Below are positions 1 to 57,268 of a stretch of DNA of 57,268 nt, piece after piece; positions within the stretch are counted from its first letter, which is position 1; each line of letters opens with the position of its first letter. Origin of the DNA: Candidatus Methylomirabilota bacterium (GTDB lineage Bacteria > Methylomirabilota > Methylomirabilia > Rokubacteriales > CSP1-6); NCBI GenBank assembly GCA_035709005.1, contig DASTFB010000012.1, positions 1 through 57,268 of the forward strand. The letters run 5' to 3'. The notes under the pieces are model-generated. The model searched no databases. It was not told the origin of the DNA and was given only the letters and a program-made list of their open reading frames with translations. Both the position numbers and the translations under genes were made by a program.

Positions 1-878
1 GCCTCGCCCGCATCGCGCCACTTCGTGTAGAGCAGCCGCTGCGTCAGGTGAAAGAGCAGCGTGGACGTCCGGGTATCTTCCAGGTGGTCCAGGCTCAGAT
101 CGACGGCCTCGCCGATGATGCCGGCGTTCCGGGTGATTGTGGGCCCGACCAGGTCTGGCGTCAGCATCAGCGTCGACTCGTCGGTGAACCTGGCGGTGCG
201 CCTGCTCTGCGAGCGCCGGACAGCGTTGATGGTCTGCCAGGCGATGAGCATGGCCATGACGGTCGTCTTGCCGGCGCCGGTGGCCAGCTTGAGCGCGAGC
301 CGCATCAGCTCTGGATTGGCGTCGTTGTTGGCGTTGGTCAGGTGCTCCAGGAACCCCTTGCCGGCGCGCTCGCTCGGCGCTACCTCCGTCAGCCAGATCA
401 CCGCCTCGACGGCCTCGATCTGGCAGAAGAAGGGCCGGATGCCGGCGAACTCGTGGTGCCGCCAGTGCTGGAGCAGCCTGGCCGTCTCGGGCGTCACACC
501 CCAGTGGCTCGGGTTGCCGATGGCACGCCACTGATCGACGCGGCGGCGCAGCTCGTTGATGAGGGGAGTGGGATCGTACTGCTGTGTAGCAGTCGACACG
601 CCTGCGCCCTCGTCAAAGACAAGGCGCTCCTGTCCGGTACGGCGCTTGTGTTTCTTCGGCCTGGGGATCGGGGTGATGAACCGCGCTTCACGCCGAGATT
701 CGATGAGCCGCCCGGTAGGCTGGCCGTCCGCGTCGAGCTCCCAGTGGCGGGCGGGGTACTCGTATGGCGAGTTGAGGATCGGCCGCTCGAAGAAGCTGCC
801 GTCCAAGGTGGGATCATTTTGTGTATCAGTCCATTCCTTGTCAATCGCGGCCCGGCCCGCCACCGGGCGAAGCCCCAT
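1..878 (-). CDS. Type III-like restriction endonuclease / DEAD-box helicase subunit, 5' part only
   Basis: Minus-strand reading frame open from an ATG at 878 to the left window edge (about 292 residues), so only the N-terminal part is present. Near the start it reads FFERPILNSPYEYP and HWELDADGQPTGR, the opening typical of large restriction-helicase subunits (the BPTD_3080-like group of type III Res proteins). At about residue 194-207 it has a Walker A box, LATGAGKTTVMAML, followed by TINAVRR, the helicase motif I region. The role would be ATP-dependent DNA translocation and cleavage in restriction. No methyltransferase partner is visible; it would lie outside the window. The start is uncertain (GTG at 863 is an alternative). 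The frame is intact wherever I translated it. Confidence 0.8.
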   Translation of the reverse strand, partial: MGLRPVAGRAAIDKEWTDTQNDPTLDGSFFERPILNSPYEYPARHWELDADGQPTGRLIESRREARFITPIPRPKKHKRRTGQERLVFDEGAGVSTATQQYDPTPLINELRRRVDQWRAIGNPSHWGVTPETARLLQHWRHHEFAGIRPFFCQIEAVEAVIWLTEVAPSERAGKGFLEHLTNANNDANPELMRLALKLATGAGKTTVMAMLIAWQTINAVRRSQSRRTARFTDESTLMLTPDLVGPTITRNAGIIGEAVDLSLDHLEDTRTSTLLFHLTQRLLYTKWRDAGE

Positions 879-937
879 TTGCCCCGCCCCGCGCCGGCAT
901 GGGATAGTACCGGCCAGATAGCCCGCGGAGGTAGGCC

Positions 938-2056
938 ATGGCCAAGCAAGGGTTCCGCGTCATCGACAGCGATCTCCACGTGATCGAGCCCCGCAGTCTC
1001 TGGGAGGATTATCTCGATCCCAAGTTCCGGGGCCGGATCGTCACCGTTCCGGGCGACTACGGCGCGGTGCGCGCCCATGTGGACGGCAAGGTCCTGCCGC
1101 CCTACGCCGACCGGCCGGAGCGACAGCGCGCGTGGTCGTTCCGTTATCGCCGCCCGGGCGCCGAGCGCCTGCATCGGGGCACGCTGCCCAAAGAGGCGCT
1201 CGAGGCCATGGACATCGAGGGCATCGACATCGGCATTCTCTTCCGGACGTGGGCGACCCAGGCGATCAACATCGACGGCCTGGAGCCGGCGTTCGCGGCG
1301 GCCATGAGCCGGGCCTGGAACCGCTGGATCGCCGACTTCTGCCAGGAGAGCCCGGAGCGTCTCAAGCCTTCGGCCCTGGTGCCCCTTCAGGATATCGACC
1401 TGGCGGTGGCCGAGGCCCGCTTCGGCGTGCGCGAGCTGGGCGCCATCACCCTGGTGCTGCCCTCCCACCTCGTCAACAACCGTCCCATCTACGACCGCTA
1501 CTACGACCCCCTGTGGGCGGCGGCCCAGGAGATGGACGTCGCGGTGTCCTTTCACGGCAACCACGCGGTGTACGCCGAGCACCTGGCCAAGCGCTACCTG
1601 GACAACCTCGTCCTCAGCCACGCCTGCGGCCAGCCCGTGGAGATGATGCTCACGCTGGGGGCTGTGGTGACGGGCGGCGTCCTCTCCCGCTTCCCCCGGC
1701 TGCGGATGGCCTTCCTGGAGGGCAACTGTGGCTGGCTGCCCTGGTGGCTGTGGGCCCTGGACGAGCGCTGGGAGGCCTGGGGCGATCAGGAGCGGTTCCA
1801 GCAGGACGCCAAGCCCTCGGAGCTCTTCCACCGCCAGTGCTTCATCTCGGCCGAGCCCGAGGAAGAGCTGGTCAAGTATGTGGTGGCCGAGCTGGGCGAC
1901 GACACTCTTGTGCTGTCCACCGACTGGCCCCACGACGACTCGCGGTTCCCGCACGCCATCGACGGTTTCCTGGCCGACGTCCCGATCCCGGCCGACAGCA
2001 AGCGGAAGATCCTCTGGGACAACTGCGCCCGCCTGTACAAGCTCGGGGGGAACTGA
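938..2056 (+). CDS. Metal-dependent amidohydrolase (amidohydrolase_2 family)
   Basis: 372 residues, start ATG preceded by GGAGGT. This TIM-barrel hydrolase of the amidohydrolase_2/ACMSD-like family probably acts in the cytosol on a carboxylated or ring-cleavage substrate. The first metal-binding motif is D12-x-H14 (IDSDLHV), a histidine-rich strand reads SFHGNHA near residue 205, and the last metal Asp is D329 in LSTDWPHDD. The product ends in KILWDNCARLY, the usual C-terminal helix of the family. It is followed after 2 bases by the D-aminoacylase-like gene, so the two are almost certainly co-transcribed. Substrate cannot be read from sequence; hydrolysis or decarboxylation of an aromatic or cyclic acid is family-level inference. 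Confidence 0.88.
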   Translation: MAKQGFRVIDSDLHVIEPRSLWEDYLDPKFRGRIVTVPGDYGAVRAHVDGKVLPPYADRPERQRAWSFRYRRPGAERLHRGTLPKEALEAMDIEGIDIGILFRTWATQAINIDGLEPAFAAAMSRAWNRWIADFCQESPERLKPSALVPLQDIDLAVAEARFGVRELGAITLVLPSHLVNNRPIYDRYYDPLWAAAQEMDVAVSFHGNHAVYAEHLAKRYLDNLVLSHACGQPVEMMLTLGAVVTGGVLSRFPRLRMAFLEGNCGWLPWWLWALDERWEAWGDQERFQQDAKPSELFHRQCFISAEPEEELVKYVVAELGDDTLVLSTDWPHDDSRFPHAIDGFLADVPIPADSKRKILWDNCARLYKLGGN

Positions 2057-2058
2057 GC

Positions 2059-3732
2059 ATGGCCTACGACCTGGTCATCAAGAACGGGATGGTGGTCGAC
2101 GGCACGGGCTTCTCCCGCTACCGCGCGGACGTGGCGGTGAAGGATGGCCGCATCGCGGAGATCGGCAAGGTCAGCGGCGTGGCCGAGACCACGCTCCACG
2201 CCGACGGGCTGTTCGTGGCGCCCGGCGTGATCGACCTGCACACCCACTACGACGCGCAGCCCTACTGGGACCGCCTGTGCACCTCGTCCATCTGGCACGG
2301 CGTCACCTCGGTCCTCATGGGCAACTGCGGGCTCACGCTGGCCCCCCTCCGCCCCGAGCACCGCGACGCCATGCTGGCGACCTTCTGCTGTGTCGAGGAC
2401 ATTCCCGTACGGTCGCTGGCCAGCGTGCTCCGCTGGGAGTGGGAGAGCTTCGACGAGTACCTGCGCGCCATCGACGTGGGGCTGGGGCTCAACCTGATGC
2501 CGCTGGTCGGCCACAACCCCCTGCGGCTGAGCGCGATGGGCCAGGCCGCCTGGGACCGCGCGGCCACGCCGGACGAGGTCGCCGAGATGCAGCGCCTGCT
2601 GCAGGCCTCGCTGCAGGCCGGCGCCTGGGGGTGGAGCACCACGGTGTCGCCCACCCACGCCGGGCCCAAGGGCGAGCCCGTGCCCACGCGGCTCGCCGAC
2701 GACGCCGAGCGCCTGGCGCTGGGACGGACCCTGGGCGAGTTCAACCGGGGCATCATCGAGATCCTGCCGCCGGGGGCCGGCAAGCCCGGCGAGAGCGACC
2801 GCGCGCACCTGCGCGAGGTAGCGGTGACGAGCGGCCGGCGGGTCTTCTTCCTGACCTTCGACGCCGACGCGCGGGGCTTCGTGGAAGACGCCACCCGGGA
2901 AGGCGCCCAGCTCACGGCGCTGCTGCGCGCCATCCCCTTCAATCCGAAGTTCACGCTGAAGAAGAGCACGTTCTTCAGCAACCTCGACGGCTGGGACGTG
3001 GTCATGGCCAAGCCGTTCGAGGAGCGGCTGGCCGCGCTGGCCGATCCCGCCCGCCGGCCCGCGCTGCGTGAGCAGGCCATGCAGCGCCAGCGGCGGCGGC
3101 CGGGGGTGCCGGGCCGGTTCGTACCCTGGGCGTCCATCATCGTCAAGACGGTGGCCCGGGCCGAGCACCGCCCGCTGGAAGGCCGGCGGCTCGTGGAGAT
3201 CGCCGAGACCGAGGGCAAGCACGTGGCCGACGTCATGCTGGATCTCGCCGTCGCCGAGCGACTGGAGACGGAGTTCCAGCTGGTGACGCGGTCCGCCGAG
3301 CAGGAGCGCGAGCTGGCCGAGTTCGTCAAGACGGGCCACGCCCTGCCGTCGCAGACCGACGCCGGCGCCCATCTGAACACCAACCCCTGCACGGCGGGGG
3401 AGTCGAGCTACGTGCTCGGGGAATGGGTCCGAGAGCGGCAATATCTAACGCTGGAGGAGGCGGTGCGACGCTTCACGTTCCAGCCGGCGCGCATCATGGG
3501 CCTTCGCGACCGTGGCTGGGTGGCCGAGGGGATGGTCGCCGACCTCATGGTGTTCGATCTGGCCCGGATCGGCGTGATGGACGACGAGATCACGCACGAC
3601 GGCCCCAACGGCACGCCGCGGCGCGTGCAGGGCGCCCACGGCGTGGACTACGTCATCGTCGGAGGCCAGCTGGTGCTGGACCACGGCAAGCACACGGGGG
3701 CGCTGCCCGGGCGGGTGCTCAGGGCTTCTTGA
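2059..3732 (+). CDS. N-acyl-D-amino-acid deacylase family amidohydrolase
   Basis: 557 residues starting MAYDLVIKNG. The N-terminus has the small beta-sandwich of D-aminoacylases (DLVIKNGMVVDGTG), then the metal motif H61-T-H63 in DLHTHYDAQ, the conserved GNCG (C90) used as a metal ligand in D-aminoacylases, and TDAGAHL near residue 433 carrying the catalytic Asp. The C-terminal GMVADLMVFD returns to the sandwich. It would release a free D-amino acid or related amine from an N-acyl compound. It begins 2 bases after the upstream amidohydrolase stop. I rejected longer starts because the family N-terminus begins exactly here. The 3' end overlaps the convergent pseudogene by 14 bases. Confidence 0.88.
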   Translation: MAYDLVIKNGMVVDGTGFSRYRADVAVKDGRIAEIGKVSGVAETTLHADGLFVAPGVIDLHTHYDAQPYWDRLCTSSIWHGVTSVLMGNCGLTLAPLRPEHRDAMLATFCCVEDIPVRSLASVLRWEWESFDEYLRAIDVGLGLNLMPLVGHNPLRLSAMGQAAWDRAATPDEVAEMQRLLQASLQAGAWGWSTTVSPTHAGPKGEPVPTRLADDAERLALGRTLGEFNRGIIEILPPGAGKPGESDRAHLREVAVTSGRRVFFLTFDADARGFVEDATREGAQLTALLRAIPFNPKFTLKKSTFFSNLDGWDVVMAKPFEERLAALADPARRPALREQAMQRQRRRPGVPGRFVPWASIIVKTVARAEHRPLEGRRLVEIAETEGKHVADVMLDLAVAERLETEFQLVTRSAEQERELAEFVKTGHALPSQTDAGAHLNTNPCTAGESSYVLGEWVRERQYLTLEEAVRRFTFQPARIMGLRDRGWVAEGMVADLMVFDLARIGVMDDEITHDGPNGTPRRVQGAHGVDYVIVGGQLVLDHGKHTGALPGRVLRAS

Positions 3733-4356
3733 GCCGCACCTCTTCCAGCGGCGCCGACCAGGGGTACGGGTTGATCAGCATGAGCGCGGGCTCTTCCACC
3801 CGCGGCCCGACCCCGCTGGGCCAGATGTACTGGTAGATCGGCGCGATCCGCACCCGCTCGTGGACGAGCTTCTGGATCTGGTGCAGGAGCGCCTCCCGCT
3901 TCTTCTTGTCGGCCTCCCGGCCCTGCTGCTGGTAGAGCGCATCGATGTCCGGGTAACCACCGTACGCGTAGGTTCCGGTCGACGGGTACACCTCCGACAT
4001 CCGCGACGCCGCGTTGCCGTAGAGCGCGCTGGTGCAGACGCAGACCCCTTTCAGTTCTTCGTCAGCAGGGCCGAGTAGTAGGCCGCGCGCTCCATCGGCC
4101 GCATCCGCATCTTGATGCCCTCGCCGCCGTCGAAGCCGTTGGGATAGCCGGCCTCCGCCAGGAGCTTCTTAGCCCGCGCCGGATCGTAGGGATCCGGCGC
4201 GATGGGCAGGGCTGCCCTGGACGAGCTTGCTTTTCGCCCGGTGGAAGCTGAACTTGACATCCTCCGCGGTGAAGGGGTTTCACCATCGCGTCGTGCAGGG
4301 CGTAGAGGATCCAGAACGGGGTGAGCGCGCCCACGAGCCTGGACGAGCCCTTTCAT
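3719..4356 (-). pseudogene. Decayed ABC peptide/solute-binding protein (SBP_bac_5) remnant
   Basis: Three blocks of one SBP family 5 protein survive in different frames. Block 1 (about 4334-4270) reads ALTPFWILYALHDAMVKP, then after one extra C in the run AAACCCCTT it continues FTAEDVKFSFHRAKSKLV, a family hallmark. Block 2 reads DPYDPARAKKLLAEAGYP and ends at a TGA near 4050. Block 3, in another frame, reads LKGVCVCTSALYGNAASR, then GGYPDIDALYQQQ and the family C-terminus up to LKKP at 3719. The first large lobe and much of the middle are missing, so this is a real deletion remnant rather than a single base error. The protein would have been a periplasmic binding subunit. No permease or ATPase neighbours are present. 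Confidence 0.8.
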
Positions 4357-4369
4357 GGCTTCTCCTTGA

Positions 4370-4918
4370 TCAGAAGAAAAAGGTGAGATTCTTCGTCAGC
4401 AGCACGCTCTGGTCGAGGATGATCTTGCGTCGGGCGATCTGCCAGCGGCCGTCCACCCGCCGCAGCAGATCCTCCCGCTTGCCGACGAGCACATCGGTCT
4501 CGGTCTCCACGCGGTTGCGATAGATCAGGAACCGGCTCTTGACGCCGACTTCGGTCGGCGACGGGCCCGCCGGTTGCGCCGACAGGATCTGGACGTTGGC
4601 GATCATGTGACAGATCCGGGAGGGTGGCTCCTCCGCCCAGTGCACGCCGGTGCGGAGCTGGCCGACCCGGCGGCCCAGCGTCGCCTTGCCCTCGTCGAAC
4701 CAGTTGACGTCCGTCCCCTCCCGCGTGAACTCCCGGCCGCCCTCGCCGGCGGGGACGTTGCGGCGCATCGGCATCCAGTACCGCGCGTCCTCGGTGAAGA
4801 GGGCGAGCCACTCCTCGTACCGGCGCTCGTCCAGGAGCTCGGCTTCCCGATACAGGAACTCCTCGACCTCCTGCTTGAGGAGGAACCGGGCGAGCTCCGG
4901 GCTGACGGGGGCGTTCAC
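4370..4918 (-). CDS. Aromatic-ring-hydroxylating dioxygenase beta subunit
   Basis: 182 residues with a GTG start at 4918 that overlaps the alpha-subunit stop as GTGA, which decides the start. The fold is the NTF2/cystatin-like beta subunit of Rieske dioxygenases: EVEEFLYREAELLDERRYEEW at the N-terminus, then LFTEDARYWMPM, and a C-terminal RRVDGRWQIARRKIILDQ typical of the family. The subunit is non-catalytic and supports the alpha3beta3 hexamer. The alpha partner is directly upstream; no ferredoxin or reductase gene is nearby, so electron supply must come from elsewhere. Substrate unknown. Confidence 0.9.
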   Translation of the reverse strand: MNAPVSPELARFLLKQEVEEFLYREAELLDERRYEEWLALFTEDARYWMPMRRNVPAGEGGREFTREGTDVNWFDEGKATLGRRVGQLRTGVHWAEEPPSRICHMIANVQILSAQPAGPSPTEVGVKSRFLIYRNRVETETDVLVGKREDLLRRVDGRWQIARRKIILDQSVLLTKNLTFFF

Positions 4919-6246
4919 GGCGCGGCCAGCTCCTTCCAGCTCGCCGCCTCCATGAGCTGGCGCCAGCGCCCGTAGAAGCCGCGCTGATTGTGCTCGCTGG
5001 CGTTGGCTTCCGTCACGTCGGCGATGACGCCGGGCAGCGCCAGGCCGTGGTCCTCGAAACGCGCCGTTGCCCGGCCCAGGCCCATCTCGTAGTTGTAGGC
5101 GTAGCGCCGGGCGATCGTCCCCCGGCTGGCCCCGTGGGCGTAGTTCCAGTTTTCCATGTCGTCCTGCTCGGTCAACCCCGCCGGCCCCGAGTAGCGGATG
5201 TAGTACTGGCGCAGGAAGTCCTTGACCTCGGCCGGCGCGTCGGCGTCGACGAGATACCAGCGCCACACCTCCGTCTGGTGCGGTCCCCGCGGATGCCACA
5301 CGGCGAGCGTGCGCGGCTGGCGGGCCAGAGGCGACGTGTTGGGGAAGATGGTGCCCGGGCCGCCGAAGAGGCGGGCCTGGGCCCCGCGCCGGCGCTGGCG
5401 CTCCTCCTCGCAGCGCCGGAAGTACTCGGCCACGTCCGGCGCGTCCTGATAGGCCGGCGCGATCGGCGCATCGGGCGGCCGGAGGAAGACGATCATCGAG
5501 TGGCCGAGGTCGGGAAACGAGACGTCGAGCCAGCGCGCCTGATTCCGTTCCTGCATGTCCCGGCGGCCCTTGCCGCTGGGCCCGATGCCGACCAGGTCGA
5601 CCGAGCGGTGGCTCACGTTGTGATAGCGGTCGCCCGAGAAGTTCTCGGCGGGAAACTTCCAGTTACAGGGAATGAGCCACTTGTGGACACCGCCGATCAC
5701 CTCGGTGCCGCCCTCGCGGCCGTCCCAGGCGTCGAGCAGCAGGTCGAGGTAGAGCTTGTACCCGCCGAGGTAGTCGAGAAAGGCCGGGGCCTCGGGGTCC
5801 CAGGTCGCCCAGAGGGCGCCTTTGTAGTTCGTCATCTGCGCGACCTCGACCAGTCCCCACCTGGTCCGATCGAGCCGAGGCCCGTAGGCGTCCTTCGCGA
5901 AGGGCACCCCGACCAGCGCACCGTCGGTCCCGTAGCTCCAGCCGTGGTAGGGGCAGGTGAACTCGACCGTGTGGCCTTCGTCGTAGCGGCACACCTTCAT
6001 GCCCCGATGCCGGCAGGAGTTGAGGAACACGCGGACGCGGCCGGCACCGTCGCGGCAGACGATGACCGACTCCTCGCCCATGGACGAGACGAAGAAGTCT
6101 CCGGGCTGCCGGACCTGGCTCTCGTGGCCGACGAAGAGCCAGGCCCGCGCGAAGACCCGCTCCAGCTCCTGCCGGTAGAGCTCCTCGCTCACGAAGATCT
6201 CCCGGCTGACGATCCCTCGCTCCACGTCGACCAGGCCGTCGAGCAT
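4915..6246 (-). CDS. Rieske aromatic-ring-hydroxylating dioxygenase alpha subunit
   Basis: 443 residues; ATG at 6246 chosen because GGGAGGG lies about 7 bases upstream, although the frame stays open to 6279. The Rieske 2Fe-2S centre is C78-x-H80 with C98-x2-H101 (CRHRG and CPYHGW). The mononuclear iron site is visible as D206, H209 and H213 in SGDRYHNVSH. The C-terminal catalytic domain is full length. It would insert O2 into an aromatic ring as the catalytic subunit with the coupled beta subunit. It is transcribed away from the divergent beta-hydroxyacid dehydrogenase at 6368. Substrate specificity cannot be assigned from sequence. Confidence 0.93.
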   Translation of the reverse strand: MLDGLVDVERGIVSREIFVSEELYRQELERVFARAWLFVGHESQVRQPGDFFVSSMGEESVIVCRDGAGRVRVFLNSCRHRGMKVCRYDEGHTVEFTCPYHGWSYGTDGALVGVPFAKDAYGPRLDRTRWGLVEVAQMTNYKGALWATWDPEAPAFLDYLGGYKLYLDLLLDAWDGREGGTEVIGGVHKWLIPCNWKFPAENFSGDRYHNVSHRSVDLVGIGPSGKGRRDMQERNQARWLDVSFPDLGHSMIVFLRPPDAPIAPAYQDAPDVAEYFRRCEEERQRRRGAQARLFGGPGTIFPNTSPLARQPRTLAVWHPRGPHQTEVWRWYLVDADAPAEVKDFLRQYYIRYSGPAGLTEQDDMENWNYAHGASRGTIARRYAYNYEMGLGRATARFEDHGLALPGVIADVTEANASEHNQRGFYGRWRQLMEAASWKELAAP

Positions 6247-6367
6247 CAGGGTCCCTCCCGCGCCACCTTGGGTGAGCACCGTCCCTGGCTTGCGGCTATC
6301 ATGCTGTCCCGCACGCTGTCAAACGCGGGCTGGCCGCAGAGGCCAGCCGCCGGGAGGAGGCGCCGAC

Positions 6368-7264
6368 ATGCGCATCGGATTCATCGGGTTGGGAAACATG
6401 GGCGGGCCGATGGCCTTGAACCTCATGAAGGCCGGCCATTCGCTGGTAGTGCACGACGTCCGGCAGGAGGCGGCCAAGCCGCATCTCGAGCGCGGGGCCA
6501 AGTGGGCGTCGAGCCCCCGGGCCGCCGCCGAGGGTGTCGAGCTGGTCCTGACCTCGCTGCCCGGGCCGCCCGAGGTGGAGGCCGTCGCCGTTGGCGCCGA
6601 CGGGATCGTCCACGGCGCCAGTCGGGACACGATCTACGCCGACCTCTCGACCGGCTCGCCGGCGGTCATCCGCAAGCTGCACGGCGTCTTCCAGGAGCGG
6701 GATATTCACATGCTGGACGCGCCGGTCAGCGGCGGCGTGATCGGCGCCCAGCGGGCGACGCTTCAAGTGATGGTCGGAGGCGACGAGGCGCTGTTCGAGA
6801 AGATCAAGCCCGTGCTCCAGGCGATCGGCAACAGCGTCAGCTACATGGGCGGGATCGGTTGCGGCACGATCGCCAAGCTGGTCCACAACATGATCAGCAT
6901 GGCCAGCCGCATGGTCATCGCCGAAGGGTTCACGCTGGGCGTCAAGGCGGGGGTGCGGCCGGAGGCGCTGCTGCAGGCGGTCAAGGGGGGCTCGTTCGGT
7001 CAGGGCCTGGCCCTCAGCCACATGCTGCCGGACGTCGTGTTCAAGGGCGACTTCGACACGGTCCGCTTCGCGCTCAAGCTGGCCCGCAAGGATCTGGGCC
7101 TGGCCACCGAGCTGGCCCGCCAGTACAACGTGCCCATGCCCATGGCGTCGCTGGCCGAGCAGACCATGGTGGAGGCGATGGTGCGCGGCATGGCGGACAA
7201 GGACTCCACGGCGCCCTTCATGCTGCAGGAGGAGCGGGCGGGGGTGAAGGTCCGAACGCGTTAG
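6368..7264 (+). CDS. NAD(P)-dependent beta-hydroxyacid dehydrogenase (3-hydroxyisobutyrate dehydrogenase family)
   Basis: 298 residues; ATG with GGGAGGAGG 6-14 bases upstream. The Rossmann start reads MRIGFIGLGNMGGPMA, followed by the substrate-binding signature DAPVSGG and then MVGGDE. The catalytic Lys is in AKLVHNM (about residue 171). The alpha-helical C-terminal domain carries KDLGLA. It oxidises a 3-hydroxy acid to the semialdehyde or keto acid, or the reverse. It is divergent from the Rieske operon, and its 3' end overlaps the convergent PIN toxin by 4 bases. Which hydroxy acid it uses is unknown; tartronate semialdehyde or 3-hydroxyisobutyrate types are both possible. Confidence 0.92.
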   Translation: MRIGFIGLGNMGGPMALNLMKAGHSLVVHDVRQEAAKPHLERGAKWASSPRAAAEGVELVLTSLPGPPEVEAVAVGADGIVHGASRDTIYADLSTGSPAVIRKLHGVFQERDIHMLDAPVSGGVIGAQRATLQVMVGGDEALFEKIKPVLQAIGNSVSYMGGIGCGTIAKLVHNMISMASRMVIAEGFTLGVKAGVRPEALLQAVKGGSFGQGLALSHMLPDVVFKGDFDTVRFALKLARKDLGLATELARQYNVPMPMASLAEQTMVEAMVRGMADKDSTAPFMLQEERAGVKVRTR

Positions 7265-7686
7265 GGACCGAGGACCAGCAAACCTTCTCGGCCAGCGGCT
7301 TCGGCCTGATTGGCGTCGAGCGTCACGAAGGTCAGTGACTCCGGGTCGTCGCCCGCCGCCACCAGAGCCGCTCCGATCTGGAGCGCATCCGCCGCCCGCA
7401 GGGGATGGCTCTCGACGATGCGCTCAGCCTGGCGGCGCACGAGGTCGAGGGCGCTCACCTCCGACCATCGCTCCCACACCTCGAGGATCGCCCGCCGGGC
7501 CGCCACGAGAGCCGCCGGTGCGGCCCCGGCCTCTCGTCGCCGGCGCGCGAGCGCGGAAAGCAGCTCGACACGCGCCAACGTCCAGACGACGACGTCGTCG
7601 TCCTCAGCCATCCAGCGGCGCACACGTGGTGTTTGTCGCTCGACCACGACCAGCGGAACGAGCGCCGAGGTGTCCCAGAACCTCAC
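7261..7686 (-). CDS. PIN-domain toxin (VapC-like ribonuclease)
   Basis: 141 residues from a GTG at 7686 that overlaps the antitoxin stop as GTGA, which decides the start. All four acidic PIN residues are present: D5 in FWDTSAL, E41 in ARVELLSA, D100 in LRAADALQ and D124 in TLDANQ. This is a Mg-dependent endoribonuclease fold; in toxin-antitoxin pairs it cuts tRNA or rRNA and arrests growth until the antitoxin binds. It is the second gene of a two-gene operon with the Phd-like antitoxin. Confidence 0.88.
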   Translation of the reverse strand: MRFWDTSALVPLVVVERQTPRVRRWMAEDDDVVVWTLARVELLSALARRRREAGAAPAALVAARRAILEVWERWSEVSALDLVRRQAERIVESHPLRAADALQIGAALVAAGDDPESLTFVTLDANQAEAAGREGLLVLGP

Positions 7687-7976
7687 CAGCCCGACTTCCG
7701 ATCCGCCCGCAGGGTTCTCAGCACGCCACCTTTCACGCGAATCGGACGCCAGCCCCGTAACCACTTTGCCGTGCCGCCGGAGCCTCGCCGGACGATGCCC
7801 TGGCGCTCGAGCTGGGCCAGGCGGTCGTTGCTGGACGCGATGGAACGTCCCTGGACGGGCACCAGGCAGGCCACAGGGCGGTCGCGCTCGAACACCAGCA
7901 CCGTTCCTCCGCGCTTGACGTGAGCGAGATACATCGACAGACCGTTCTTCAGCTCGGCCACTCTGGCCTTCTTCAT
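7683..7976 (-). CDS. Phd/YefM-family antitoxin
   Basis: 97 residues starting MKKARVAELKNGLSMYLAHV. It has the Phd/YefM pattern of an N-terminal DNA-binding fold (AELKNGLSMYL, then GGTVLVFERDRPVACLVP) and a charged C-terminal tail that would wrap the toxin. It would neutralise the PIN toxin and repress their common promoter. The stop codon overlaps the toxin start. The start codon lies about 7 bases from the -10 box, so the mRNA may be leaderless. Confidence 0.85.
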   Translation of the reverse strand: MKKARVAELKNGLSMYLAHVKRGGTVLVFERDRPVACLVPVQGRSIASSNDRLAQLERQGIVRRGSGGTAKWLRGWRPIRVKGGVLRTLRADRKSGW

Positions 7977-7981
7977 GTGGC

Positions 7982-8012
7982 CATGTTAGTCATGTTGATC
8001 GATCGGGTCAAC
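7982..8012 (-). promoter_or_regulatory. Promoter and likely operator of the Phd/PIN toxin-antitoxin operon
   Basis: On the minus strand a sigma70-type pair reads TTGACC (8011-8006), a 17-base spacer, then TAACAT (7988-7983). The region contains two adjacent 9-base near-repeats, CATGTTAGT and CATGTTGAT (7982-7999), and an inverted repeat GTTGA-N9-TCAAC (7994-8012) over the -35. Repeats across a promoter are what an autoregulating antitoxin would bind; this role is inference. The expected transcription start falls at or beside the antitoxin ATG at 7976. Confidence 0.55.
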
Positions 8013-8027
8013 CCTACGCCATCGCGA

Positions 8028-8667
8028 TCACACGACGCGGCCCAGGATGAACTGAATGACATTCCGGAAGTGGCGTGGTCCGTCGCCCTGGGGATACATC
8101 GTGGCCATGACTTCCGCCTTTGCTTCCTGCTGGCGTTCGGGCGGAAGGTCAGCTGTCGTGACCCCGGCCAGGACGTCCCACGCCGCCGCGAAGGTCTCGA
8201 AGTCGAAGCCGAGCGTTTCGCGTTCGACGCGGGCCTCGATGCCAGCATCGGCAAGCTGCTGCAGGAAGGGGCTGGGGTCGTCCAGGGCTCCTGGCCCAAC
8301 CCCGGGCACGGGCGGAGGGCCGCCCAGGCGCCCCGCCGTCTGTTGAAACAGCACGATGTCGCAGCTCTCTGGTCCCGCCCAGACGGCGGCGACCAGCCGC
8401 CCCTGCGGCCGCAGCACCCGCGCCAGCTCACGCGCCGCCGCGGCGCGATCGAGCACGTACATGAGGCTAAGCGAGGCGAGCACCACGTCGACGGCTCGAT
8501 CCTCGAGCGGCAAGCTCTCGGCGCGTCCCTGGCGGAGGCTGACCTTGGTCAGGACGGCCGCGTCCATCCGCCGCTGGGCCAGCCGCAGCATCTCCGGGCT
8601 GATGTCCACGCCGATGACGTGACCGGACGGTCCGACCTGCCGGCGGCGCGCTCGGTGACCGCCCCGA
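8028..8667 (-). pseudogene. Class I SAM methyltransferase, truncated at motif I and frameshifted
   Basis: From about 8639 to 8030 one frame encodes the SAM-binding core after motif I: HVIGVDISPEML, then LPLEDRAVDVVLASLS and LARVLRPQGRLVAAVW, ending in FILGRVV. Upstream, another frame reads GAVTERAA, which would continue motif I (normally GTGAVTERAARQVG). One base appears lost in GCCGCCGGCAGG, where GCCGCCCGG would restore Ala-Ala-Arg-Gln-Val. The glycine-rich LDxGxGTG and everything N-terminal to it are absent. The sequence ends about 30 bases before the divergent molybdenum hydroxylase start. The product cannot bind SAM normally, so I call it a remnant. Confidence 0.72.
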
Positions 8668-8696
8668 CAGGAACGCCGGCCGGCTACAATCCGGGC

Positions 8697-11021
8697 ATGA
8701 GCATCGGCCAGCCGCTCAGGCGCAAGGAGGACGGCCGCCTGCTGCGCGGGCAGGGGCGGTTCACCGACGACTTCTCGCTTCCCGGGCAGGCGTACGCGGC
8801 GATGGTGCGCTCGCCGCACCCGCACGCCCGCATCGTGACCATTGATGCCGAGAGCGCCCGCACGATGCCGGGCGTGCTCGCGGTCTTCACGGGCGCCGAC
8901 GTCCTCGCCGACGGCCTGGGCGCGATCCCCCACAACCCGGTGCCGTCCAACCGCTACGATCTCAAGCTCCGCGCTCCGAACGGCGGATCGATCTTCTTCG
9001 GCCCGCACGTGCTGCTGCCCGCCGACCGGGCTCGCCACGTGGGCGAGGCGGTCGCGATGGTCGTGGCCGAGACGAGAGCCCAGGCGGCGGACGCGGCCGA
9101 GGCCGTGCGCGTGACGTGGGAGCCGCTGCCGTTCGTCGTCGACACGGCGGAAGCGGCCGAGGGCCGGGCGCCGGCGGTGTGGGACGAAGTGCCCACCAAC
9201 GTCTGCGTGGATTGCGCCTTCGGCAGCGACGAGGCGGCGGTGGACGCCGCCTTCGCCCGCGCGGCTCACGTGGTGGCCCGGGAGTTCCACGTGGGCCGCG
9301 TGACCGGCGCGCCGATCGAGCCGCGCGCCGCCCTGGGAGCGTACGATCCGACCACTGGCCGCTACGTTCTCTACGCGGGGAGCGGCGGCGCGGTCCGCCA
9401 GCGCCGCGAGATCGCCGAGGTACTCGGCCTGCCGCCTGAACGGCTGCGCGTCGTCTCGCTCGACGTCGGCGGCAACTTCGGGACGAAGAACCGCGTCTAT
9501 GTCGAGTCGGGCCTGGTGCTCTGGGCGGCACGCAAGCTCGGGCGCCCGGTCAAGTACACGGCCACCCGGGCCGAGACCCTGGTGAGCGACTACCAGGGCC
9601 GTGATCTGGTGACCCGCGTGAAGCTGGCGCTCGACGCCGACGGCCGCTTCCTCGCCTTCAGCGCCGACAACGTCTCCAACGTGGGCGCCCGCGCCGTGTC
9701 GTTCTCGCCGCTTGGCAAGGGCTCCGCGCTGGTGACCGGCAACTACGACATCCCGGTGGCGCGGGTGCGCTCGCGCGCCGTGTTCACGCACACGGTGCCG
9801 ACGCAAGCCTATCGCTCCTCCGGCCGACCGGAGGTGACCTACGCCATCGAGCGGCTGATCGACCTGGCCGCCGCGCAGACCGGCATCGACCGCATCGAGC
9901 TACGCCGACGCAATCTGATCGACGCCGGCCGGATGCCGTACACCAACCCCTTCGGTATGGTTTACGACAGCGGGCGCTACGCCGAGAACATGGCGCTGGC
10001 CATGCGCCTGGCCGACTGGGACGGCTTCGCCAAGCGCCGGGCCGAGGCCGAGGCGCGGGGTCAGTTGCTGGGCCGGGGGCTCGCCAACTACGTCGAGTCG
10101 TCCGTGGGCACGCCGCGCGAGCAGGCCCGGCTGACGGCGCGCCCCGAGGGCGTCGTGGACGTCGTCATCGGCACGCAGTCGGCGGGGCAGGGGCATGAGA
10201 CGAGCTTCGCCCAGGTCGCCGCCGAGCGCCTGGAGCTCGACGTCGCGGCGATCCGCATCGTGCTGGGGGATACCGATGTGGTCCGCGCCGGGGGCGGGAC
10301 CCATTCGGGCCGGTCCATGCGCATGGCGGGCACGGTGATCGCGCTGGCCGCCGAGGACTTGATTGCCGAGGGCAAGCGCGAGGCGGCCCAGGCCATGGAG
10401 GCCGCCGAGGCCGACGTGCGCTACGCGCGCGGGCGCTTCACCGTCGCCGGCACCGACCGCGGCATCGGCCTGTTCGAGCTGCCGGATGGGCTCACGGTGA
10501 CGCGCGACAACGAGATGCACGAGCCCGTCTTCCCGAACGGTTGCCACGTGTGCGAGGTGGAGGTCGATCCGGAAACCGGCGCCGTCCGCCTGGCGCGCTA
10601 TGCTGCGGTCGACGACGTGGGCCGAGCCGTCAACCCCATGATCGTCGAGGGCCAGACCCACGGGGGCATCGTGCAGGGGCTCGGCCAGGCGCTGGGTGAG
10701 GCCTGCGTGGTCGACCCCGCTACCGGCCAGACCCTCACCGGCTCGCTGATGGACTACGCGCTGCCCCGCGCCGGCGACCTGCCCTCGTTCCCGACCCTGC
10801 TGAACGAGGTGCCGTCGCCGACGAATCCCCTGGGCGTGAAGGCTGGCGGCGAGGGCGGCACGACGCCGGCGCCGGCGGTCGTGGCCAGCGCCATCGCCGA
10901 TGCGCTGGCGCCGCTCGGCGTCGCGCACATCCCGATGCCAGCCTCGTCAGCGGCGATCTGGGCGGCGATACGCCGGGCCCGGGCGATTCCGCCGGACGGT
11001 CCGCGGCTCAGAAGGGCCTGA
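8697..11021 (+). CDS. Xanthine dehydrogenase/CO-dehydrogenase-like molybdopterin-binding large subunit (orphan)
   Basis: 774 residues from ATG 8697 (MSIGQPLRRKEDGRLLRGQG), the usual family N-terminus. It contains the aldehyde-oxidase a/b hammerhead domain (residues about 20-135) and the Mo-cofactor domain with DVGGNFGTKN, a cofactor-loop AYRSSGR, GQGHET, and the C-terminal GVKAGGEGGT with the candidate catalytic Glu. The loop differs from the AYRCSFR of true CO dehydrogenase, so the substrate is more likely an aldehyde, N-heterocycle or aromatic. No FAD or 2Fe-2S partner adjoins it. It is divergent from the methyltransferase remnant, and its 3' end overlaps the convergent DUF1080 gene by 14 bases. 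Confidence 0.9.
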   Translation: MSIGQPLRRKEDGRLLRGQGRFTDDFSLPGQAYAAMVRSPHPHARIVTIDAESARTMPGVLAVFTGADVLADGLGAIPHNPVPSNRYDLKLRAPNGGSIFFGPHVLLPADRARHVGEAVAMVVAETRAQAADAAEAVRVTWEPLPFVVDTAEAAEGRAPAVWDEVPTNVCVDCAFGSDEAAVDAAFARAAHVVAREFHVGRVTGAPIEPRAALGAYDPTTGRYVLYAGSGGAVRQRREIAEVLGLPPERLRVVSLDVGGNFGTKNRVYVESGLVLWAARKLGRPVKYTATRAETLVSDYQGRDLVTRVKLALDADGRFLAFSADNVSNVGARAVSFSPLGKGSALVTGNYDIPVARVRSRAVFTHTVPTQAYRSSGRPEVTYAIERLIDLAAAQTGIDRIELRRRNLIDAGRMPYTNPFGMVYDSGRYAENMALAMRLADWDGFAKRRAEAEARGQLLGRGLANYVESSVGTPREQARLTARPEGVVDVVIGTQSAGQGHETSFAQVAAERLELDVAAIRIVLGDTDVVRAGGGTHSGRSMRMAGTVIALAAEDLIAEGKREAAQAMEAAEADVRYARGRFTVAGTDRGIGLFELPDGLTVTRDNEMHEPVFPNGCHVCEVEVDPETGAVRLARYAAVDDVGRAVNPMIVEGQTHGGIVQGLGQALGEACVVDPATGQTLTGSLMDYALPRAGDLPSFPTLLNEVPSPTNPLGVKAGGEGGTTPAPAVVASAIADALAPLGVAHIPMPASSAAIWAAIRRARAIPPDGPRLRRA

Positions 11022-11607
11022 GCTCGACCTTGCGGAACTTCACGGTGCCGCGACCCCACTGAAGCGCGAACGGGCCGCTGGTGAACTTGGAGTCCCGGAT
11101 GTCGACGGTCTTCTTCCCGTTCAAGACCACCACGAGATGCGGGCCGCGCATGGTGATCTCGTACGTGTTCCACTTGCCGCCCGCCTTCGGCCTGGGTTCG
11201 GCGACAGGAGCCACCTTCACGATGGCGCCGGTGGCGTACGTCGGGTCCGGGCGCTGGTCGAAGATGTTGGCCTCGTAGCAGCTCTCGTCGGTGATCTTTT
11301 CCGGATTCTGGCAGCGCATGAAGATGCCGCTGTTGGCGTCGTCGCTGGCCCAGAACTCCACGCGCATCATGAAGTCCCCGTACGAGTTTTTTGAGACCAG
11401 GTAGGCGGGCGTCTTGCCGCCCTGAGTGGCCTGGATCGCGCCGTCGGTGCCCATCCAGTTCGCTTCGCCGACACGGTTGAAGTTGTCGAGCCCCTTGGTG
11501 CCATCCACGAACGTGATCCAGCCGGGCTCGCCGCCGCGCATAGCGCAGCCACTGAGCGCGGCGACGAGAACCGCAACGACAACAGCGCGGAACGCCAATC
11601 CGTTCAT
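11008..11607 (-). CDS. DUF1080 (3-keto-disaccharide hydrolase-like) lipoprotein
   Basis: 199 residues. The N-terminus is a lipoprotein signal: hydrophobic FRAVVVAVLVAAL then LSGC, giving a lipidated Cys at 21. The mature part is the concanavalin-like DUF1080 sandwich: WITFVDGTKGLDNFNR, then YLVSKNSYGDFMMRVEFWAS, NSGIFMRCQ, KWNTYEITMRG and VVVLNGKKTVDI. The family includes 3-keto-glycoside hydrolases and carbohydrate-binding proteins on the cell surface. Catalytic activity cannot be confirmed. It overlaps the convergent large-subunit gene by 14 bases. Confidence 0.85.
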   Translation of the reverse strand: MNGLAFRAVVVAVLVAALSGCAMRGGEPGWITFVDGTKGLDNFNRVGEANWMGTDGAIQATQGGKTPAYLVSKNSYGDFMMRVEFWASDDANSGIFMRCQNPEKITDESCYEANIFDQRPDPTYATGAIVKVAPVAEPRPKAGGKWNTYEITMRGPHLVVVLNGKKTVDIRDSKFTSGPFALQWGRGTVKFRKVELRPF

Positions 11608-11658
11608 GTCAGGCTCCCTTCACGTTGTTTGTGCAGCTCTCAGTCGCGGGGGACATGC

Positions 11659-12374
11659 CTACCCGATCTGTATTTCGGGCGGCACCTCCGGATTCATCAA
11701 AGATGCGCCACCGTCCGCACAAATGACCTGGCCCGTAATCCATTCGGCCTGGTCCAAGCAAAAGAGGGCAACGACGTTCCCCACATCCGCCGGTGTCCCC
11801 AGGCGCCCCATCGGTGTCCAGCCCCGGACGTGCCAGTTCCGGATCAGCTGCTGGGCCTGGTCAGGCAATGTGTTCAAGACGCTGTCTTCCGTCCAAGCCG
11901 GACTGATGGCGTTCACGGTGATCCTGCGCCTGGCGACAGCGACGGCGAAGTACCGCACGAGAGACTCCAGTGCGGCCTTTGCCGACCCCATGCCGACCCA
12001 GGGCTGCAGGCCGCCGGTTCGACTCCCGGCGGCGTAGGTGATAGCGAAGATGCGACCGCCGTCGCGCATCAGCGGGAGCGCTTCCCGAACGCCGACGAGA
12101 AACGCCTTGGCCTGAGAATCGAACGCCGTGTCCCACTGCTGCGGGGTGATGTCCAGGGGGGGTTGAAAGAAGGTCGGTACCTCGGGCCGCGCATTGCTCA
12201 CGAAGATGTCGAGCTTCGCGTGCGAACTTCGGCGAGGGTCTCTTTCGCGGCGACATCGTTCTGGTAGTAGTGGACCGCGACCTTGACGCGTCGATCCGCC
12301 AAGGCCAGCACGATCCCTCTCCCGATGCCGCGCGAACCGCCAGTAATCAGCGCGTGCTTTCCATCAAGGGTCAT
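11659..12374 (-). pseudogene. Short-chain dehydrogenase (enoyl-reductase-like), internal deletion and frameshift
   Basis: The N-terminal half starts at ATG 12374: MTLDGKHALITGGSRGIGRG (nucleotide motif TGGSRGIG), runs to AAKETLAEVRT and then hits a stop near 12196. The C-terminal half is in another frame, KLDIFVSNARPEVPT through ICADGGASLM to 11659. Some 25-30 residues normally lying between these blocks are missing, so the break is a deletion with frameshift near 12215. At the catalytic position FabI/FabL-type enzymes have Tyr-x6-Lys; here the matching run is WVGMGSAK with Trp in place of Tyr, a second sign that the gene is dead. Confidence 0.72.
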
Positions 12375-12659
12375 GTGAGTCTCCTCCCGTTATTCGGGCT
12401 CGACATGATCTGGATGGGGGCTCATGCTGCCCGGGACTATAGCCTCCTGACCGAGCGGAGACAAGGCATCGGCCGCCAATTGACGCGGCCGCGCATGGCC
12501 CACCAGCGCCCCAACCGCCGATCAGTCGATGACCCGATCCGCGTGCACTGGGCCGAGCATCGCGGAGCGAAAGCGGCAAGCAGCTGGCCCCTGAGTCGGC
12601 CTATTGGCCATCCAACATCCAACCGTATTGCACGAGACGCGGTGCGCCGTTTACTCGGC

Positions 12660-14087
12660 TTACTGCCACTGCCGCGCGACGACCGTCGGCTTGATGTTCT
12701 GGTTCAGTCGGAAAAGGTTCGTGGGGTCGTACTTCTCCTTCAACGCGAGTAGCCGCTGATATTTGTCGGCGCCGTAGGCTGCCCGGACCCGCTCGGCCCC
12801 CTCGTCCCCTTCGCGACCCAGATAGTTCACGTACACACCGCCGGTCGAGAACGGTTGCATGGCCTCCCAGAAGTCACGCGCCCACTGCGTGCAGCGCTTC
12901 GCCTCGGCGGGATCGGTGCACAGCCCGAGGGCGACGAACGCGTGCTGTGCATCGCGCGCCGCGAACGCGGTGGTATCTCGATCGATCCGTCCCACCGCGC
13001 CGCCCAGCTGGTACTCAAGTAGCGCATGGCACAGCGGCGAGGCGAGCGCCGTGCAATGGGCGATCATGGTGTCGATCGCGTTGTCGCCGACATCGTGAAG
13101 GAAACTCGACTTCCAGTAGTGCTGCATCCCGGATGGATACGAGGCGTCCAGCATCGTCTGGACCGCGGTGTATGAGGTCGGCCCCAGCTGATCGACGACC
13201 GGCGTGCCAAGCTTTTTCAAGGGCGCCAGCAGGCATTCGCCCTCGGCCACGGGCCCGCAGTAGCACGCGGCGATCCCGGCGACCTTCGCGCCGTCTGGGA
13301 GCGTGAGGAGGGCGGCATCGACGGCCAGTTCGTCCGGAGCCGTGTGCGTCAACTCGCGGTACCGCTGGAGCACCTCCCTGGCGATGGCGAAGGGATAGAA
13401 CACGAACCCGCCCACTACGGGACCGACGGGATGGAGCCGATACTCGAACGAGGTGACGACGCCGAAGTTGCCACCCCCGCCGCGCACGCCCCAGAAGAGG
13501 TCTGCGTTCTCGGAATCGCTAGCCGTGCGAAGCTGCCCGTCCGCGGTGACGATGTCGACGGACATGAGGTTATCGCTCGCCAGGCCGTACTTCCGGGCCA
13601 GCCAGCCCCAGCCGCCGCCGAGGGTCAGGCCGGCGACCCCGGTCGTGGAGACCTGACCACCCGTGGTGGCCAGCCCGAAGACCTGAGTCTCGTGATCGAA
13701 CTCGCCCCACGTCACACCGGCCTCGGCCCGGGCCGTCCGTCTGCCTGGATTGACGTGGACGCTCTTCATCCCGGAGAGATCGATCATGAGGCCGGCGTCG
13801 CACGCGGCGTTGCCCGCGACATTGTGGCCGCCGCCGCGAACGGCCAGAACCACGTCGTGATCGCGTGCGAAGTTGACACACGTGATGACATCGCCAGCCC
13901 CGGCACAGCGGGCGATCAGCGCCGGTCGCTTGTCGATCATGCCATTCCAGATCTTGCGGGCTGCGTCGTACCCGTCGTCGCCGGCGCGCAAGAGTCGACC
14001 GCGCAGGCGGCCCTTCAACTCCGCGACGGCCGCCTCTCGGAGAACGTCTTCGGCGCCGCTGTTCATGATGATTCGCACGTCTGCCAT
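12660..14087 (-). CDS. FAD-linked oxidoreductase of the berberine-bridge (BBE-like) family
   Basis: 475 residues; ATG at 14087 with AAAGGAGG about 7 bases upstream. It has a PCMH-type FAD domain with RGGGHNVAGN, where H88 is the expected site of covalent FAD attachment. The second (Cys) attachment site of bicovalent members is not present: the corresponding stretch reads TTGVAGLTLGGGWGWL. The substrate domain follows, then the BBE signature NLFRLNQNI at the C-terminus. It oxidises an alcohol, sugar or alkaloid-like substrate with O2 or another acceptor. It begins only 32 bases after the attC-like site at 14119-14220 in the cassette direction, so it may itself be a captured cassette, though I found no clear second site after its stop. 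Confidence 0.88.
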   Translation of the reverse strand: MADVRIIMNSGAEDVLREAAVAELKGRLRGRLLRAGDDGYDAARKIWNGMIDKRPALIARCAGAGDVITCVNFARDHDVVLAVRGGGHNVAGNAACDAGLMIDLSGMKSVHVNPGRRTARAEAGVTWGEFDHETQVFGLATTGGQVSTTGVAGLTLGGGWGWLARKYGLASDNLMSVDIVTADGQLRTASDSENADLFWGVRGGGGNFGVVTSFEYRLHPVGPVVGGFVFYPFAIAREVLQRYRELTHTAPDELAVDAALLTLPDGAKVAGIAACYCGPVAEGECLLAPLKKLGTPVVDQLGPTSYTAVQTMLDASYPSGMQHYWKSSFLHDVGDNAIDTMIAHCTALASPLCHALLEYQLGGAVGRIDRDTTAFAARDAQHAFVALGLCTDPAEAKRCTQWARDFWEAMQPFSTGGVYVNYLGREGDEGAERVRAAYGADKYQRLLALKEKYDPTNLFRLNQNIKPTVVARQWQ

Positions 14088-14118
14088 GGCTTCCTCCTTT
14101 GTTCGGCCGCCATTGCGC

Positions 14119-14220
14119 CTCTAACGGCCCAGATCAGCGGCATGGGAAAAGCAGCGCGCCTTTTGCGCCTCGCAAAAGGCGTGACGCTTTTGACATGTCC
14201 GCTGCATCTGGTTGTTATGT
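14119..14220 (-). other. attC-like integron recombination site (site 1, 102 bp)
   Basis: Read on the minus strand it starts with ACATAAC (R'' type, AAC core) and ends with GTTAGAG (R' type, GTT core). Just inside, CCAGATGCAGCGG pairs with CCGCTGATCTGG over 12 positions, with one extra G on the 5' arm. That is the extrahelical-base asymmetry of attC sites. A long internal stem follows: CGCCTTTTGCG against CGCAAAAGGCG, flanked by AAAAGC/GCTTTT. The extra base sets the orientation: cassette genes should lie on the minus strand at higher coordinates, which they do. Confidence 0.78.
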
Positions 14221-14288
14221 GGCACGCTGAGCGCCTTCGGCTAAGGCGGTCCGGAATACATCGTTCAATCGAGCACGAAGATCGCTGC

Positions 14289-14654
14289 CTACCAACAGAT
14301 CCGGCCGACCCTGACCGGAGAAGGTCGCACACCGTGGCGCTCCAATTCACCCTCAATGAATTCACCGATCTCGGGGATAGGATCACCGAGACCGAGTTCC
14401 GAGGTTTGCGCTTTTAACTCGGGAAGATTCGATATGGCCTGTCGGATTCGCGTTGGCGCCACCAAATCGACTAGGTCCTGAAAACGCACCGGAAGTATAC
14501 CGAGTCCTTCTTCAATGTGTTTTATCGCCAACAAGGGACGGAGCACGTAGAAGTACTTCTTAAGGCGCACCTTGTCCTTATACAGGTACGCTCGCGCATT
14601 GCGGCGTGCCATGCGCGCGAAGCGCGTCCGCTCGATTGCGAAGTTATCCGTCAT
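14289..14654 (-). pseudogene. C-terminal fragment of a YcgL/RlaP-type nucleotidyltransferase
   Basis: 121 codons are open from ATG 14654, but the content matches only the C-terminal helical half of the PF10127-type predicted nucleotidyltransferases: RFARMARRNARAYL, then VRLKKYFYVLRPLLAI, ILPVRFQDLVD and IGEFIEGELE. The catalytic N-terminal domain with its GS-x-D-x-D type motif is missing, and there is no room for it before the hydratase remnant ending at 14696. It is followed 69 bases later by attC-like site 1. It is probably a non-functional fragment captured in the cassette tract; a small stand-alone protein cannot be excluded. Confidence 0.6.
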
Positions 14655-14695
14655 CTGTGCGTTCGAGCCTCGGACACGGCGCCATCACTGTCACG

Positions 14696-15486
14696 TCACG
14701 GCTCGATCCTGACTTCGATCGTCCCAAGGCGGTCGAACCGGGCGACGACACGATCACCGGCGCGTGCGGCGATCGGAAGGGTGAAGCTCCCCGAAAGGAT
14801 CATCTGCCCGCCTGTGAGCTTCAGTCCCGTCGCGGCGAGTTGATTCGCCAACCACGCAACCGCCTTTGCCGGCCCGCCCAAGACTTCTGAGCCCGTGCCA
14901 TTGCGACAACCTCGCCGTTCTTTTCGAGCACGACTGTGATTGACGCGAGATCGCCGACGTCGGCAGGCGTCATCACCGAAGGCGAGACCACCATGTACGC
15001 CGCCGCGGCATTGTCAGCCGTAACATCCTCCAGCTTCCATCCTCCGCTGAAGCGAGTCCTGGCGAGCTCCAGGGAGGCGCCGAGCCCTCCCGTAGCTGAG
15101 AGGATGGCGGATTCGGTGAGACCTGGCCCGGAAACCTCGTGGGCAAGGGAGAAGGTCACCTCCGGCTCCACGAGGAAATCGGGCCCGCCGGATAGGGATA
15201 CCTCGCTGGCGGCCAGAGCGGTCTCGAAGGGGTGACCCCGCGTTGGCTCACGAGCTTGAAACCGCTCGCGGATTATCGGATTGGTGAACGCGGTTTTCCA
15301 TCCGACGTGGCGAAGACCTGAACGACTCTTCAGCGCTGCGACACGCGCTTGGATTTCATAGGCATCGGCCAGCGTCAATTCCGGGTGCTCGCGAGTGAAT
15401 GGGACGAGCATCCTCCCGCTCTGTTCTGCCCCGGCCGGCAGGTGGAATGCGTGGTTATCCGTCGATCTCAAGCCGAGCGTCGGCAC
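14696..15486 (-). pseudogene. 2-keto-4-pentenoate hydratase-like (FAH superfamily), frameshifted
   Basis: Residues from GRMLVPFTREHPELTLADA to EKNGEVV are in one frame, including GWKTAFTN, the metal-ligand run FLVEPEVTF and ASLELARTRF. The rest, NGTGSEVLGGPAKAVAWLAN to the C-terminus IEVRIEP, is in another frame. One A lost from GTCGCAATGG (about 14899-14903) explains the shift, since GCAAATGGC would restore the reading. The first residues of the family are replaced by sequence running into the DUF4926 gene (18-base overlap), so the 5' end is also disturbed. The ancestor hydrated 2-keto-4-pentenoate-type acids in meta-cleavage of aromatics. Confidence 0.75.
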
Positions 15487-15701
15487 GTTCTGACGGCGAC
15501 GAGATCGTCGTCAGCTACCGCGCGGACGTCCCGGACGCCCAGCGTAAGGAGCGCTGCTGTCCTGCCAGACGCGGTCACAAACTCCACCTCGAGCCCGTCG
15601 GGCTCATAGACCTCCACCACCGCGCCCAGATCGCCCTTCCGCAGCCCATACTCGGGTACGTCCCGGTCGAGAACGATGGTGTCCAAAACGCGATACGTCA
15701 T
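15468..15701 (-). CDS. DUF4926 small protein
   Basis: 77 residues starting MTYRVLDTIVLDRDVPEYGL. The pattern KGDLGAVVEVYEPDGLEVEFV and ALLTLGVRDVRAV is that of DUF4926, a small SH3-like beta protein of unknown function. Its ATG overlaps the upstream DUF6883 stop as ATGA, so the two form a coupled pair. Such tight small pairs are often toxin-antitoxin or immunity modules, but nothing in the sequence proves that here. The partner carries a nonsense codon, so this may now be the only intact member. The last codons (RTCRRSA) lie in a small GC-rich inverted repeat. Confidence 0.65.
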   Translation of the reverse strand: MTYRVLDTIVLDRDVPEYGLRKGDLGAVVEVYEPDGLEVEFVTASGRTAALLTLGVRDVRAVADDDLVAVRTCRRSA

Positions 15702-16039
15702 CTTCCGGCCTCCGGATACGCCGTCACGAACCTGGCGAAGTCCTCACCGGCGCGAATGACCCAGACGCTCACGAGGGCCGCCGGGGCGCCGGCTGGCCCA
15801 ACCAGAGTAGCGCGGACCACGTATTTCTGCCCGTATCGAGTCGGTTCGTCGGCCGTCGCTTCCTTGGAGAGGTGCTGGCTACGGAGGTCTGCCTCGAGCT
15901 GCCTCTAATTTTGAGATGAGTAGCCAAGTGACTGAAAGAAGGCGGCTTTGAACCGCCCCACGGGATGACCGCGTGAGAGCAGGTAGTCATGCAGCTTTGC
16001 CGGTTCGACAACTGCACGATCCGCATTCGGGATCAGCAA
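15698..16039 (-). pseudogene. DUF6883 protein interrupted by one nonsense codon
   Basis: The frame starts at TTG 16039 (GGAGAA about 12-17 bases upstream) and reads LIPNADRAVVEPAKLHDYLL, then HPVGRFKAAFFQSLGYSSQN, TAG (15907-15905), and then resumes in the same frame with RQLEADLRSQHL, RYGQKYVVRATLVGP and SVWVIRAGEDFARFVTAYPE to a stop at 15698. DUF6883 proteins commonly have a Trp where the TAG stands, so a single TGG to TAG change explains the break. Everything else is intact, which suggests recent inactivation or a base-call error. It is coupled to DUF4926 by ATGA and lies 46 bases after attC-like site 2. Function unknown. Confidence 0.7.
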
Positions 16040-16084
16040 TCGCTAGCGTTCCTTACGTTCTCCTGAGTCCGCCAACTCTGGTAC

Positions 16085-16142
16085 GGATAACGCTGGGCAT
16101 CAGCCGCGCGCGTAGCGCGTCGGCTGCATGCCCGAGTTAGGG
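16085..16142 (-). other. attC-like integron recombination site (site 2, 58 bp)
   Basis: On the minus strand: CCCTAAC at the 5' end and GTTATCC at the 3' end. Between them GGGCATGCAGCCGA faces CGGCTGATGCCC, pairing apart from one extra G on the 5' arm and one unpaired A, with an inner GCGC/GCGC stem and a short loop. The 58-base length is close to the minimum for attC sites. It lies between the stop of one ABC_sub_bind gene (16176) and the start of the DUF6883 frame (16039), exactly where a cassette boundary is expected. Confidence 0.82.
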
Positions 16143-16175
16143 TTCGGTTCCGCCACATCATTCGCAAAAGGGCGA

Positions 16176-17168
16176 TCAATCGATCAGCTGGTCCGCCCGA
16201 ATCAAGAGCGATTGTGGAATCGGCAAGCCGAGGGCCTTGGCGGTGGTGAGGTTGATGATCAGCTCAAACTTCGTCGGTTGCTCCACGGGGAGGTCGCCAG
16301 GCTTGGCGCCCTTCAGGATCCTGTCCACAAACAACGCCCCATGCCGGTACATCTCTGGCAAATTCACTCCATAGGCCATCAGACCACCAGCCCCGGCGAG
16401 TTCCCTGACTCCGTACATCGCCGGGATTCGGTACGTCGCGGCGAGGTCGATGATCCGTGCTTGATGAGCCAGGAACATCCCGTCCGGAGGTACCGTGAGA
16501 GCTTGCACGCGCTCTTGGGTCATCGCCGAAAAAGCACCCTGGAGGTCTTGGGGGTCCCGCACCGCCATCGCATGAAGCTGTACCTTGAGCCGCCGCGCTG
16601 CGGCTTCGATCACCTTCAAACTCGGTCCATGTATCGGGTTGGCGGGGTTCCAGAGGGCAGCAATCCGAGCGGCTTCGGGCACCGCCTCCTTGAGGATCTC
16701 AAGGCGTTTCGCATTCAACTCCACGCCTGCGAGGTGTGTCCAGCCCGTGATGTTGCCCCCGGGGCGCGCCAAGCGAGGGACGAGTCCACTCCCGACCGGA
16801 TCGGCGACAAATCCGATGACGATCGGAATCGTCGTGGTGGCTTGCTTGGCTGCCAGCGCTGATGGCGTCGTCGAGGCGAAGATAATGTCAACCTTGAGGC
16901 GTACCAGATCAGCCGCAAGCTCGGGGAGCCGACCCTGCCGTCCCTCGGCGTATCGAACCTCAATGACCATGTTCTGGCCGTCGATCCAACCGTACTCGCG
17001 AAGCCCTCGGCGAAACGCCTCCAGGTGCGGTGTACCGGGGGCCGCCGATCCGAACTCAAGATACCCTACCCGGGCTGTCTTCGGCTGTGCCTCAGTGGCA
17101 GGCCCGGCAGTGAGTACGCCGAGGACGAGGACGACGACGACAGGCATAAATTCCTTGCGAGTAACCAT
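16176..17168 (-). CDS. ABC_sub_bind family substrate-binding protein (cassette gene 2)
   Basis: 330 residues; ATG 17168 with ATAGGAGG upstream; the longer open frame lacks a good start. It has a signal peptide VVVVLVLGVLTAGPATEAQ, then the periplasmic-binding fold of the COG2984 group: RVGYLEFGSAAPGTPHLEAF, GLREYGWIDGQNM, RYAEGRQGRLPELAADLV, RLARPGGNITGWTHL, and near the end the family run FVDRILKGAKPGDLPVEQPT. It should capture a small ligand for an ABC importer, but no permease or ATPase is present. The next gene upstream (17306-18331) is a diverged paralog. The gene sits between attC-like sites 3 and 2. Confidence 0.9.
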   Translation of the reverse strand: MVTRKEFMPVVVVLVLGVLTAGPATEAQPKTARVGYLEFGSAAPGTPHLEAFRRGLREYGWIDGQNMVIEVRYAEGRQGRLPELAADLVRLKVDIIFASTTPSALAAKQATTTIPIVIGFVADPVGSGLVPRLARPGGNITGWTHLAGVELNAKRLEILKEAVPEAARIAALWNPANPIHGPSLKVIEAAARRLKVQLHAMAVRDPQDLQGAFSAMTQERVQALTVPPDGMFLAHQARIIDLAATYRIPAMYGVRELAGAGGLMAYGVNLPEMYRHGALFVDRILKGAKPGDLPVEQPTKFELIINLTTAKALGLPIPQSLLIRADQLID

Positions 17169-17239
17169 CCCACCTCCTATCACCGAACTTTCCTCTGGGT
17201 CGGCCTCACCGTAACCACTTCCCCTCGAGAGTTCCCGAA

Positions 17240-17296
17240 GCCGAACGCAGCGCTCAGCGGCCGGCGCAGCCGGTCCGCTGAAGCGGCTTGTTCGAC
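17240..17296 (-). other. attC-like integron recombination site (site 3, 57 bp)
   Basis: On the minus strand: R''-like GTCGAAC, then AAGCCGCTTCAGCGG, an unpaired A, the hairpin CCGGC-TGC-GCCGG, then CCGCTGAGCGCTGC and R'-like GTTCGGC. R'' and R' pair fully if one G-T wobble is allowed; TCAGCGG pairs with CCGCTGA; the 5' arm has one extra base. The single unpaired A and the short stem are textbook attC features. It lies between two homologous binding-protein genes, 10 bases after the stop of one and 72 bases before the start of the next. Confidence 0.82.
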
Positions 17297-17305
17297 GAGC
17301 GCGGC

Positions 17306-18331
17306 TCACTCGACGATCTCGTCTGTCCTGAGCAGCAGCGATTGGGGCAGGGTTAATCCCAGCGTCGCGGCCGTCTTACGATTGACGGTGAGATAGTATC
17401 TCGTCGGCTGTTCCGCGGGCACGCCGGCCGGGTTGGCGCCTTTGAAGATCCGATCAATGTAACGTGCCGCCGTTCGGTAAGTGTCTTCCACGCTGACTCC
17501 GTAGGACATCAGCCCACCCTCCCGGACGATGAAGTTCCATTCATACATGGCGGGAATGCGGTGGCTGGTCGCGAACTCGACAACCCGCTTGCGATTCGTA
17601 GTGGTAAGCCCGTCTGCCACCAGGAACATGGCGTCTGGACGACGGCGCGCCATCGCAGAAAACACCTCGGCGAAGTCATCGGGCCCCCGCAGCCCAAGGG
17701 CTTGCACCTCCACCCTGAGGGTGCGCGCGGCCTTTTCAATCTCACGGTAACGAAGTGTCATCCCTTGATCGTTTGCGTTCCAGAGGATGGCAATTACACG
17801 CGCCGTCGGCAATGCTTCCTTCAGGAGTTCCATACGCTTGCCGCTGAGCTGAATCGATTCGTCGGTCAACCCAGTCACATTCGCACCGGGACGCGCGAGG
17901 CTGGCTATCAGCCCAGTCTCCACCGCGTCTCCGGCAAACGTCGCCATGATGATCGGAATCGAGGAGGTCGCTTGCTTCGCCGCCACCGTCGCCGGCCCGC
18001 CATTCGTCGCGATCACGTCCATCTTGAGTCGCACGAGCTCGGCGGCCAGGCCCGGCAGTCGCTCCACAAAGCCCTCCGCAAAGCGGGCTTCGTACACGAT
18101 GTTCTTGCCCTCGACATAGCCGAGACCGCGCAACGCCTCGCGGAGCGGGCCGGGGGGCGCACCGTCGGGTGTCCGACTTGCTACCGCGAGGAAACCGAGC
18201 CGAAACACCTTCTGGCCGGGTTGCGCTACGGCCAGTAGGGGAGCCACGAAGATGCCGAGCGCCAGTGATAGCGCAACGGCGAACCTCAGGATGGGCGGTC
18301 GAACATGCCAAGACGCCGTGGAGCCGTCCAT
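17306..18331 (-). CDS. ABC_sub_bind family substrate-binding protein (cassette gene 1)
   Basis: 341 residues from ATG 18331 (GGAGA and GGAGA-like purines upstream). Signal peptide: RFAVALSLALGIFVAPLLAVA then QPGQK. The mature protein has the same order of motifs as its neighbour: GFLAVASRTPDGAPPGPL, GLGYVEGKNIVYEARFAEG, RLKMDVIATNG, SLARPGANVTGLTDESI, YIDRIFKGANPAGVPAEQPT and a C-terminal LGLTLPQSLLLRTDEIVE. It is a clear paralog of the protein at 16176-17168, and the two ends (NRKTAATLGLTLPQSLLLR and NLTTAKALGLPIPQSLLIR) are similar. Ligand unknown; no transporter partners nearby. It is followed directly by attC-like site 3. Confidence 0.9.
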   Translation of the reverse strand: MDGSTASWHVRPPILRFAVALSLALGIFVAPLLAVAQPGQKVFRLGFLAVASRTPDGAPPGPLREALRGLGYVEGKNIVYEARFAEGFVERLPGLAAELVRLKMDVIATNGGPATVAAKQATSSIPIIMATFAGDAVETGLIASLARPGANVTGLTDESIQLSGKRMELLKEALPTARVIAILWNANDQGMTLRYREIEKAARTLRVEVQALGLRGPDDFAEVFSAMARRRPDAMFLVADGLTTTNRKRVVEFATSHRIPAMYEWNFIVREGGLMSYGVSVEDTYRTAARYIDRIFKGANPAGVPAEQPTRYYLTVNRKTAATLGLTLPQSLLLRTDEIVE

Positions 18332-18755
18332 GAATCTCCGTCTCCCGCTGATCTGAGTTTTCGTCGAACTAGAATTCGACGCCGGGATAGGCTGATCTGC
18401 ATAACACCACAAGCGCCGCGAGTTCCGGCGGCCTATCTCGGGCGGCCAACTGGACGAGAAGTGCATTTCGGCCTGCCGATTTAGCGCGTTGCCCAACAGG
18501 ACCGCGTTTAAGACGCTCTGGATAGGCTGCCCGATCGCGCAGCGTATCCCGGCGCACTTGGGTTGAAATAACAGGGGGAGGCGGCTTCCGACAACGGATC
18601 CGAGTGACTGCGTGAGGACGATGAAGACCGCCCCCTTTCGTTCCTGGCGCCGGCGACTATAGCGTGTCTCCGCTGGTGCGGGCAAGGACGACAGCCGCCA
18701 CTTGACGCCGCCGCGGTAGCGACGTATCCGTAGGAGCCTCAAGGGAGGCGGCGGC
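18332..18755. other. Intergenic stretch between cassette tract and ubiD operon
   Basis: 424 bases with no gene I can support. Short open frames exist on both strands but have no recognisable domain. It contains one imperfect hairpin at 18520-18549 (GGATAGGCTGC facing GCAGCGTATCC, one mismatch) and a perfect GTTGGGC on the minus strand at 18496-18490, which would fit an attC 3' end; the matching inner arms are too weak for me to call a fourth site. The promoters of the two divergent flanking genes should lie here. Confidence 0.5.
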
Positions 18756-20246
18756 ATGGAAGAGCGCAGCACGGTCGATGTCCCGCGCGATCTGCGGGAG
18801 TGGATAGCCCGGGCCGAGGCGATCGGCCAGATCCAGCGCATCCGGCAGCCGGTCGCCCGGGACGAGATGGGCGCCATCACGTACATGGCCCACCAGACGC
18901 CCAACGCGCCGGCGCCGCTGTTCGAGAGCATCGAGGGCTGCCGGCCAGGCTTCCGCGCCCTGTGGAACCTGATCGGCTCCAGCACCGACCGCTTCGCCCT
19001 CGCCATCGGGGAGCCGACCGGCCTGCCGGTGATGGAGCTCATCCGCCGCTGCAAGAGCCGGTTCACGCAGAGCCTGGCGCCGGTCTTCCTCGACCCCAGC
19101 CAGGCGCCCGTGAACGCCAACCACATCTATGGCGACGACGTCGACGTCATGATCTTCCCGGCCGGCCGCCACTGGCCGCGCGACGGCGGCCCGTACATCG
19201 GCACCGGCGACGCCGTCATCACGCGCGATCCGGACGCCGGCTGGCTGAACGTGGGCTGCTACCGCCAGATGGTCCACGACGGCAAGCACGTCGGCCTGTA
19301 CCTGTCGCCGGGCAAGGACGCGCGCCTGCACATCGAGCGGTACTGGAGCCGGGGGGAGCCCTGCGAGGTCGTCGCGGCGTGGGGCGTGGACCCGGCCATG
19401 TTCATCGCGGCCTCGCTCACGTTTCCCAAGACGGTCTCCGAGCTGGACTTCATCGGCGGGATCGCCGGCCGGCCCGTGGAGCTCTGCAAGGGTCAGGCGG
19501 GCGGGGTGCCGTACCCGGCGCGCGCCGAGATCGTGATCGAGGGGGTCGTGCATCCCGAGGCCCTCAAGCGCGAGGGGCCCTTCGGCGAGTTCACCGGCTA
19601 CTACGGCCGGCCCGAGGACTTCGCCTTCGTCGTGGAAGTGAAGGCCATTCACCACCGCGACGAGCCCATCCTCACGCACGCGCTCATGGCCGACTATCCG
19701 GCGAACGAGACGAGCCTGCTCTACTCCATCGCCCGGTCGGCCAAGATCTGGAACGACCTCGATCGCCTGGGCGTGCCGGGCATCCAGGGTGTCTACTGCC
19801 ATCCCGCCGCCGCGGGGGGCTGGGGCATGACGATCGTCTCGCTGGAGCAGCGCTATGCCGGCCACGCCCCCCAGGCGCTGGCCCTGGCCGCGCAGTGTCC
19901 GGGCGGCGCCTACTTCGCGAAGTGGATCGTCGCCGTCGACGAGGACGTCGATCCCTCGAACATGAACCAGGTGCTGTGGGCCATGGCCACGCGCTGCAAT
20001 CCGGTCGAGGACATCGACATCCTGCGATCCACGTGGTCGACCTGGCTCGATCCCACCCAGAACCCGCCGGAGGAACGGCCCTACGGCTCGAAGGCGCTGA
20101 TCAACGCCTGCATGGAGCACCGGTACATCAAGCAGTTCTCCAAGCGCACGAAGGTCAGCCGCTCCGTCTACGAGTCGGTGGCCCGTCGCTGGAGCGAGCT
20201 CGGGTTCACGGGCACGCCGCCGAAGCTCTGGGCCCTCGAGGACTGA
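18756..20246 (+). CDS. UbiD-family prenyl-FMN-dependent decarboxylase
   Basis: 496 residues, the usual UbiD length; ATG with GGGAGGCGG upstream. It shows the prenyl-FMN and catalytic region PYPARAEIVIEGVVHPE and REGPFGEFTGYYG, giving the Arg-Glu-Glu arrangement of the family. Other family runs are SPGKDARLHIERYW and WIVAVDEDVDPSN. The enzyme reversibly (de)carboxylates aromatic or unsaturated acids using prenylated FMN made by UbiX; no ubiX is in the window. It is 11 bases upstream of a molybdenum hydroxylase gene and in one run with a flavin-dependent oxidoreductase, which suggests an aromatic-acid degradation operon. Exact substrate unknown. Confidence 0.93.
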   Translation: MEERSTVDVPRDLREWIARAEAIGQIQRIRQPVARDEMGAITYMAHQTPNAPAPLFESIEGCRPGFRALWNLIGSSTDRFALAIGEPTGLPVMELIRRCKSRFTQSLAPVFLDPSQAPVNANHIYGDDVDVMIFPAGRHWPRDGGPYIGTGDAVITRDPDAGWLNVGCYRQMVHDGKHVGLYLSPGKDARLHIERYWSRGEPCEVVAAWGVDPAMFIAASLTFPKTVSELDFIGGIAGRPVELCKGQAGGVPYPARAEIVIEGVVHPEALKREGPFGEFTGYYGRPEDFAFVVEVKAIHHRDEPILTHALMADYPANETSLLYSIARSAKIWNDLDRLGVPGIQGVYCHPAAAGGWGMTIVSLEQRYAGHAPQALALAAQCPGGAYFAKWIVAVDEDVDPSNMNQVLWAMATRCNPVEDIDILRSTWSTWLDPTQNPPEERPYGSKALINACMEHRYIKQFSKRTKVSRSVYESVARRWSELGFTGTPPKLWALED

Positions 20247-20257
20247 CAGCCGCAGCC

Positions 20258-22567
20258 ATGATCGGCCAGTCGGTCCGCCGCCGGGAGGACGTCCGCCTGC
20301 TGACGGGCCGCGGCCGGTACGTCGCCGACCTCCCGCTCGACGGCGCAGTGCACGTGGCCGTCGTGCGAAGCCCGCATGCCCACGCCGAGATTTTGGGCAT
20401 CGACGTCGCGGCGGCCCGCCGGCAGTCCGGCGTCATCGGCATTTTCACCCTGGGCGATCTCCCCGAGCTCCGGGGGTGTCTGCCGCCTCCCGCCGTTCCC
20501 GGCGGTACGGTCCGCGCGTATCGGCAGTCGGCGCTGGCCGACGGCCTCGTGCGCTTCGTGGGCGAGCCGGTGGCCGTGGTCGTGGCCGCCGACGCGTACC
20601 GGGCGGTCGATGGCGCCGAGGCCGTCCGCGTGGACTACGAGCGCCACCCGGCCGTCGTCGATCCCCAGGACGCGATCCGCCCCGGCGGTGTCCTGGTTCA
20701 CCAGGACTGGGGCACGAACGTCGCCACCACGGTCACGATGGAGACGGGCGACGTCGACGGCGCCCGGGCCCGGGCCACCCACGTGGTGACCCGTCGGTTT
20801 CGGTGCGGCCGGCTCACGGCGTTGCCGCTCGAGCCGCGCGGGGTGGCCGCGCGGTGGGACCCCGTGGAGGAGACGCTGCACGTGTGGTCGAGCACGCAGA
20901 TGCCGTACGGCGTGCGGCAGCGCGTGGCCGAGACGCTGGGGCTCGCACCCGAGGCCGTCCGGGTGACGGCGCCCGACGTGGGGGGCGGCTTCGGCACCAA
21001 GGGTCCGACGTACCCCGAGGAAATCATCGTCGCGACGCTGGCCCGCCGGCTGGGGCGGCCCGTCCGCTGGAGCGACACGCGGGAGGGCAGCTTCGGCAGC
21101 ACCGCGCACGCCGGCGACCAGGTCCACGACATGACGCTGGCCCTCGCCGCCGACGGCGCGATCCTGGCGCTGGAGGACGACTTTCTGATCGACGCCGGCG
21201 CCTATCTGCCGCGCGGCGCGGTGGTGGCTGGCGTCACCGTGCCTCACCTGCTGAACCTCTACCGCATCCCCGCTGTTCGCTGCCGGGGCCGCATCGTGGT
21301 CACCCACAAGGTGCCGGCGGCGCCGTACCGCGGCGCCGGCCGGACCCAGGCGACGTTCGTCACCGAGCGCCTGCTCGACATCGCCGCGCGCCAGATGGGG
21401 CTGGACCCGGCCGAGCTACGCCGCCGTAATCTCCTGAGCCGGGGCGAGATGCCGCACGACCGGGGCGTGCCGTACCGCGACGGGATGCCGCTGATCCACG
21501 ACTCGGGCGATTACCCGGCGTTGCTGGAGACCGCCCTGAAGCGCGCGGAGTATCCGGAGTTTCGCGTCCGTCAGCGCGCGGCGCGCCGCGAGGGCCAAGC
21601 GCTCGGCCTGGGAGTGGCCGCCTACAGCGAGGCGACCGGCATCGGACCGCACGAGGGCGCCCGCGTCGACATCGACGGGGGTGGCCGCGTGCTCGTGAGC
21701 ACCGGCGCGCCATCCCAGGGGCAGGGCCACGAGACGACGCTGGCCCAGATCTGTGCCGACCGGCTGGGCGTCCCGCTCGAGTCGGTCTCGGTGGTCGGCG
21801 GCGACACCGCGCGCTTTCCGTCCGGCGCCGGCACCTTTGCCAGCCGGATCGCGGTGATCGTGGGCAATGCCGTGGCCCAGGCCGCCGACGACGTGCGACA
21901 GAAGACCAGGCACGTGGCCGCCCGCGCGCTCGAATGCTCGCCCGATGACGTGGTCATCGCCGACGGCCGCGCCCATGTGAAGGGCTCGCCGAATCGCGCG
22001 CTGGCCCTCGGCGCCGTGGCCGCGCTGGCCCAGCGCCCGGACGTCGTGCGTGATCTCGGTGAGCCGGGACTCAGCGCGACGCGGTACGTGAGCCCATCGA
22101 GCGTGACCTGGGCGGCCGGAGTCCACGTGGCCACGGTCGAGGTGGACCGGGAGACGGGCGCGGTGAAGGTGCTCGGCTATCACGCCGTGCACGACGCCGG
22201 GCACGAGATCAACCCGCTGATCGTGGAGGGCCAGACCCACGGCGGCGCGGCCCAGGGCATCGGGGCGGCGCTGTCGGAAGCGATCGTTTACGACGCCAGC
22301 GGCCAGCTCCTCACCCGGACGCTCATGGACTACGCGCTGCCGCGTGCCGACGAGGTGCCGGCCATCGACGTGACGAGCTGCGACTCGCCCTCGCCGCTCA
22401 ACCCGCTCGGAGTGAAGGGGACCGGCGAGGGCTCCGCGGTCGCCGGCCCGGCGGCGATCGCCAACGCCGTGGCCGACGCGCTGGGAAGCGACGGCCCCGA
22501 GATCACCCACGTGCCCGTCCTGGCCATCGAGGTGTGGCGGCGTGACACGTCGGCCGGCCTGAGGTAA
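20258..22567 (+). CDS. Molybdopterin-binding large subunit, xanthine dehydrogenase/CoxL family
   Basis: 769 residues starting MIGQSVRRREDVRLLTGRGR, with the hammerhead domain first and then the Mo-cofactor domain: DVGGGFGTKG, the loop APYRGAGR, QGQGHETTLAQ and the C-terminal GVKGTGEGS with the candidate catalytic Glu. The RGAGR loop is that of the form-II/aldehyde-oxidase-like group, not true CO dehydrogenase. It would hydroxylate a carbon centre using water, passing electrons to FAD and 2Fe-2S partners. None is adjacent; the nearest are at 26842-28247. It follows ubiD after 11 bases and precedes the LLM oxidoreductase after 13 bases. Confidence 0.92.
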   Translation: MIGQSVRRREDVRLLTGRGRYVADLPLDGAVHVAVVRSPHAHAEILGIDVAAARRQSGVIGIFTLGDLPELRGCLPPPAVPGGTVRAYRQSALADGLVRFVGEPVAVVVAADAYRAVDGAEAVRVDYERHPAVVDPQDAIRPGGVLVHQDWGTNVATTVTMETGDVDGARARATHVVTRRFRCGRLTALPLEPRGVAARWDPVEETLHVWSSTQMPYGVRQRVAETLGLAPEAVRVTAPDVGGGFGTKGPTYPEEIIVATLARRLGRPVRWSDTREGSFGSTAHAGDQVHDMTLALAADGAILALEDDFLIDAGAYLPRGAVVAGVTVPHLLNLYRIPAVRCRGRIVVTHKVPAAPYRGAGRTQATFVTERLLDIAARQMGLDPAELRRRNLLSRGEMPHDRGVPYRDGMPLIHDSGDYPALLETALKRAEYPEFRVRQRAARREGQALGLGVAAYSEATGIGPHEGARVDIDGGGRVLVSTGAPSQGQGHETTLAQICADRLGVPLESVSVVGGDTARFPSGAGTFASRIAVIVGNAVAQAADDVRQKTRHVAARALECSPDDVVIADGRAHVKGSPNRALALGAVAALAQRPDVVRDLGEPGLSATRYVSPSSVTWAAGVHVATVEVDRETGAVKVLGYHAVHDAGHEINPLIVEGQTHGGAAQGIGAALSEAIVYDASGQLLTRTLMDYALPRADEVPAIDVTSCDSPSPLNPLGVKGTGEGSAVAGPAAIANAVADALGSDGPEITHVPVLAIEVWRRDTSAGLR

Positions 22568-22580
22568 GGTGCCGTCGCGC

Positions 22581-23612
22581 ATGCGCATCGGCTTCCACCT
22601 CACGCCGTTCTGGAGTCCGACCGATCGCCCGCCGACCGTCATCATCGACGAGGCGATCGAGGTGGTGCGCGCGGCGGCGCGGCTGGGCTTCGCCTGGGTC
22701 TCGGTGGGCCATCACTGGGTCTCCTATCCGACGGTGTGGCCCCATCCCATCCCGCTGCTGGCTCGGTTGGCCCCCGAGACGGGCCTCATGCGGCTCAAGA
22801 CCTCCATGCTGCTGCTGCCGCTCTTGAACCCGGTCGACGCCGCCGAGAATGTCGTCACCCTGGATCACATCACGCACGGCCGCCTCGACGTGGGGGTAGC
22901 CATCGGCTACCGGGAGAAGGAGCTGGCGGCGGCCGGGCTGACGCGCAAGGACCGCGTGCCCAAGCTCGAGGAATCGCTGGCCCTCATGAAACGGCTCTGG
23001 AGCGGTGAGGAAGTGACGTTCGAGGGCGCGTACACGCGCCTGACCGGCGGCCGGCTCGGCATGCTGCCGGCCCAGCGGCCATACCCTCCGCTGGAGATGG
23101 GGGCGCAGAGCGTGGGCGCCACGCGCCGGGCCGCGCGGCTGGTGGACGCCGTGTTCTTTGGCCCCCAGGTGGCCTGGCGCGACGTGGCACGCCTGGTCGG
23201 CATCTATCGCGAGGCGCGGACCGCCGAGGGGCCGGGGACGCCGGGCACCGCGTTCGCCTCGCGCAGCCTGATCGTCGGCGCGAGCAAGGAGGCGGCGAGA
23301 ACGGCCGCCCGCGCGTATCTCGAGCGGACGTTCGCCATGTACCGGGGCTGGGAGATGCAGGAGCCCACCATGGTGCCGCTGCAGCTCGGCTTCGACGGCA
23401 ACCTCGACGACTGGACGATCAACGGCACGCCCGCCCAGTGCGTGGAGACCATCGCCCGGGCCGGCGAGATGGGGCTCGACGGCATCGGCTTCACCATCTA
23501 CAGCCTGCCGCCGGGCGCCGCCGCGCGGATCGCGTATCTGCAGATGATCGCCGAGGAGATCGTGAAGCCGGTCACCGCATCGGCAGCGGCATCAGCTCCT
23601 CGGCGAAGATGA
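22581..23612 (+). CDS. LLM-class (luciferase-like) flavin-dependent oxidoreductase
   Basis: 343 residues from ATG 22581 (AAGG about 11 bases upstream; GTG 22569 is possible but too close to that site). The bacterial-luciferase TIM barrel shows as MRIGFHLTPFW, LGFAWVSVGHHW, HITHGRLDVGVAIGYREKE and EESLALMKRLWSGEEV. It uses reduced FMN or F420 to oxidise or monooxygenate a small substrate; which cofactor is not decided by the sequence. It is the last gene of the ubiD-Mo hydroxylase operon. The 3' end overlaps the convergent MBL gene by 41 bases, so the far C-terminus (ASAAASAPRRR) may be non-conserved. Confidence 0.88.
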   Translation: MRIGFHLTPFWSPTDRPPTVIIDEAIEVVRAAARLGFAWVSVGHHWVSYPTVWPHPIPLLARLAPETGLMRLKTSMLLLPLLNPVDAAENVVTLDHITHGRLDVGVAIGYREKELAAAGLTRKDRVPKLEESLALMKRLWSGEEVTFEGAYTRLTGGRLGMLPAQRPYPPLEMGAQSVGATRRAARLVDAVFFGPQVAWRDVARLVGIYREARTAEGPGTPGTAFASRSLIVGASKEAARTAARAYLERTFAMYRGWEMQEPTMVPLQLGFDGNLDDWTINGTPAQCVETIARAGEMGLDGIGFTIYSLPPGAAARIAYLQMIAEEIVKPVTASAAASAPRRR

Positions 23613-24435
23613 TCTCGCCGTCGTAGATCCGGCGGACGTCGCCGATCCCCTTCTCCATGGGGCCGTGGCCGGAGAGATGGGGACCGGTGTGCACGAGGAC
23701 CAGACGCTTCACCCCGGCCGCCTTGGCCATCTCCGCGGCGCCCGTCGTCCCGCACTGGCCGAAGTTCTCGCCCATCGACCCCATGCGCTCCTGGTCATCC
23801 CAGCACATGCAGAGCATGGTGTCCGCTCCGCGGGCTAGATCGATGACGCTGGGGCAGGGCTGGGTGTCCCCGGTGAACACCACGCTGCCCGCCGCCGAGT
23901 CGAGCCGGTAGGCCAGCGAATCCAGATAGGGCTGCACGTGCTCGGCGGGGGCCGCCGTCACCTGCCAGTCCGGGCCCCGGTGGATGAGCCCCGGCCCCAC
24001 GTCCCGGACCTGCACGGACGGTGGCTTGCGCGGCAGCGTCCCGCCGCGGTTGACGAACACGCGCTGCGAGAGCGGATGATTGACGCGGGCCTTCCAGTCG
24101 TGGGCGAACGCGCCCTCCTCGCCCAGGATCCGCTCGGTGATCGTCTCCGTGAGCGTGGGACCGTACACCTGAAGCATCTTCTCCTTGCCGATGCTCTGGT
24201 CCCACCGGCAGAGCAGGAAGCACGGATAGTCCACGTCGTGGTCGAAGTGGTGGTGCGTGAAGAACAGGTAGTTGACCTGGGTCGGGAAGATGCCGGCCTT
24301 CACGAGCTTGTGGGTGGCGGCGGGCCCGCAGTCGAACATGAGGTACTCGCCGCCGACCTCCACCGCGTAGGCCGAGCCGAACCGATGCGGCGTCGGCGTC
24401 GGCGTGCCGGCACCGAGGACGAACACTCTGGACAT
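23572..24435 (-). CDS. MBL-fold metallo-hydrolase (RNase Z/arylsulfatase-like)
   Basis: 287 residues. Start MSRVFVLGAGTPTPTP, typical of the RNase Z-like branch of metallo-beta-lactamase proteins. The zinc motif is FTHHHFDHDVDY (H61-x-H63-x-D65-H66), followed by the later metal ligands in AAPAEHVQPY, SVVFTGDTQPC and LVLVHTGPH. It hydrolyses an ester, lactone or phosphodiester; the substrate is unclear. It is the last gene of a minus-strand run with the aconitase-X pair, 3 bases after the small subunit, so a shared pathway is likely. Confidence 0.88.
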   Translation of the reverse strand: MSRVFVLGAGTPTPTPHRFGSAYAVEVGGEYLMFDCGPAATHKLVKAGIFPTQVNYLFFTHHHFDHDVDYPCFLLCRWDQSIGKEKMLQVYGPTLTETITERILGEEGAFAHDWKARVNHPLSQRVFVNRGGTLPRKPPSVQVRDVGPGLIHRGPDWQVTAAPAEHVQPYLDSLAYRLDSAAGSVVFTGDTQPCPSVIDLARGADTMLCMCWDDQERMGSMGENFGQCGTTGAAEMAKAAGVKRLVLVHTGPHLSGHGPMEKGIGDVRRIYDGEIIFAEELMPLPMR

Positions 24436-24438
24436 GCG

Positions 24439-24882
24439 TCACCTCGCGTTGGTGGTGGTAGGCACGGCCATGGGCCACACCTCGACGCGGGCGGCCCGGG
24501 GGTCCACGCGCACCCGGTCGCCGGTCCGGATCACGGCCACCGGATCGGGCGACAGGCGATCCATCAGGGCGACGCCGGCCAGGACGGCGCCCTGGACCAT
24601 CACGGGGTTGGCCCAGCCGAAGAGCATGGCCACCGGGGCCAGCCGGCGGGATTTCAGGTCGAGCAACGCCCACGAGGTGGCGAACCCGCCCTTGGCCAGC
24701 GGGCACACGAGCACCTTGCCCGCGATGGACCTGCCGTAGAGCGGGTGCGACTCGCGCGCGATCGTGCCGGTGGACCGGTCCAGGTCGTAGCGGGCGCTGA
24801 AACCCTCGGCGGACACGAGCGCCTCGCCTTCCACGACCTCGCCGACGCCGGGGTGGCCGGTGAGGACGAGGGGCGCCGTCAT
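24439..24882 (-). CDS. Aconitase X small (swivel) subunit, DUF126
   Basis: 147 residues from ATG 24882, which overlaps the large-subunit stop as ATGA. The swivel fold shows as GEALVSAEGFSARYDLDRST, HPLYGRSIAGKVLVCPLAKG, the conserved GSSxxS-like position here reading GGFATSW, and GVALMDRLSPDPV. It forms half of the AcnX active site with the large subunit. Known AcnX enzymes dehydrate cis-3-hydroxy-L-proline or, in archaea, mevalonate 5-phosphate; neither can be chosen from this sequence alone. Confidence 0.85.
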   Translation of the reverse strand: MTAPLVLTGHPGVGEVVEGEALVSAEGFSARYDLDRSTGTIARESHPLYGRSIAGKVLVCPLAKGGFATSWALLDLKSRRLAPVAMLFGWANPVMVQGAVLAGVALMDRLSPDPVAVIRTGDRVRVDPRAARVEVWPMAVPTTTNAR

Positions 24883-26120
24883 CGGGGGATGCGGCCGGCC
24901 ACCGCCGCCTCCACGCACCGGGCCGTGGGCCGGAAGATCGGATTGTAGCCGTAGGCGGCGATGATGTTGGCGAGCTTGGCCGAGTCGGTGACGATCGTGC
25001 GGAGCCCGTGCCGACGGGCCATCTCGCGCGGACTCATGATGTAGTAGCAGACGCCGACGGCGATGCGGCCGCCGGCGGCCTCGATCACCCGCGTGCGGCC
25101 CTCGCGATCGGCCATCGCCTTGATGGGGGCGCTGGTGGTGAGCAGGAGCATCGTGCGAGGGTTGACCGTGGCCCCGTCCAGCAAAGCCGCCAGCCGGCGA
25201 ATTTCCTCGATCGAGAGGTGCGGGGTGCCGAAGACGACCACATCGACCTCGGGTTTCTCCGGCACGAAGGAGGAATAGGTCCGCTCGAGCGCGCCCGGCT
25301 CGACCGCGATCGTCTCCCGCGGCGGCCGACCGCCGAAGGCCTCGTCCAGCGTGCGCGCCTCCGGCGTGACGCCGACGATGTGGAACATGGCCAGCGAGCC
25401 GTACGACGCGAGCGTGGCACCCAGGTGCTTGAGGGCGTCGGCATCGGGCGCCGCCTCGATGCCGCTGAACACGGGGACGAGCCAGTAGTTGGTCAGCTGG
25501 CGGCCCACGAAGACACCCAGGGCCCCCCAGTCACTCACGCACCGCGGCTGGTCGCGGACCTGGACCAGATGCGTGCCGCGCCGGCAGGCATCGAGGTGCA
25601 TCCCGTACGCCGGCACTCGTCCGGTGAGGGCCGCCGCGTACGACGCCGGCCCCCCTTCGAAGTTCGAGCGGGCGCCGCACACCGCGTTGGCGTAGATGAC
25701 CGCCCCGGTGTCCCCCCACGCGAGCGACTCGCCGAACGCGGGCGGCCCCAGGGCCTGATAGTTGGCGCACGAGGTGAGGAGCGTGCCGCCCATGGCGGTG
25801 ATCAGCGCACGGAGCCGGCGCTCCTTCTCCGCCACTTCCTCGGGCTGGCCCAGGGACCGGTACAGGTCGAAGTCGACGTTGCACGAGTTGGTGGTGGCCG
25901 GCACGACGAAGCGGGCGCCCTGTCGCACGAGATCCTCGACGAAGGCCAGGCCGGCCTCGCCCATCGATTCCGGGTCGCCGGTGAGGTGGGCGGATGTGAC
26001 GGGCACCATCCGCTCGGCCCCGAAGAAGTCGCCCACGGCGAGCTGCATCTCCAGCGCCCGGCGCGCCGGCTCGCCCCGGCGCCCGGCACGGATCGCCTCC
26101 TCCTCGGCGGTCAGGCGCAT
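24879..26120 (-). CDS. Aconitase X catalytic (large) subunit, DUF521
   Basis: 413 residues starting MRLTAEEEAIRAGRRGEPAR, the usual AcnX beginning. It has TSAHLTGDPESMGEAGLAF, TNSCNVDF (C80), TSCANYQ (C118), WGDTGAVIYANAVCGARSNFEGG and a C-terminal TARCVEAAVAGR (C402); these cysteines are the candidates for binding the Fe-S or iron centre used for dehydration. It is translationally coupled to the small subunit by ATGA. The gene begins 9 bases after the Uma2 stop, so a Uma2-AcnX-DUF126-MBL operon is likely. The reaction is probably dehydration of a hydroxy acid in amino-acid or sugar-acid catabolism. Confidence 0.88.
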   Translation of the reverse strand: MRLTAEEEAIRAGRRGEPARRALEMQLAVGDFFGAERMVPVTSAHLTGDPESMGEAGLAFVEDLVRQGARFVVPATTNSCNVDFDLYRSLGQPEEVAEKERRLRALITAMGGTLLTSCANYQALGPPAFGESLAWGDTGAVIYANAVCGARSNFEGGPASYAAALTGRVPAYGMHLDACRRGTHLVQVRDQPRCVSDWGALGVFVGRQLTNYWLVPVFSGIEAAPDADALKHLGATLASYGSLAMFHIVGVTPEARTLDEAFGGRPPRETIAVEPGALERTYSSFVPEKPEVDVVVFGTPHLSIEEIRRLAALLDGATVNPRTMLLLTTSAPIKAMADREGRTRVIEAAGGRIAVGVCYYIMSPREMARRHGLRTIVTDSAKLANIIAAYGYNPIFRPTARCVEAAVAGRIPR

Positions 26121-26128
26121 GGGCAGGC

Positions 26129-26707
26129 TCAGGGAATCAGATCGGCGACGCGGATGCGGGCGCCCGGGGACGCCAGCGGTGACACGGAGGCGTCCGGTCC
26201 GAGGATCTCGCGGGATCGGTACCGCCAGCCGAAGGACGCCGCCGGGTCGGGAGTCGGCTCGCGGTGGACTTCGAGGACGCGATCGACCAGGTTCACGATC
26301 CAGTAGTCGGCGAGGCCGGCGCGGGCGTAGAGGCTGCCCTTGTGCTGCCGATCGAGCCCCAGGCTCGACTCGCTGACCTCGACCACCAGGACGGGTCGGG
26401 ACGGATGTGCGGCCACATAGTCGCGAAAGCTCCCGGGCACCACGGCCACGTCCGGCTCGGGCTCGGATTCGTCGTCGAGCGCCACGGGGCCCTGCCCACG
26501 GACCTGCCAGCCCGCTCCGAACGCCGCCCGCAGCACTTCTTCCACCGCCTGGATGGCTGAGAAATGATAGCTGCCCTGGGGCTCCGCCACGATGAGTTGA
26601 CCGCCCAGCAACTCGACCGGGTCCCCGGGCTGGAAGAAGCCGCTCGCGATCAACCGCTCGTATTCGGAGCGGGTCCAACGGCGGAGTCTGACCTCCACGC
26701 CAGCCAT
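26129..26707 (-). CDS. Uma2-family (DUF820) PD-(D/E)xK nuclease-like protein
   Basis: 192 residues from ATG 26707 (MAGVEVRLRRWTRSEYERL); an upstream extension to 26743 is open but unlike the family. The restriction-endonuclease-like core is ELLGGQLIVAEPQGSYHF, SEPEPDVAVVPG, LVVEVSESSLGLDRQHKGSLYARAG (split across two strands) and LADYWIVNLVDRVLEV, with the acidic residues and Lys of PD-(D/E)xK present. Uma2 proteins are abundant in cyanobacteria and GC-rich soil bacteria; their biological role is not settled. It is the first gene of the minus-strand run ending in the MBL hydrolase. Confidence 0.85.
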   Translation of the reverse strand: MAGVEVRLRRWTRSEYERLIASGFFQPGDPVELLGGQLIVAEPQGSYHFSAIQAVEEVLRAAFGAGWQVRGQGPVALDDESEPEPDVAVVPGSFRDYVAAHPSRPVLVVEVSESSLGLDRQHKGSLYARAGLADYWIVNLVDRVLEVHREPTPDPAASFGWRYRSREILGPDASVSPLASPGARIRVADLIP

Positions 26708-26841
26708 GCCCACGACCCTAACGGCCTCCGCGGAATGAGTCAATGTCCGAGGATCGAGGCAGGGGCCTCGGGCTTCGGGGTGGCCGTCGAGACGCGAAGC
26801 ACGTGACAGCGCTCGGTCGCTGGGGTAAGGTTCCGTCGCTC

Positions 26842-27759
26842 ATGCTGCGCCCGTTCACCCTGCACCGGCCGCGCACGGCGGTCGAGGCGTGCGAGCTGCT
26901 GGCCCGGCTCGGCGACGACGCCGCGCCCTATGCCGGGGGCACCGAGCTGCTCCTGCTGATGAAGGAGGGGCTGGCGCGCCCTCGCCACCTGGTGGACGTC
27001 AAGCGCATTGCCGGCCTGGACGCCATCGGCGAGGACGGCGCCGGCCTGGTCATCGGCGCCACCGTCACCCACCGAGCCCTCGAGCGCTCCCCGCTCGTGA
27101 AGACGCGCTGTCCGGTGATGGCGGAGGTCGCCCGCCACGTGGCCAACGTGCGGGTGCGTAACGTCGGCACGGTGGGCGGCAACCTGGCCTTCGCCGATCC
27201 CCACAGCGATCTGGCCACGCTCTTCCTCGCCCTCGATGCCCGCGTCGAGCTGATCTCGCCACACCGGCGCCGCCAGCTGCCGATCGCCGATTTCGTGCGC
27301 GGACCGTGGGAGACGGCCCGCGCGCCCGACGAGCTGCTGGCCACCGTGAGGCTGACGCCGTGGGCGGGCAGGGTGGCGGCCGCCTACGTCAAGTTCGGCG
27401 TGTACGAGCGGCCCACGCTCGGGATCGCGGTGGCGCTCCAGCTCGAGGACGGTGGCGACGGCGGGGCGCGGGTGGCCGACGCCCGGATCGCCATCGGATG
27501 TGTCAACCCGCGCCCCGCCCGCGTGCCCGGCGCCGAGGCCCGGTTGCGCGGCTGCGCGGTGGCGGAGCTGGAAGGCGCGAGCGGGGCGGTGGCCGAGCTG
27601 GCGGCGGCGAGCGCGGACCCGGCCGACGATCTCCACGGATCGGCCGACTACAAGCGCGAGATGGTGGCGGTGTTCACGCGGCGGGCGCTGGGGGCGGCCG
27701 CGGCCCGGTCGCGGGGCGCCCAGCCGGCGGCGCGCTACCCGTACGCGGTGGTCGCATGA
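26842..27759 (+). CDS. FAD-binding medium subunit of a molybdenum hydroxylase (CoxM/XdhC-like)
   Basis: 305 residues from ATG 26842 (MLRPFTLHRPRTAVEA); the frame is open further upstream, but the family starts here. FAD motifs: APYAGGTELLLLMKEG (A31-G33) and the second run NVGTVGGNLAFADPHSDL near residue 111. The C-terminal CO_deh_flav domain carries IAIGCVNPRPARV. It passes electrons from the 2Fe-2S subunit to an acceptor. It overlaps the next gene as ATGA, heading a FAD-FeS-Mo-Mo operon. Confidence 0.93.
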   Translation: MLRPFTLHRPRTAVEACELLARLGDDAAPYAGGTELLLLMKEGLARPRHLVDVKRIAGLDAIGEDGAGLVIGATVTHRALERSPLVKTRCPVMAEVARHVANVRVRNVGTVGGNLAFADPHSDLATLFLALDARVELISPHRRRQLPIADFVRGPWETARAPDELLATVRLTPWAGRVAAAYVKFGVYERPTLGIAVALQLEDGGDGGARVADARIAIGCVNPRPARVPGAEARLRGCAVAELEGASGAVAELAAASADPADDLHGSADYKREMVAVFTRRALGAAAARSRGAQPAARYPYAVVA

Positions 27760-28247
27760 TCGACGGGGCCCCGGCCGGCGCGCAGATCCGGCTCACCGTC
27801 AACGGGCGACCGCACGACCTCGAAGTCGCGCCGCACGACCTGCTGCTCGACGTGCTGCGCGATCGGCTCGATCTCAAGGGCGCCAAGCGCTCGTGCGATA
27901 CGCAGGTGTGCGGCGCCTGCACGGTCCTGGTCGATGGCCTCGCCGTCAGCGCCTGCACCTATCTCGCCATCGAGGCGGACGGCCGCGCCGTGCTCACGGT
28001 CGAGGGCCTGGCCGAGGGCGACCAGCTGCATCCGCTCCAGCGGGCGTTCGTCGAGCGCGGGGCCGTGCAATGCGGATTCTGCACGGCGGGGATGCTGCTG
28101 ACGGCCAAGGCCCTGCTCGACGAGGCGCCGGCCCCCAGCCGGGAAGACGTCGTCCATCACCTGCGCGGCAGCCTCTGTCGTTGCACCGGCTATCGCAAGA
28201 TCGTCGAGGCCATTCTGGCCGCCGCCGGCACCCCGGAGACGCCGTGA
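27756..28247 (+). CDS. 2Fe-2S small subunit of a molybdenum hydroxylase (CoxS-like)
   Basis: 163 residues. The plant-ferredoxin-type cluster is bound by C47, C52, C55 and C67 (CDTQVCGACT and SAC), and the second cluster by C106, C109, C141 and C143 (CGFCTAG and CRCTGY). All eight cysteines are present. It relays electrons between the molybdenum centre and FAD. ATGA overlap with the upstream FAD subunit and GTGA overlap with the downstream catalytic subunit make a tightly coupled trio. Confidence 0.95.
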   Translation: MIDGAPAGAQIRLTVNGRPHDLEVAPHDLLLDVLRDRLDLKGAKRSCDTQVCGACTVLVDGLAVSACTYLAIEADGRAVLTVEGLAEGDQLHPLQRAFVERGAVQCGFCTAGMLLTAKALLDEAPAPSREDVVHHLRGSLCRCTGYRKIVEAILAAAGTPETP

Positions 28248-30535
28248 GCGACCGGCCGCTGCGCGTCGTGGGGCACGCCGTCACGCGGGTGGACGCGATC
28301 GAGAAGGTCACGGGGCGCGCCCGCTATGTCACCGACCTCGTCCTGTCCGGGATGGCCTACGCGAAGGTCCTGCGCTCGCCGTACCCGCACGCGCGCGTGC
28401 GCCGCGTGGACCTCACGCGCGCTCGCGCGCGGACGGGCGTCGTCGCGGCGCTGGCCGGCAGCGATCTGAGCTGGTGCGAGCCCTACTTCGGGCCGGCGTT
28501 CCGCGACCGCCCCGTGCTGGCCATCGACGTGGCGCGCTACGAGGGGGAGCCGGTGGCGGCGGTCGCCGCGGTGGACGAGCTGACCGCCGCCGAGGCCCTG
28601 GAGCAGATCGAGGTGGAGTACGACGCGCTGCCGGCCGCCCTCACGCTGGAGGAGGCCCTCCGACCCGGCACGCCACTGGTCCACACCGGGGAGCCGCTGG
28701 CCGGCCACTTCGCCGATCTGTCCAGCCTGAGACCCGAGCGCGGCACCAACATCTGCCATCGCTTCTCCTACGCCCGTGGCGATACCGCCGCGGCGCTGGC
28801 GGGTGCCCACCTGGTCCTGGAGGACACGTTCCACTTCCCGCGCGTGCAGCACTACGCCATGGAGCCGAACGCCGCCGTGGCCGCCTGGGACGAGACCGGA
28901 GCCCTGACCGTCTGGGCCGGTACCCAGAACCCCTACTCCGTGCGCGTGGAGCTGGCGAAGATGTTCGGCGTGCCGCTCTCGCGCATCCGCATCGTCGTCC
29001 CCCACCTGGGCGGCGGATTCGGCAGCAAGACCTACGCGAAGCTCGAGCCGCTGGCGGCCGCGCTGGCCCGCGCCGCCGGCCGTCCGGTGCGCCTGGCCGC
29101 CACGGCCGCGGAGGCGTTCCAGACGGTGCGCCGCTGCAGCGCCCGCGTCACCGTCCGCGTGGGGTTCGCCCGCGACGGCCGGCTGCTCGCCGTCGCGTGT
29201 CACGCCGACTACGACGTCGGCGCCTATGCCGACATCGGGCCGCGCGTCGTCCAGAAGGGCACCTACACGGCCACTGGCCCCTACCGCGTTCCCCACGTCG
29301 CGCTCGAAGCGCGGGCCGTCTACACCAACACCACGCCGGGCGGCGCGTTCAGGGGCTTCGGCGTTCCCCAGCTCGCCTGGGCCCTGGAATCGCTGCTCGA
29401 CGTCGCCGCCGAGCGGCTCGATCGAGATCCGGTCGAGCTGCGTCGCCAGAACCTCCTGGCCCACGGCGAGGAGTTCGCGCCGGGGGACACGCCGATCGAC
29501 GGCAAGCTGGAGGAGAGCCTGGGTCGCGCGGCGCAGGCCATCGGCTGGACGCAGGCCGCGGCGGCCGATCGCGGGCGGGGCGTGGCCGCCATGCTGAAGG
29601 CCTCCATCGCCCCCAGCGTGTCCGAAGCCATCGTGCGCCTGCACGCCGACGGCAGCGTCACCGTGCTGGCCAGCACCGTGGAGATGGGCCAGGGCGCGCG
29701 GACGGCGCTGGCGCAGATCGCCGCCGAGGTCCTGGCTGTGCCCATCGCCCGCGTCACCGTCGCGCCGCCCGACACGGCCATCACGCCCTACGATCAAACG
29801 ACCAGCTCCAGCCGCTCGACGAACATGACGGGCCGCGCCGTGCAGGAGGCTGCGGCCGACGTGCGCGATCAGCTCCTGCGTATCGTCGCCGACCACCTGG
29901 CCGTGCCGGTTCGCGAGCTCGGACTGGATGAGAGCGCCGTCGTGGCCGGCAGCCGGCGCCTGGGGTATCCAGAGGTCCTGGCGCTCCGCTTCGGGATGAC
30001 GGGCGGCGAGCTGATCGGGCGTGGCGTGGTGGCGCCCGGGCGGACCGGCGCCCCGCTCGGGGGCAGCACGCCGTTCTGGGAGATGGCCGTGGGGGCCGCG
30101 GAGGTCAGCCTCGACGAGGAGACGGGCGCGCTCACCGTCGAGCGCTATGTCTCGGTCGCCGACGTCGGGCGCGCCATCAACCCGCTGATCCTCGAGGGCC
30201 AGGACGAGGGGGCGGTCGCCCAGGGGCTCGGTCACACGCTGTTCGAGGAGATGGCGTACGGCGACGGCCACCTGCTCAACGGCACGCTGCTCGCCTACCG
30301 GGTGCCGCGGGCCGAGGACGTGCCGGCCCAGCTCGAGTGCGGCTTCGTGCAGAACGGCGACGGCAGCGGTCCCTTCGGGGCCAAAGGCGCGGGCGAGGGA
30401 AGCCTCATCCCCGTCGGTCCAGCCGTGTCGAACGCGCTGGCCCGGCTCGCCGGGATCCGGCTACGCGAGCTGCCGCTGCTGCCCGAACGGGTCTGGCGGG
30501 CCCTGCGGGCGCGGGGCCGGCGGCCGCCACCATGA
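28244..30535 (+). CDS. Molybdopterin-binding catalytic subunit 1 of the CoxMSL-like operon
   Basis: 763 residues from GTG 28244, overlapping the 2Fe-2S subunit stop as GTGA. Hammerhead domain near the N-terminus (GRARYVTDLVLSGMAYAKVL), then HLGGGFGSKTYAK, the loop GGAFRGFGVPQ, EMGQGARTALAQ and the C-terminal GAKGAGEGS with the candidate catalytic Glu. AFRGFG is the loop of the xanthine-dehydrogenase/hydroxybenzoyl-CoA-reductase side of the family, unlike the RGAGR loop of the next gene. The gene is complete and has its FAD and FeS partners directly upstream. Likely a dehydrogenase of an N-heterocycle, aldehyde or aromatic compound. Confidence 0.93.
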   Translation: MSDRPLRVVGHAVTRVDAIEKVTGRARYVTDLVLSGMAYAKVLRSPYPHARVRRVDLTRARARTGVVAALAGSDLSWCEPYFGPAFRDRPVLAIDVARYEGEPVAAVAAVDELTAAEALEQIEVEYDALPAALTLEEALRPGTPLVHTGEPLAGHFADLSSLRPERGTNICHRFSYARGDTAAALAGAHLVLEDTFHFPRVQHYAMEPNAAVAAWDETGALTVWAGTQNPYSVRVELAKMFGVPLSRIRIVVPHLGGGFGSKTYAKLEPLAAALARAAGRPVRLAATAAEAFQTVRRCSARVTVRVGFARDGRLLAVACHADYDVGAYADIGPRVVQKGTYTATGPYRVPHVALEARAVYTNTTPGGAFRGFGVPQLAWALESLLDVAAERLDRDPVELRRQNLLAHGEEFAPGDTPIDGKLEESLGRAAQAIGWTQAAAADRGRGVAAMLKASIAPSVSEAIVRLHADGSVTVLASTVEMGQGARTALAQIAAEVLAVPIARVTVAPPDTAITPYDQTTSSSRSTNMTGRAVQEAAADVRDQLLRIVADHLAVPVRELGLDESAVVAGSRRLGYPEVLALRFGMTGGELIGRGVVAPGRTGAPLGGSTPFWEMAVGAAEVSLDEETGALTVERYVSVADVGRAINPLILEGQDEGAVAQGLGHTLFEEMAYGDGHLLNGTLLAYRVPRAEDVPAQLECGFVQNGDGSGPFGAKGAGEGSLIPVGPAVSNALARLAGIRLRELPLLPERVWRALRARGRRPPP

Positions 30536-32874
30536 GCGAGCGGCTCTTCGGCGCCAGCGTGCGGCGGCGCGAGGACGCGCGGCTCGTGACCGGCCACGGG
30601 CGCTACGTCGCGGACCTGACGTTGCCCGGGATGCTCCACGTGGCGGTTCACCGGAGCCCCCAGGCCCACGCCCGCGTCGTGAAGGTCGACGCTCAGCCGG
30701 CGCGAGGACAGCCGGGGGTGAAATCCGTCTTGCTCCCCGCGGACGTCGCCGCCCTGGGCCGCCTGCCCCTGCTCGTCCCACACGCGAGCCTGACGGCGCC
30801 GGTGTGCGCCGAGATCCTTCCCCAGGACGTCGTCTCCTACGCCGGCCAGCCGGTGGCTCTGGTCGTCGCCCAGAGCCCAGAGCAGGCCGAGGACGCGCTG
30901 GGGGCACTGCGGGTGGAGTACGCGACGCTGCCGGCCGTGGCCTCACTGGACGACGCGCTCCGGCCGGACGGGCCGCGCGTGCATCCCGGCGGCAACGTGG
31001 CGGCGTGCTTCACCCAGCGGGTCGGCGATCCGGCCGGCGCGCTGACGCGGGCCGACGTCGTCGTGAAGGAGCGCTTCCGCTTGCATCGCGGCGCCGGCAT
31101 GGCGATGGAGACGCGGGCGATCGTCGCGCGGTGGGAGGCCGAGCTCCGCCAGCTCACGGTGTGGTCCACGACGCAGATGCCTCAGCTGCTGCGCCGGCTG
31201 GTGGCTCGCTTCCTCGGGCTGCCCGAGCATGCCGTGCGCGTCGTGACACAGGACATCGGCGGCGGCTTCGGTCCCAAGGGCATCGTCTATCCGGAGGACA
31301 TCCTGGTGCCCTTCCTGGCCCGCGCGCTCGGCCAGCCCGTGCGCTTCGTGGAGAGCCGGCGCGAGCACTTGCTGGCCGTCACCCAGGAGCGGGATCAGTG
31401 GCACGAAGTCGAGCTCGCGCTCACCCGTGACGGGCAGATCGTGGCGCTGCGCGACACGTTCGTCCACGACTGCGGGGCCTTCGTGTCCTGGGGTATCATC
31501 GTCCCGCTCATCACCTCGGTGAGCGTGCCCGGGCCCTACCGCGTGCCCAACTACGAGGTGACCTTCACCGCGCTGTACACGAACCGGGTGCCTGTCACGC
31601 CGGTGCGGGGCGCCGGGCGTCCGCAGGCCGTCTTCGTGATGGAGCGCATGCTCGACCTCGCCGCCGAGCGCCTGGGGCTGGACCGTGTCGCCATGCGCGC
31701 GCGCAACCTGATCCAGCCAAGCGAGTTCCCCTACGACGTCGGCCTCGTCTCCCGCGACGGCGGCCCCCGGCGCTACGACAGCGGCAACTATCCCGAGTGC
31801 CTGCGGCGGCTCAGTGAGGCGGTGGGGTGGGAGGGGCTGGTGGCCGAGGGCCAGCGGGCGCGGGCCGACGGGCGGTGGCTCGGCGTCGGCCTGGCCCTCT
31901 TCGTCGAGGACACCGGGCTCGGGCCCTGGGAAGGCATCCGCGTCCGCGTCGATCCCGCGGGCCAGGTGTTCGTGTTCTCGGGGGCGTCGAGCCAGGGACA
32001 ATCCCACGAGACCACGCTCGCGCAGATCGTGGCGGACGGGCTCTCCGTGCCGCTCGATCGCGTCACCGTCGTGCCGGGCGACACCGCCGGAATCCCCTAC
32101 GGCGTCGGCACGTTCGCCAGCCGGATCGCCGTGCTGGCCAGCGCCTCGGCGGCCCAGGCCGCTGCCGAGGTGCGACGCAAGGCGCTGGCGGTGGCGGCCA
32201 GCCAGCTCGAGGCCGCGCCCGCCGACCTGGTGCTCGACGATGGACGGATCGGCGTACGCGGCGCGCCCGGACGCGGGCTCAGTCTGGCCGAGGTGGCCAC
32301 GATCGCCTCGACGCCCCGCCCCGGCTACGCCATGCCCTCGGGGCAGGACCCGGGGCTGGAGGCCTCGGCCTACGCGCCGGTATCCCAGTCGACCTACTCG
32401 AGCGGCGCCCACGCCGCCGTGGTCGAGGTCGACGCGGAGACCGGCGCAGTCAGGATCCTGCGCTACGTCGCCGTCGACGACTGCGGCGTGGTCATCAATC
32501 CGATGATCGTCGAGGGCCAGGTGCACGGAGGCATCGCTCACGGCGTGGGCAATGCGCTGCTCGAGGAGGTCGTCTACGACGGGGCCGGCCAGCTCGCTAC
32601 CGGCAGCCTGATGGACTACGCGCTACCGCGGGCCGACCAGGTGCCCCGGCTCGAAGTGCACCATGTCGTCACGCCGTCGCCGCTCAACCCGCTCGGCGTC
32701 AAGGGCGCGGGGGAAGGCGGCACGCTGCCGGCGCCGGCGGCCATCGCCAACGCGGTCGCAGATGCGCTCCGCCCGCTCGGGGTGGCCGTGACCGAGATTC
32801 CGCTCACAAGCCGGCAGATGTGGCAATGCCTGCGCGCGGCCAGGGCTCGCCGCCACGCTCCCAGCCCGTCTTGA
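30532..32874 (+). CDS. Molybdopterin-binding catalytic subunit 2 of the CoxMSL-like operon
   Basis: 780 residues; ATG 30532 overlaps the previous stop as ATGA. MSERLFGASVRRREDARLVT begins the hammerhead domain; the Mo domain has DIGGGFGPKGIVYPE, the loop VTPVRGAGRPQ, SQGQSHETTLAQ and the C-terminal GVKGAGEGGT. GQGHET is altered to GQSHET. It is more like the orphan subunit at 20258 (both have RGAGR and a GTFASRIAV run) than like the subunit just upstream. Having two catalytic subunits behind one FAD/FeS pair is unusual; they may share electron partners or use different substrates. It ends before a strong hairpin at about 32890-32926. Confidence 0.92.
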   Translation: MSERLFGASVRRREDARLVTGHGRYVADLTLPGMLHVAVHRSPQAHARVVKVDAQPARGQPGVKSVLLPADVAALGRLPLLVPHASLTAPVCAEILPQDVVSYAGQPVALVVAQSPEQAEDALGALRVEYATLPAVASLDDALRPDGPRVHPGGNVAACFTQRVGDPAGALTRADVVVKERFRLHRGAGMAMETRAIVARWEAELRQLTVWSTTQMPQLLRRLVARFLGLPEHAVRVVTQDIGGGFGPKGIVYPEDILVPFLARALGQPVRFVESRREHLLAVTQERDQWHEVELALTRDGQIVALRDTFVHDCGAFVSWGIIVPLITSVSVPGPYRVPNYEVTFTALYTNRVPVTPVRGAGRPQAVFVMERMLDLAAERLGLDRVAMRARNLIQPSEFPYDVGLVSRDGGPRRYDSGNYPECLRRLSEAVGWEGLVAEGQRARADGRWLGVGLALFVEDTGLGPWEGIRVRVDPAGQVFVFSGASSQGQSHETTLAQIVADGLSVPLDRVTVVPGDTAGIPYGVGTFASRIAVLASASAAQAAAEVRRKALAVAASQLEAAPADLVLDDGRIGVRGAPGRGLSLAEVATIASTPRPGYAMPSGQDPGLEASAYAPVSQSTYSSGAHAAVVEVDAETGAVRILRYVAVDDCGVVINPMIVEGQVHGGIAHGVGNALLEEVVYDGAGQLATGSLMDYALPRADQVPRLEVHHVVTPSPLNPLGVKGAGEGGTLPAPAAIANAVADALRPLGVAVTEIPLTSRQMWQCLRAARARRHAPSPS

Positions 32875-32888
32875 CCACGGGCCCAGGG

Positions 32889-32926
32889 AGTGGGCGCGAC
32901 AGCCGATTGGGCTGTCGCCTCCCACG
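32889..32926. terminator. Bidirectional terminator-like hairpin
   Basis: Between two converging genes (stops at 32874 and 33100). A perfect 9-base stem GCGACAGCC (32896-32904) faces GGCTGTCGC (32910-32918) around a 5-base loop; an outer GTGGG/CCCAC extends it with small bulges. There is no T-run on either side, so the termination role rests on the position and stem strength. Confidence 0.5.
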
Positions 32927-33099
32927 CCCCTCGGCCCGGAGGCATCGCGCTATTCGAGGTAACGGGTGTCCTGGAGGGGTCCCAGCCAGGAGTGGAGTTG
33001 ACCAGGATAACGAACGGCTCGGCGCCCAGTTGCTCGAAGCTAACGGGATGGCACGGCCCGGATATTCCAGCCGGTGAATTATGCTCGGCCGTCAGGCCG

Positions 33100-34131
33100 T
33101 CAGAAGGTGGGTCGAGGCCGGTAGTACTTCTCACGGTCGATCGATTTGACCGTGACGGGCTGCAGCCCACCGTCCCGCAAGACCTCGAGCGGTACTTCGA
33201 CGCCCGCCTCGCCGTGCGACCACAGGCGAACGTAGAAATCCGCCTGACCCTTGATGACTCGGCCCGCGAGGCGAACGATGACATCGCCCGGCCGGATGGC
33301 CGCCGCATCGGCGGGGCTCTCTGGGGAGACCCGGGTCACGATGACGTTGCCCTCGACCTCGCGGGTCTGAACGCCGAGCCACGGTCGCGGGCGCGCGCTG
33401 GACTTGCCGTGAGCCACCAGCTCTCCCAGCAACGGCTTGAGCAGGTCGATGGGCACGAACATGTTGCCAGGCAGCTGGCTGTCGGGGCCCATGGCGTCGT
33501 TCACCGACAACGAGCCGATGCCCAGCAGCGTGCCCTCCCGGCTGAGCAGGGCGGCGCCGCTCCAGTTGACCGTGGCCGGCGCGGTATAGATCGCCTCGTC
33601 GAGCAGGTACTCCCAGTAGCCCACGAACTGCCGGCGGGAGACGACCACCGCGGGAGCCACTCCGTCGAAGCCGACGATGAGCACCGGCTCGCGGGCGGCG
33701 ATGCTCGACGACTGGCCGATCGTGATCGGCCTGATCGGTAGCGGCCGCAGCGATCGCAGGAGACCGAAGCCGGTCGCGCTGTCGTAGGCCACCACGGTCG
33801 CCGGGAACGACGTGCCGTCCGCCGTCGAGAGCTCCACCGACTCCGCTTCCAGGATCAAGTACCCGATGGTGAGCACCAGCCCCTGGGCGTCGAGCACCAC
33901 GCCGGTGCCTTCCCGCACCGACCCCAGCGTCTTGTTGGAGCGGGCGTCGGCGACGGCCTTGCTGCGCAGCTTCACCACCGACAGCGCATCGACGGTCCGC
34001 TTCGGCTGCGGATGGGCCGCCGGAGGCGTGGGGTTCGGCTCGTTTTTCGCCGCGAGCGCGGCAGGCGCCCACAGCAGGATGGCGAGCAGGGAAGCGACCA
34101 GCGCGACAGCCATCACAGGAAGTGTACGCAT
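33100..34131 (-). CDS. Secreted trypsin-like (HtrA-type) PDZ protein with degenerate catalytic triad
   Basis: 343 residues from ATG 34131; a TTG start at 34155 is open but less likely. The signal peptide is MAVALVASLLAILLWAPAAL. The protease-like domain keeps EGTGVVLDAQGLVLTIGYLI, but Tyr91 stands where HtrA has the catalytic His, and the Asp run reads DSATGFGLL with Gly121 in place of the catalytic Asp. Only the Ser is kept, in NWSGAALLSREG. The C-terminal PDZ domain (about 235-330) is intact: PWLGVQTREVEG, PADAAAIRPGDVIVRLAG. It is therefore probably a periplasmic binding or scaffold protein rather than a protease. It stands alone; the next gene upstream in the same direction starts at 35113. 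Confidence 0.82.
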   Translation of the reverse strand: MRTLPVMAVALVASLLAILLWAPAALAAKNEPNPTPPAAHPQPKRTVDALSVVKLRSKAVADARSNKTLGSVREGTGVVLDAQGLVLTIGYLILEAESVELSTADGTSFPATVVAYDSATGFGLLRSLRPLPIRPITIGQSSSIAAREPVLIVGFDGVAPAVVVSRRQFVGYWEYLLDEAIYTAPATVNWSGAALLSREGTLLGIGSLSVNDAMGPDSQLPGNMFVPIDLLKPLLGELVAHGKSSARPRPWLGVQTREVEGNVIVTRVSPESPADAAAIRPGDVIVRLAGRVIKGQADFYVRLWSHGEAGVEVPLEVLRDGGLQPVTVKSIDREKYYRPRPTF

Positions 34132-34177
34132 TTTCCCGGCGCAACGGAGAGACAAAAACGGCCGTGGGGCAGACAGG

Positions 34178-35113
34178 CTAGCGGACCCAGAGCGGGCGGA
34201 AGCCGGTGGCCACGACGTCCGCGTAGGCGAGCGGCGCCGTGACCAGCCCCAGGGCGCGAGCGAAGGCGCTCATGGCGGCCACCGACGATTCCGAGATCGC
34301 GGGATCGTAGAACGGCAGGTCCCGCTCCACCAGAGCGGCGATCATGTCGGCCGCCGCCAGCGGGAACCGGCGCCGCCCGACCTCGGCCGCGCGCGCCGGA
34401 TCGGCGCGGAGCGCCCGCTGGGCGGCCACGATCCCGCGCACCGCAGCCGCCACGCGCTCGGGATCGCGGGCGACGAGAGCGTCGGTGACGACGAGGGCGG
34501 CGAACGTGAAGTCGCGCGCCGACGGAGGACCGTCGCCACGGCGGACGTCGACGACGATGCGGCCCACGCCCTGGCGCACCGCCGTCTCGCTGCCCAGCGC
34601 GTTGGCCCAGAAGCCGTCGAGCAGCCCCTGGCGCAGCGCCTCGGCCGCCAGGACGCCGAAAGAGGCGCCGGGACGCTCGGCGCCGGGCACGCGGACGACC
34701 TGCACGCCGTCGCGCGCGGGATCGACGCCGGCCTCGGCCAGCAGGCGCACGAGCGCGGCCTCGGGCCCCGGGGCGGCGCCGATCCGCAGCCCCTTCACCG
34801 CGCCCACGTCGCCGCGCCGGACGGGAAGGTCGGCGCGCAGCACGAGCAGCCACGGCGTGCCCTGGGCGACCGCCACCGCCAGCTTCGCCCCCTTGAAGCC
34901 GGGAAACGCGCTGAGCGCCGTGTGCGCGCCGGTCACCACGAAATCGACCTCCCCGTCCCGCAGGGCCGCCATCGCCCGTGGGGCCGGCCCCACCAGCTCC
35001 ACGCGGGCGTCGAGCCCTTCGGCGCGATAGAAGCCCAGCTCCTCGGCCGCCAGGGCGGGGAAATAGGAGTTGGTGACGAGATCGGGCACGGCGATGCGGG
35101 CGAGCGCGCTCAT
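34178..35113 (-). CDS. NMT1/THI5-like ABC substrate-binding protein without an obvious signal peptide
   Basis: 311 residues from ATG 35113. The type-2 binding-protein fold of the NMT1/SsuA family is seen in SYFPALAAEELGFYRAEGL, AALRDGEVDFVVTGAHTAL, VKGLRIGAAPGPEAALVRLL and GLLDGFWANA. The protein begins MSALARIAVPDLVTNSYF with no hydrophobic leader, so either it is cytosolic or the true start has been lost. The gene follows the TRAP permease by 14 bases and is probably in that operon. It would bind a small organic ligand; which one is unknown. Confidence 0.78.
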   Translation of the reverse strand: MSALARIAVPDLVTNSYFPALAAEELGFYRAEGLDARVELVGPAPRAMAALRDGEVDFVVTGAHTALSAFPGFKGAKLAVAVAQGTPWLLVLRADLPVRRGDVGAVKGLRIGAAPGPEAALVRLLAEAGVDPARDGVQVVRVPGAERPGASFGVLAAEALRQGLLDGFWANALGSETAVRQGVGRIVVDVRRGDGPPSARDFTFAALVVTDALVARDPERVAAAVRGIVAAQRALRADPARAAEVGRRRFPLAAADMIAALVERDLPFYDPAISESSVAAMSAFARALGLVTAPLAYADVVATGFRPLWVR

Positions 35114-35127
35114 GGCGGGGCCAGGGC

Positions 35128-37164
35128 TCAGCGCGTCGCGCTCGACGACGGCGAGGCGATCGCCACCGTGGCGCGCCGCCCGCCCAGCGTGAAGCCGAGC
35201 AGGCCCAGCCCGAAACCCGCCAGATCGGTCCAGAGGCCGGGCTTGATCAGCAGGAGGCCGGCCACCACCAGCGTCGCGCGCGCCCAGCCGGCCAGCGGCC
35301 GCCACAGGAAGCCGTGAGTTCCCGCGGCCAGGCAGACGACGCCGATCGAGGCCGTCGCGAGGGCGCCAAGAATGGCCGCCCACGGGCCCTCGAGGAGCAG
35401 CTCGGGCGAATAGGCGAACATGTAGGGCACGACGAAGCCCACCAGGCCCACCTTGCAGGCCATGAGCCCGGTCCGGAAGGGGTCGCCGCCCGACAGGCTG
35501 GCCGCGGCGTAGGCGGCCAGCGCCACCGGCGGGGTGATGGCCGCGATGGTGGAGAAGTAGAAGGCGAAGAAATGCGCCGCCAGCTCGGCGTTGACCGTGT
35601 TGATGGGCTGCAGCGCCGTCGTCATGGCGGGGATCGTCAGCGAGGCCAGGATGATGTAGACGGCTGTCGGCGGCATGCCGCAGCCGAGCACCAGCCCGGC
35701 GATGGCGCCGAGCGTGAGCGCGGCCAGCGAGGTGAGGAACACGCTGGTGTCCACGGCCAGGGCAGAGGGCACCCCGAAGGCTTCGAAGACCGGGGCCGCG
35801 GCCGCCGCGTGCTCGGTGACCCTCAGGAGCACGGAGGAGAACTTCACGCCCACGCCGGTGAGGCCCACCACGCCGACGATGATGCCGGCGCACGCGCAGG
35901 CCGCGGCGACGGACAGCGTGTTGGCGGCCCCGGACTCGAGCGCGTCGTAGAGCTTCCCCAGCCCCATGCGCGTGGCCCGCCGCGGCAAGCCCAACGCCAC
36001 GATGAGCAGGATCGACCAGAACGCCGACTTCATGGGGCTGTAGCCGATGACGAGCGCGCCGACGAGGACGACGAGGGGAACGATGACGTGCAGACGGCCC
36101 CGGAGCGCGCTACGCAGCGGAGGCAGCTGCTCGCGCGGTAGCCCGCGCAGGCCGCGCTTCACGGCCTCCAGGTCCACGAACAGGAACACGGCCAGATAGA
36201 AGAGGAAGGCCGGGATGGCGGCCGCGGCGATGATGCGCACGTAGGGTACGCCCATGAACTCGGCGATGATGAACGCGGCGGCGCCCATGATCGGCGGCGT
36301 GAACATGCCGCCGGTCGAGGCGCAGGCCTCGATGGCGCCGGCCTGCACCGACGTATAGCCGGTGCGCTTCATCAGCGGGATGGTGAACGTGCCCGTCGTC
36401 ACCACGTTGGCCACCGGAGAGCCGGAGATCATCCCCATGAGCCCGCTGGAGACCACCGCGGTCTTGGCCGGGCCGCCACGGAACCGGCCGGCCACGGCGT
36501 GGGCCAGGTCGATGACCATCTGGCCGCCGCCCGACGTGGTGAGAAACGCCCCGAAGAGCACGAAGAGCAGGATGTAGGTGGCCGAGGCGGCGATGGGGAT
36601 GCCGTAGATGCCCCCGGTGGTGATGTAGAGCTCCTCCACGATGCGCTCGATGCCGTATCCCTTGTGGGCGAGCCAGCCGGGCATCCACGGGCCCAGGCAG
36701 GCGTAGGCCAGGAACAGGAACGACACGGCCGGCAGCAGCGTCCCCAGCGACCGGCGCGCGCCCTCCAGCACCACCACGACCATGATCAGGCCCATGGCGA
36801 TGTCGAGCGGCGACAGCGACTCGAGCAGGAACATGCGGTCCGGCCAGACCCAGAAGATGTAGCCGCCGGAGACGAGGGCGGTCCCGGCCCAGAGACCGTC
36901 GAGCCAGGTGCCGGGCTGACCGCGCCGGGCCCGCCGGGCGCGGTAGAGGAGGAAGATGGCCACGGACAGCAGCGTCCAGTGCACCGTCCGCAGCGTCATA
37001 GCCGAGACGCCACCGTAGCCGGCGGCGTAGAGGTGGAACAGCGAGGCGACCACCAGGATGATGGAGGCGGTCCGTCCCGCCCGGCTCCCGCGCGCTACCC
37101 GAGGCCCCTCGGCCGGCTCCGCCGGCTGGGGGCCGGCGGGGCCAGGTGTCGCCGGGTCCGTCAC
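35128..37164 (-). CDS. TRAP transporter fused DctQM-type permease
   Basis: 678 residues from GTG 37164, which overlaps the TAXI gene stop as GTGA. The N-terminal DctQ-like four-helix part (about 30-180) is followed by a long DctM part with many hydrophobic helices and the family runs SGSPVANVVTTGTFTIPLMK, ACASTGGMFTPPIMG, GCGMPPTAVYIIL and STIAAITPPVALAAYAAAS. This is a Na+- or H+-driven secondary importer that works with the coupled TAXI binding protein. Cargo is typically a dicarboxylate, glutamate-like or other organic acid; not decidable here. Confidence 0.92.
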   Translation of the reverse strand: MTDPATPGPAGPQPAEPAEGPRVARGSRAGRTASIILVVASLFHLYAAGYGGVSAMTLRTVHWTLLSVAIFLLYRARRARRGQPGTWLDGLWAGTALVSGGYIFWVWPDRMFLLESLSPLDIAMGLIMVVVVLEGARRSLGTLLPAVSFLFLAYACLGPWMPGWLAHKGYGIERIVEELYITTGGIYGIPIAASATYILLFVLFGAFLTTSGGGQMVIDLAHAVAGRFRGGPAKTAVVSSGLMGMISGSPVANVVTTGTFTIPLMKRTGYTSVQAGAIEACASTGGMFTPPIMGAAAFIIAEFMGVPYVRIIAAAAIPAFLFYLAVFLFVDLEAVKRGLRGLPREQLPPLRSALRGRLHVIVPLVVLVGALVIGYSPMKSAFWSILLIVALGLPRRATRMGLGKLYDALESGAANTLSVAAACACAGIIVGVVGLTGVGVKFSSVLLRVTEHAAAAAPVFEAFGVPSALAVDTSVFLTSLAALTLGAIAGLVLGCGMPPTAVYIILASLTIPAMTTALQPINTVNAELAAHFFAFYFSTIAAITPPVALAAYAAASLSGGDPFRTGLMACKVGLVGFVVPYMFAYSPELLLEGPWAAILGALATASIGVVCLAAGTHGFLWRPLAGWARATLVVAGLLLIKPGLWTDLAGFGLGLLGFTLGGRRATVAIASPSSSATR

Positions 37165-38135
37165 TTCAACAGGCCGGCTTCCTTGTAGTAGCGGAGGGCG
37201 CCGGGATGGAAGGGCAGGTCGGCCACCGCCTGCGCCGAGGCTTCCCGCGTCATGTCCTTGTGGGTGGGATGGATCTTCTTGAACTCGTCGAGGTGCTCCA
37301 TCATCGCCTTGGTCGCGCGATACGCGAGGTCGTCGGGGACGTCCTTGTTCACGATCAGCACGTTCGGCGCGGCGATGGTGACGGTGTCGGCGGACTGGCC
37401 GTACGCCCGGCCTGGCACCACGTAGCGGATGTAGCCCGGATTCGCCCGGGCGATCTGCTGGGCCCGGTCGTCGGGCACGGCCAGCAAGCGCCACTGCGTC
37501 CCGGGGGTCGCCTCCAGGGACTTGAGCGCGGGCACGGGCACGGCGGCATACGAGAGGAACGCGTCGACGTTGCCGTCGACCAGCGCCTCCTTGCCCTGCT
37601 CGTAGGACATGAACGAGGCGGTCACGTCGGCCTGGCTGAAGCCGCAGGCCTTGAATGCGGCCAGCGCGGCGGGGATGCCGCCGCCGCCGGCGGGGCCGAG
37701 GGCCACCCGCTTGCCCTTGAGATCGCAGACGGTCTTCAGACCGGACTTCTCCAGCGCCGCGAACTGCATCACGCCGACCGTCCAGTTGGAGACCAGCACG
37801 CGGATGTTCGGCAGCTTTTCCTTGAACAGGCCCTGCCCCGCCAGGGCCATGGCCGTCAGGCGGGCCACCGAGGGCGCGAACTCGGCCTTGCCGTCGCTGA
37901 CCAGCTTGTTGTTCTGCAGCCCCCCGCCGGACTGCTCCACCTTGGCCTCGACCCCGGGCACGTACTTGTTCAGGAACTCGGCCCAGCCGGCGCCGGTGAT
38001 GTACCAGGAGCCGCCCGGGCGGGCGGAGGCGATGGTGATGAACTTCTTCTGCTGGGCAATCGCGACGCCGGCCCAACCACTTCCGACGACGGCCGCCACG
38101 GCCAGAGCGACGACCACGATCCGCATGCGTTTCAT
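37161..38135 (-). CDS. TAXI-family TRAP transporter solute-binding protein
   Basis: 324 residues; ATG 38135 with GGAGGTCG upstream. Signal peptide MRIVVVALAVAAVVGSGWAG then VAIAQ. Mature TAXI fold: FITIASARPGGSWYITGAGW, VEQSGGGLQNNKLV, GKRVALGPAGGGGIPAALAA, FMSYEQGKEALVDGNVDAFL and a C-terminal LPFHPGALRYYKEAGL. It captures substrate in the periplasm for the coupled TRAP permease. The isochorismatase gene ends 13 bases before its start and is probably in the same transcript. Confidence 0.93.
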   Translation of the reverse strand: MKRMRIVVVALAVAAVVGSGWAGVAIAQQKKFITIASARPGGSWYITGAGWAEFLNKYVPGVEAKVEQSGGGLQNNKLVSDGKAEFAPSVARLTAMALAGQGLFKEKLPNIRVLVSNWTVGVMQFAALEKSGLKTVCDLKGKRVALGPAGGGGIPAALAAFKACGFSQADVTASFMSYEQGKEALVDGNVDAFLSYAAVPVPALKSLEATPGTQWRLLAVPDDRAQQIARANPGYIRYVVPGRAYGQSADTVTIAAPNVLIVNKDVPDDLAYRATKAMMEHLDEFKKIHPTHKDMTREASAQAVADLPFHPGALRYYKEAGLLK

Positions 38136-38148
38136 GCTCGACCTCCGT

Positions 38149-38880
38149 CTAGACGTTACGATGGCGGCCGACGCGTTCACCGGCCGGCGCCGCCTGCTCG
38201 AAATACGCGCTCGCCTCGGCTCCCGAGACGACGTCGGCGTACTTCATCGACAGATCGAACAGATGGAGCCGGTGGAGCGTCTCGGCGCGGTCGAAGACGC
38301 AGTCCTCGACCACGACGACGCGGTAGTTGTACGAGAACGCGTCGACAGCGGTGGCCCGGACGCAGCCGCTGGTCACGCAGCCGGTGACGACGACCGTGTC
38401 GATGCCGCGCGCGATCAGGTGCGCGGTGAGCGGCGTGCCGAAGAAGGCGCTGGGCTTGTCCTTGCGGAGTACCACCTCGTCGGGCAGCGGCGCCAGCTCC
38501 TTGACGATCTCGGTGCCGATGCGGACCGCGTCGTCGGTGACCTCGGTGGCCCGCGCGTTCTTCTGCCCCCAGGAGCCGACCCCGAGCGGGTCGAGCCGGT
38601 AGCCCTGGGTGGTGAAGAAGACCGGCACGGCACAGGCGCGGGCCCGGGCCAGCAGCTCGGCGATGCGGGGGATGACTTGCCAGGCGACCTCGCCGCAGCT
38701 GTTGCGGAAGCGCCGGATCGAGTCCAGGATCGGCTCCGGACGATCCCCGGCGAAGTTGTAGTTCACGTCGACGACGAGCAAGGCCGGCCGGGCCCCCCAC
38801 CGGCCGCGCTGACCGTAGCCGGCTGCCCGAAAGACCTGAAGCTCGCGCTCGGGAATCAGACCGTCCCAGGGACGTGCCAT
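38149..38880 (-). CDS. Isochorismatase-family cysteine hydrolase
   Basis: 243 residues from ATG 38880 (the longer frame to 38928 adds a non-conserved leader). Catalytic triad: D38 in LLVVDVNYNF, Lys near 142 in RKDKPSAFFGT and C173 in TGCVTSGCVRATAVDA. Enzymes of this group are amidases or N-carbamoyl hydrolases, for example acting on maleamate, N-carbamoylsarcosine or ureidoacrylate. It heads the minus-strand TAXI/TRAP transport operon, so it may process the imported compound. It is divergent from the TctCBA operon, with about 140 bases between. Confidence 0.88.
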   Translation of the reverse strand: MARPWDGLIPERELQVFRAAGYGQRGRWGARPALLVVDVNYNFAGDRPEPILDSIRRFRNSCGEVAWQVIPRIAELLARARACAVPVFFTTQGYRLDPLGVGSWGQKNARATEVTDDAVRIGTEIVKELAPLPDEVVLRKDKPSAFFGTPLTAHLIARGIDTVVVTGCVTSGCVRATAVDAFSYNYRVVVVEDCVFDRAETLHRLHLFDLSMKYADVVSGAEASAYFEQAAPAGERVGRHRNV

Positions 38881-39022
38881 GCCGCTTAGGTAGCTCGGCT
38901 GCGGTCCCAGATCAAGCACAAAGTCCACGGTTGGGGCTTGACGCCGCTGGAGCGCTGACGTATCGGTAGCAGCGCGCTAGGCAGGCCGTCGACGGCGGGG
39001 CAGAGCCCCCAAGGAGGTCGTC

Positions 39023-39997
39023 ATGGTTCGTCTGCTGCTGGCCGGAGTCCTGATCCTCCTGCCCCTGGTGAGCGGCGCTGCCGCCCAGGAGCGGTATCCC
39101 ACGCAGCCCATCACCATCGTGTCCCCGTACCCGCCCGGCGGCGCCGCCGACCTCACGGCCCGGCCGTTCGCGCCGGCCCTGGAGCGCGTGCTGAAGCAGC
39201 CCGTCGTCGTGCTCAACAAGGTCGGCGCCGGCGGGGCGGTGGGGACGCAGTGGGTGTCCCTGGCCAAGCCCGACGGCTACACCATCCTGCTCACGGTGTT
39301 CTCCATCTCCACGATCCCGGAGGCGGAGCGCGTCGCCGGCCGGACGCCGATCTTCACGCGGGATCAGTTCGTGCCCATCGCCCGCCTGAACGCGGACCCC
39401 ACGCTCTTGATGGTGCCGGCCAACGCCCCCTGGAAGAGCATCAAGGACCTGGTAGAGGATGCCAAGAAGCGTCCCGACCAGATCCTGTACGCATCGGCCG
39501 GGCCCTACACCGTGTCGCACATGGCCATCGAAGTGTTCCAGCAGGCGGCGGGAATCCGCCTGCGCCACCTGCCCACGACGGGCGGCGGCCCGGCCATGAC
39601 CGCGGTGCTGGGGGGACACGCCATGCTGTCGGCTCTCTCCACGGGAGCGGTGACACCCCAGGTCAAGGGCGGCAAGGTTCGGGTCCTGGCCAACTCGGGG
39701 GCCAGGCGGCTGGCCGCCTTCCCGGACACTCCGACGCTGAAGGAGCTCGGCTACGACGTGGAGGTCTATCTGTGGACCGGGCTCTTCGCGCCGAAGGGTG
39801 TGCCGGCCCACGTCCTCCAGACGCTCCGGGACGCGACGCGCCGGGCCGTGCAGGACAAGGAGTTCCAGGCCGCGTCGTTGAAGATGCAGATGCCGCCCGC
39901 CTACCAGGACACGGACGAGTTCAAGGCCTGGTGGGACAAGGACGCCGAGATGCTGGCCGCCGCCATCCGGCGGATGGGGAAGGCGAATGCCAAGTGA
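39023..39997 (+). CDS. tctC: Tripartite tricarboxylate transporter substrate-binding protein (Bug/TctC)
   Basis: 324 residues; ATG with AAGGAGG 8-14 bases upstream. Signal peptide MVRLLLAGVLILLPLVSG then AAAQ. Bug-fold signatures are YPTQPITIVSPYPPGGAAD, KVGAGGAVGTQWVSLAKPDG, LPTTGGGPAMTAVLGGHA and AAFPDTPTLKELGYDV. It captures a carboxylate in the periplasm for the TctA/TctB membrane partners encoded next, to which it is coupled by a GTGA overlap. Unlike the many orphan Bug proteins of soil bacteria, it has its full transport set here. Confidence 0.94.
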   Translation: MVRLLLAGVLILLPLVSGAAAQERYPTQPITIVSPYPPGGAADLTARPFAPALERVLKQPVVVLNKVGAGGAVGTQWVSLAKPDGYTILLTVFSISTIPEAERVAGRTPIFTRDQFVPIARLNADPTLLMVPANAPWKSIKDLVEDAKKRPDQILYASAGPYTVSHMAIEVFQQAAGIRLRHLPTTGGGPAMTAVLGGHAMLSALSTGAVTPQVKGGKVRVLANSGARRLAAFPDTPTLKELGYDVEVYLWTGLFAPKGVPAHVLQTLRDATRRAVQDKEFQAASLKMQMPPAYQDTDEFKAWWDKDAEMLAAAIRRMGKANAK

Positions 39998-40440
39998 CCC
40001 CAACGACCGATCGGCTGGCGGGGACGGTCCTGGCCGGGTTCGCCCTCTTCGTCCTCTGGGAGAGCCGTACCATTCCCTTCGGGACGATCCGGGCTCCAGG
40101 CCCCGGCACGGTGCCGGTCCTCCTCGCCCTGACCCTGCTCGTCTGTAGCGTCGCGGTCATCGCGGGCGGGGCGTCCGCGCGCCCCGTCCGCGTCCTGCAG
40201 TGGCCCGAGTGGCGCCACGCGGTGGCGATTCTGGCGACCTGCGCCTTCATGGCCCTGGCGCTGGAGCGGCTCGGGTACCGCCTGACGATGCTGATCGCGC
40301 TGCTGGGGCTGCTGGCGGTCGTGGAGCGGAAGGGGTGGGTGGTGGGCGCGGTGTTCGCCGTCACGTTCGCGCTGGGCACCTATTACGTCTTCCACACCTT
40401 CCTGCGCGTCCCCATGCCGCTGGGGCCGTTCGGCTTCTAA
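39994..40440 (+). CDS. tctB: Tripartite tricarboxylate transporter small membrane subunit (TctB)
   Basis: 148 residues from GTG 39994, chosen because it overlaps the tctC stop as GTGA. Four hydrophobic segments are visible: GTVLAGFALFVLW, VPVLLALTLLVCSVAVIAGG, AVAILATCAFMALAL with YRLTMLIALLGLLAVV, and GAVFAVTFALGTYYVF. The C-terminus, FHTFLRVPMPLGPFGF, is the usual TctB ending. It forms the membrane complex with TctA. The sequence is poorly conserved across the family, so the call leans on topology and position. Confidence 0.9.
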   Translation: MTPTTDRLAGTVLAGFALFVLWESRTIPFGTIRAPGPGTVPVLLALTLLVCSVAVIAGGASARPVRVLQWPEWRHAVAILATCAFMALALERLGYRLTMLIALLGLLAVVERKGWVVGAVFAVTFALGTYYVFHTFLRVPMPLGPFGF

Positions 40441-40457
40441 GCCGCCCCGGCCCGCCG

Positions 40458-42002
40458 ATGCTCGAGACGCTGCAGAATCTCTCCGCCGGGTTCGCCACGG
40501 CGCTGTCGCCGTCCGTGCTGCTCTACGCGTTCGTGGGCTGCATCGTCGGCACGCTGGTGGGCCTCCTTCCCGGCGTGGGGCCGCTGGCCGGCATCAGTCT
40601 GCTCCTGCCCGTGAGCTTCGGACTCGACGCCACCACGGCCATCGTCCTGCTGGCCGGCATCTACTACGGCGCCATGTACGGCGGCTCGACGACCTCCATC
40701 TTGATGCGCGTGCCCGGCGAAGCGGCGTCCGTGATGACGTGCATCGACGGCTACGCCATGACCGAGAAGGGGCGGGCCGGGCCCGCGCTGGCCCTGGCCG
40801 CGTTCGGATCCTACGTCGCCGGAACCGTCAGCGTGGTGGCCCTGATGATCCTGGCCCCGCCCCTGGCGGAGTTCGCGCTGCGCTTCGGGCCGCCGGAGAA
40901 TTTTGCCCTGCTGATCCTCGGCTTGCTGGTGCTGGCGTACATGAGCGGAGGATCGATGGCCAAGGCGCTGGCCATGGCGGCGCTCGGCCTGCTGCTGGGG
41001 ATGGTCGGCATCGACACCATGACGGGCTTCTTCCGCTTCCACTACGGGATCGTCGAGCTGGGCGACGGGATCGGTGTCGTGCCGACCGCGGTCGGGCTCT
41101 TCGGAATCTCCGAGATCCTCTTCTCGGCCGGCAACACCACCCGGGCGCCCGTCCACCGGCCCCGCCTGCGCGAGCTGTTGCCGTCCCGGGAGGAATGGCG
41201 AGACGCTCGGGGACCGATCGTCCGGGGAACGCTCCTGGGATTCGTGATCGGGATCATCCCGGGACCGGGTCACGTCATCTCCTCCTTCGTGTCGTATGCG
41301 CTCGAGCGGCGTCTTTCCCGCCATCCGGAGCGGTTCGGCCACGGCGCCGTGGCGGGCGTGGCCGGGCCGGAAGCCGCGAACAACTCGGCCACGTCCGGCG
41401 CCTTCGTGCCCATGCTGGCCCTGGGGCTCCCGTCGGGCGCGGTGCCGGCCATCATGATGGCGGCCATGATGATCCACGGCATCTCGCCGGGGCCCCTGCT
41501 CATCCAGGAGCAGCCCCAGCTGTTCTGGGGATTCATCGCCAGCATGTACGTGGGCAACGTGGTGCTGCTCATCCTGAACCTGCCCTTCGTCGGGGTGTTC
41601 GTGAACATCCTGCGCATCCCGTACTCCTACCTCTACCCGTCGATCCTGGCCTTCGCCACGCTCGGGGTGTACGCGGTGAACAATAGCGTGGTGGACGTTT
41701 GGATCATGGCCGGCACCGGCCTGCTGGGCTACCTCTTGCGGAAGTTCGACTTCGAGCTCGCCCCGATCGTCCTGGGCCTGGTCCTGGCTCCCATGATCGA
41801 GCTGAGCTTCCGCCAGTCGCTGGCCATGTCCGGGGGCAGCTACCTGATCTTCGTGACTCGTCCCATCGCCGTCGTCATGTTGCTGGTCGGCCTGGCGCTG
41901 CTCCTGCTGAGCGTCCGCTCAGCGCTGAGCGGGGCGCTGGGCTGGCGCCCGGCCATCCGGCTGGAGGCGCCGACGGGCGGGGAAGGAGGAAGCAAGCCAT
42001 GA
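40458..42002 (+). CDS. tctA: Tripartite tricarboxylate transporter large permease (TctA)
   Basis: 514 residues, the standard TctA length. Conserved runs: GTLVGLLPGVGPLAGISLLLP, IYYGAMYGGSTTSILMRVPG, GGSMAKALAMAALGLLLG, GFVIGIIPGPGHVISSFVSY, PEAANNSATSGAFVPMLALG and RKFDFELAPIVLGLVLAPM. About twelve hydrophobic helices. It imports a carboxylic acid by cation symport with TctB and the Bug protein. Its stop overlaps the start of the deacetylase-fold gene as ATGA, tying that enzyme to the transporter. Confidence 0.95.
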   Translation: MLETLQNLSAGFATALSPSVLLYAFVGCIVGTLVGLLPGVGPLAGISLLLPVSFGLDATTAIVLLAGIYYGAMYGGSTTSILMRVPGEAASVMTCIDGYAMTEKGRAGPALALAAFGSYVAGTVSVVALMILAPPLAEFALRFGPPENFALLILGLLVLAYMSGGSMAKALAMAALGLLLGMVGIDTMTGFFRFHYGIVELGDGIGVVPTAVGLFGISEILFSAGNTTRAPVHRPRLRELLPSREEWRDARGPIVRGTLLGFVIGIIPGPGHVISSFVSYALERRLSRHPERFGHGAVAGVAGPEAANNSATSGAFVPMLALGLPSGAVPAIMMAAMMIHGISPGPLLIQEQPQLFWGFIASMYVGNVVLLILNLPFVGVFVNILRIPYSYLYPSILAFATLGVYAVNNSVVDVWIMAGTGLLGYLLRKFDFELAPIVLGLVLAPMIELSFRQSLAMSGGSYLIFVTRPIAVVMLLVGLALLLLSVRSALSGALGWRPAIRLEAPTGGEGGSKP

Positions 42003-42913
42003 GCGAATCCGAGCGCGATCCCGCCTGGGCCTGGGAGGAGCGTCGCTGGCGCGCCGGCGTAGACAAGGTCCGGGCCGGACGCTCGCTCCGGCCGGCCCGC
42101 TGGAAAGACGGCGCCCGCGTCTGCGTGGCGCTGTCCTTCGACTCCGACCACGAGACCTCCACGTTGCGCGAGGGCTCGGTCTCTCCGGGGCGGCTGTCCC
42201 AGGGCGAGTACGGCTCGCGCGTCGCCGTGCCCCGGATCCTGGCCTTGCTCCGCCGGCACAACCTGCGGGTCTCCTTCTTCGTCCCGGCCGTGGTGGCCAT
42301 GCTCCATCCCGACGAGCAGCGCCGCGTGGTCGACGAGGGCCACGAGGTCGCCCTGCACGGCTGGATCCACGAGATGACCAGCCAGCTCACGCCGGCGGTG
42401 GAGCGCGATCTCATGCGGCGCGCGTTCGAGACGCTGGCCAAGATCGCCGGCCGGCCGCCGGTCGGCGTGCGCTGCCCGTCCTGGGACTTCAGCCCGGCCA
42501 CGCTGGGGCTGATCCGGGAGCTGGGGCTGCTCTACGACTCGTCGCTCATGGCGGACGACGAGCCCTACGAGCTGCTGGAGAACGGCGAGCCCACCGGGAT
42601 CGTGGAGCTGCCGGTGGAGTGGATCAAGGACGACGCGCCCTACTTCGGGATGCACCGCGCCTCGTCCCTGCGCCCGCACACGCCGCCCTCGGCGGTGCGG
42701 GAGATCTTCAAGGCCGAGTTCGACGGGGCGGTGGCCGAGGGCGGGCTCTTCCTGCTCACCATGCATCCGCACATCATCGGACACCGCTCGCGGATGGCCC
42801 TGCTGGTCGAGCTGATCGAGCACATGAAGGGCGTGGACGGCGTCTGGTTCGCCACCCACGAGGAGGTGGCCCGCTACTGCCTGGCCCAGGCCCCCGCCGG
42901 TCACTCCTCGTAG
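41999..42913 (+). CDS. Polysaccharide-deacetylase-fold hydrolase (PuuE/allantoinase-like)
   Basis: 304 residues, ATGA-coupled to tctA. The NodB-fold motif 1 is ALSFDSDHET (the TFDD-type Asp kept as D50 after Ser, with His) and motif 2 is ALHGWIHEMT (H-x3-H, metal ligands). RCPSWDFSPAT is motif 3, and LLTMHPHIIGHRSRM is near the end. This pattern, without a signal peptide, fits the cytosolic PuuE-like subgroup that opens small cyclic amides or ureides rather than cell-wall chitin deacetylases. Coupling to the TTT transporter suggests that it acts on the imported compound. Its 3' end overlaps the convergent MFS gene by 13 bases. Confidence 0.87.
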   Translation: MSESERDPAWAWEERRWRAGVDKVRAGRSLRPARWKDGARVCVALSFDSDHETSTLREGSVSPGRLSQGEYGSRVAVPRILALLRRHNLRVSFFVPAVVAMLHPDEQRRVVDEGHEVALHGWIHEMTSQLTPAVERDLMRRAFETLAKIAGRPPVGVRCPSWDFSPATLGLIRELGLLYDSSLMADDEPYELLENGEPTGIVELPVEWIKDDAPYFGMHRASSLRPHTPPSAVREIFKAEFDGAVAEGGLFLLTMHPHIIGHRSRMALLVELIEHMKGVDGVWFATHEEVARYCLAQAPAGHSS

Positions 42914-44103
42914 GTGCGGATCCGGGGCAGCTCGGGGAACAGTCGCATCCAGAGGGCCGCCACCAGCATGGTCCCCACGCCGCCGATCAGGACGGCCGGC
43001 ACGGGGCCGAAGAGCTCGGCGGCCAGGCCCGACTCGAACTCGCCGAGCTGGTTGGAGGTGCCGGTGAACAGCGAGTGCACCGCGCTCACCCGCCCCCGCA
43101 TCTCGTCGGGTGTGCGGATCTGCACCAGCGAGAAGCGGATGACGACGCTGACGACGTCGGAGGCGCCCAGCACGGCGAGCGCGACGAGCGACAGCGTCAG
43201 ATTGGTGGAGAGGCCGAAGGCCACGGTGGCCGCCCCGAACGCCATGACCGCGCGGAACAGCGTCCGGCCCAGCCGTCGCTGGAGCGGGTGCTGGCCCAGG
43301 ACGACCGACATGGCCAGCGCGCCCACGGCGGGCGCCGCGCGCAGCAATCCCAGGCCGCCGGGGCCCGTGCGCAGGATGTCGCGGGCGTAGATGGGCAGGA
43401 GCGCCGTGGCGCCCCCGAGCAGCACGGCGAACAGATCGAGCGACATCGTGCCCAGCAGCACCGGCCGGCTCCGGATGAAGGCGATCCCCGACAGGACCGC
43501 CTCGAGGGTGGCCGGCTCGCGGTCCCGCACGGCTCGCGCCACCCGGATGGCGGCGGCGCACCCCGCGGCCAGGACCACCAGGCCGGCGATGGTCAGATAT
43601 GCCTCGACCGGTCGCAGACCGTAGAGCAGACCTCCCAGCGCCGGCCCCACGATGCGCGCCGTCTGGTTCGCGGAGACTGACCAGGCCACCGCGGGCGCGA
43701 TGAGCGGTCGCGGCACCACGTCGGGCACCAACGCCGCCAGCGTGGGCATCTCGAAGACGCGGGCGGCCCCCACGACGGCCATGGTGGCCAGGATGCTCTC
43801 GCGGTCGAGCCAGTCCCCGGCCGTGCCCAGGGCCAGCGTGACGGAGCCTGCCGCCTTGACCACCTGGCTGAGGATCAGGATCCGGCGGCGATCGTACCGG
43901 TCGGCCGCGTGGCCGGCGACCAGCGTGAAGAGGAGCATCGGGACGAACTGGACGAGGCCGACCAGGCCCAGATCGAGCGCGCTGCCCGTCAGGTCATAGA
44001 GCTGCCAGCCTACCGCCACCGCCTGCACGTGGAAGGCGAGGGTGGACAGCACGCGCGCGGACCACAGGAACGCGAACGAGCGATGAGCGAAGACCGCGGG
44101 CAT
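42901..44103 (-). CDS. MFS transporter (EntS-like exporter family)
   Basis: 400 residues with about twelve hydrophobic helices. N-terminal signature FAHRSFAFLWSARVLSTLAF, the MFS loop AGHAADRYDRRRILILSQVV between helices 2 and 3, and its second-half counterpart RTPDEMRGRVSAVHSLF. The order and length fit the enterobactin-exporter-like MFS_3 group. Cargo unknown; it would export a small molecule or drug. It is divergent from the second Rieske oxygenase (124 bases between starts). Confidence 0.9.
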   Translation of the reverse strand: MPAVFAHRSFAFLWSARVLSTLAFHVQAVAVGWQLYDLTGSALDLGLVGLVQFVPMLLFTLVAGHAADRYDRRRILILSQVVKAAGSVTLALGTAGDWLDRESILATMAVVGAARVFEMPTLAALVPDVVPRPLIAPAVAWSVSANQTARIVGPALGGLLYGLRPVEAYLTIAGLVVLAAGCAAAIRVARAVRDREPATLEAVLSGIAFIRSRPVLLGTMSLDLFAVLLGGATALLPIYARDILRTGPGGLGLLRAAPAVGALAMSVVLGQHPLQRRLGRTLFRAVMAFGAATVAFGLSTNLTLSLVALAVLGASDVVSVVIRFSLVQIRTPDEMRGRVSAVHSLFTGTSNQLGEFESGLAAELFGPVPAVLIGGVGTMLVAALWMRLFPELPRIRTYEE

Positions 44104-44226
44104 GCGCGCCCGATGGTAGTCGACCGACGTGACGGGCGCCAGCGTCCGGGCCGGGCCTGGTCTTTTCCGGCGCTCTGGCGTACCTTGCCGCCATCGGCTC
44201 GAGGCAACCGGTGAGGAGGCGCGGCC

Positions 44227-45507
44227 ATGCTCTCACGCGACGACAACGAGCTGTTGACCCGAGTCCACCCCGGCACCGCGATGGGCGCGCTCATGCGCCG
44301 CTACTGGATTCCGGCCCTGCTGGCCGGGGAGGTGCCGCAGCCCGACTGTCCGCCCGTGCGGGTCAAGCTGCTGGGCGAAGACCTGGTGGCCTTTCGTGAC
44401 ACCGAGGGTCGGGTGGGTCTTCTCGGAGAGTACTGCCCCCATCGGCGCGCCTCGTTGTTCTTCGGCCGCAACGAGGAGTGCGGGCTGCGCTGCGTCTATC
44501 ACGGCTGGAAGTTCGACGTCGGCGGCCGCTGCGTGGACATGATGAACGAGCCGGACGGCGCGAGCTTCAAGCAGAAGATCCGCACGACGGCGTATCCCAC
44601 GGTGGAGGCGGGCGGCCTCATCTGGGCCTACCTCGGCCCCGCCGGCCTCGAGCCGCCCCGGCCCGACTTCGCCTGGACGCGGGCGCCGGCCACCCATCGC
44701 AACGCGTCGAAGGTCATCCAGGAGTGCAACTGGCTGCAGGCGCTGGAAGGCGGCATCGACACCTCGCACGCGCCGATCCTGCACCGGACGCTGGCCGCCG
44801 ACTCCAGGCGTCCCGGCTTCAAGCCGACGCACCCGTTCGTGGCGAGCCGGGCCCCCGCCATCGTGGTCGATCTCACGGACTACGGCTACCAGTACGCCGG
44901 CATCCGGCCTCTCGACGAGGCCAGCGTGTACATCCGCACGTACCACTTCATCCTGCCGTTTCATCAGATCCGTCCCTCGCGGCTGGCGTCCGGCTCGGCG
45001 TCGGTCGCCGGCCACACGTGGGTGCCGATCGACGACGAGCACACCATGGTCTACAACTGGGAGTACAGCGTCACCGACGAGCCTCTCGGCGAGGAGGACC
45101 GTCTGGAGCGCCGCCTGGGCAACGGCCCCCTCGACGTGGACCAGAGCACCTTCCGCAGCCGGCGCAACCGGGACAACGACTACCTGCTGGACCGGCAGGT
45201 GCAGAAGACCGAGACCTTCACCGGGATCGAGGGCGTGAACACCCAGGACCGGGCCATCCAGGAAAGCATGGGGCCCATCGTCGACCGCAGCCAGGAGCAC
45301 CTGGGGCCGGCGGACAAGGCGATCATTCAAGCGCGCCGGCTGCTCCTGCAGGCGGTGAAGACGGTCCGCGACGGAGGCATTCCCCTCGGCATCCAGCCCA
45401 CCTACAGGGCGCTCCGCGCCGCGGAAGGCGTGGTGCCCCGTGACGCCGACTGGCGGACCGTCCTGGCGTCCGACGTGCCCGCGCGCGACATTCTGCAGAC
45501 GGTGTGA
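44227..45507 (+). CDS. Rieske 2Fe-2S oxygenase (phthalate 4,5-dioxygenase-type, single-subunit)
   Basis: 426 residues; ATG with GAGGAGG about 8-14 bases upstream. The Rieske centre is C70-x-H72 (EYCPHRRASLFFG) and C89-x2-H92 (LRCVYHGWKFD). The iron site is D178, H181 and H186 in EGGIDTSHAPILH. The N-terminal MGALMRRYWIPALL is typical of phthalate-dioxygenase-like oxygenases, which work as homotrimers or hexamers without a beta subunit and take electrons from a separate reductase. No reductase is nearby. Substrate unknown; aromatic carboxylate or ether is a family-level guess. Confidence 0.92.
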   Translation: MLSRDDNELLTRVHPGTAMGALMRRYWIPALLAGEVPQPDCPPVRVKLLGEDLVAFRDTEGRVGLLGEYCPHRRASLFFGRNEECGLRCVYHGWKFDVGGRCVDMMNEPDGASFKQKIRTTAYPTVEAGGLIWAYLGPAGLEPPRPDFAWTRAPATHRNASKVIQECNWLQALEGGIDTSHAPILHRTLAADSRRPGFKPTHPFVASRAPAIVVDLTDYGYQYAGIRPLDEASVYIRTYHFILPFHQIRPSRLASGSASVAGHTWVPIDDEHTMVYNWEYSVTDEPLGEEDRLERRLGNGPLDVDQSTFRSRRNRDNDYLLDRQVQKTETFTGIEGVNTQDRAIQESMGPIVDRSQEHLGPADKAIIQARRLLLQAVKTVRDGGIPLGIQPTYRALRAAEGVVPRDADWRTVLASDVPARDILQTV

Positions 45508-45660
45508 CCCCCCGGAACTAAGGGTGTTGCGGCCGGCGCCGCGATCTGGCAGGATCGGCGGCCCGGATCGCCCGGGGTGTCTATCGATCGATACATCTTG
45601 ACGACGCCGCGCTGATCGGGAACCCTCGGGCGGTCACTATGCGGGGCTCGGGGAGCGGAC

Positions 45661-47099
<1,439 letters not shown>

Positions 47100-47103
<4 letters not shown>

Positions 47104-47528
47104 CATCAGCGGCCGATGACATGACGGGCTTTGCCACCAAGCGACTTCCAGCCGCACCCGACACCGTGGCCCCGGATGGCTCAGATGTGCGTCTGCTCCT
47201 GTCGTTGCCGCGAGGGGGATTCGCGCATTTCCGGCTCGCCCCCGGACAAACCTCCGTCCCCGTGGCCCACAACACGGTCGAGGAGATCTGGTTCTTCGTC
47301 GAAGGCCGGGGCCAGATGTGGCGGCGCGTGCGCGAGCAGGAAGAGATCGTCGAGGTCGAGGCGGGGGTGTGCGTGACGCTCCCGGTCGGCGCCCACTTCC
47401 AGTTCCGAGCCGTCGGCTCCGCGGCGCTGGCCGCCGTGGCCGTCACCATGCCGCCATGGCCGGGCCGGGGCGAAGCATACTTCGTCGAGGGACCGTGGAC
47501 GCCGACGCTGCCCGCGGGACCGGCGTGA
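47100..47528 (+). CDS. Small cupin-domain protein
   Basis: 142 residues from GTG 47100, overlapping the regulator stop as GTGA; ATG 47121 in the same frame is the alternative. A single cupin barrel: LPRGGFAHFRLAPGQTSVPV, HNTVEEIWFFVEGRGQMWRR (motif 1-like with His and Glu), and CVTLPVGAHFQFRAVG (motif 2-like). It may bind a metal and a small ligand and serve as a sensor or isomerase. Coupling to an NtrC-type regulator hints at a sensory role, which is inference only. Confidence 0.78.
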
Positions 47529-47604
47529 CGCGGCGCATCGGCCGAAGGGGCGCCTGCAGAAAGAATGCGGTCTGGTGGGCGTTCTCGGCCTATCATCCTG
47601 CCCC

Positions 47605-47784
47605 GTGACGCCGTGGGCGGTCGCCGGAATCGTGCTGCTCGGACTCGGGCTCGAGCGCCTGGTCAACCTGGGGATGCTGGGAGGTGAGCTGAGCAGCTAC
47701 CCGGTGCGCCTCTTGTTCGCGACGGCCGCGACGGTCACCGGGGGCTTGCTCATCGTCGTGGCCGGTCGCTTCAGCTCCCGATAA
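47605..47784 (+). CDS. Small two-helix membrane protein, unknown
   Basis: 59 residues from GTG 47605 (an upstream start at 47575 is possible). Two hydrophobic segments, WAVAGIVLLGLGLERLV and LLFATAATVTGGLLIVVAG, joined by a short polar loop (GGELSSYPVR). No recognised domain. The codon pattern and the clean stop before a GC-rich hairpin support a gene, but the evidence is modest. Confidence 0.45.
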   Translation: MTPWAVAGIVLLGLGLERLVNLGMLGGELSSYPVRLLFATAATVTGGLLIVVAGRFSSR

Positions 47785-47801
47785 GCGGCGGGCACCGCCG
47801 C
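47785..47801. terminator. GC-rich hairpin between convergent genes
   Basis: GCGGCGG-GCA-CCGCCGC, a perfect 7-base stem immediately after the stop of the small membrane protein and 20 bases before the stop of the opposite methyltransferase. No T-run, so termination is a positional inference. Confidence 0.35.
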
Positions 47802-47820
47802 CGGAGCCGCTTCACCGGCG

Positions 47821-48450
47821 CTACTTGCGGTTGACGCACTTCACGAGGCGCCACCCGTTGAACATGTTCACCTTCGCCACCAGTTCCGGGGTGAGCCCCA
47901 CTCGGGCCAGCAGCGGGCGCAACGGAAGATTCGACTTCCAGCCCAGCCGCGTGCAGAGAGGCGCGACCAGGTCCTCGCATCGCCCCACCATCCGGCGCTC
48001 GCTGCGGAAGTGGTTCAGGATGACGATGCTGCCGAAGGGCCGTACGACGCGGCGGATCTCCTGCAGCACGGCGACCGGATCCGGCACCGCCGAGATGGTG
48101 TAGGTCGCCACGGCTTTGTCGAACTCGTCATCGGCGAAGTCCATGGCCGTCGCGTCCATGACCTTCAGCGTGACATTCGGCATGGTGAGCGTCTGCACCC
48201 GCTCGACGGCCTTGTCCAGCATCTCCTGAGAGATGTCGATGCCGGTGAGGCGCACCGATGGCGGATAGAGGGGCAGGTTCAGGCCGGTGCCGATGCCGAC
48301 CTCCAGCACGCGATCGTTGGCGCGCAGGCTGAGCTGCTTGAGTGCCGTCGATCGGCCGGGAGCGAAAATCCAGTCGAAGACGAAGTCGTACACGGGCGCG
48401 TACAGCTCGTACGCCCGCTGGACCTGCTTCTTCTGCAGCACGACATCCAC
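47821..48450 (-). CDS. Class I SAM methyltransferase, PmtA-like (phospholipid N-methyltransferase type)
   Basis: 209 residues from GTG 48450, chosen because GGAGGG lies 9-14 bases upstream; the frame is open to 48513. N-terminal RAYELYAPVYDFVFDWIFAPGR is characteristic of bacterial phosphatidylethanolamine N-methyltransferase-like proteins. SAM motif I is VLEVGIGTGLNLPLY, then LTGIDISQEMLDKA, LKVMDATAMDF and DKAVATYTISAVPDP. It would methylate a lipid or other small acceptor at the membrane surface using SAM. A clear promoter lies about 80-110 bases upstream. Ubiquinone/menaquinone methyltransferase is the main alternative. Confidence 0.85.
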   Translation of the reverse strand: MDVVLQKKQVQRAYELYAPVYDFVFDWIFAPGRSTALKQLSLRANDRVLEVGIGTGLNLPLYPPSVRLTGIDISQEMLDKAVERVQTLTMPNVTLKVMDATAMDFADDEFDKAVATYTISAVPDPVAVLQEIRRVVRPFGSIVILNHFRSERRMVGRCEDLVAPLCTRLGWKSNLPLRPLLARVGLTPELVAKVNMFNGWRLVKCVNRK

Positions 48451-48530
48451 TGAGGTTCCCTCCGGCACTGTGCGCGTCACACCGGTCCTTCCGAACACGC
48501 GCAAGCCGAACAAAGCGCAACCGGGTCAGC

Positions 48531-48559
48531 ATGTTACCCGCCGTCACTCGGATTGCCAA
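48531..48559 (-). promoter_or_regulatory. Sigma70-type promoter for the PmtA-like methyltransferase
   Basis: On the minus strand TTGGCA (48559-48554), 17 bases, then TAACAT (48536-48531). The expected start of transcription is near 48524, giving an untranslated leader of roughly 75 bases before GTG 48450. The -10 sequence is identical to that of the toxin-antitoxin promoter at 7983-7988. Confidence 0.55.
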
Positions 48560-48586
48560 GCGGATTTTGTCGGCGGCGCGGTGACC

Positions 48587-49933
48587 TTAGAGCAGGAAGC
48601 GTATGAGCAGCGTGGCGAGACCGAGGAAGGAAAAGAATCCAAACACGTCGGTGAACGTCGTGATGATCACGCTGGACGCGATGGCCGGGTCGACCCGGAA
48701 CAGCGTGAGGGCCAGCGGCACCAGCGTGCCCACCACGGCGGCGATCAGCATGTTGAGCAGCAGGGCCACGCCGAGAATGACGGCCAGCAGGAGCTGGCCC
48801 TTCCACGCGTAGGCGATGGCCGCGATGACGAGGCCGTTCACGGCGCCGGTGGTCAGGCCGAGCCACAGCTCCTTGCGGAGCACCCGGCGGACTCCGCTGC
48901 GGGTGAGCTCGCCCAGCGCGATCCCGCGAATCACCACGGTCGCCGTCTGCGTGGTCCCGATGCCGCCCATGGAGGCCACGATGGGCATGAAGACCGCGAG
49001 GGTGGCCATCGCCTGGATCGTGGATTCGAAGAGTCCGATGACCGACGCGGCCACCACCGCGGTGCCCAGGTTGATGAGCCGCCAGACGAGCCGCCGGGGC
49101 AGGACGGCCTGGGGCGGATCGAGCACCGTCTCGTCGCCGCCGGCCCCGCCCAGCCGCTGGATGTCCTCGGTGGCCTCCTCGTGGATGACGTCGATCACGT
49201 CGTCGACGCTGATGGTGCCGAGCAGCCGGCGATTGGCGTCGACCACCGGGATCTGCACGAGATCGTAGCGCTGGACGCGGCGAGCCACCTCCTCCTGGTC
49301 GGTGTCCACGGTGACGCTCTCCACGTCCTCGTTGCGAATGGCGTGGACCGGCGTGGCCGGATCCGCGGTGAGCAGCCGATGCAAGGGGACCATCCCCACC
49401 AGGTGCTCGTGCTCGTCGACCACGTACACGTAGAACGCGTCGTCGCCCGTCCGCGACTTTCGGATGTGCTCGATGGCCTGCCCCACGGTGGCCCGCTCCG
49501 ACACGGCGACGAAGTTCGGGGACATGAGGCGGCCGGCCGACCCGTCGCGGTACTCGAGGAGCTCCTGGACCTCCTCGGATTTCTCCTCCTCCATGAGATC
49601 GAGGAGCTTCTCGGCCTCGGCCTTGGGAAGCTCCTCCACGACCTCCACGACGTGGTCGGCCGGCATGTGCTCGAGGATGCGGGTCACTTCGGTCTCGTCG
49701 AGCGCGCGCAGGAGCTCGCGCGTCGTGGGGTCGTCGAGCTCGGAGAGCACGGCGCCGGCGTCGTCGGGGGCGAGGAGTCGGAACACGCGCACCTGGTCGG
49801 CCGCGGGCAGCTCGCGGACCACGGCGGCCAGGTCGGCGGCGTGCGCCTCCTCCAGCACCGTGGCCAGCCGCCCTTCGCGTCCCGCCTCGAGCAACTCCTT
49901 GACCGCTTCGGTGAGGCGCTCCATCTCGCTCAT
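48587..49933 (-). CDS. mgtE: Magnesium transporter MgtE
   Basis: 448 residues from ATG 49933. Domain order is standard: N-terminal helical superhelix (about 1-125, with LPAADQVRVFRLL and MPADHVVEVVEELPK), two CBS domains (about 130-250, MSPNFVAVSERATVGQAI and PVVDANRRLLGTISVDDVID), then five hydrophobic helices. The pore region reads MGGIGTTQTATVVIRGIALG, and the end DPAIASSVIITTFTDVFGFF. The CBS domains gate the channel when cytosolic Mg is high. It lies 28 bases downstream of the lyase gene and is probably co-transcribed with it. Confidence 0.95.
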   Translation of the reverse strand: MSEMERLTEAVKELLEAGREGRLATVLEEAHAADLAAVVRELPAADQVRVFRLLAPDDAGAVLSELDDPTTRELLRALDETEVTRILEHMPADHVVEVVEELPKAEAEKLLDLMEEEKSEEVQELLEYRDGSAGRLMSPNFVAVSERATVGQAIEHIRKSRTGDDAFYVYVVDEHEHLVGMVPLHRLLTADPATPVHAIRNEDVESVTVDTDQEEVARRVQRYDLVQIPVVDANRRLLGTISVDDVIDVIHEEATEDIQRLGGAGGDETVLDPPQAVLPRRLVWRLINLGTAVVAASVIGLFESTIQAMATLAVFMPIVASMGGIGTTQTATVVIRGIALGELTRSGVRRVLRKELWLGLTTGAVNGLVIAAIAYAWKGQLLLAVILGVALLLNMLIAAVVGTLVPLALTLFRVDPAIASSVIITTFTDVFGFFSFLGLATLLIRFLL

Positions 49934-49961
49934 GACACTTCAGTATGGCGCCGGAGCAGCC

Positions 49962-51413
49962 CTACAACAACGATGCCTTCAATCTTCGGTAGGCGGGGCT
50001 CGCCTGGATCCGACGCCGAAGCGCCGCATCCAGTCGCTGGGGTCGGGTCGTGGCGGCGGGCCGGAGCAGGCGGTCCAGGGTGGGCCGGTCCATCAGGTTG
50101 CGCGCGGCGACGACGGCGCGCAGCGGACGACGCGAGGTCAGGGCCTCTTTCACGAGCTCGGCGGTGACCTCGTAGCCCAGGTAGGGCGACAGCGCGGTGG
50201 CCTCGACGAGGCTGTCGGCCAGCAGCGCGGCGGCCCGGGCCCGGTTCACGACGATCCCCTCCACGCACCGGGTCCTCAGCAGGCGGACCGCTCGCGTCGC
50301 CAGCTCGGCGGCCTGGCCCAGATTGTGGGCGGCGAGGGGGGTCATGACGTTCAGCTCCAGCTCACCCCGGACGGCGGCCAGGGCCACCGCCTGATCGTGG
50401 GCCCAAACCTGGAAGCACGCCATCTCCACCGCCTCCACCACCGAGGGGTTCACCTTGCCCGGCATGATGGACGACCCCGGCTCCACCTCGGGAAGGCGGA
50501 TCTCGGCGAGGCCCGTGTGAGGGCCGGACGCCATCAGGCGCAGGTCGAAGCCGATCTTGGCCAGGTCGATGGCCAGCCCGCGCAGTGCCGCCGAGCAGGC
50601 GGCCAGCGGCCGCAAGCTCCACGTCGTGACCACCGGGCTCGGGGCCGGCCTCAAACGCTGGCCGGTCAACCGGGAGAGCTCGCGGACCACGGTCGCTCGA
50701 AACCGGGGATGCGCGGTGAGTCCGGTGCCCACGGCGGTCCCGCCCAGGCCGATGACCCGGAGCTCGGCGGCGGTGATCGTCAGGGCTCGCGTGGCCGAGC
50801 GCATCGCCTCGGCGTACCCGCCGAAGACCTGGCCGAAGGTGATGGGCACGGCGTCTTGCAGGTGGGTGCGCCCGGGCTTGACGACCGCTCGCTCGCGGAC
50901 GGCCAGCCGCTGGAAGGCCCGGGCGAGGCTGTCGAGCTCCCGGGACAGGGGGCCGAGCAGCTCGAGCACCATGAGGCGGATCGCGGTCGGCGTGACGTCG
51001 TTCGAGGACTGGCCGAGATTGACGTGGTTGTTGGGATGGATCGGGAGGTATCGGCCGCGCCGGCCCCCGAGCCGCTCGTTGGCGAGGTTGGCGATGACCT
51101 CGTTGACGTTCATGTGCGTGGGGGTTCCCGCCCCGGCCTGCAGGCTGTCCAGCACCGCCGTGTCGGGGACCCTTCCGGCGATGATCTGGTCGGCGGCCCA
51201 TACGATGGCCCGCGCCCACGACTGCGGGAGCAGCCCCAGGCTGGCATTGGCCCGCGCGGCTGCCTTCTTGATGACGGCGTAGGCTCTGATGAGGGCGGGA
51301 TGCGGGGGGCGGCCGGTGAGCGTGAAGGTCTCCCGCGCCCGCTGCGTGAAGATGCCGTAGAGCGCGCGGCTGGGGACCGCCCGAACGCCGAGGCTGTCAC
51401 GCTCTCGGCGCAT
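49962..51413 (-). CDS. Aspartase/fumarase superfamily lyase (aspartate ammonia-lyase-like)
   Basis: 483 residues. Superfamily signatures are present in order: GTPTHMNVNEVIANLANE, NLGQSSNDVTPTAIRLM, PGRTHLQDAVPITFGQVFGG and the catalytic-loop GSSIMPGKVNPSVVEAVEM near residue 330. RTHLQDAVP is closer to aspartases than to class II fumarases, so deamination of aspartate to fumarate is the likeliest reaction, but a fumarase or related lyase cannot be excluded. It acts as a cytosolic homotetramer in known members. The tiny zinc-protein gene ends 12 bases upstream of its start and mgtE follows, suggesting one transcript. Confidence 0.9.
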   Translation of the reverse strand: MRRERDSLGVRAVPSRALYGIFTQRARETFTLTGRPPHPALIRAYAVIKKAAARANASLGLLPQSWARAIVWAADQIIAGRVPDTAVLDSLQAGAGTPTHMNVNEVIANLANERLGGRRGRYLPIHPNNHVNLGQSSNDVTPTAIRLMVLELLGPLSRELDSLARAFQRLAVRERAVVKPGRTHLQDAVPITFGQVFGGYAEAMRSATRALTITAAELRVIGLGGTAVGTGLTAHPRFRATVVRELSRLTGQRLRPAPSPVVTTWSLRPLAACSAALRGLAIDLAKIGFDLRLMASGPHTGLAEIRLPEVEPGSSIMPGKVNPSVVEAVEMACFQVWAHDQAVALAAVRGELELNVMTPLAAHNLGQAAELATRAVRLLRTRCVEGIVVNRARAAALLADSLVEATALSPYLGYEVTAELVKEALTSRRPLRAVVAARNLMDRPTLDRLLRPAATTRPQRLDAALRRRIQASPAYRRLKASLL

Positions 51414-51425
51414 CCGTCCTATCGA

Positions 51426-51656
51426 CTAGGCGGCGAGGTCGCGGGCTTGATAGCGGTGACGGTCTCCGTTCTGGACCAGCCGGGGCCGCTTGCCGAAACG
51501 ACCGAAGTACCAGGCCTCGTAGCACTCCCGGTGATAGGTGCCGGTCGGCGTGCTCACCTGGGGGGCATATCGCGCAACCAGCATGAAGCAGCGTCCGCAT
51601 GGCGGCGCGCCTTTCATGTCGACGTCGACGACGTGATCCTTCATGGCCTCGCCCAT
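51426..51656 (-). CDS. Small LIM-half-like zinc-binding protein, unknown role
   Basis: 76 residues; ATG 51656 (AGGAAAGG just upstream) or ATG 51644. Cysteine and histidine spacing is C20-x2-C23-x18-H42-x2-C45 (PPCGRC and YHRECYEAW), which matches the first zinc finger of a LIM domain. The C-terminal part is basic (RFGKRPRLVQNGDRHRYQ). It may bind nucleic acid or a protein partner. It lies 12 bases upstream of the lyase gene in the same direction. Not recognised as a named family. Confidence 0.6.
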   Translation of the reverse strand: MGEAMKDHVVDVDMKGAPPCGRCFMLVARYAPQVSTPTGTYHRECYEAWYFGRFGKRPRLVQNGDRHRYQARDLAA

Positions 51657-51714
51657 CCTTTCCTGCTCGACTCGATGTGATGGGCAGACGCCAACGCAAG
51701 CGCGATGCCAGAAC

Positions 51715-51754
51715 CGGAACGCCGGATTTCAGGAATTTCCAGGCCGGCTTTCCG
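51715..51754. other. Hairpin in the leader between otsA-like gene and small zinc protein
   Basis: CGGAA-CGCCGG (51715-51725) faces CCGGCTTTCCG (51744-51754) with one mismatch and an 18-base interior containing a second small palindrome GGAATTTCC. It lies downstream of the HAMP-OtsA stop in its direction (minus strand) and upstream of the small zinc protein, so it could be an intercistronic terminator or a processing site. Confidence 0.35.
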
Positions 51755-51812
51755 GGTGTGATGGCCTCAGTGTGTAACAGCTACCAGTGGCCGACGCAAG
51801 CGGCGGTAACCC

Positions 51813-54053
51813 TTACATCCGGTCGTCGGGCAGGCCCTCGCGTTCCACCGCGGGCCGGGCAACCCGGGCCAGCTCGCTGAGCAACCGGCCAGCCCAGCGA
51901 TAGATGTTCTGCTCGTGGACCTGAGCGCGCAGGCGGGCCATGCGCGCCTTGCGCTCGCTCTCCGGCATCTCGAGCGCGCGGCGGATGGCGGCGGCCGTGT
52001 CCTCGATGTCGTAGGGGTTCACCAGGAGCGCGTCGACCAGCTCCCGGGAGGCGCCGGTGAACCGGCTGAGGATCAGCACCCCATCGTCGTCGTCCCGAGC
52101 GGCGACGTACTCCTTGGCGACGAGATTCATCCCGTCGTGCAGCGCGGTCACCATGCAGAAGTCGGCCGCCCGGTAGAAGGCCCGGATCTCCCGATGGTCG
52201 TGATGCCGCTCACGGTAGACGATGGGGCGCCAGCCCCGCTCGCCGATCTCATCGTTGATGGCCCGCACGATGGCGCGGGTCTCTTCCTGCAGGGCGTGGT
52301 AGCGCGCGATCCGCGTCCGGCTCGGGGAGGCGATCTGCACGAACACCAGCCGCCGGCGGTACTCCGGCCACCGCTCGAAGAAGCGCCGCACGGCCCTGAG
52401 ACGCTCGGGCAATCCCTTCGTGTAATCGATGCGGTCCACCCCCACGCCCAGGAACTCGGCGGACACCCCCAGCTCGGCCATGACCGCAGGCCGGGGAATG
52501 GGCAGCCCCTCGTGGGGGCTGTCGGTGGCCACGCTGATCGGGAAGGGCAGCACGTGAGTCGTGTGCTGGCCGCGCACGACCGTGAAGTGATCCCATTCCA
52601 CGCGGCCCTCGATGGCTCGCTCGACGGTCTCCAGGAAGTTGTTGCAGTGGAACTGGGTGTGGAAGCCGATCAAGTCGGCACCCAACATCCCCAGGAGGAT
52701 CTCCTCCTGCCACGGACAGATCCCGAACGCCTCGACGTTGGGCCAGGGAATGTGCCAGAACAGCGCGACACGGGCGTCCGGGCGCTCGCGCTTGATCATC
52801 AAGGGCAGCGCGGCGAAGTGGTAGTCCTGGACGAGAACCGTGGGTGCCTCGGTCTTCTCCATCTCTTCGAGCAGCGTGTCCGCGAACTTCTGGTTGACGG
52901 CGCGGTAGTGCTCCCAGTCGTCGGCCCGGAACCGCGGGCGCTCGTGCACGATGTGGCAGAGCGGCCACAGCCCCTCGTTGGCGAAGCCGTAGTAGTACCC
53001 GGCTTCTTCCTCGGGGGTGAGCCAGACTCGCCGCAGCGTGTATGTGGGGTCGTCGAAGGGGAGGCCGATGCGCTGCCCGACGGCCCGGTCGGCATCGCCG
53101 CTGCCGTGGGCGACCCAGACACCTCCGCACGCGAGCATGATCGGCTCCAGGGCCGAGACCAAACCACTGGCCGGCTGCAGCTGCCGCACCGTCTTGCCGT
53201 CGATGATATGGGTGACCGGCTCGCGGTTGGACACCACGAAGATCGGGTGCCCCCCGAAGCGCATCTGGACGAACTGCTTCAGGCGCTCCTCCGTCCATAC
53301 CGTCTCGCCGAGGAGTCTCAGCCGGGCTTCTTGCTCGGCCGCCGAGCGGGCCCGGGACAGCGAGCGAGCCAGGCCGGTGACCTCGCCGGCCAGATGGCCG
53401 AACAGGCTGGCGTCGGCATCGGGCGGCGGCACGACCGGTTGCCCGGCTTTCAGTTGCTTCGTCCACTCGGCGATCCGTGCGATGGGGCGGGTCACCGTCC
53501 ACCGGACGAGCAGCCAGGTGATGCCCGTCAAGAGGAGGACGAGCACCCCCAGGCGGACGGCCGAGCGTCGCCAGAGGCTCCATTCCTGCGTCTCGAGGAC
53601 GGCGGCGTCGAGGAGGACGGCGACAGCGCCCACGACCTGGTCGTCGCGCTCCAGCGGCACCGCCCACACCAGCCGGGACAGGCCCCCCACGCTGCGGAAG
53701 TCGCGCGTGCTCCCCCGCGAGCGCATGGCGTCGGAGATGATGGGCGACAGCGGGGGCAGATGCGGCTTGACCTCGGACGTGGCGTCGATGACGCTGCCGA
53801 ACTGGTCGTAGATGGCAATGGCCCGGTCCGGTCGGCCGAACCGCTTGAGGATGCGGTCGTAGCCGCCCCGAGCCTGCCGGGCGACCAGCGGCTCGGCGGC
53901 CTCTCGGACGGCGTCGGCGGCGAGGGCGGCGCGGCGGCCCAGATCCTGGACCAGACGCTTGCGCTCCTGGCGCACCTCCAGATAGGTGAAGAGCACGGTC
54001 ACGATGAGCGTGACCAGGCCGATAGCGCCGAGCAGTCGCAGGAGAAACCGCAT
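51813..54053 (-). CDS. otsA: Membrane-anchored sensor/HAMP - trehalose-6-phosphate synthase (GT20) fusion
   Basis: 746 residues. N-terminal helix 1 (about 4-24), an extracytoplasmic region of about 140 residues ([39 protein letters not shown], like a sensor domain), helix 2 (about 167-185), a HAMP linker starting [20 protein letters not shown], a short helical connector, then a complete GT20 domain from about 270: [54 protein letters not shown] and [13 protein letters not shown]. It would join UDP- or GDP-glucose and glucose-6-phosphate to trehalose-6-phosphate. Tying that activity to a membrane sensor suggests direct control by an external signal such as osmotic stress. No trehalose-phosphatase (otsB) is in the window. 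Confidence 0.9.
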
Positions 54054-54089
54054 GCTCAGATCCGACGGCTCCGGAGTGTCCTCATCGCG

Positions 54090-55325
54090 TCACGCACCGA
54101 ACTTGGCGAGCCTCAGCGCGTTGGCCATGATCAGGGGCATGAGGTGCTGCGCAGCCAGCACCCCCAGGCTGCCTGCCGCGCAGGCGCGCTCCGAGAAGGC
54201 ACCGACGGGGTCGGCCCCGCAGTAGCGGCTCCACAGCACCACGGGCACGGGTTGCCAGCCGTGACCGGCCAGGACGGCGGGGCTGGCATGGTCGCCGGTG
54301 ACGGTCAACACGTCGGGCCCCAGCCGCTCGATCTCAGGCAGGTAGCCGTCCAGCCGCTCCAGCGCCGCGACCTTGGCCGTGAAATCTCCGTCCTCACCCG
54401 CCTTGTCGGTGTCCTTGTAATGCAGGAAGACGAAATCGTACGTCTCCCAGTGCTGGCGCAGGGTCTCCACCTCATCGGCGAACGTGGCCCCCGTCTTCAG
54501 CACCTCCATGCCGACCAGCCTGGCCAGCCCCCGGTACATCGGGTACGCGGCGATCGCGGCCGCTCGGAGCCGGAACACGTCGGGAAACCGCGGGAGGTCG
54601 GGCCGCCGATCGAAGCCCCGGAGCAGGACCATGTTGGCGGGGGCGGCATCGCTCAGCAGGCGGCGGGCCTGCTCCACGAATGCGTTGACCAGCCCGGCCG
54701 TCCGCTCCGCCGCGGGATCCAGGGCGCGCGCGGGCAGCGGCGGTTTGCCCAGCGCCTGAGGGTCGGTCTCGCTCAGGCTGCCGCTCAGGCCGACGCCCCG
54801 GAGCACCAGGACGAATCGATGCTCCTTCACGGGCTCGACGAACAACTCGACCCCTGGCAGCTGGATGGCCCTCAGGCGCTCGGTGAGCCGGGTGCAGACC
54901 TCGGTGGAGATGCGACCGGCCCGTCGATCGGTGATCAGCCCGTCGGCGTCGACGGTGCAGAAGTTGCCGCGGGCGGCGACATCCCCGGGCCTGAGGTCGA
55001 ACTCGATCCCCAGCGCTTCGAGCACACCTCGGCCCACCCGGTAGGCGAGCGGGTCATATCCGAACAACCCCAGATGACCCGGCCCGCTGCCCGGCGTGAT
55101 CCCGGGCGCCACGTGGCGGATCAGGCCGCAGGCCCCGCGCCCGGCCAGCGCCGTCAGGTTCGGAATCCGCGCCGTCTCCAGCTCCGATCGCCCCGTATCG
55201 GGATGGGGAAGCCCGCCCAGCCCGTCGAGGGAAAGGAGCAGGATCTTCGTATCGCCTGGGATGACCAGGTCGTTGAGCAGGTCCAGCACCTGCCCAGTGT
55301 ACCGCGAGAAGGCCGCGCCGGGCAT
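54090..55325 (-). CDS. apgM: 2,3-bisphosphoglycerate-independent phosphoglycerate mutase, archaeal (ApgM) type
   Basis: 411 residues from ATG 55325; GTG 55289, just before LDLLNDLV, is an alternative since the family usually begins near there and the upstream sequence has no clear ribosome site. Metal and catalytic motifs of the alkaline-phosphatase superfamily: LLLSLDGLGGLPHPDTG at the start, APGITPGSGPGHLGLFGYDP with the catalytic Ser region, FVFLHYKDTDKAGEDGDF and TVTGDHASP near the end. It interconverts 3- and 2-phosphoglycerate in glycolysis and gluconeogenesis. It follows the divergently placed FAH-family gene and precedes the HAMP-OtsA gene by 36 bases in the same direction. Confidence 0.92.
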   Translation of the reverse strand: MPGAAFSRYTGQVLDLLNDLVIPGDTKILLLSLDGLGGLPHPDTGRSELETARIPNLTALAGRGACGLIRHVAPGITPGSGPGHLGLFGYDPLAYRVGRGVLEALGIEFDLRPGDVAARGNFCTVDADGLITDRRAGRISTEVCTRLTERLRAIQLPGVELFVEPVKEHRFVLVLRGVGLSGSLSETDPQALGKPPLPARALDPAAERTAGLVNAFVEQARRLLSDAAPANMVLLRGFDRRPDLPRFPDVFRLRAAAIAAYPMYRGLARLVGMEVLKTGATFADEVETLRQHWETYDFVFLHYKDTDKAGEDGDFTAKVAALERLDGYLPEIERLGPDVLTVTGDHASPAVLAGHGWQPVPVVLWSRYCGADPVGAFSERACAAGSLGVLAAQHLMPLIMANALRLAKFGA

Positions 55326-55461
55326 GGTGGGGGGGAGGGAGTGGGTGGGGGTGGCGAGACCACGCCGTTGGAGTCCATCTGACCGGTGGCGGCTGGGCTC
55401 CATCTCACCGGCGGCGGCCGTCCGTCCGACGATGGGAAACGGCTCTCGCCACCCCGGCTGG

Positions 55462-56364
55462 CTAGGCGTCTTTGACGGGGTTCTCGAGGGTGCCCAGGCC
55501 GGTGATCTCCAGCTTGCAGACGTCGCCCGGCTGCAGGAAGACCGGCGGCTTGCGGGCGAAGCCCACTCCGGGAGGCGTGCCGGTAGCGATCAGGTCGCCG
55601 GGGCCGAGCGTCATGATGCCCGAGAGATAGCTGACCAGATAGCGCACGTCGAAGATGAACGTCTTGGTGTTGCCGTTCTGCATCAGGTTGCCGTTCACCC
55701 ACAGCTTGAGGTCGAGCACGTGGGGATCGGCGATCTCGCTACGGTCGGCGATGTAGGGGCCGACGGGGGCGAAGGTGTCGGCGATCTTTCCCGCCGCCCA
55801 CTGGCTGGTGATGAACTGAAAGTCGCGCGCGCTCACGTCGTTGATGTTGGTGTAGCCCCAGACGTAGTCCAGCGCGCGCTCTCGCGGCACATGCCGCGCC
55901 GTCCGCCCGATGACGACGCCCAGCTCCACCTCCCAGTCGAGCTGCTTCGACCCGCGCGGACGAAGGATCGGCTCGCCGGGGTCCAGGAGCGTGTTGTTCC
56001 ACTTGGGGAAGATGGGCGGCTCCTTGGGAATCGGCTGGCCGGCCTCCTCGGCGTGATCCCGATAGTTCAGCCCGATGCAGATGAACTTGCCGGGGTCGGC
56101 GATCGGGGCGTGCAGGCGGGCCTCGCGTCGGGACACGGTGACCCGTTCGGTGATGGACGCCACCGCGTCCTGCGAGGCCGCTCCGCCTTCGAGGAAGGCG
56201 CGCGTGCTCGCGGGGACGAGGGCCGCGGCGATCTCCTGACTACGTCCGACCCCCTTCTTGGCCAGGGTGGCCGCCACGCTCGACTGGAGGTCGACGATGC
56301 GGTCGTTTTCGAGCGCGCCGATGCGCGGGGACTGCCCGTTGACGGAGAAGCGGACCAGCTTCAT
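55462..56364 (-). CDS. Fumarylacetoacetate hydrolase (FAH) family protein
   Basis: 300 residues; ATG 56364 with CCGGAGGGCA upstream. The FAH C-terminal domain starts at ICIGLNYRDHAEEAG and has metal ligands E145-x-E147 in LDWEVELGVVIG and D176 in NINDVSARD, then TGTPPGVGFARKP. It would hydrolyse or decarboxylate a 2-keto acid, as in homogentisate, hydroxyphenylacetate or meta-cleavage pathways. It stands alone and is divergent from the small secreted protein gene at 56489. Confidence 0.92.
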   Translation of the reverse strand: MKLVRFSVNGQSPRIGALENDRIVDLQSSVAATLAKKGVGRSQEIAAALVPASTRAFLEGGAASQDAVASITERVTVSRREARLHAPIADPGKFICIGLNYRDHAEEAGQPIPKEPPIFPKWNNTLLDPGEPILRPRGSKQLDWEVELGVVIGRTARHVPRERALDYVWGYTNINDVSARDFQFITSQWAAGKIADTFAPVGPYIADRSEIADPHVLDLKLWVNGNLMQNGNTKTFIFDVRYLVSYLSGIMTLGPGDLIATGTPPGVGFARKPPVFLQPGDVCKLEITGLGTLENPVKDA

Positions 56365-56488
56365 CTAAGTGCCCTCCGGGAAAGGATGTAGGGGGATTAT
56401 ATAGCCGCTCCACGATTTCCGTGGGTGGGCGGCCGGTCGGGCGGGGATAATGGTTGGCGTCGGAGACCCGAGACAAGGGGGGCGCAGG

Positions 56489-56863
56489 ATGAGGCTTCGC
56501 GTGGTGGCCGCGTGCGTGGCGGTCGCGCTGTCCGTGACGGTGCCGCTCCAGCCTCTGCTGGCGCAAGCTCAGCAGACGTCGTCCAGGGCCGTCAAACGGA
56601 ATACGGATGGGTACGACGTGGGCGCGGCCATCATGACGGTGGTGGGCGCTCCGCTCAAGGGTGCCGTCTGCCTGCTCGGCGGCGTGGCCGGGGGCACGCT
56701 CTTCCTCGTCACGTTCGGCAGTGCGGACCGCGCGTCGGCGGCCGTGGTGCGGGAGGGCTGTGACCAGCGTTGGGTCGTTCGCGGGGACGATATCCGGCCC
56801 GATCCGTATCAGCCCTCCCGGGCGCTGCTGCTGGATCCCGACCCGCAGGCCGGGCAGAGGTAG
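56489..56863 (+). CDS. Small secreted or membrane-associated protein, unknown
   Basis: 124 residues from ATG 56489 (GGGGGGCGCAGG upstream). Signal peptide MRLRVVAACVAVALSVTV then LLAQAQ. A glycine-rich hydrophobic segment follows, AAIMTVVGAPLKGAVCLLGG, which could form one membrane helix, then a polar tail with two cysteines (VCLL and EGCDQRW). It resembles small multidrug- or envelope-associated proteins only in general character; no named family recognised. Confidence 0.6.
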   Translation: MRLRVVAACVAVALSVTVPLQPLLAQAQQTSSRAVKRNTDGYDVGAAIMTVVGAPLKGAVCLLGGVAGGTLFLVTFGSADRASAAVVREGCDQRWVVRGDDIRPDPYQPSRALLLDPDPQAGQR

Positions 56864-57201
56864 ATACTCGACCTCCTTTCCGGCGCGGCTGGCTGGTCCT
56901 GGCCGCGCTCTTCGCCGCCCTGCTCGTCGCCTTCGCCGTCGGCATCTGGGGCACGATCCTGCGTCCGGCCGCGTACGAAGTGCGCGGCGAGCTCGTCGCC
57001 CGGCCGTCCGCCGGACTGATCCTGGTCCGGCACGATCCCATCCCCGCGCTGGGCATGGAAGCCATGGAGCTGATGGCCATCGACGCCGACCCGGCGCTCC
57101 TTGACACCAGCGGCGCTCGCGTGGGCGACCGCGTGCGCCTGGCCGTCCGGCCCGTCGATGATCGGCTGATCCTCATCCGGATCGAGCGGCTGCCAGATTA
57201 G
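56770..57201 (+). CDS. Membrane-anchored CusF-like copper-binding domain protein (start uncertain)
   Basis: The frame is open from a TTG at 56770 to a TAG at 57201. The recognisable protein is the last ~110 residues: RRGWLVLAALFAALLVAFAV (a membrane anchor), then YEVRGELVARPSAGLILVRH, DPIPALGMEAMELM and VGDRVRLAVRPVDDRLILIR. This matches the periplasmic CusF/PF11604 barrel, where a His and Met residues bind Cu(I); the usual Trp of KWPAMTM is Met here. The only start codon in frame before the anchor is the TTG, overlapping the previous gene by 94 bases, so the annotated start is doubtful. Confidence 0.6.
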   Translation: MGRSRGRYPARSVSALPGAAAGSRPAGRAEVDTRPPFRRGWLVLAALFAALLVAFAVGIWGTILRPAAYEVRGELVARPSAGLILVRHDPIPALGMEAMELMAIDADPALLDTSGARVGDRVRLAVRPVDDRLILIRIERLPD

Positions 57202-57214
57202 TGTGTGACAGGCG

Positions 57215-57237
57215 CAATCGAGCCTCTGGCTCGATTG
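57215..57237. terminator. Perfect 10-base hairpin after the CusF-like gene
   Basis: CAATCGAGCC-TCT-GGCTCGATTG, fully complementary with a 3-base loop, 13 bases after the stop. The downstream tract is C-rich rather than T-rich, so it is terminator-like but not canonical. Confidence 0.45.
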
Positions 57238-57268
57238 ACCCCCGAAAATGGGGGGAATGGGGGGCCAT

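Follow-up and report, generated by a model that had tools for sequence, protein, structure and literature searches.

The locus considered here raises the question of how an array of gene cassettes comes to stand in a bacterial genome with no integrase at its head. It lies in a contig of 57,268 nucleotides from a Candidatus Methylomirabilota bacterium (GenBank DASTFB010000012.1; contig C12 of genome G000), the whole of which is referred to below as the window. A preliminary description, made from the sequence alone, had recognised three attC-type sites on the minus strand between positions 12660 and 18331 and had read the tract as an integrase-less CALIN in a GC-rich bacterium. A CALIN is defined as two or more attCs that share an orientation and are separated by less than 4 kb, with no adjacent intI (IntegronFinder, PMC9024848).

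Since a scan of the window with Rfam gave no match at gathering score, attC covariance models of our own were built. A simple attC finder was run on 80 intI loci of named genomes and on several plasmid integrons; the great majority of its matches beside intI were on the strand expected, and the training set can therefore be taken as sound. Of the two models, the first (R1) failed to find site 1 of the window and the 130-nt sites of Gemmatirosa, apparently owing to a length limit near 100 nt. R2 was trained on a gap-free alignment of 37 non-redundant attCs of canonical geometry from other phyla; it allows long terminal hairpins, and it found site 1. The minus-strand sites that had been proposed were returned by R2 with exactly the same coordinates:

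14119 to 14220, minus strand: attC site 1, 102 nt; R2 26.3 bits, E 1.5e-4; folding z -7.5/-7.6
16085 to 16142, minus strand: attC site 2, 58 nt; R2 36.6 bits, E 3.3e-7; R1 34.4 bits
17240 to 17296, minus strand: attC site 3, 57 nt; R2 31.3 bits, E 7.8e-6; R1 30.1 bits

When the window was scanned with R2 with filters off, sites 2, 3 and 1 were the top three matches. The covariance scores on which the preliminary description had staked its proposal thus bear it out, at 26.3-36.6 bits from our own attC model against 13.0 bits for the next match in the window.

Read on the minus strand, site 1 is ACATAAC AACCA GAT-G-CAGCGG A .. CCGCTG ATC TGGGCC GTTAGAG, site 2 is CCCTAAC TCGGG CAT-G-CAGCCG A .. 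CGGCTG ATG CCCAGC GTTATCC and site 3 is GTCGAAC AAGCC GCT-T-CAGCGG A .. GTTCGGC. The AAC...GTT cores, the complementary inner arms and the single extra base that had been described can be read directly from these, and the extra base sits at the canonical position, 8 nt after R''. The resulting 8/9 geometry is that of 68 of the 84 candidate training sites. A second conserved extrahelical base, of which the preliminary description made no mention, lies 7 nt beyond the first; it is a T when read on the bottom strand that folds, the plus strand of the window. On that strand the first extrahelical base is C, C and A in the window sites as against the usual G, C being common in the phylum and A less so. 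The R arms of site 3 pair at 7/7 positions if a G-T pair is allowed; R-arm pairing at sites 1 and 2 is limited to the four bases TAAC/GTTA.

Either strand of each site folds more stably than 200 of 200 shuffles (z -3.4 to -7.6). Stable folding, together with a position behind gene ends, is also what would be expected if the hairpins were terminators or a dispersed palindromic repeat, a reading that is scarcely credible in view of the canonical attC geometry with its two extrahelical bases, the strict polarity of the sites relative to the attI described below, and their scarcity. Within 738 kb of the same genome that were scanned in full with R2 (about 16% of 4.59 Mb in 134 contigs), just eight matches reach 26 bits or more, the next scoring 16.9. 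An ordinary dispersed repeat, the other outcome against which the initial proposal had been hedged, is not what these sites are. The eight comprise the three in the window, three at one end of contig C75 (L155; 4476-4536, 6880-6939 and 10102-10161, reaching the contig end), one on C15 (L253; 2080-2147) and one on C93 (L275; 775-869). With R''/L''-L'/R' arms, AAC/GTT cores, the spacer, extrahelical bases and covariance scores all as in attC, the window's three sites are, on these sequence features, attC sites.

Consecutive sites lie 1,097 and 1,864 bp apart, within the 4-kb limit and in the same orientation, and tblastn detected no IntI match in the window. Because the sites are attC and no intI adjoins them, the tract is a CALIN by definition, as had been proposed; it is not a complete integron, in which intI, attI and attC stand together, the intI being on another contig. 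Draft assemblies split integrons and so inflate CALIN counts (PMC9024848); the array here lies 12-19 kb inside its contig, and the missing intI is therefore not an edge effect. The integrase-less CALIN reading was nevertheless incomplete: it left out an attI with promoter-like upstream sequence (18363-18685), an intact IntI on another contig and the erosion of intI that can be followed in relatives.

In the direction of reading, the genes of the array are the following:

17306 to 18331, minus strand: cassette 1, ABC substrate-binding protein (PF04392)
16176 to 17168, minus strand: cassette 2, ABC substrate-binding protein (PF04392), 44% identical to that of cassette 1
15468 to 15701, minus strand: cassette 3, DUF4926 protein (PF16277, E 2.4e-19)
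14696 to 15486, minus strand: cassette 3, hydratase-like gene with a frame change (ORFs 14821-15486 and 14696-14881)
14289 to 14654, minus strand: cassette 3, C-terminal part of RlaP (PF10127 positions 127-224 of 249, E 2.8e-23)
12660 to 14087, minus strand: FAD/BBE oxidoreductase after attC 1, cassette or host gene

The close spacing claimed for the sites, each shortly after one minus-strand gene and shortly before the start of the next, holds generally, the exception being site 2, after which there is no clear start codon. Cassette 3 is long, at about 1.9 kb, and may be two fused cassettes. Its split hydratase-like gene, which has below-cut-off matches to hydratase/decarboxylase models and to FAA_hydrolase, is either a pseudogene or the product of a sequencing error. 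The FAD oxidoreductase starts 32 bp after attC 1, with no attC downstream, and its homologues are patchy and at best 57% identical. Two minor corrections concern the bounds first given to the tract: nothing marks the 12660-14087 gene as a cassette, and the element runs past 18331 to about 18685.

The best match of the cassette 1 and 2 proteins is TrpX, below its cut-off. Their family, PF04392, is the commonest among the array cassettes of the phylum (6 of 73 ORFs), and by our own count it is enriched more than tenfold in cassettes relative to genomes, the background being about 13 genes in the present genome and, in eight relatives, 3 to 41 matches. In several relatives an attC directly follows a substrate-binding-protein gene. 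PF04392 proteins recur in integron loci of relatives (L156, L165, L173, L178, L180, L181, L191 and others), and four of the eight copies in genome G079 are on its integron contig C16. The window array yielded no resistance cassettes. Such recurring solute-binding-protein cargo suggests that the arrays may shuffle nutrient-uptake specificities. Elsewhere in the window, at 39605-39697 on the plus strand, ARAGORN reports a 93-nt tRNA-Trp inside long ORFs of both strands, possibly a false positive.

Upstream of cassette 1, the array is headed by a further set of features:

18363 to 18437, minus strand: attI site, core GTTCGAC at 18363-18369 with a conserved element upstream; homologous to C41:133-208 beside intI
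18438 to 18589, minus strand: spacer between attI and the presumed former intI stop; spacer alone E 4.3e-12 with a profile that excludes the window
18628 to 18640, minus strand: leader 13-mer CGAAAGGGGGCGG, also present unchanged upstream of the C41 intI
18656 to 18685, minus strand: promoter-like TTGCCC-N18-TATAGT reading into the array; consensus match

Local alignment pairs window 18361-18437 with C41:133-208, just 3' of the intI on that contig. BLAST and pattern searches together place the element at 35 loci in 23 genomes of the phylum, a 28-base pattern giving 32 matches in 21 genomes and the BLAST list 3 more copies, and a reversed control pattern gave 0 matches. When the loci are aligned in the direction of the array, conservation is strong as far as ..CCGAATTCTAGTT; beyond GTT only positions +2 and +4 are conserved (0.86 each), after which conservation falls to background. 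Such a profile is expected of an attI-cassette junction with a G/TT crossover. Most of the attI loci contain attCs recognised by R2, and 68 of 68 of these lie downstream on the same strand. In the window, the 5' core of cassette 1, GTTCGAC, is exactly complementary to the cassette's own R'' box, GTCGAAC, at 17290-17296.

The element stands upstream of a substrate-binding-protein gene here and near such genes in some relatives, as it would if it were a regulatory leader of these genes instead of an attI. That is most improbable: the sequence downstream of GTT varies among loci, most cassette ORFs are not substrate-binding proteins, and the element and intI (or an intI stub) are separated by a constant distance. 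In the complete integrons of the clade it adjoins intI (G000:C41 and G059:C123; a near-complete intI at G079:C16). Lying beside intI in these integrons, conserved to G/TT and followed by attCs on one strand, the element at 18363-18437 is, judged by this comparison, an attI.

The same genome carries one intact IntI, on contig C41, which scores 458.7 bits with TIGR02249 (cut-off 265), shares 55% identity with IntI1 and, aligned with it, keeps the catalytic residues R-K-H-R-H-Y as well as the IntI-specific segment, the features that mark an integron integrase. On C41 the intI is followed, after about 220 bp, by an attI of the same type as that of the window, and the attCs of C75 could be the continuation of this integron. 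Across the phylum, TIGR02249 has a match of E <= 1e-60 in 38 of 95 genomes, above the cut-off in 32, as compared with 0 of 14 control genomes.

It is the sequence between the attI and the leader that bears on how the window array may have lost its integrase. When attI and spacer were combined in a profile from which the window was left out, it matched 18569-18367 (E 3.2e-32), and the spacer-only envelope ends at 18588/18589, about the expected position of the intI stop codon, whose distance upstream of the attI core is about 220-230 bp in complete members. The spacer holds an inverted repeat, GGATACGCTGC..GCAGCCTATCC, at about 18518-18556. No intI occurs in the 1.5 kb upstream of the window attI and no intI stub in the window, so that deletion of the gene is inferred from the spacer and the leader. 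Before its intI, C41 has a leader with a -10-like hexamer and the 13-mer, both as in the window. The pattern TATAGT-N5-30-GAAAGG occurs in the genome at these two leaders only; it was designed after both sites had been seen, and our own estimate is that about one match would arise by chance, so the leader match serves as supporting evidence only. At least 13 orphan attIs in relatives retain a C-terminal intI piece ending 222-248 bp from the core, and the loci of the clade form a series in which intI is intact, reduced to a C-terminal stub or cleanly absent. The simplest reading of the window locus would be a clean deletion of intI.

A different history would follow if a foreign IntI had put cassettes at a secondary site, in a locus that never had an intI. 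Insertion at secondary sites is one proposed origin of CALINs (PMC8618304), and a window without an intI stub would suit it. We nonetheless consider this history very unlikely, as the array has a genuine attI head and shares about 200 bp of upstream spacer with intI-linked loci, a homology that disfavours it, and intI stubs are present at other loci of the same type.

The tract is, very probably, a degraded chromosomal integron in which intI has been deleted and the head and cassettes retained. What is observed on the minus strand is a promoter-like leader, spacer, attI and cassettes separated by three attCs, with no intI at the head. The ancestor would have been a complete integron with intI, spacer, attI and cassettes all on a single strand, the layout seen on C41 and in relatives. 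A deletion with its downstream end at about the intI stop codon (18570-18590) would have removed intI and joined the leader to the spacer and attI, and the cassettes would now be read from the leader promoter. The IntI of C41 could act in trans, binding the folded bottom (plus) strand of each attC, and could recombine the window attCs with the attI of the window or with that of C41. Set against degradation of an integron are the R''/R' pairing of sites 1 and 2, four bases only, and the length of cassette 3 with its broken gene.

Service in trans also opens a reading in which attI heads without intI are working docking sites, kept under selection and served by one IntI. Several genomes of the phylum carry 2 to 6 attIs, orphan attIs are as near the consensus as intI-linked ones (about 0.80 vs 0.77), and the intact IntI of this genome adjoins the same attI type. 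However, genome G058 has six attIs with incomplete intI pieces beside them, its intact IntI belongs to another clade, which lacks such an attI, and no intact IntI of the matching clade was found in it; moreover, recent deletions would give the same pattern. Selection for docking sites is thus conceivable but rather doubtful, and we extend the same tentative standing to a distributed integron, in which several attI-headed arrays at different loci of one chromosome, most of them without an integrase of their own, would still work as docking sites whose cassettes a single IntI inserts, removes and exchanges in trans. On contig C168 of G058 (L227), two attI-headed arrays face each other (1051-1078 and 18962-18989).

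Three routes to CALINs have been proposed and the question is still debated (PMC8618304). The present clade lets the route through loss of intI be read directly, from intact gene to stubs to clean absence, because the attI is recognisable at every stage. It further supplies an attI signature for Methylomirabilota, a phylum absent from the integron carriers in a 2021 review, and makes the service of several attIs in trans by one integrase a testable idea. The open-access literature yielded no paper on integrons in Rokubacteria or Methylomirabilota. As far as it was searched, the presence in one clade of many integrase-less arrays, several to a genome, headed by a recognisable attI is new, as is the solute-binding-protein cargo.

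Among known systems, the CALINs (PMC9024848) resemble the window array in the number, common orientation and spacing of their attCs (two or more, under 4 kb apart) and in the lack of an adjacent intI, whereas the window array differs in that its head still has a promoter-like leader, a spacer and an attI that can be recognised; among attIs, IntegronFinder detects those of class 1 only. One proposal holds that CALINs are integrons that have degraded (PMC9024848); intI is commonly found as a pseudogene (PMC2426708), and in Xanthomonas there are integrons with inactivated or deleted intI in which the array is retained (PMC12444791). The likeness to both of the latter is that intI is lost and the array stays; by comparison with Xanthomonas, the clade is another one, several attI-headed arrays occur per genome, and the intI between leader and attI is gone. 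In archaeal integrons attI lies immediately downstream of intI (PMC9668308), as in this clade, and in the Gemmatirosa array (L040) intI and attCs share one strand, as they do here, although in both the attI sequence differs from that of the clade. The class 1 integron has the same attC geometry; its intI1, however, is divergent from the cassettes, in contrast to the single-strand arrangement found here.

Follow-up and report, generated by a model that had tools for sequence, protein, structure and literature searches.

We report that P0001, a protein of 746 aa encoded on the reverse strand (positions 51813-54053) of the window, i.e. the whole 57,268-nucleotide stretch of DNA analysed here, is predicted to be a membrane receptor with an enzyme of sugar metabolism as its output, in other words a receptor-gated trehalose-6-phosphate synthase. 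On the basis of sequence comparisons and structure models we give this reading a probability of roughly 0.6. The gene is one intact open reading frame with zero internal stops, and from the N-terminus its product comprises a transmembrane helix (TM1), a single Cache (PDC) domain, a second transmembrane helix (TM2), a divergent HAMP domain, a coiled-coil helix and a GT20 domain. The component families are known, and as far as the openly searchable literature goes, where no description of a HAMP-GT20 protein was found, a HAMP receptor with a GT20 output represents a new combination among HAMP-coupled receptor enzymes; domain databases may list the architecture. P0001 is the sole GT20 match in its genome (other matches: 0). 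The predicted features of the protein and its two neighbours are as follows.

51813..54053, reverse strand: complete TM1-sCache-TM2-HAMP-coiled coil-GT20 gene (P0001, 746 aa)
53988..54044, reverse strand: TM1, residues 4-22 (hydropathy 2.43; start of model helix 2-58)
53559..53984, reverse strand: extracytoplasmic single-Cache (PDC) sensor, approximately residues 24-165 (AlphaFold2 N-terminal model; VIA)
53505..53561, reverse strand: TM2, residues 165-183 (hydropathy 2.22)
53346..53510, reverse strand: divergent HAMP, residues 182-236, with AS1 to 202, connector 203-214 and AS2 from 215 (sub-threshold in Pfam; hhalign with shuffled controls; helix-gap-helix in the model)
53256..53345, reverse strand: AS2 extension and linker helix, residues 237-266 (W253 and L258 in 108/108 homologues)
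51867..53240, reverse strand: GT20 (trehalose-6-phosphate synthase) domain, residues 272-729 (PF00982; fold match to OtsA 5jij)
54090..55403, reverse strand: ApgM-type phosphoglycerate mutase gene, 36 bp upstream of P0001, a conserved neighbour in the window's clade
51426..51644, reverse strand: small CxxC...HxxC protein of 72 aa, downstream of the synthase and conserved in the window's clade

The first-pass annotation had proposed two transmembrane helices around approximately 140 residues, followed by a HAMP-like linker and a complete GT20 domain with the main motifs, all in one protein. This layout is borne out by the profiles, the structure matches and the intact reading frame: the hydropathy peaks lie at residues 4-22 and 165-183 with about 142 residues between them, the linker matches kinase HAMPs in spite of its sub-threshold Pfam score, and the GT20 active-site residues are kept.

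The enzyme domain is matched by PF00982 over residues 272-729 with 382.8 bits (cut-off 32.5; E 3e-114), and the nearest solved fold of this part is the trehalose-6-phosphate synthase OtsA (5jij; Z 42.5, rmsd 2.3, 447 aligned). At 104 GT20 columns the conservation among 103 other homologues is 97% or higher, and P0001 retains every one of them. The residues which we take to form the OtsA active site are, in E. coli numbering with Met, R10, G23, Y77, W86, D131, H155, R263, K268, R301, D362 and E370; all donor and acceptor residues of the E. coli reference are present in P0001, and each is found in 114-117 of 117 homologues. The family differs from E. coli OtsA in W42 to H316 (94/117), R361 to H639 (115/117) and G22 to S296 (102/117). 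Thus OtsA (GT20; Mycobacterium thermoresistibile 5jij and E. coli 1uqt) and P0001 have the fold and the key donor/acceptor residues in common, whereas OtsA is without TM helices, Cache and HAMP, P0001 is at most 37-38% identical to the solved OtsA structures, and the changes of W42 and R361 to H lie near the active site. The NCBIfam OtsA equivalog model TIGR02400 gives 424.9 bits, which is under its cut-off of 564.85, and by sequence the P0001 GT20 is classified as TPS-like, outside the OtsA equivalog class. Its acceptor is probably glucose-6-phosphate, the exact acceptor being uncertain because the equivalog cut-off is missed and because of the acceptor-side substitutions W42 to H316 and R361 to H639.

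An AlphaFold2 model of whole P0001 has a mean pLDDT of 82.6 and a pTM of 0.64. Foldseek and VIA searches with this full model covered the GT20 only (residues 265-735), and the N-terminus was therefore folded, using 73 sequences, and searched separately. The resulting model (pLDDT 84.3) has a TM1 helix at residues 2-58, a PAS-like sheet, a TM2-AS1 helix at 151-202 and, after a gap, helices at 215-251 and 255-266. Over residues 1-254 it is most similar to full-length WalK, for which the coordinates (9a5d) come from integrative modelling and not from a crystal (253 aligned at rmsd 3.4, Z 15.4; Foldseek E 1.8e-12), and VIA also aligned it with crystal structures of the Cache domains of CitA (2j80; Z 14.5, rmsd 2.3, 117 aligned) and WalK (4ywz; Z 13.9, rmsd 2.4, 132 aligned). 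These comparisons place a WalK/CitA-like Cache outside the inner membrane, between the two predicted TM helices. The part between these helices consists of a long N-terminal helix and one PAS-like sheet, as in a single Cache, so the dCache that the first-pass annotation had considered for these approximately 140 residues was rejected. Pfam sCache models gave only weak matches, in few relatives, a dCache_1 match in L126, another relative, is likewise weak (24.1 bits, cut-off 45), and approximately residues 126-244 of P0001 have below-cut-off NCBIfam matches to the sensor kinases CreC, AtoS and WalK. The sensor columns kept in at least 85% of 108 homologues are E30, L38, F72, position 78, P133, G142, D149 and W161, and no shared polar ligand-contact residue is prominent among them.

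For the HAMP domain, Pfam alone is misleading. PF00672 matches residues 182-234 of P0001 with 15.5 bits, below the cut-off of 25, and when relatives were scanned singly it reached E ≤ 0.05 in 11 out of 36 (best 1.6e-5). We therefore rely on a profile built from the first 268 residues in 108 homologues and compared with six histidine kinases, one (L075) from the window's own genome and five from relatives' loci; the four of these six that were scanned with Pfam have HAMP scores of 48-57 bits each, plus HisKA and HATPase_c. Residues 1-268 matched the kinases with a probability of 99.7 (E 4.5e-27, 246 columns), residues 26-160 with 98.1, and residues 184-236 with 95.7 (E 9.1e-9, hhalign), the last over the kinase HAMP. 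Five column shuffles each of 182-250 (0-0.9%) and 26-160 all gave at most 0.9%, and an unrelated membrane family gave 0.1% against the N-terminal profile. Within the HAMP-like stretch P190 is found in 98/108 and E224 in 105/108 homologues, and it is followed by a W-T-x-x-x-L element with W253 and L258 invariant (108/108); the DExG motif of the comparison kinases is missing from the P0001 HAMP. The model gives AS1, connector and AS2 as a helix at 151-202, a gap and a helix at 215-251, in a monomer of low confidence here (pLDDT 51-60 for the HAMP in the full model). Because of the profile-profile match to kinase HAMPs that pass Pfam, the shuffled controls and the structural match to WalK over residues 1-254, residues 182-236 are assigned as a divergent HAMP homologous to those of sensor kinases; the lack of a HAMP-like fold in the linker, an outcome that the first-pass annotation had listed as fatal to its reading, was thus not encountered. 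P0001 is not itself a sensor histidine kinase, since neither HisKA nor HATPase_c was detected in it at E ≤ 1 (Pfam). The kinase L075 has the same sensor followed by a canonical HAMP, HisKA and HATPase. The likeness to WalK/CitA/DcuS-type histidine kinases thus extends end to end over TM1, single Cache, TM2 and HAMP; these kinases continue into HisKA/HATPase, and P0001 has a glycosyltransferase as output instead.

The architecture is widespread, as a survey of other genomes proposed in the first-pass annotation shows. In the window's phylum 65/95 genomes gave a match to P0001 at E ≤ 1e-30, and 50/95 gave a full-length one, a count that excludes the split matches of G007, G082 and G088; in at least five genomes the GT20 match starts only at residue 255-257. 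In two draft genomes (L067 in G007, and G088:C147) the synthase gene is split between two or more matches or frames, which may reflect error or decay. Elsewhere, named genomes gave at least 588 matching stretches, the best 80 of which were retained as loci, a list biased toward fused GT20s. These best 80 of at least 588 come from Rokubacteria, Methylomirabilis, Nitrospirae, Acidobacteria, Omnitrophota, Elusimicrobia, Gemmatimonadetes, Bacteroidota (including the cultured Niastella soli), Patescibacteria groups, WOR-1, Edwardsbacteria and Goldbacteria, where single placements may be wrong because most loci are from metagenome bins. From them came 72 stop-free proteins with a length of 700 aa or more; the other eight loci, excluded from the 108-sequence set, were L117 (stop in the extended frame), L124, L132, L155 and L156 (truncated), and L136, L146 and L147 (sensor-less). 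L010 and L024, with one internal TGA each, were excluded from A1. Both TM peaks around a Cache-sized stretch are present in 106/108 full-length homologues, from Acidobacteria to Patescibacteria. A joining error or chimera, i.e. two separate genes fused by mistake, which the first-pass annotation had named as what would overturn its reading, is rejected on the strength of the 50/95 full-length genomes and the 72/80 loci. In a GT20 tree of 121 tips, which included six non-fused GT20s (OtsA among them) and left out a relative from Aminobacter, all 115 tips that are fused or derived group together (support 0.909).

All parts of P0001 are under purifying selection, with dN/dS values of 0.29-0.31 for the sensor, 0.11-0.13 for HAMP plus linker, where it is strongest, and 0.17 for GT20; together with the 50/95 full-length genomes this puts the architecture beyond chance. 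Identity across phyla is lowest in the sensor (27%, compared to 57% in GT20), as expected of receptors whose ligands differ.

HAMP receptors are textbook relays to kinases, cyclases and chemotaxis proteins, and the known HAMP-coupled receptor enzymes include membrane adenylate cyclases and diguanylate cyclases, the products of which are second messengers. Like P0001, the HAMP-coupled cyclases are one-protein receptors in which HAMP leads into the catalytic domain; the output of P0001 differs in belonging to carbohydrate metabolism. In the mechanism that we propose, P0001 would dimerise via its TM helices and HAMP, a ligand or the state of the envelope at the Cache would shift TM2 and HAMP, and the AS2-linker helix would then reposition the acceptor-side (N) lobe of GT20, at the start of which lie R277, an acceptor residue, and the loop S296-G297. 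The outcome would be that synthesis of trehalose-6-phosphate (T6P), a precursor of the stress sugar trehalose, from nucleotide-glucose and glucose-6-phosphate is raised or lowered. The AS2 helix runs through the invariant W-T-x-x-x-L into the helix just before the first GT20 strand, and in the model this AS2-to-GT20 helix beside R277 would be the obvious path for the signal.

Some relatives bear on whether the N-terminus senses at all. It is possible, albeit unlikely, that it chiefly fixes the synthase to the inner membrane as a dimer, with sensing weak or lost, and that several anchors, Cache-HAMP among them, can stand in for one another. Such an anchor or scaffold would fit L136, L146 and L147 (Omnitrophota and Elusimicrobia), where the Cache is absent and TM plus a HAMP-like region is retained before GT20 (Pfam HAMP had no match in the scanned stretch of L147), and it would also fit P0002 (WP_083948901.1) from plasmid pAA02 of Aminobacter aminovorans, named plain "trehalose-6-phosphate synthase" by NCBI. 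P0002 is 52% identical to P0001 from residue 253, with the W-T helix shared, but by eye it has one TM helix and a linker without Cache or HAMP. That the sensor evolves fastest of the parts of P0001 is likewise in line with an anchor. However, nearly all full-length homologues over many phyla keep the two TM helices and the Cache-sized stretch, the sensor is itself constrained, and the constraint on HAMP plus linker exceeds that on the enzyme. Neither the kept sensor nor the constrained HAMP and linker would be needed in a plain anchor. Since there are relatives without the sensor that are still membrane-anchored, anchoring is separable from sensing and perhaps of equal importance. The plasmid GT20 of Aminobacter (L157, 3782-5599) lies near genes for an amylo-alpha-1,6-glucosidase and a HAD hydrolase. 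Standalone relatives are also present: L068-L070 encode 493-495 aa without the TM-Cache-HAMP N-terminus, and their origin through sensor loss is not favoured as L068-L070, L072 and L073 fall outside the 115-tip group, in a tree with few non-fused tips.

In many relatives otsB abuts the synthase gene, often with a 4-base overlap, and a match to the otsB model was found within 3 kb at 50/80 named loci (best 80 of at least 588; flanks truncated in some). The otsB neighbour of most relatives is a further likeness to OtsA and gives indirect support to T6P synthesis. In Methylomirabilis-like genomes the synthase and otsB are directly followed by a sensor histidine kinase (L064, 11929-13470; L065, 6858-8339; L066, 13071-14567) that shares the Cache-HAMP N-terminus of the synthase. 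The window belongs to a clade of 12 tips (support 1.0) without adjacent otsB, where the usual gene order is an FAA-hydrolase family gene, apgM, the synthase and the small CxxC...HxxC protein, for which there was no Pfam match at E ≤ 0.5. Absence of otsB was judged by HMM; at five loci the gene calls showed an antisense frame where the HMM finds otsB. The separate otsB that the first-pass annotation had suggested looking for is missing, with 0 matches to PF02358 (OtsB family) in the window's genome, and PF02358 is absent from 11/13 genomes of the clade, two of which (G007 and G033) were placed in it by identity and gene order, outside the tree; G010 and G030 carry it away from the synthase. Among 35 other genomes, three were without a homologue at E ≤ 1e-30 and 30 of the remaining 32 have PF02358. 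G010 has a second GT20 (L072, 9037-11400), 39% identical, in the same open frame as a trehalose-phosphatase match. Without otsB, P0001 alone would stop at T6P unless another phosphatase acts, and since TreS, TreZ and TreT homologues are present in the window's genome it is not the sole trehalose route. Hence the earlier proposal that an envelope signal is turned into an osmolyte within one protein holds in that sensor, HAMP and GT20 occur together, and is incomplete for this genome in that OtsB is lacking and the product would be T6P. As judged from sequence, the path from signal to osmolyte within a single protein is plausible; T6P in the window's clade would most likely be dephosphorylated by a non-OtsB phosphatase, or else be used as such.

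In another reading T6P, or a related glycosyl-phosphate, would itself be the signal in the window's clade: the receptor would set its level in the cell, and other proteins would read it with no conversion to trehalose by OtsB. We consider this highly doubtful. The neighbouring otsB was lost once, in the well-supported 12-tip clade, PF02358 is rare there and nearly general in the other genomes with a homologue, the GT20 active site is intact, and trehalose can be made by the TreS, TreZ or TreT homologues, all of which agree with such a role. On the other hand, there is no known target that binds T6P here, the dephosphorylation may fall to another HAD or alkaline-phosphatase-type enzyme, and the genomes are drafts. 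That the upstream ApgM-type protein took over from OtsB as T6P phosphatase is very improbable: apgM precedes the synthase on its strand by 3-51 bp at 12/12 clade loci with the gap recorded, and its product has an alkaline-phosphatase superfamily fold (PF01676), but the ApgM family PF10143 is present in 43/48 genomes regardless of otsB, usually as a single copy, and G016 holds apgM, synthase and otsB together. Being near-ubiquitous and independent of otsB, ApgM is probably an ordinary housekeeping phosphoglycerate mutase.

T6P is known as an intracellular signal in plants, and we know of no such role in bacteria. A wider reading, that P0001 represents a widespread receptor class with a metabolic glycosyltransferase as direct output, in which T6P became an intracellular signal of envelope state in the otsB-less clade, is highly doubtful. 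If true, this receptor class would join signal to sugar without a kinase, a cyclase or gene regulation. A HAMP receptor ending in a glycosyltransferase of primary metabolism would represent direct envelope control of osmolyte synthesis, in an architecture that spans many phyla including the reduced Patescibacteria, and its natural variants, in which the sensor is lost and the anchor kept or otsB is lost, would make the roles of sensing, anchoring and T6P separable.
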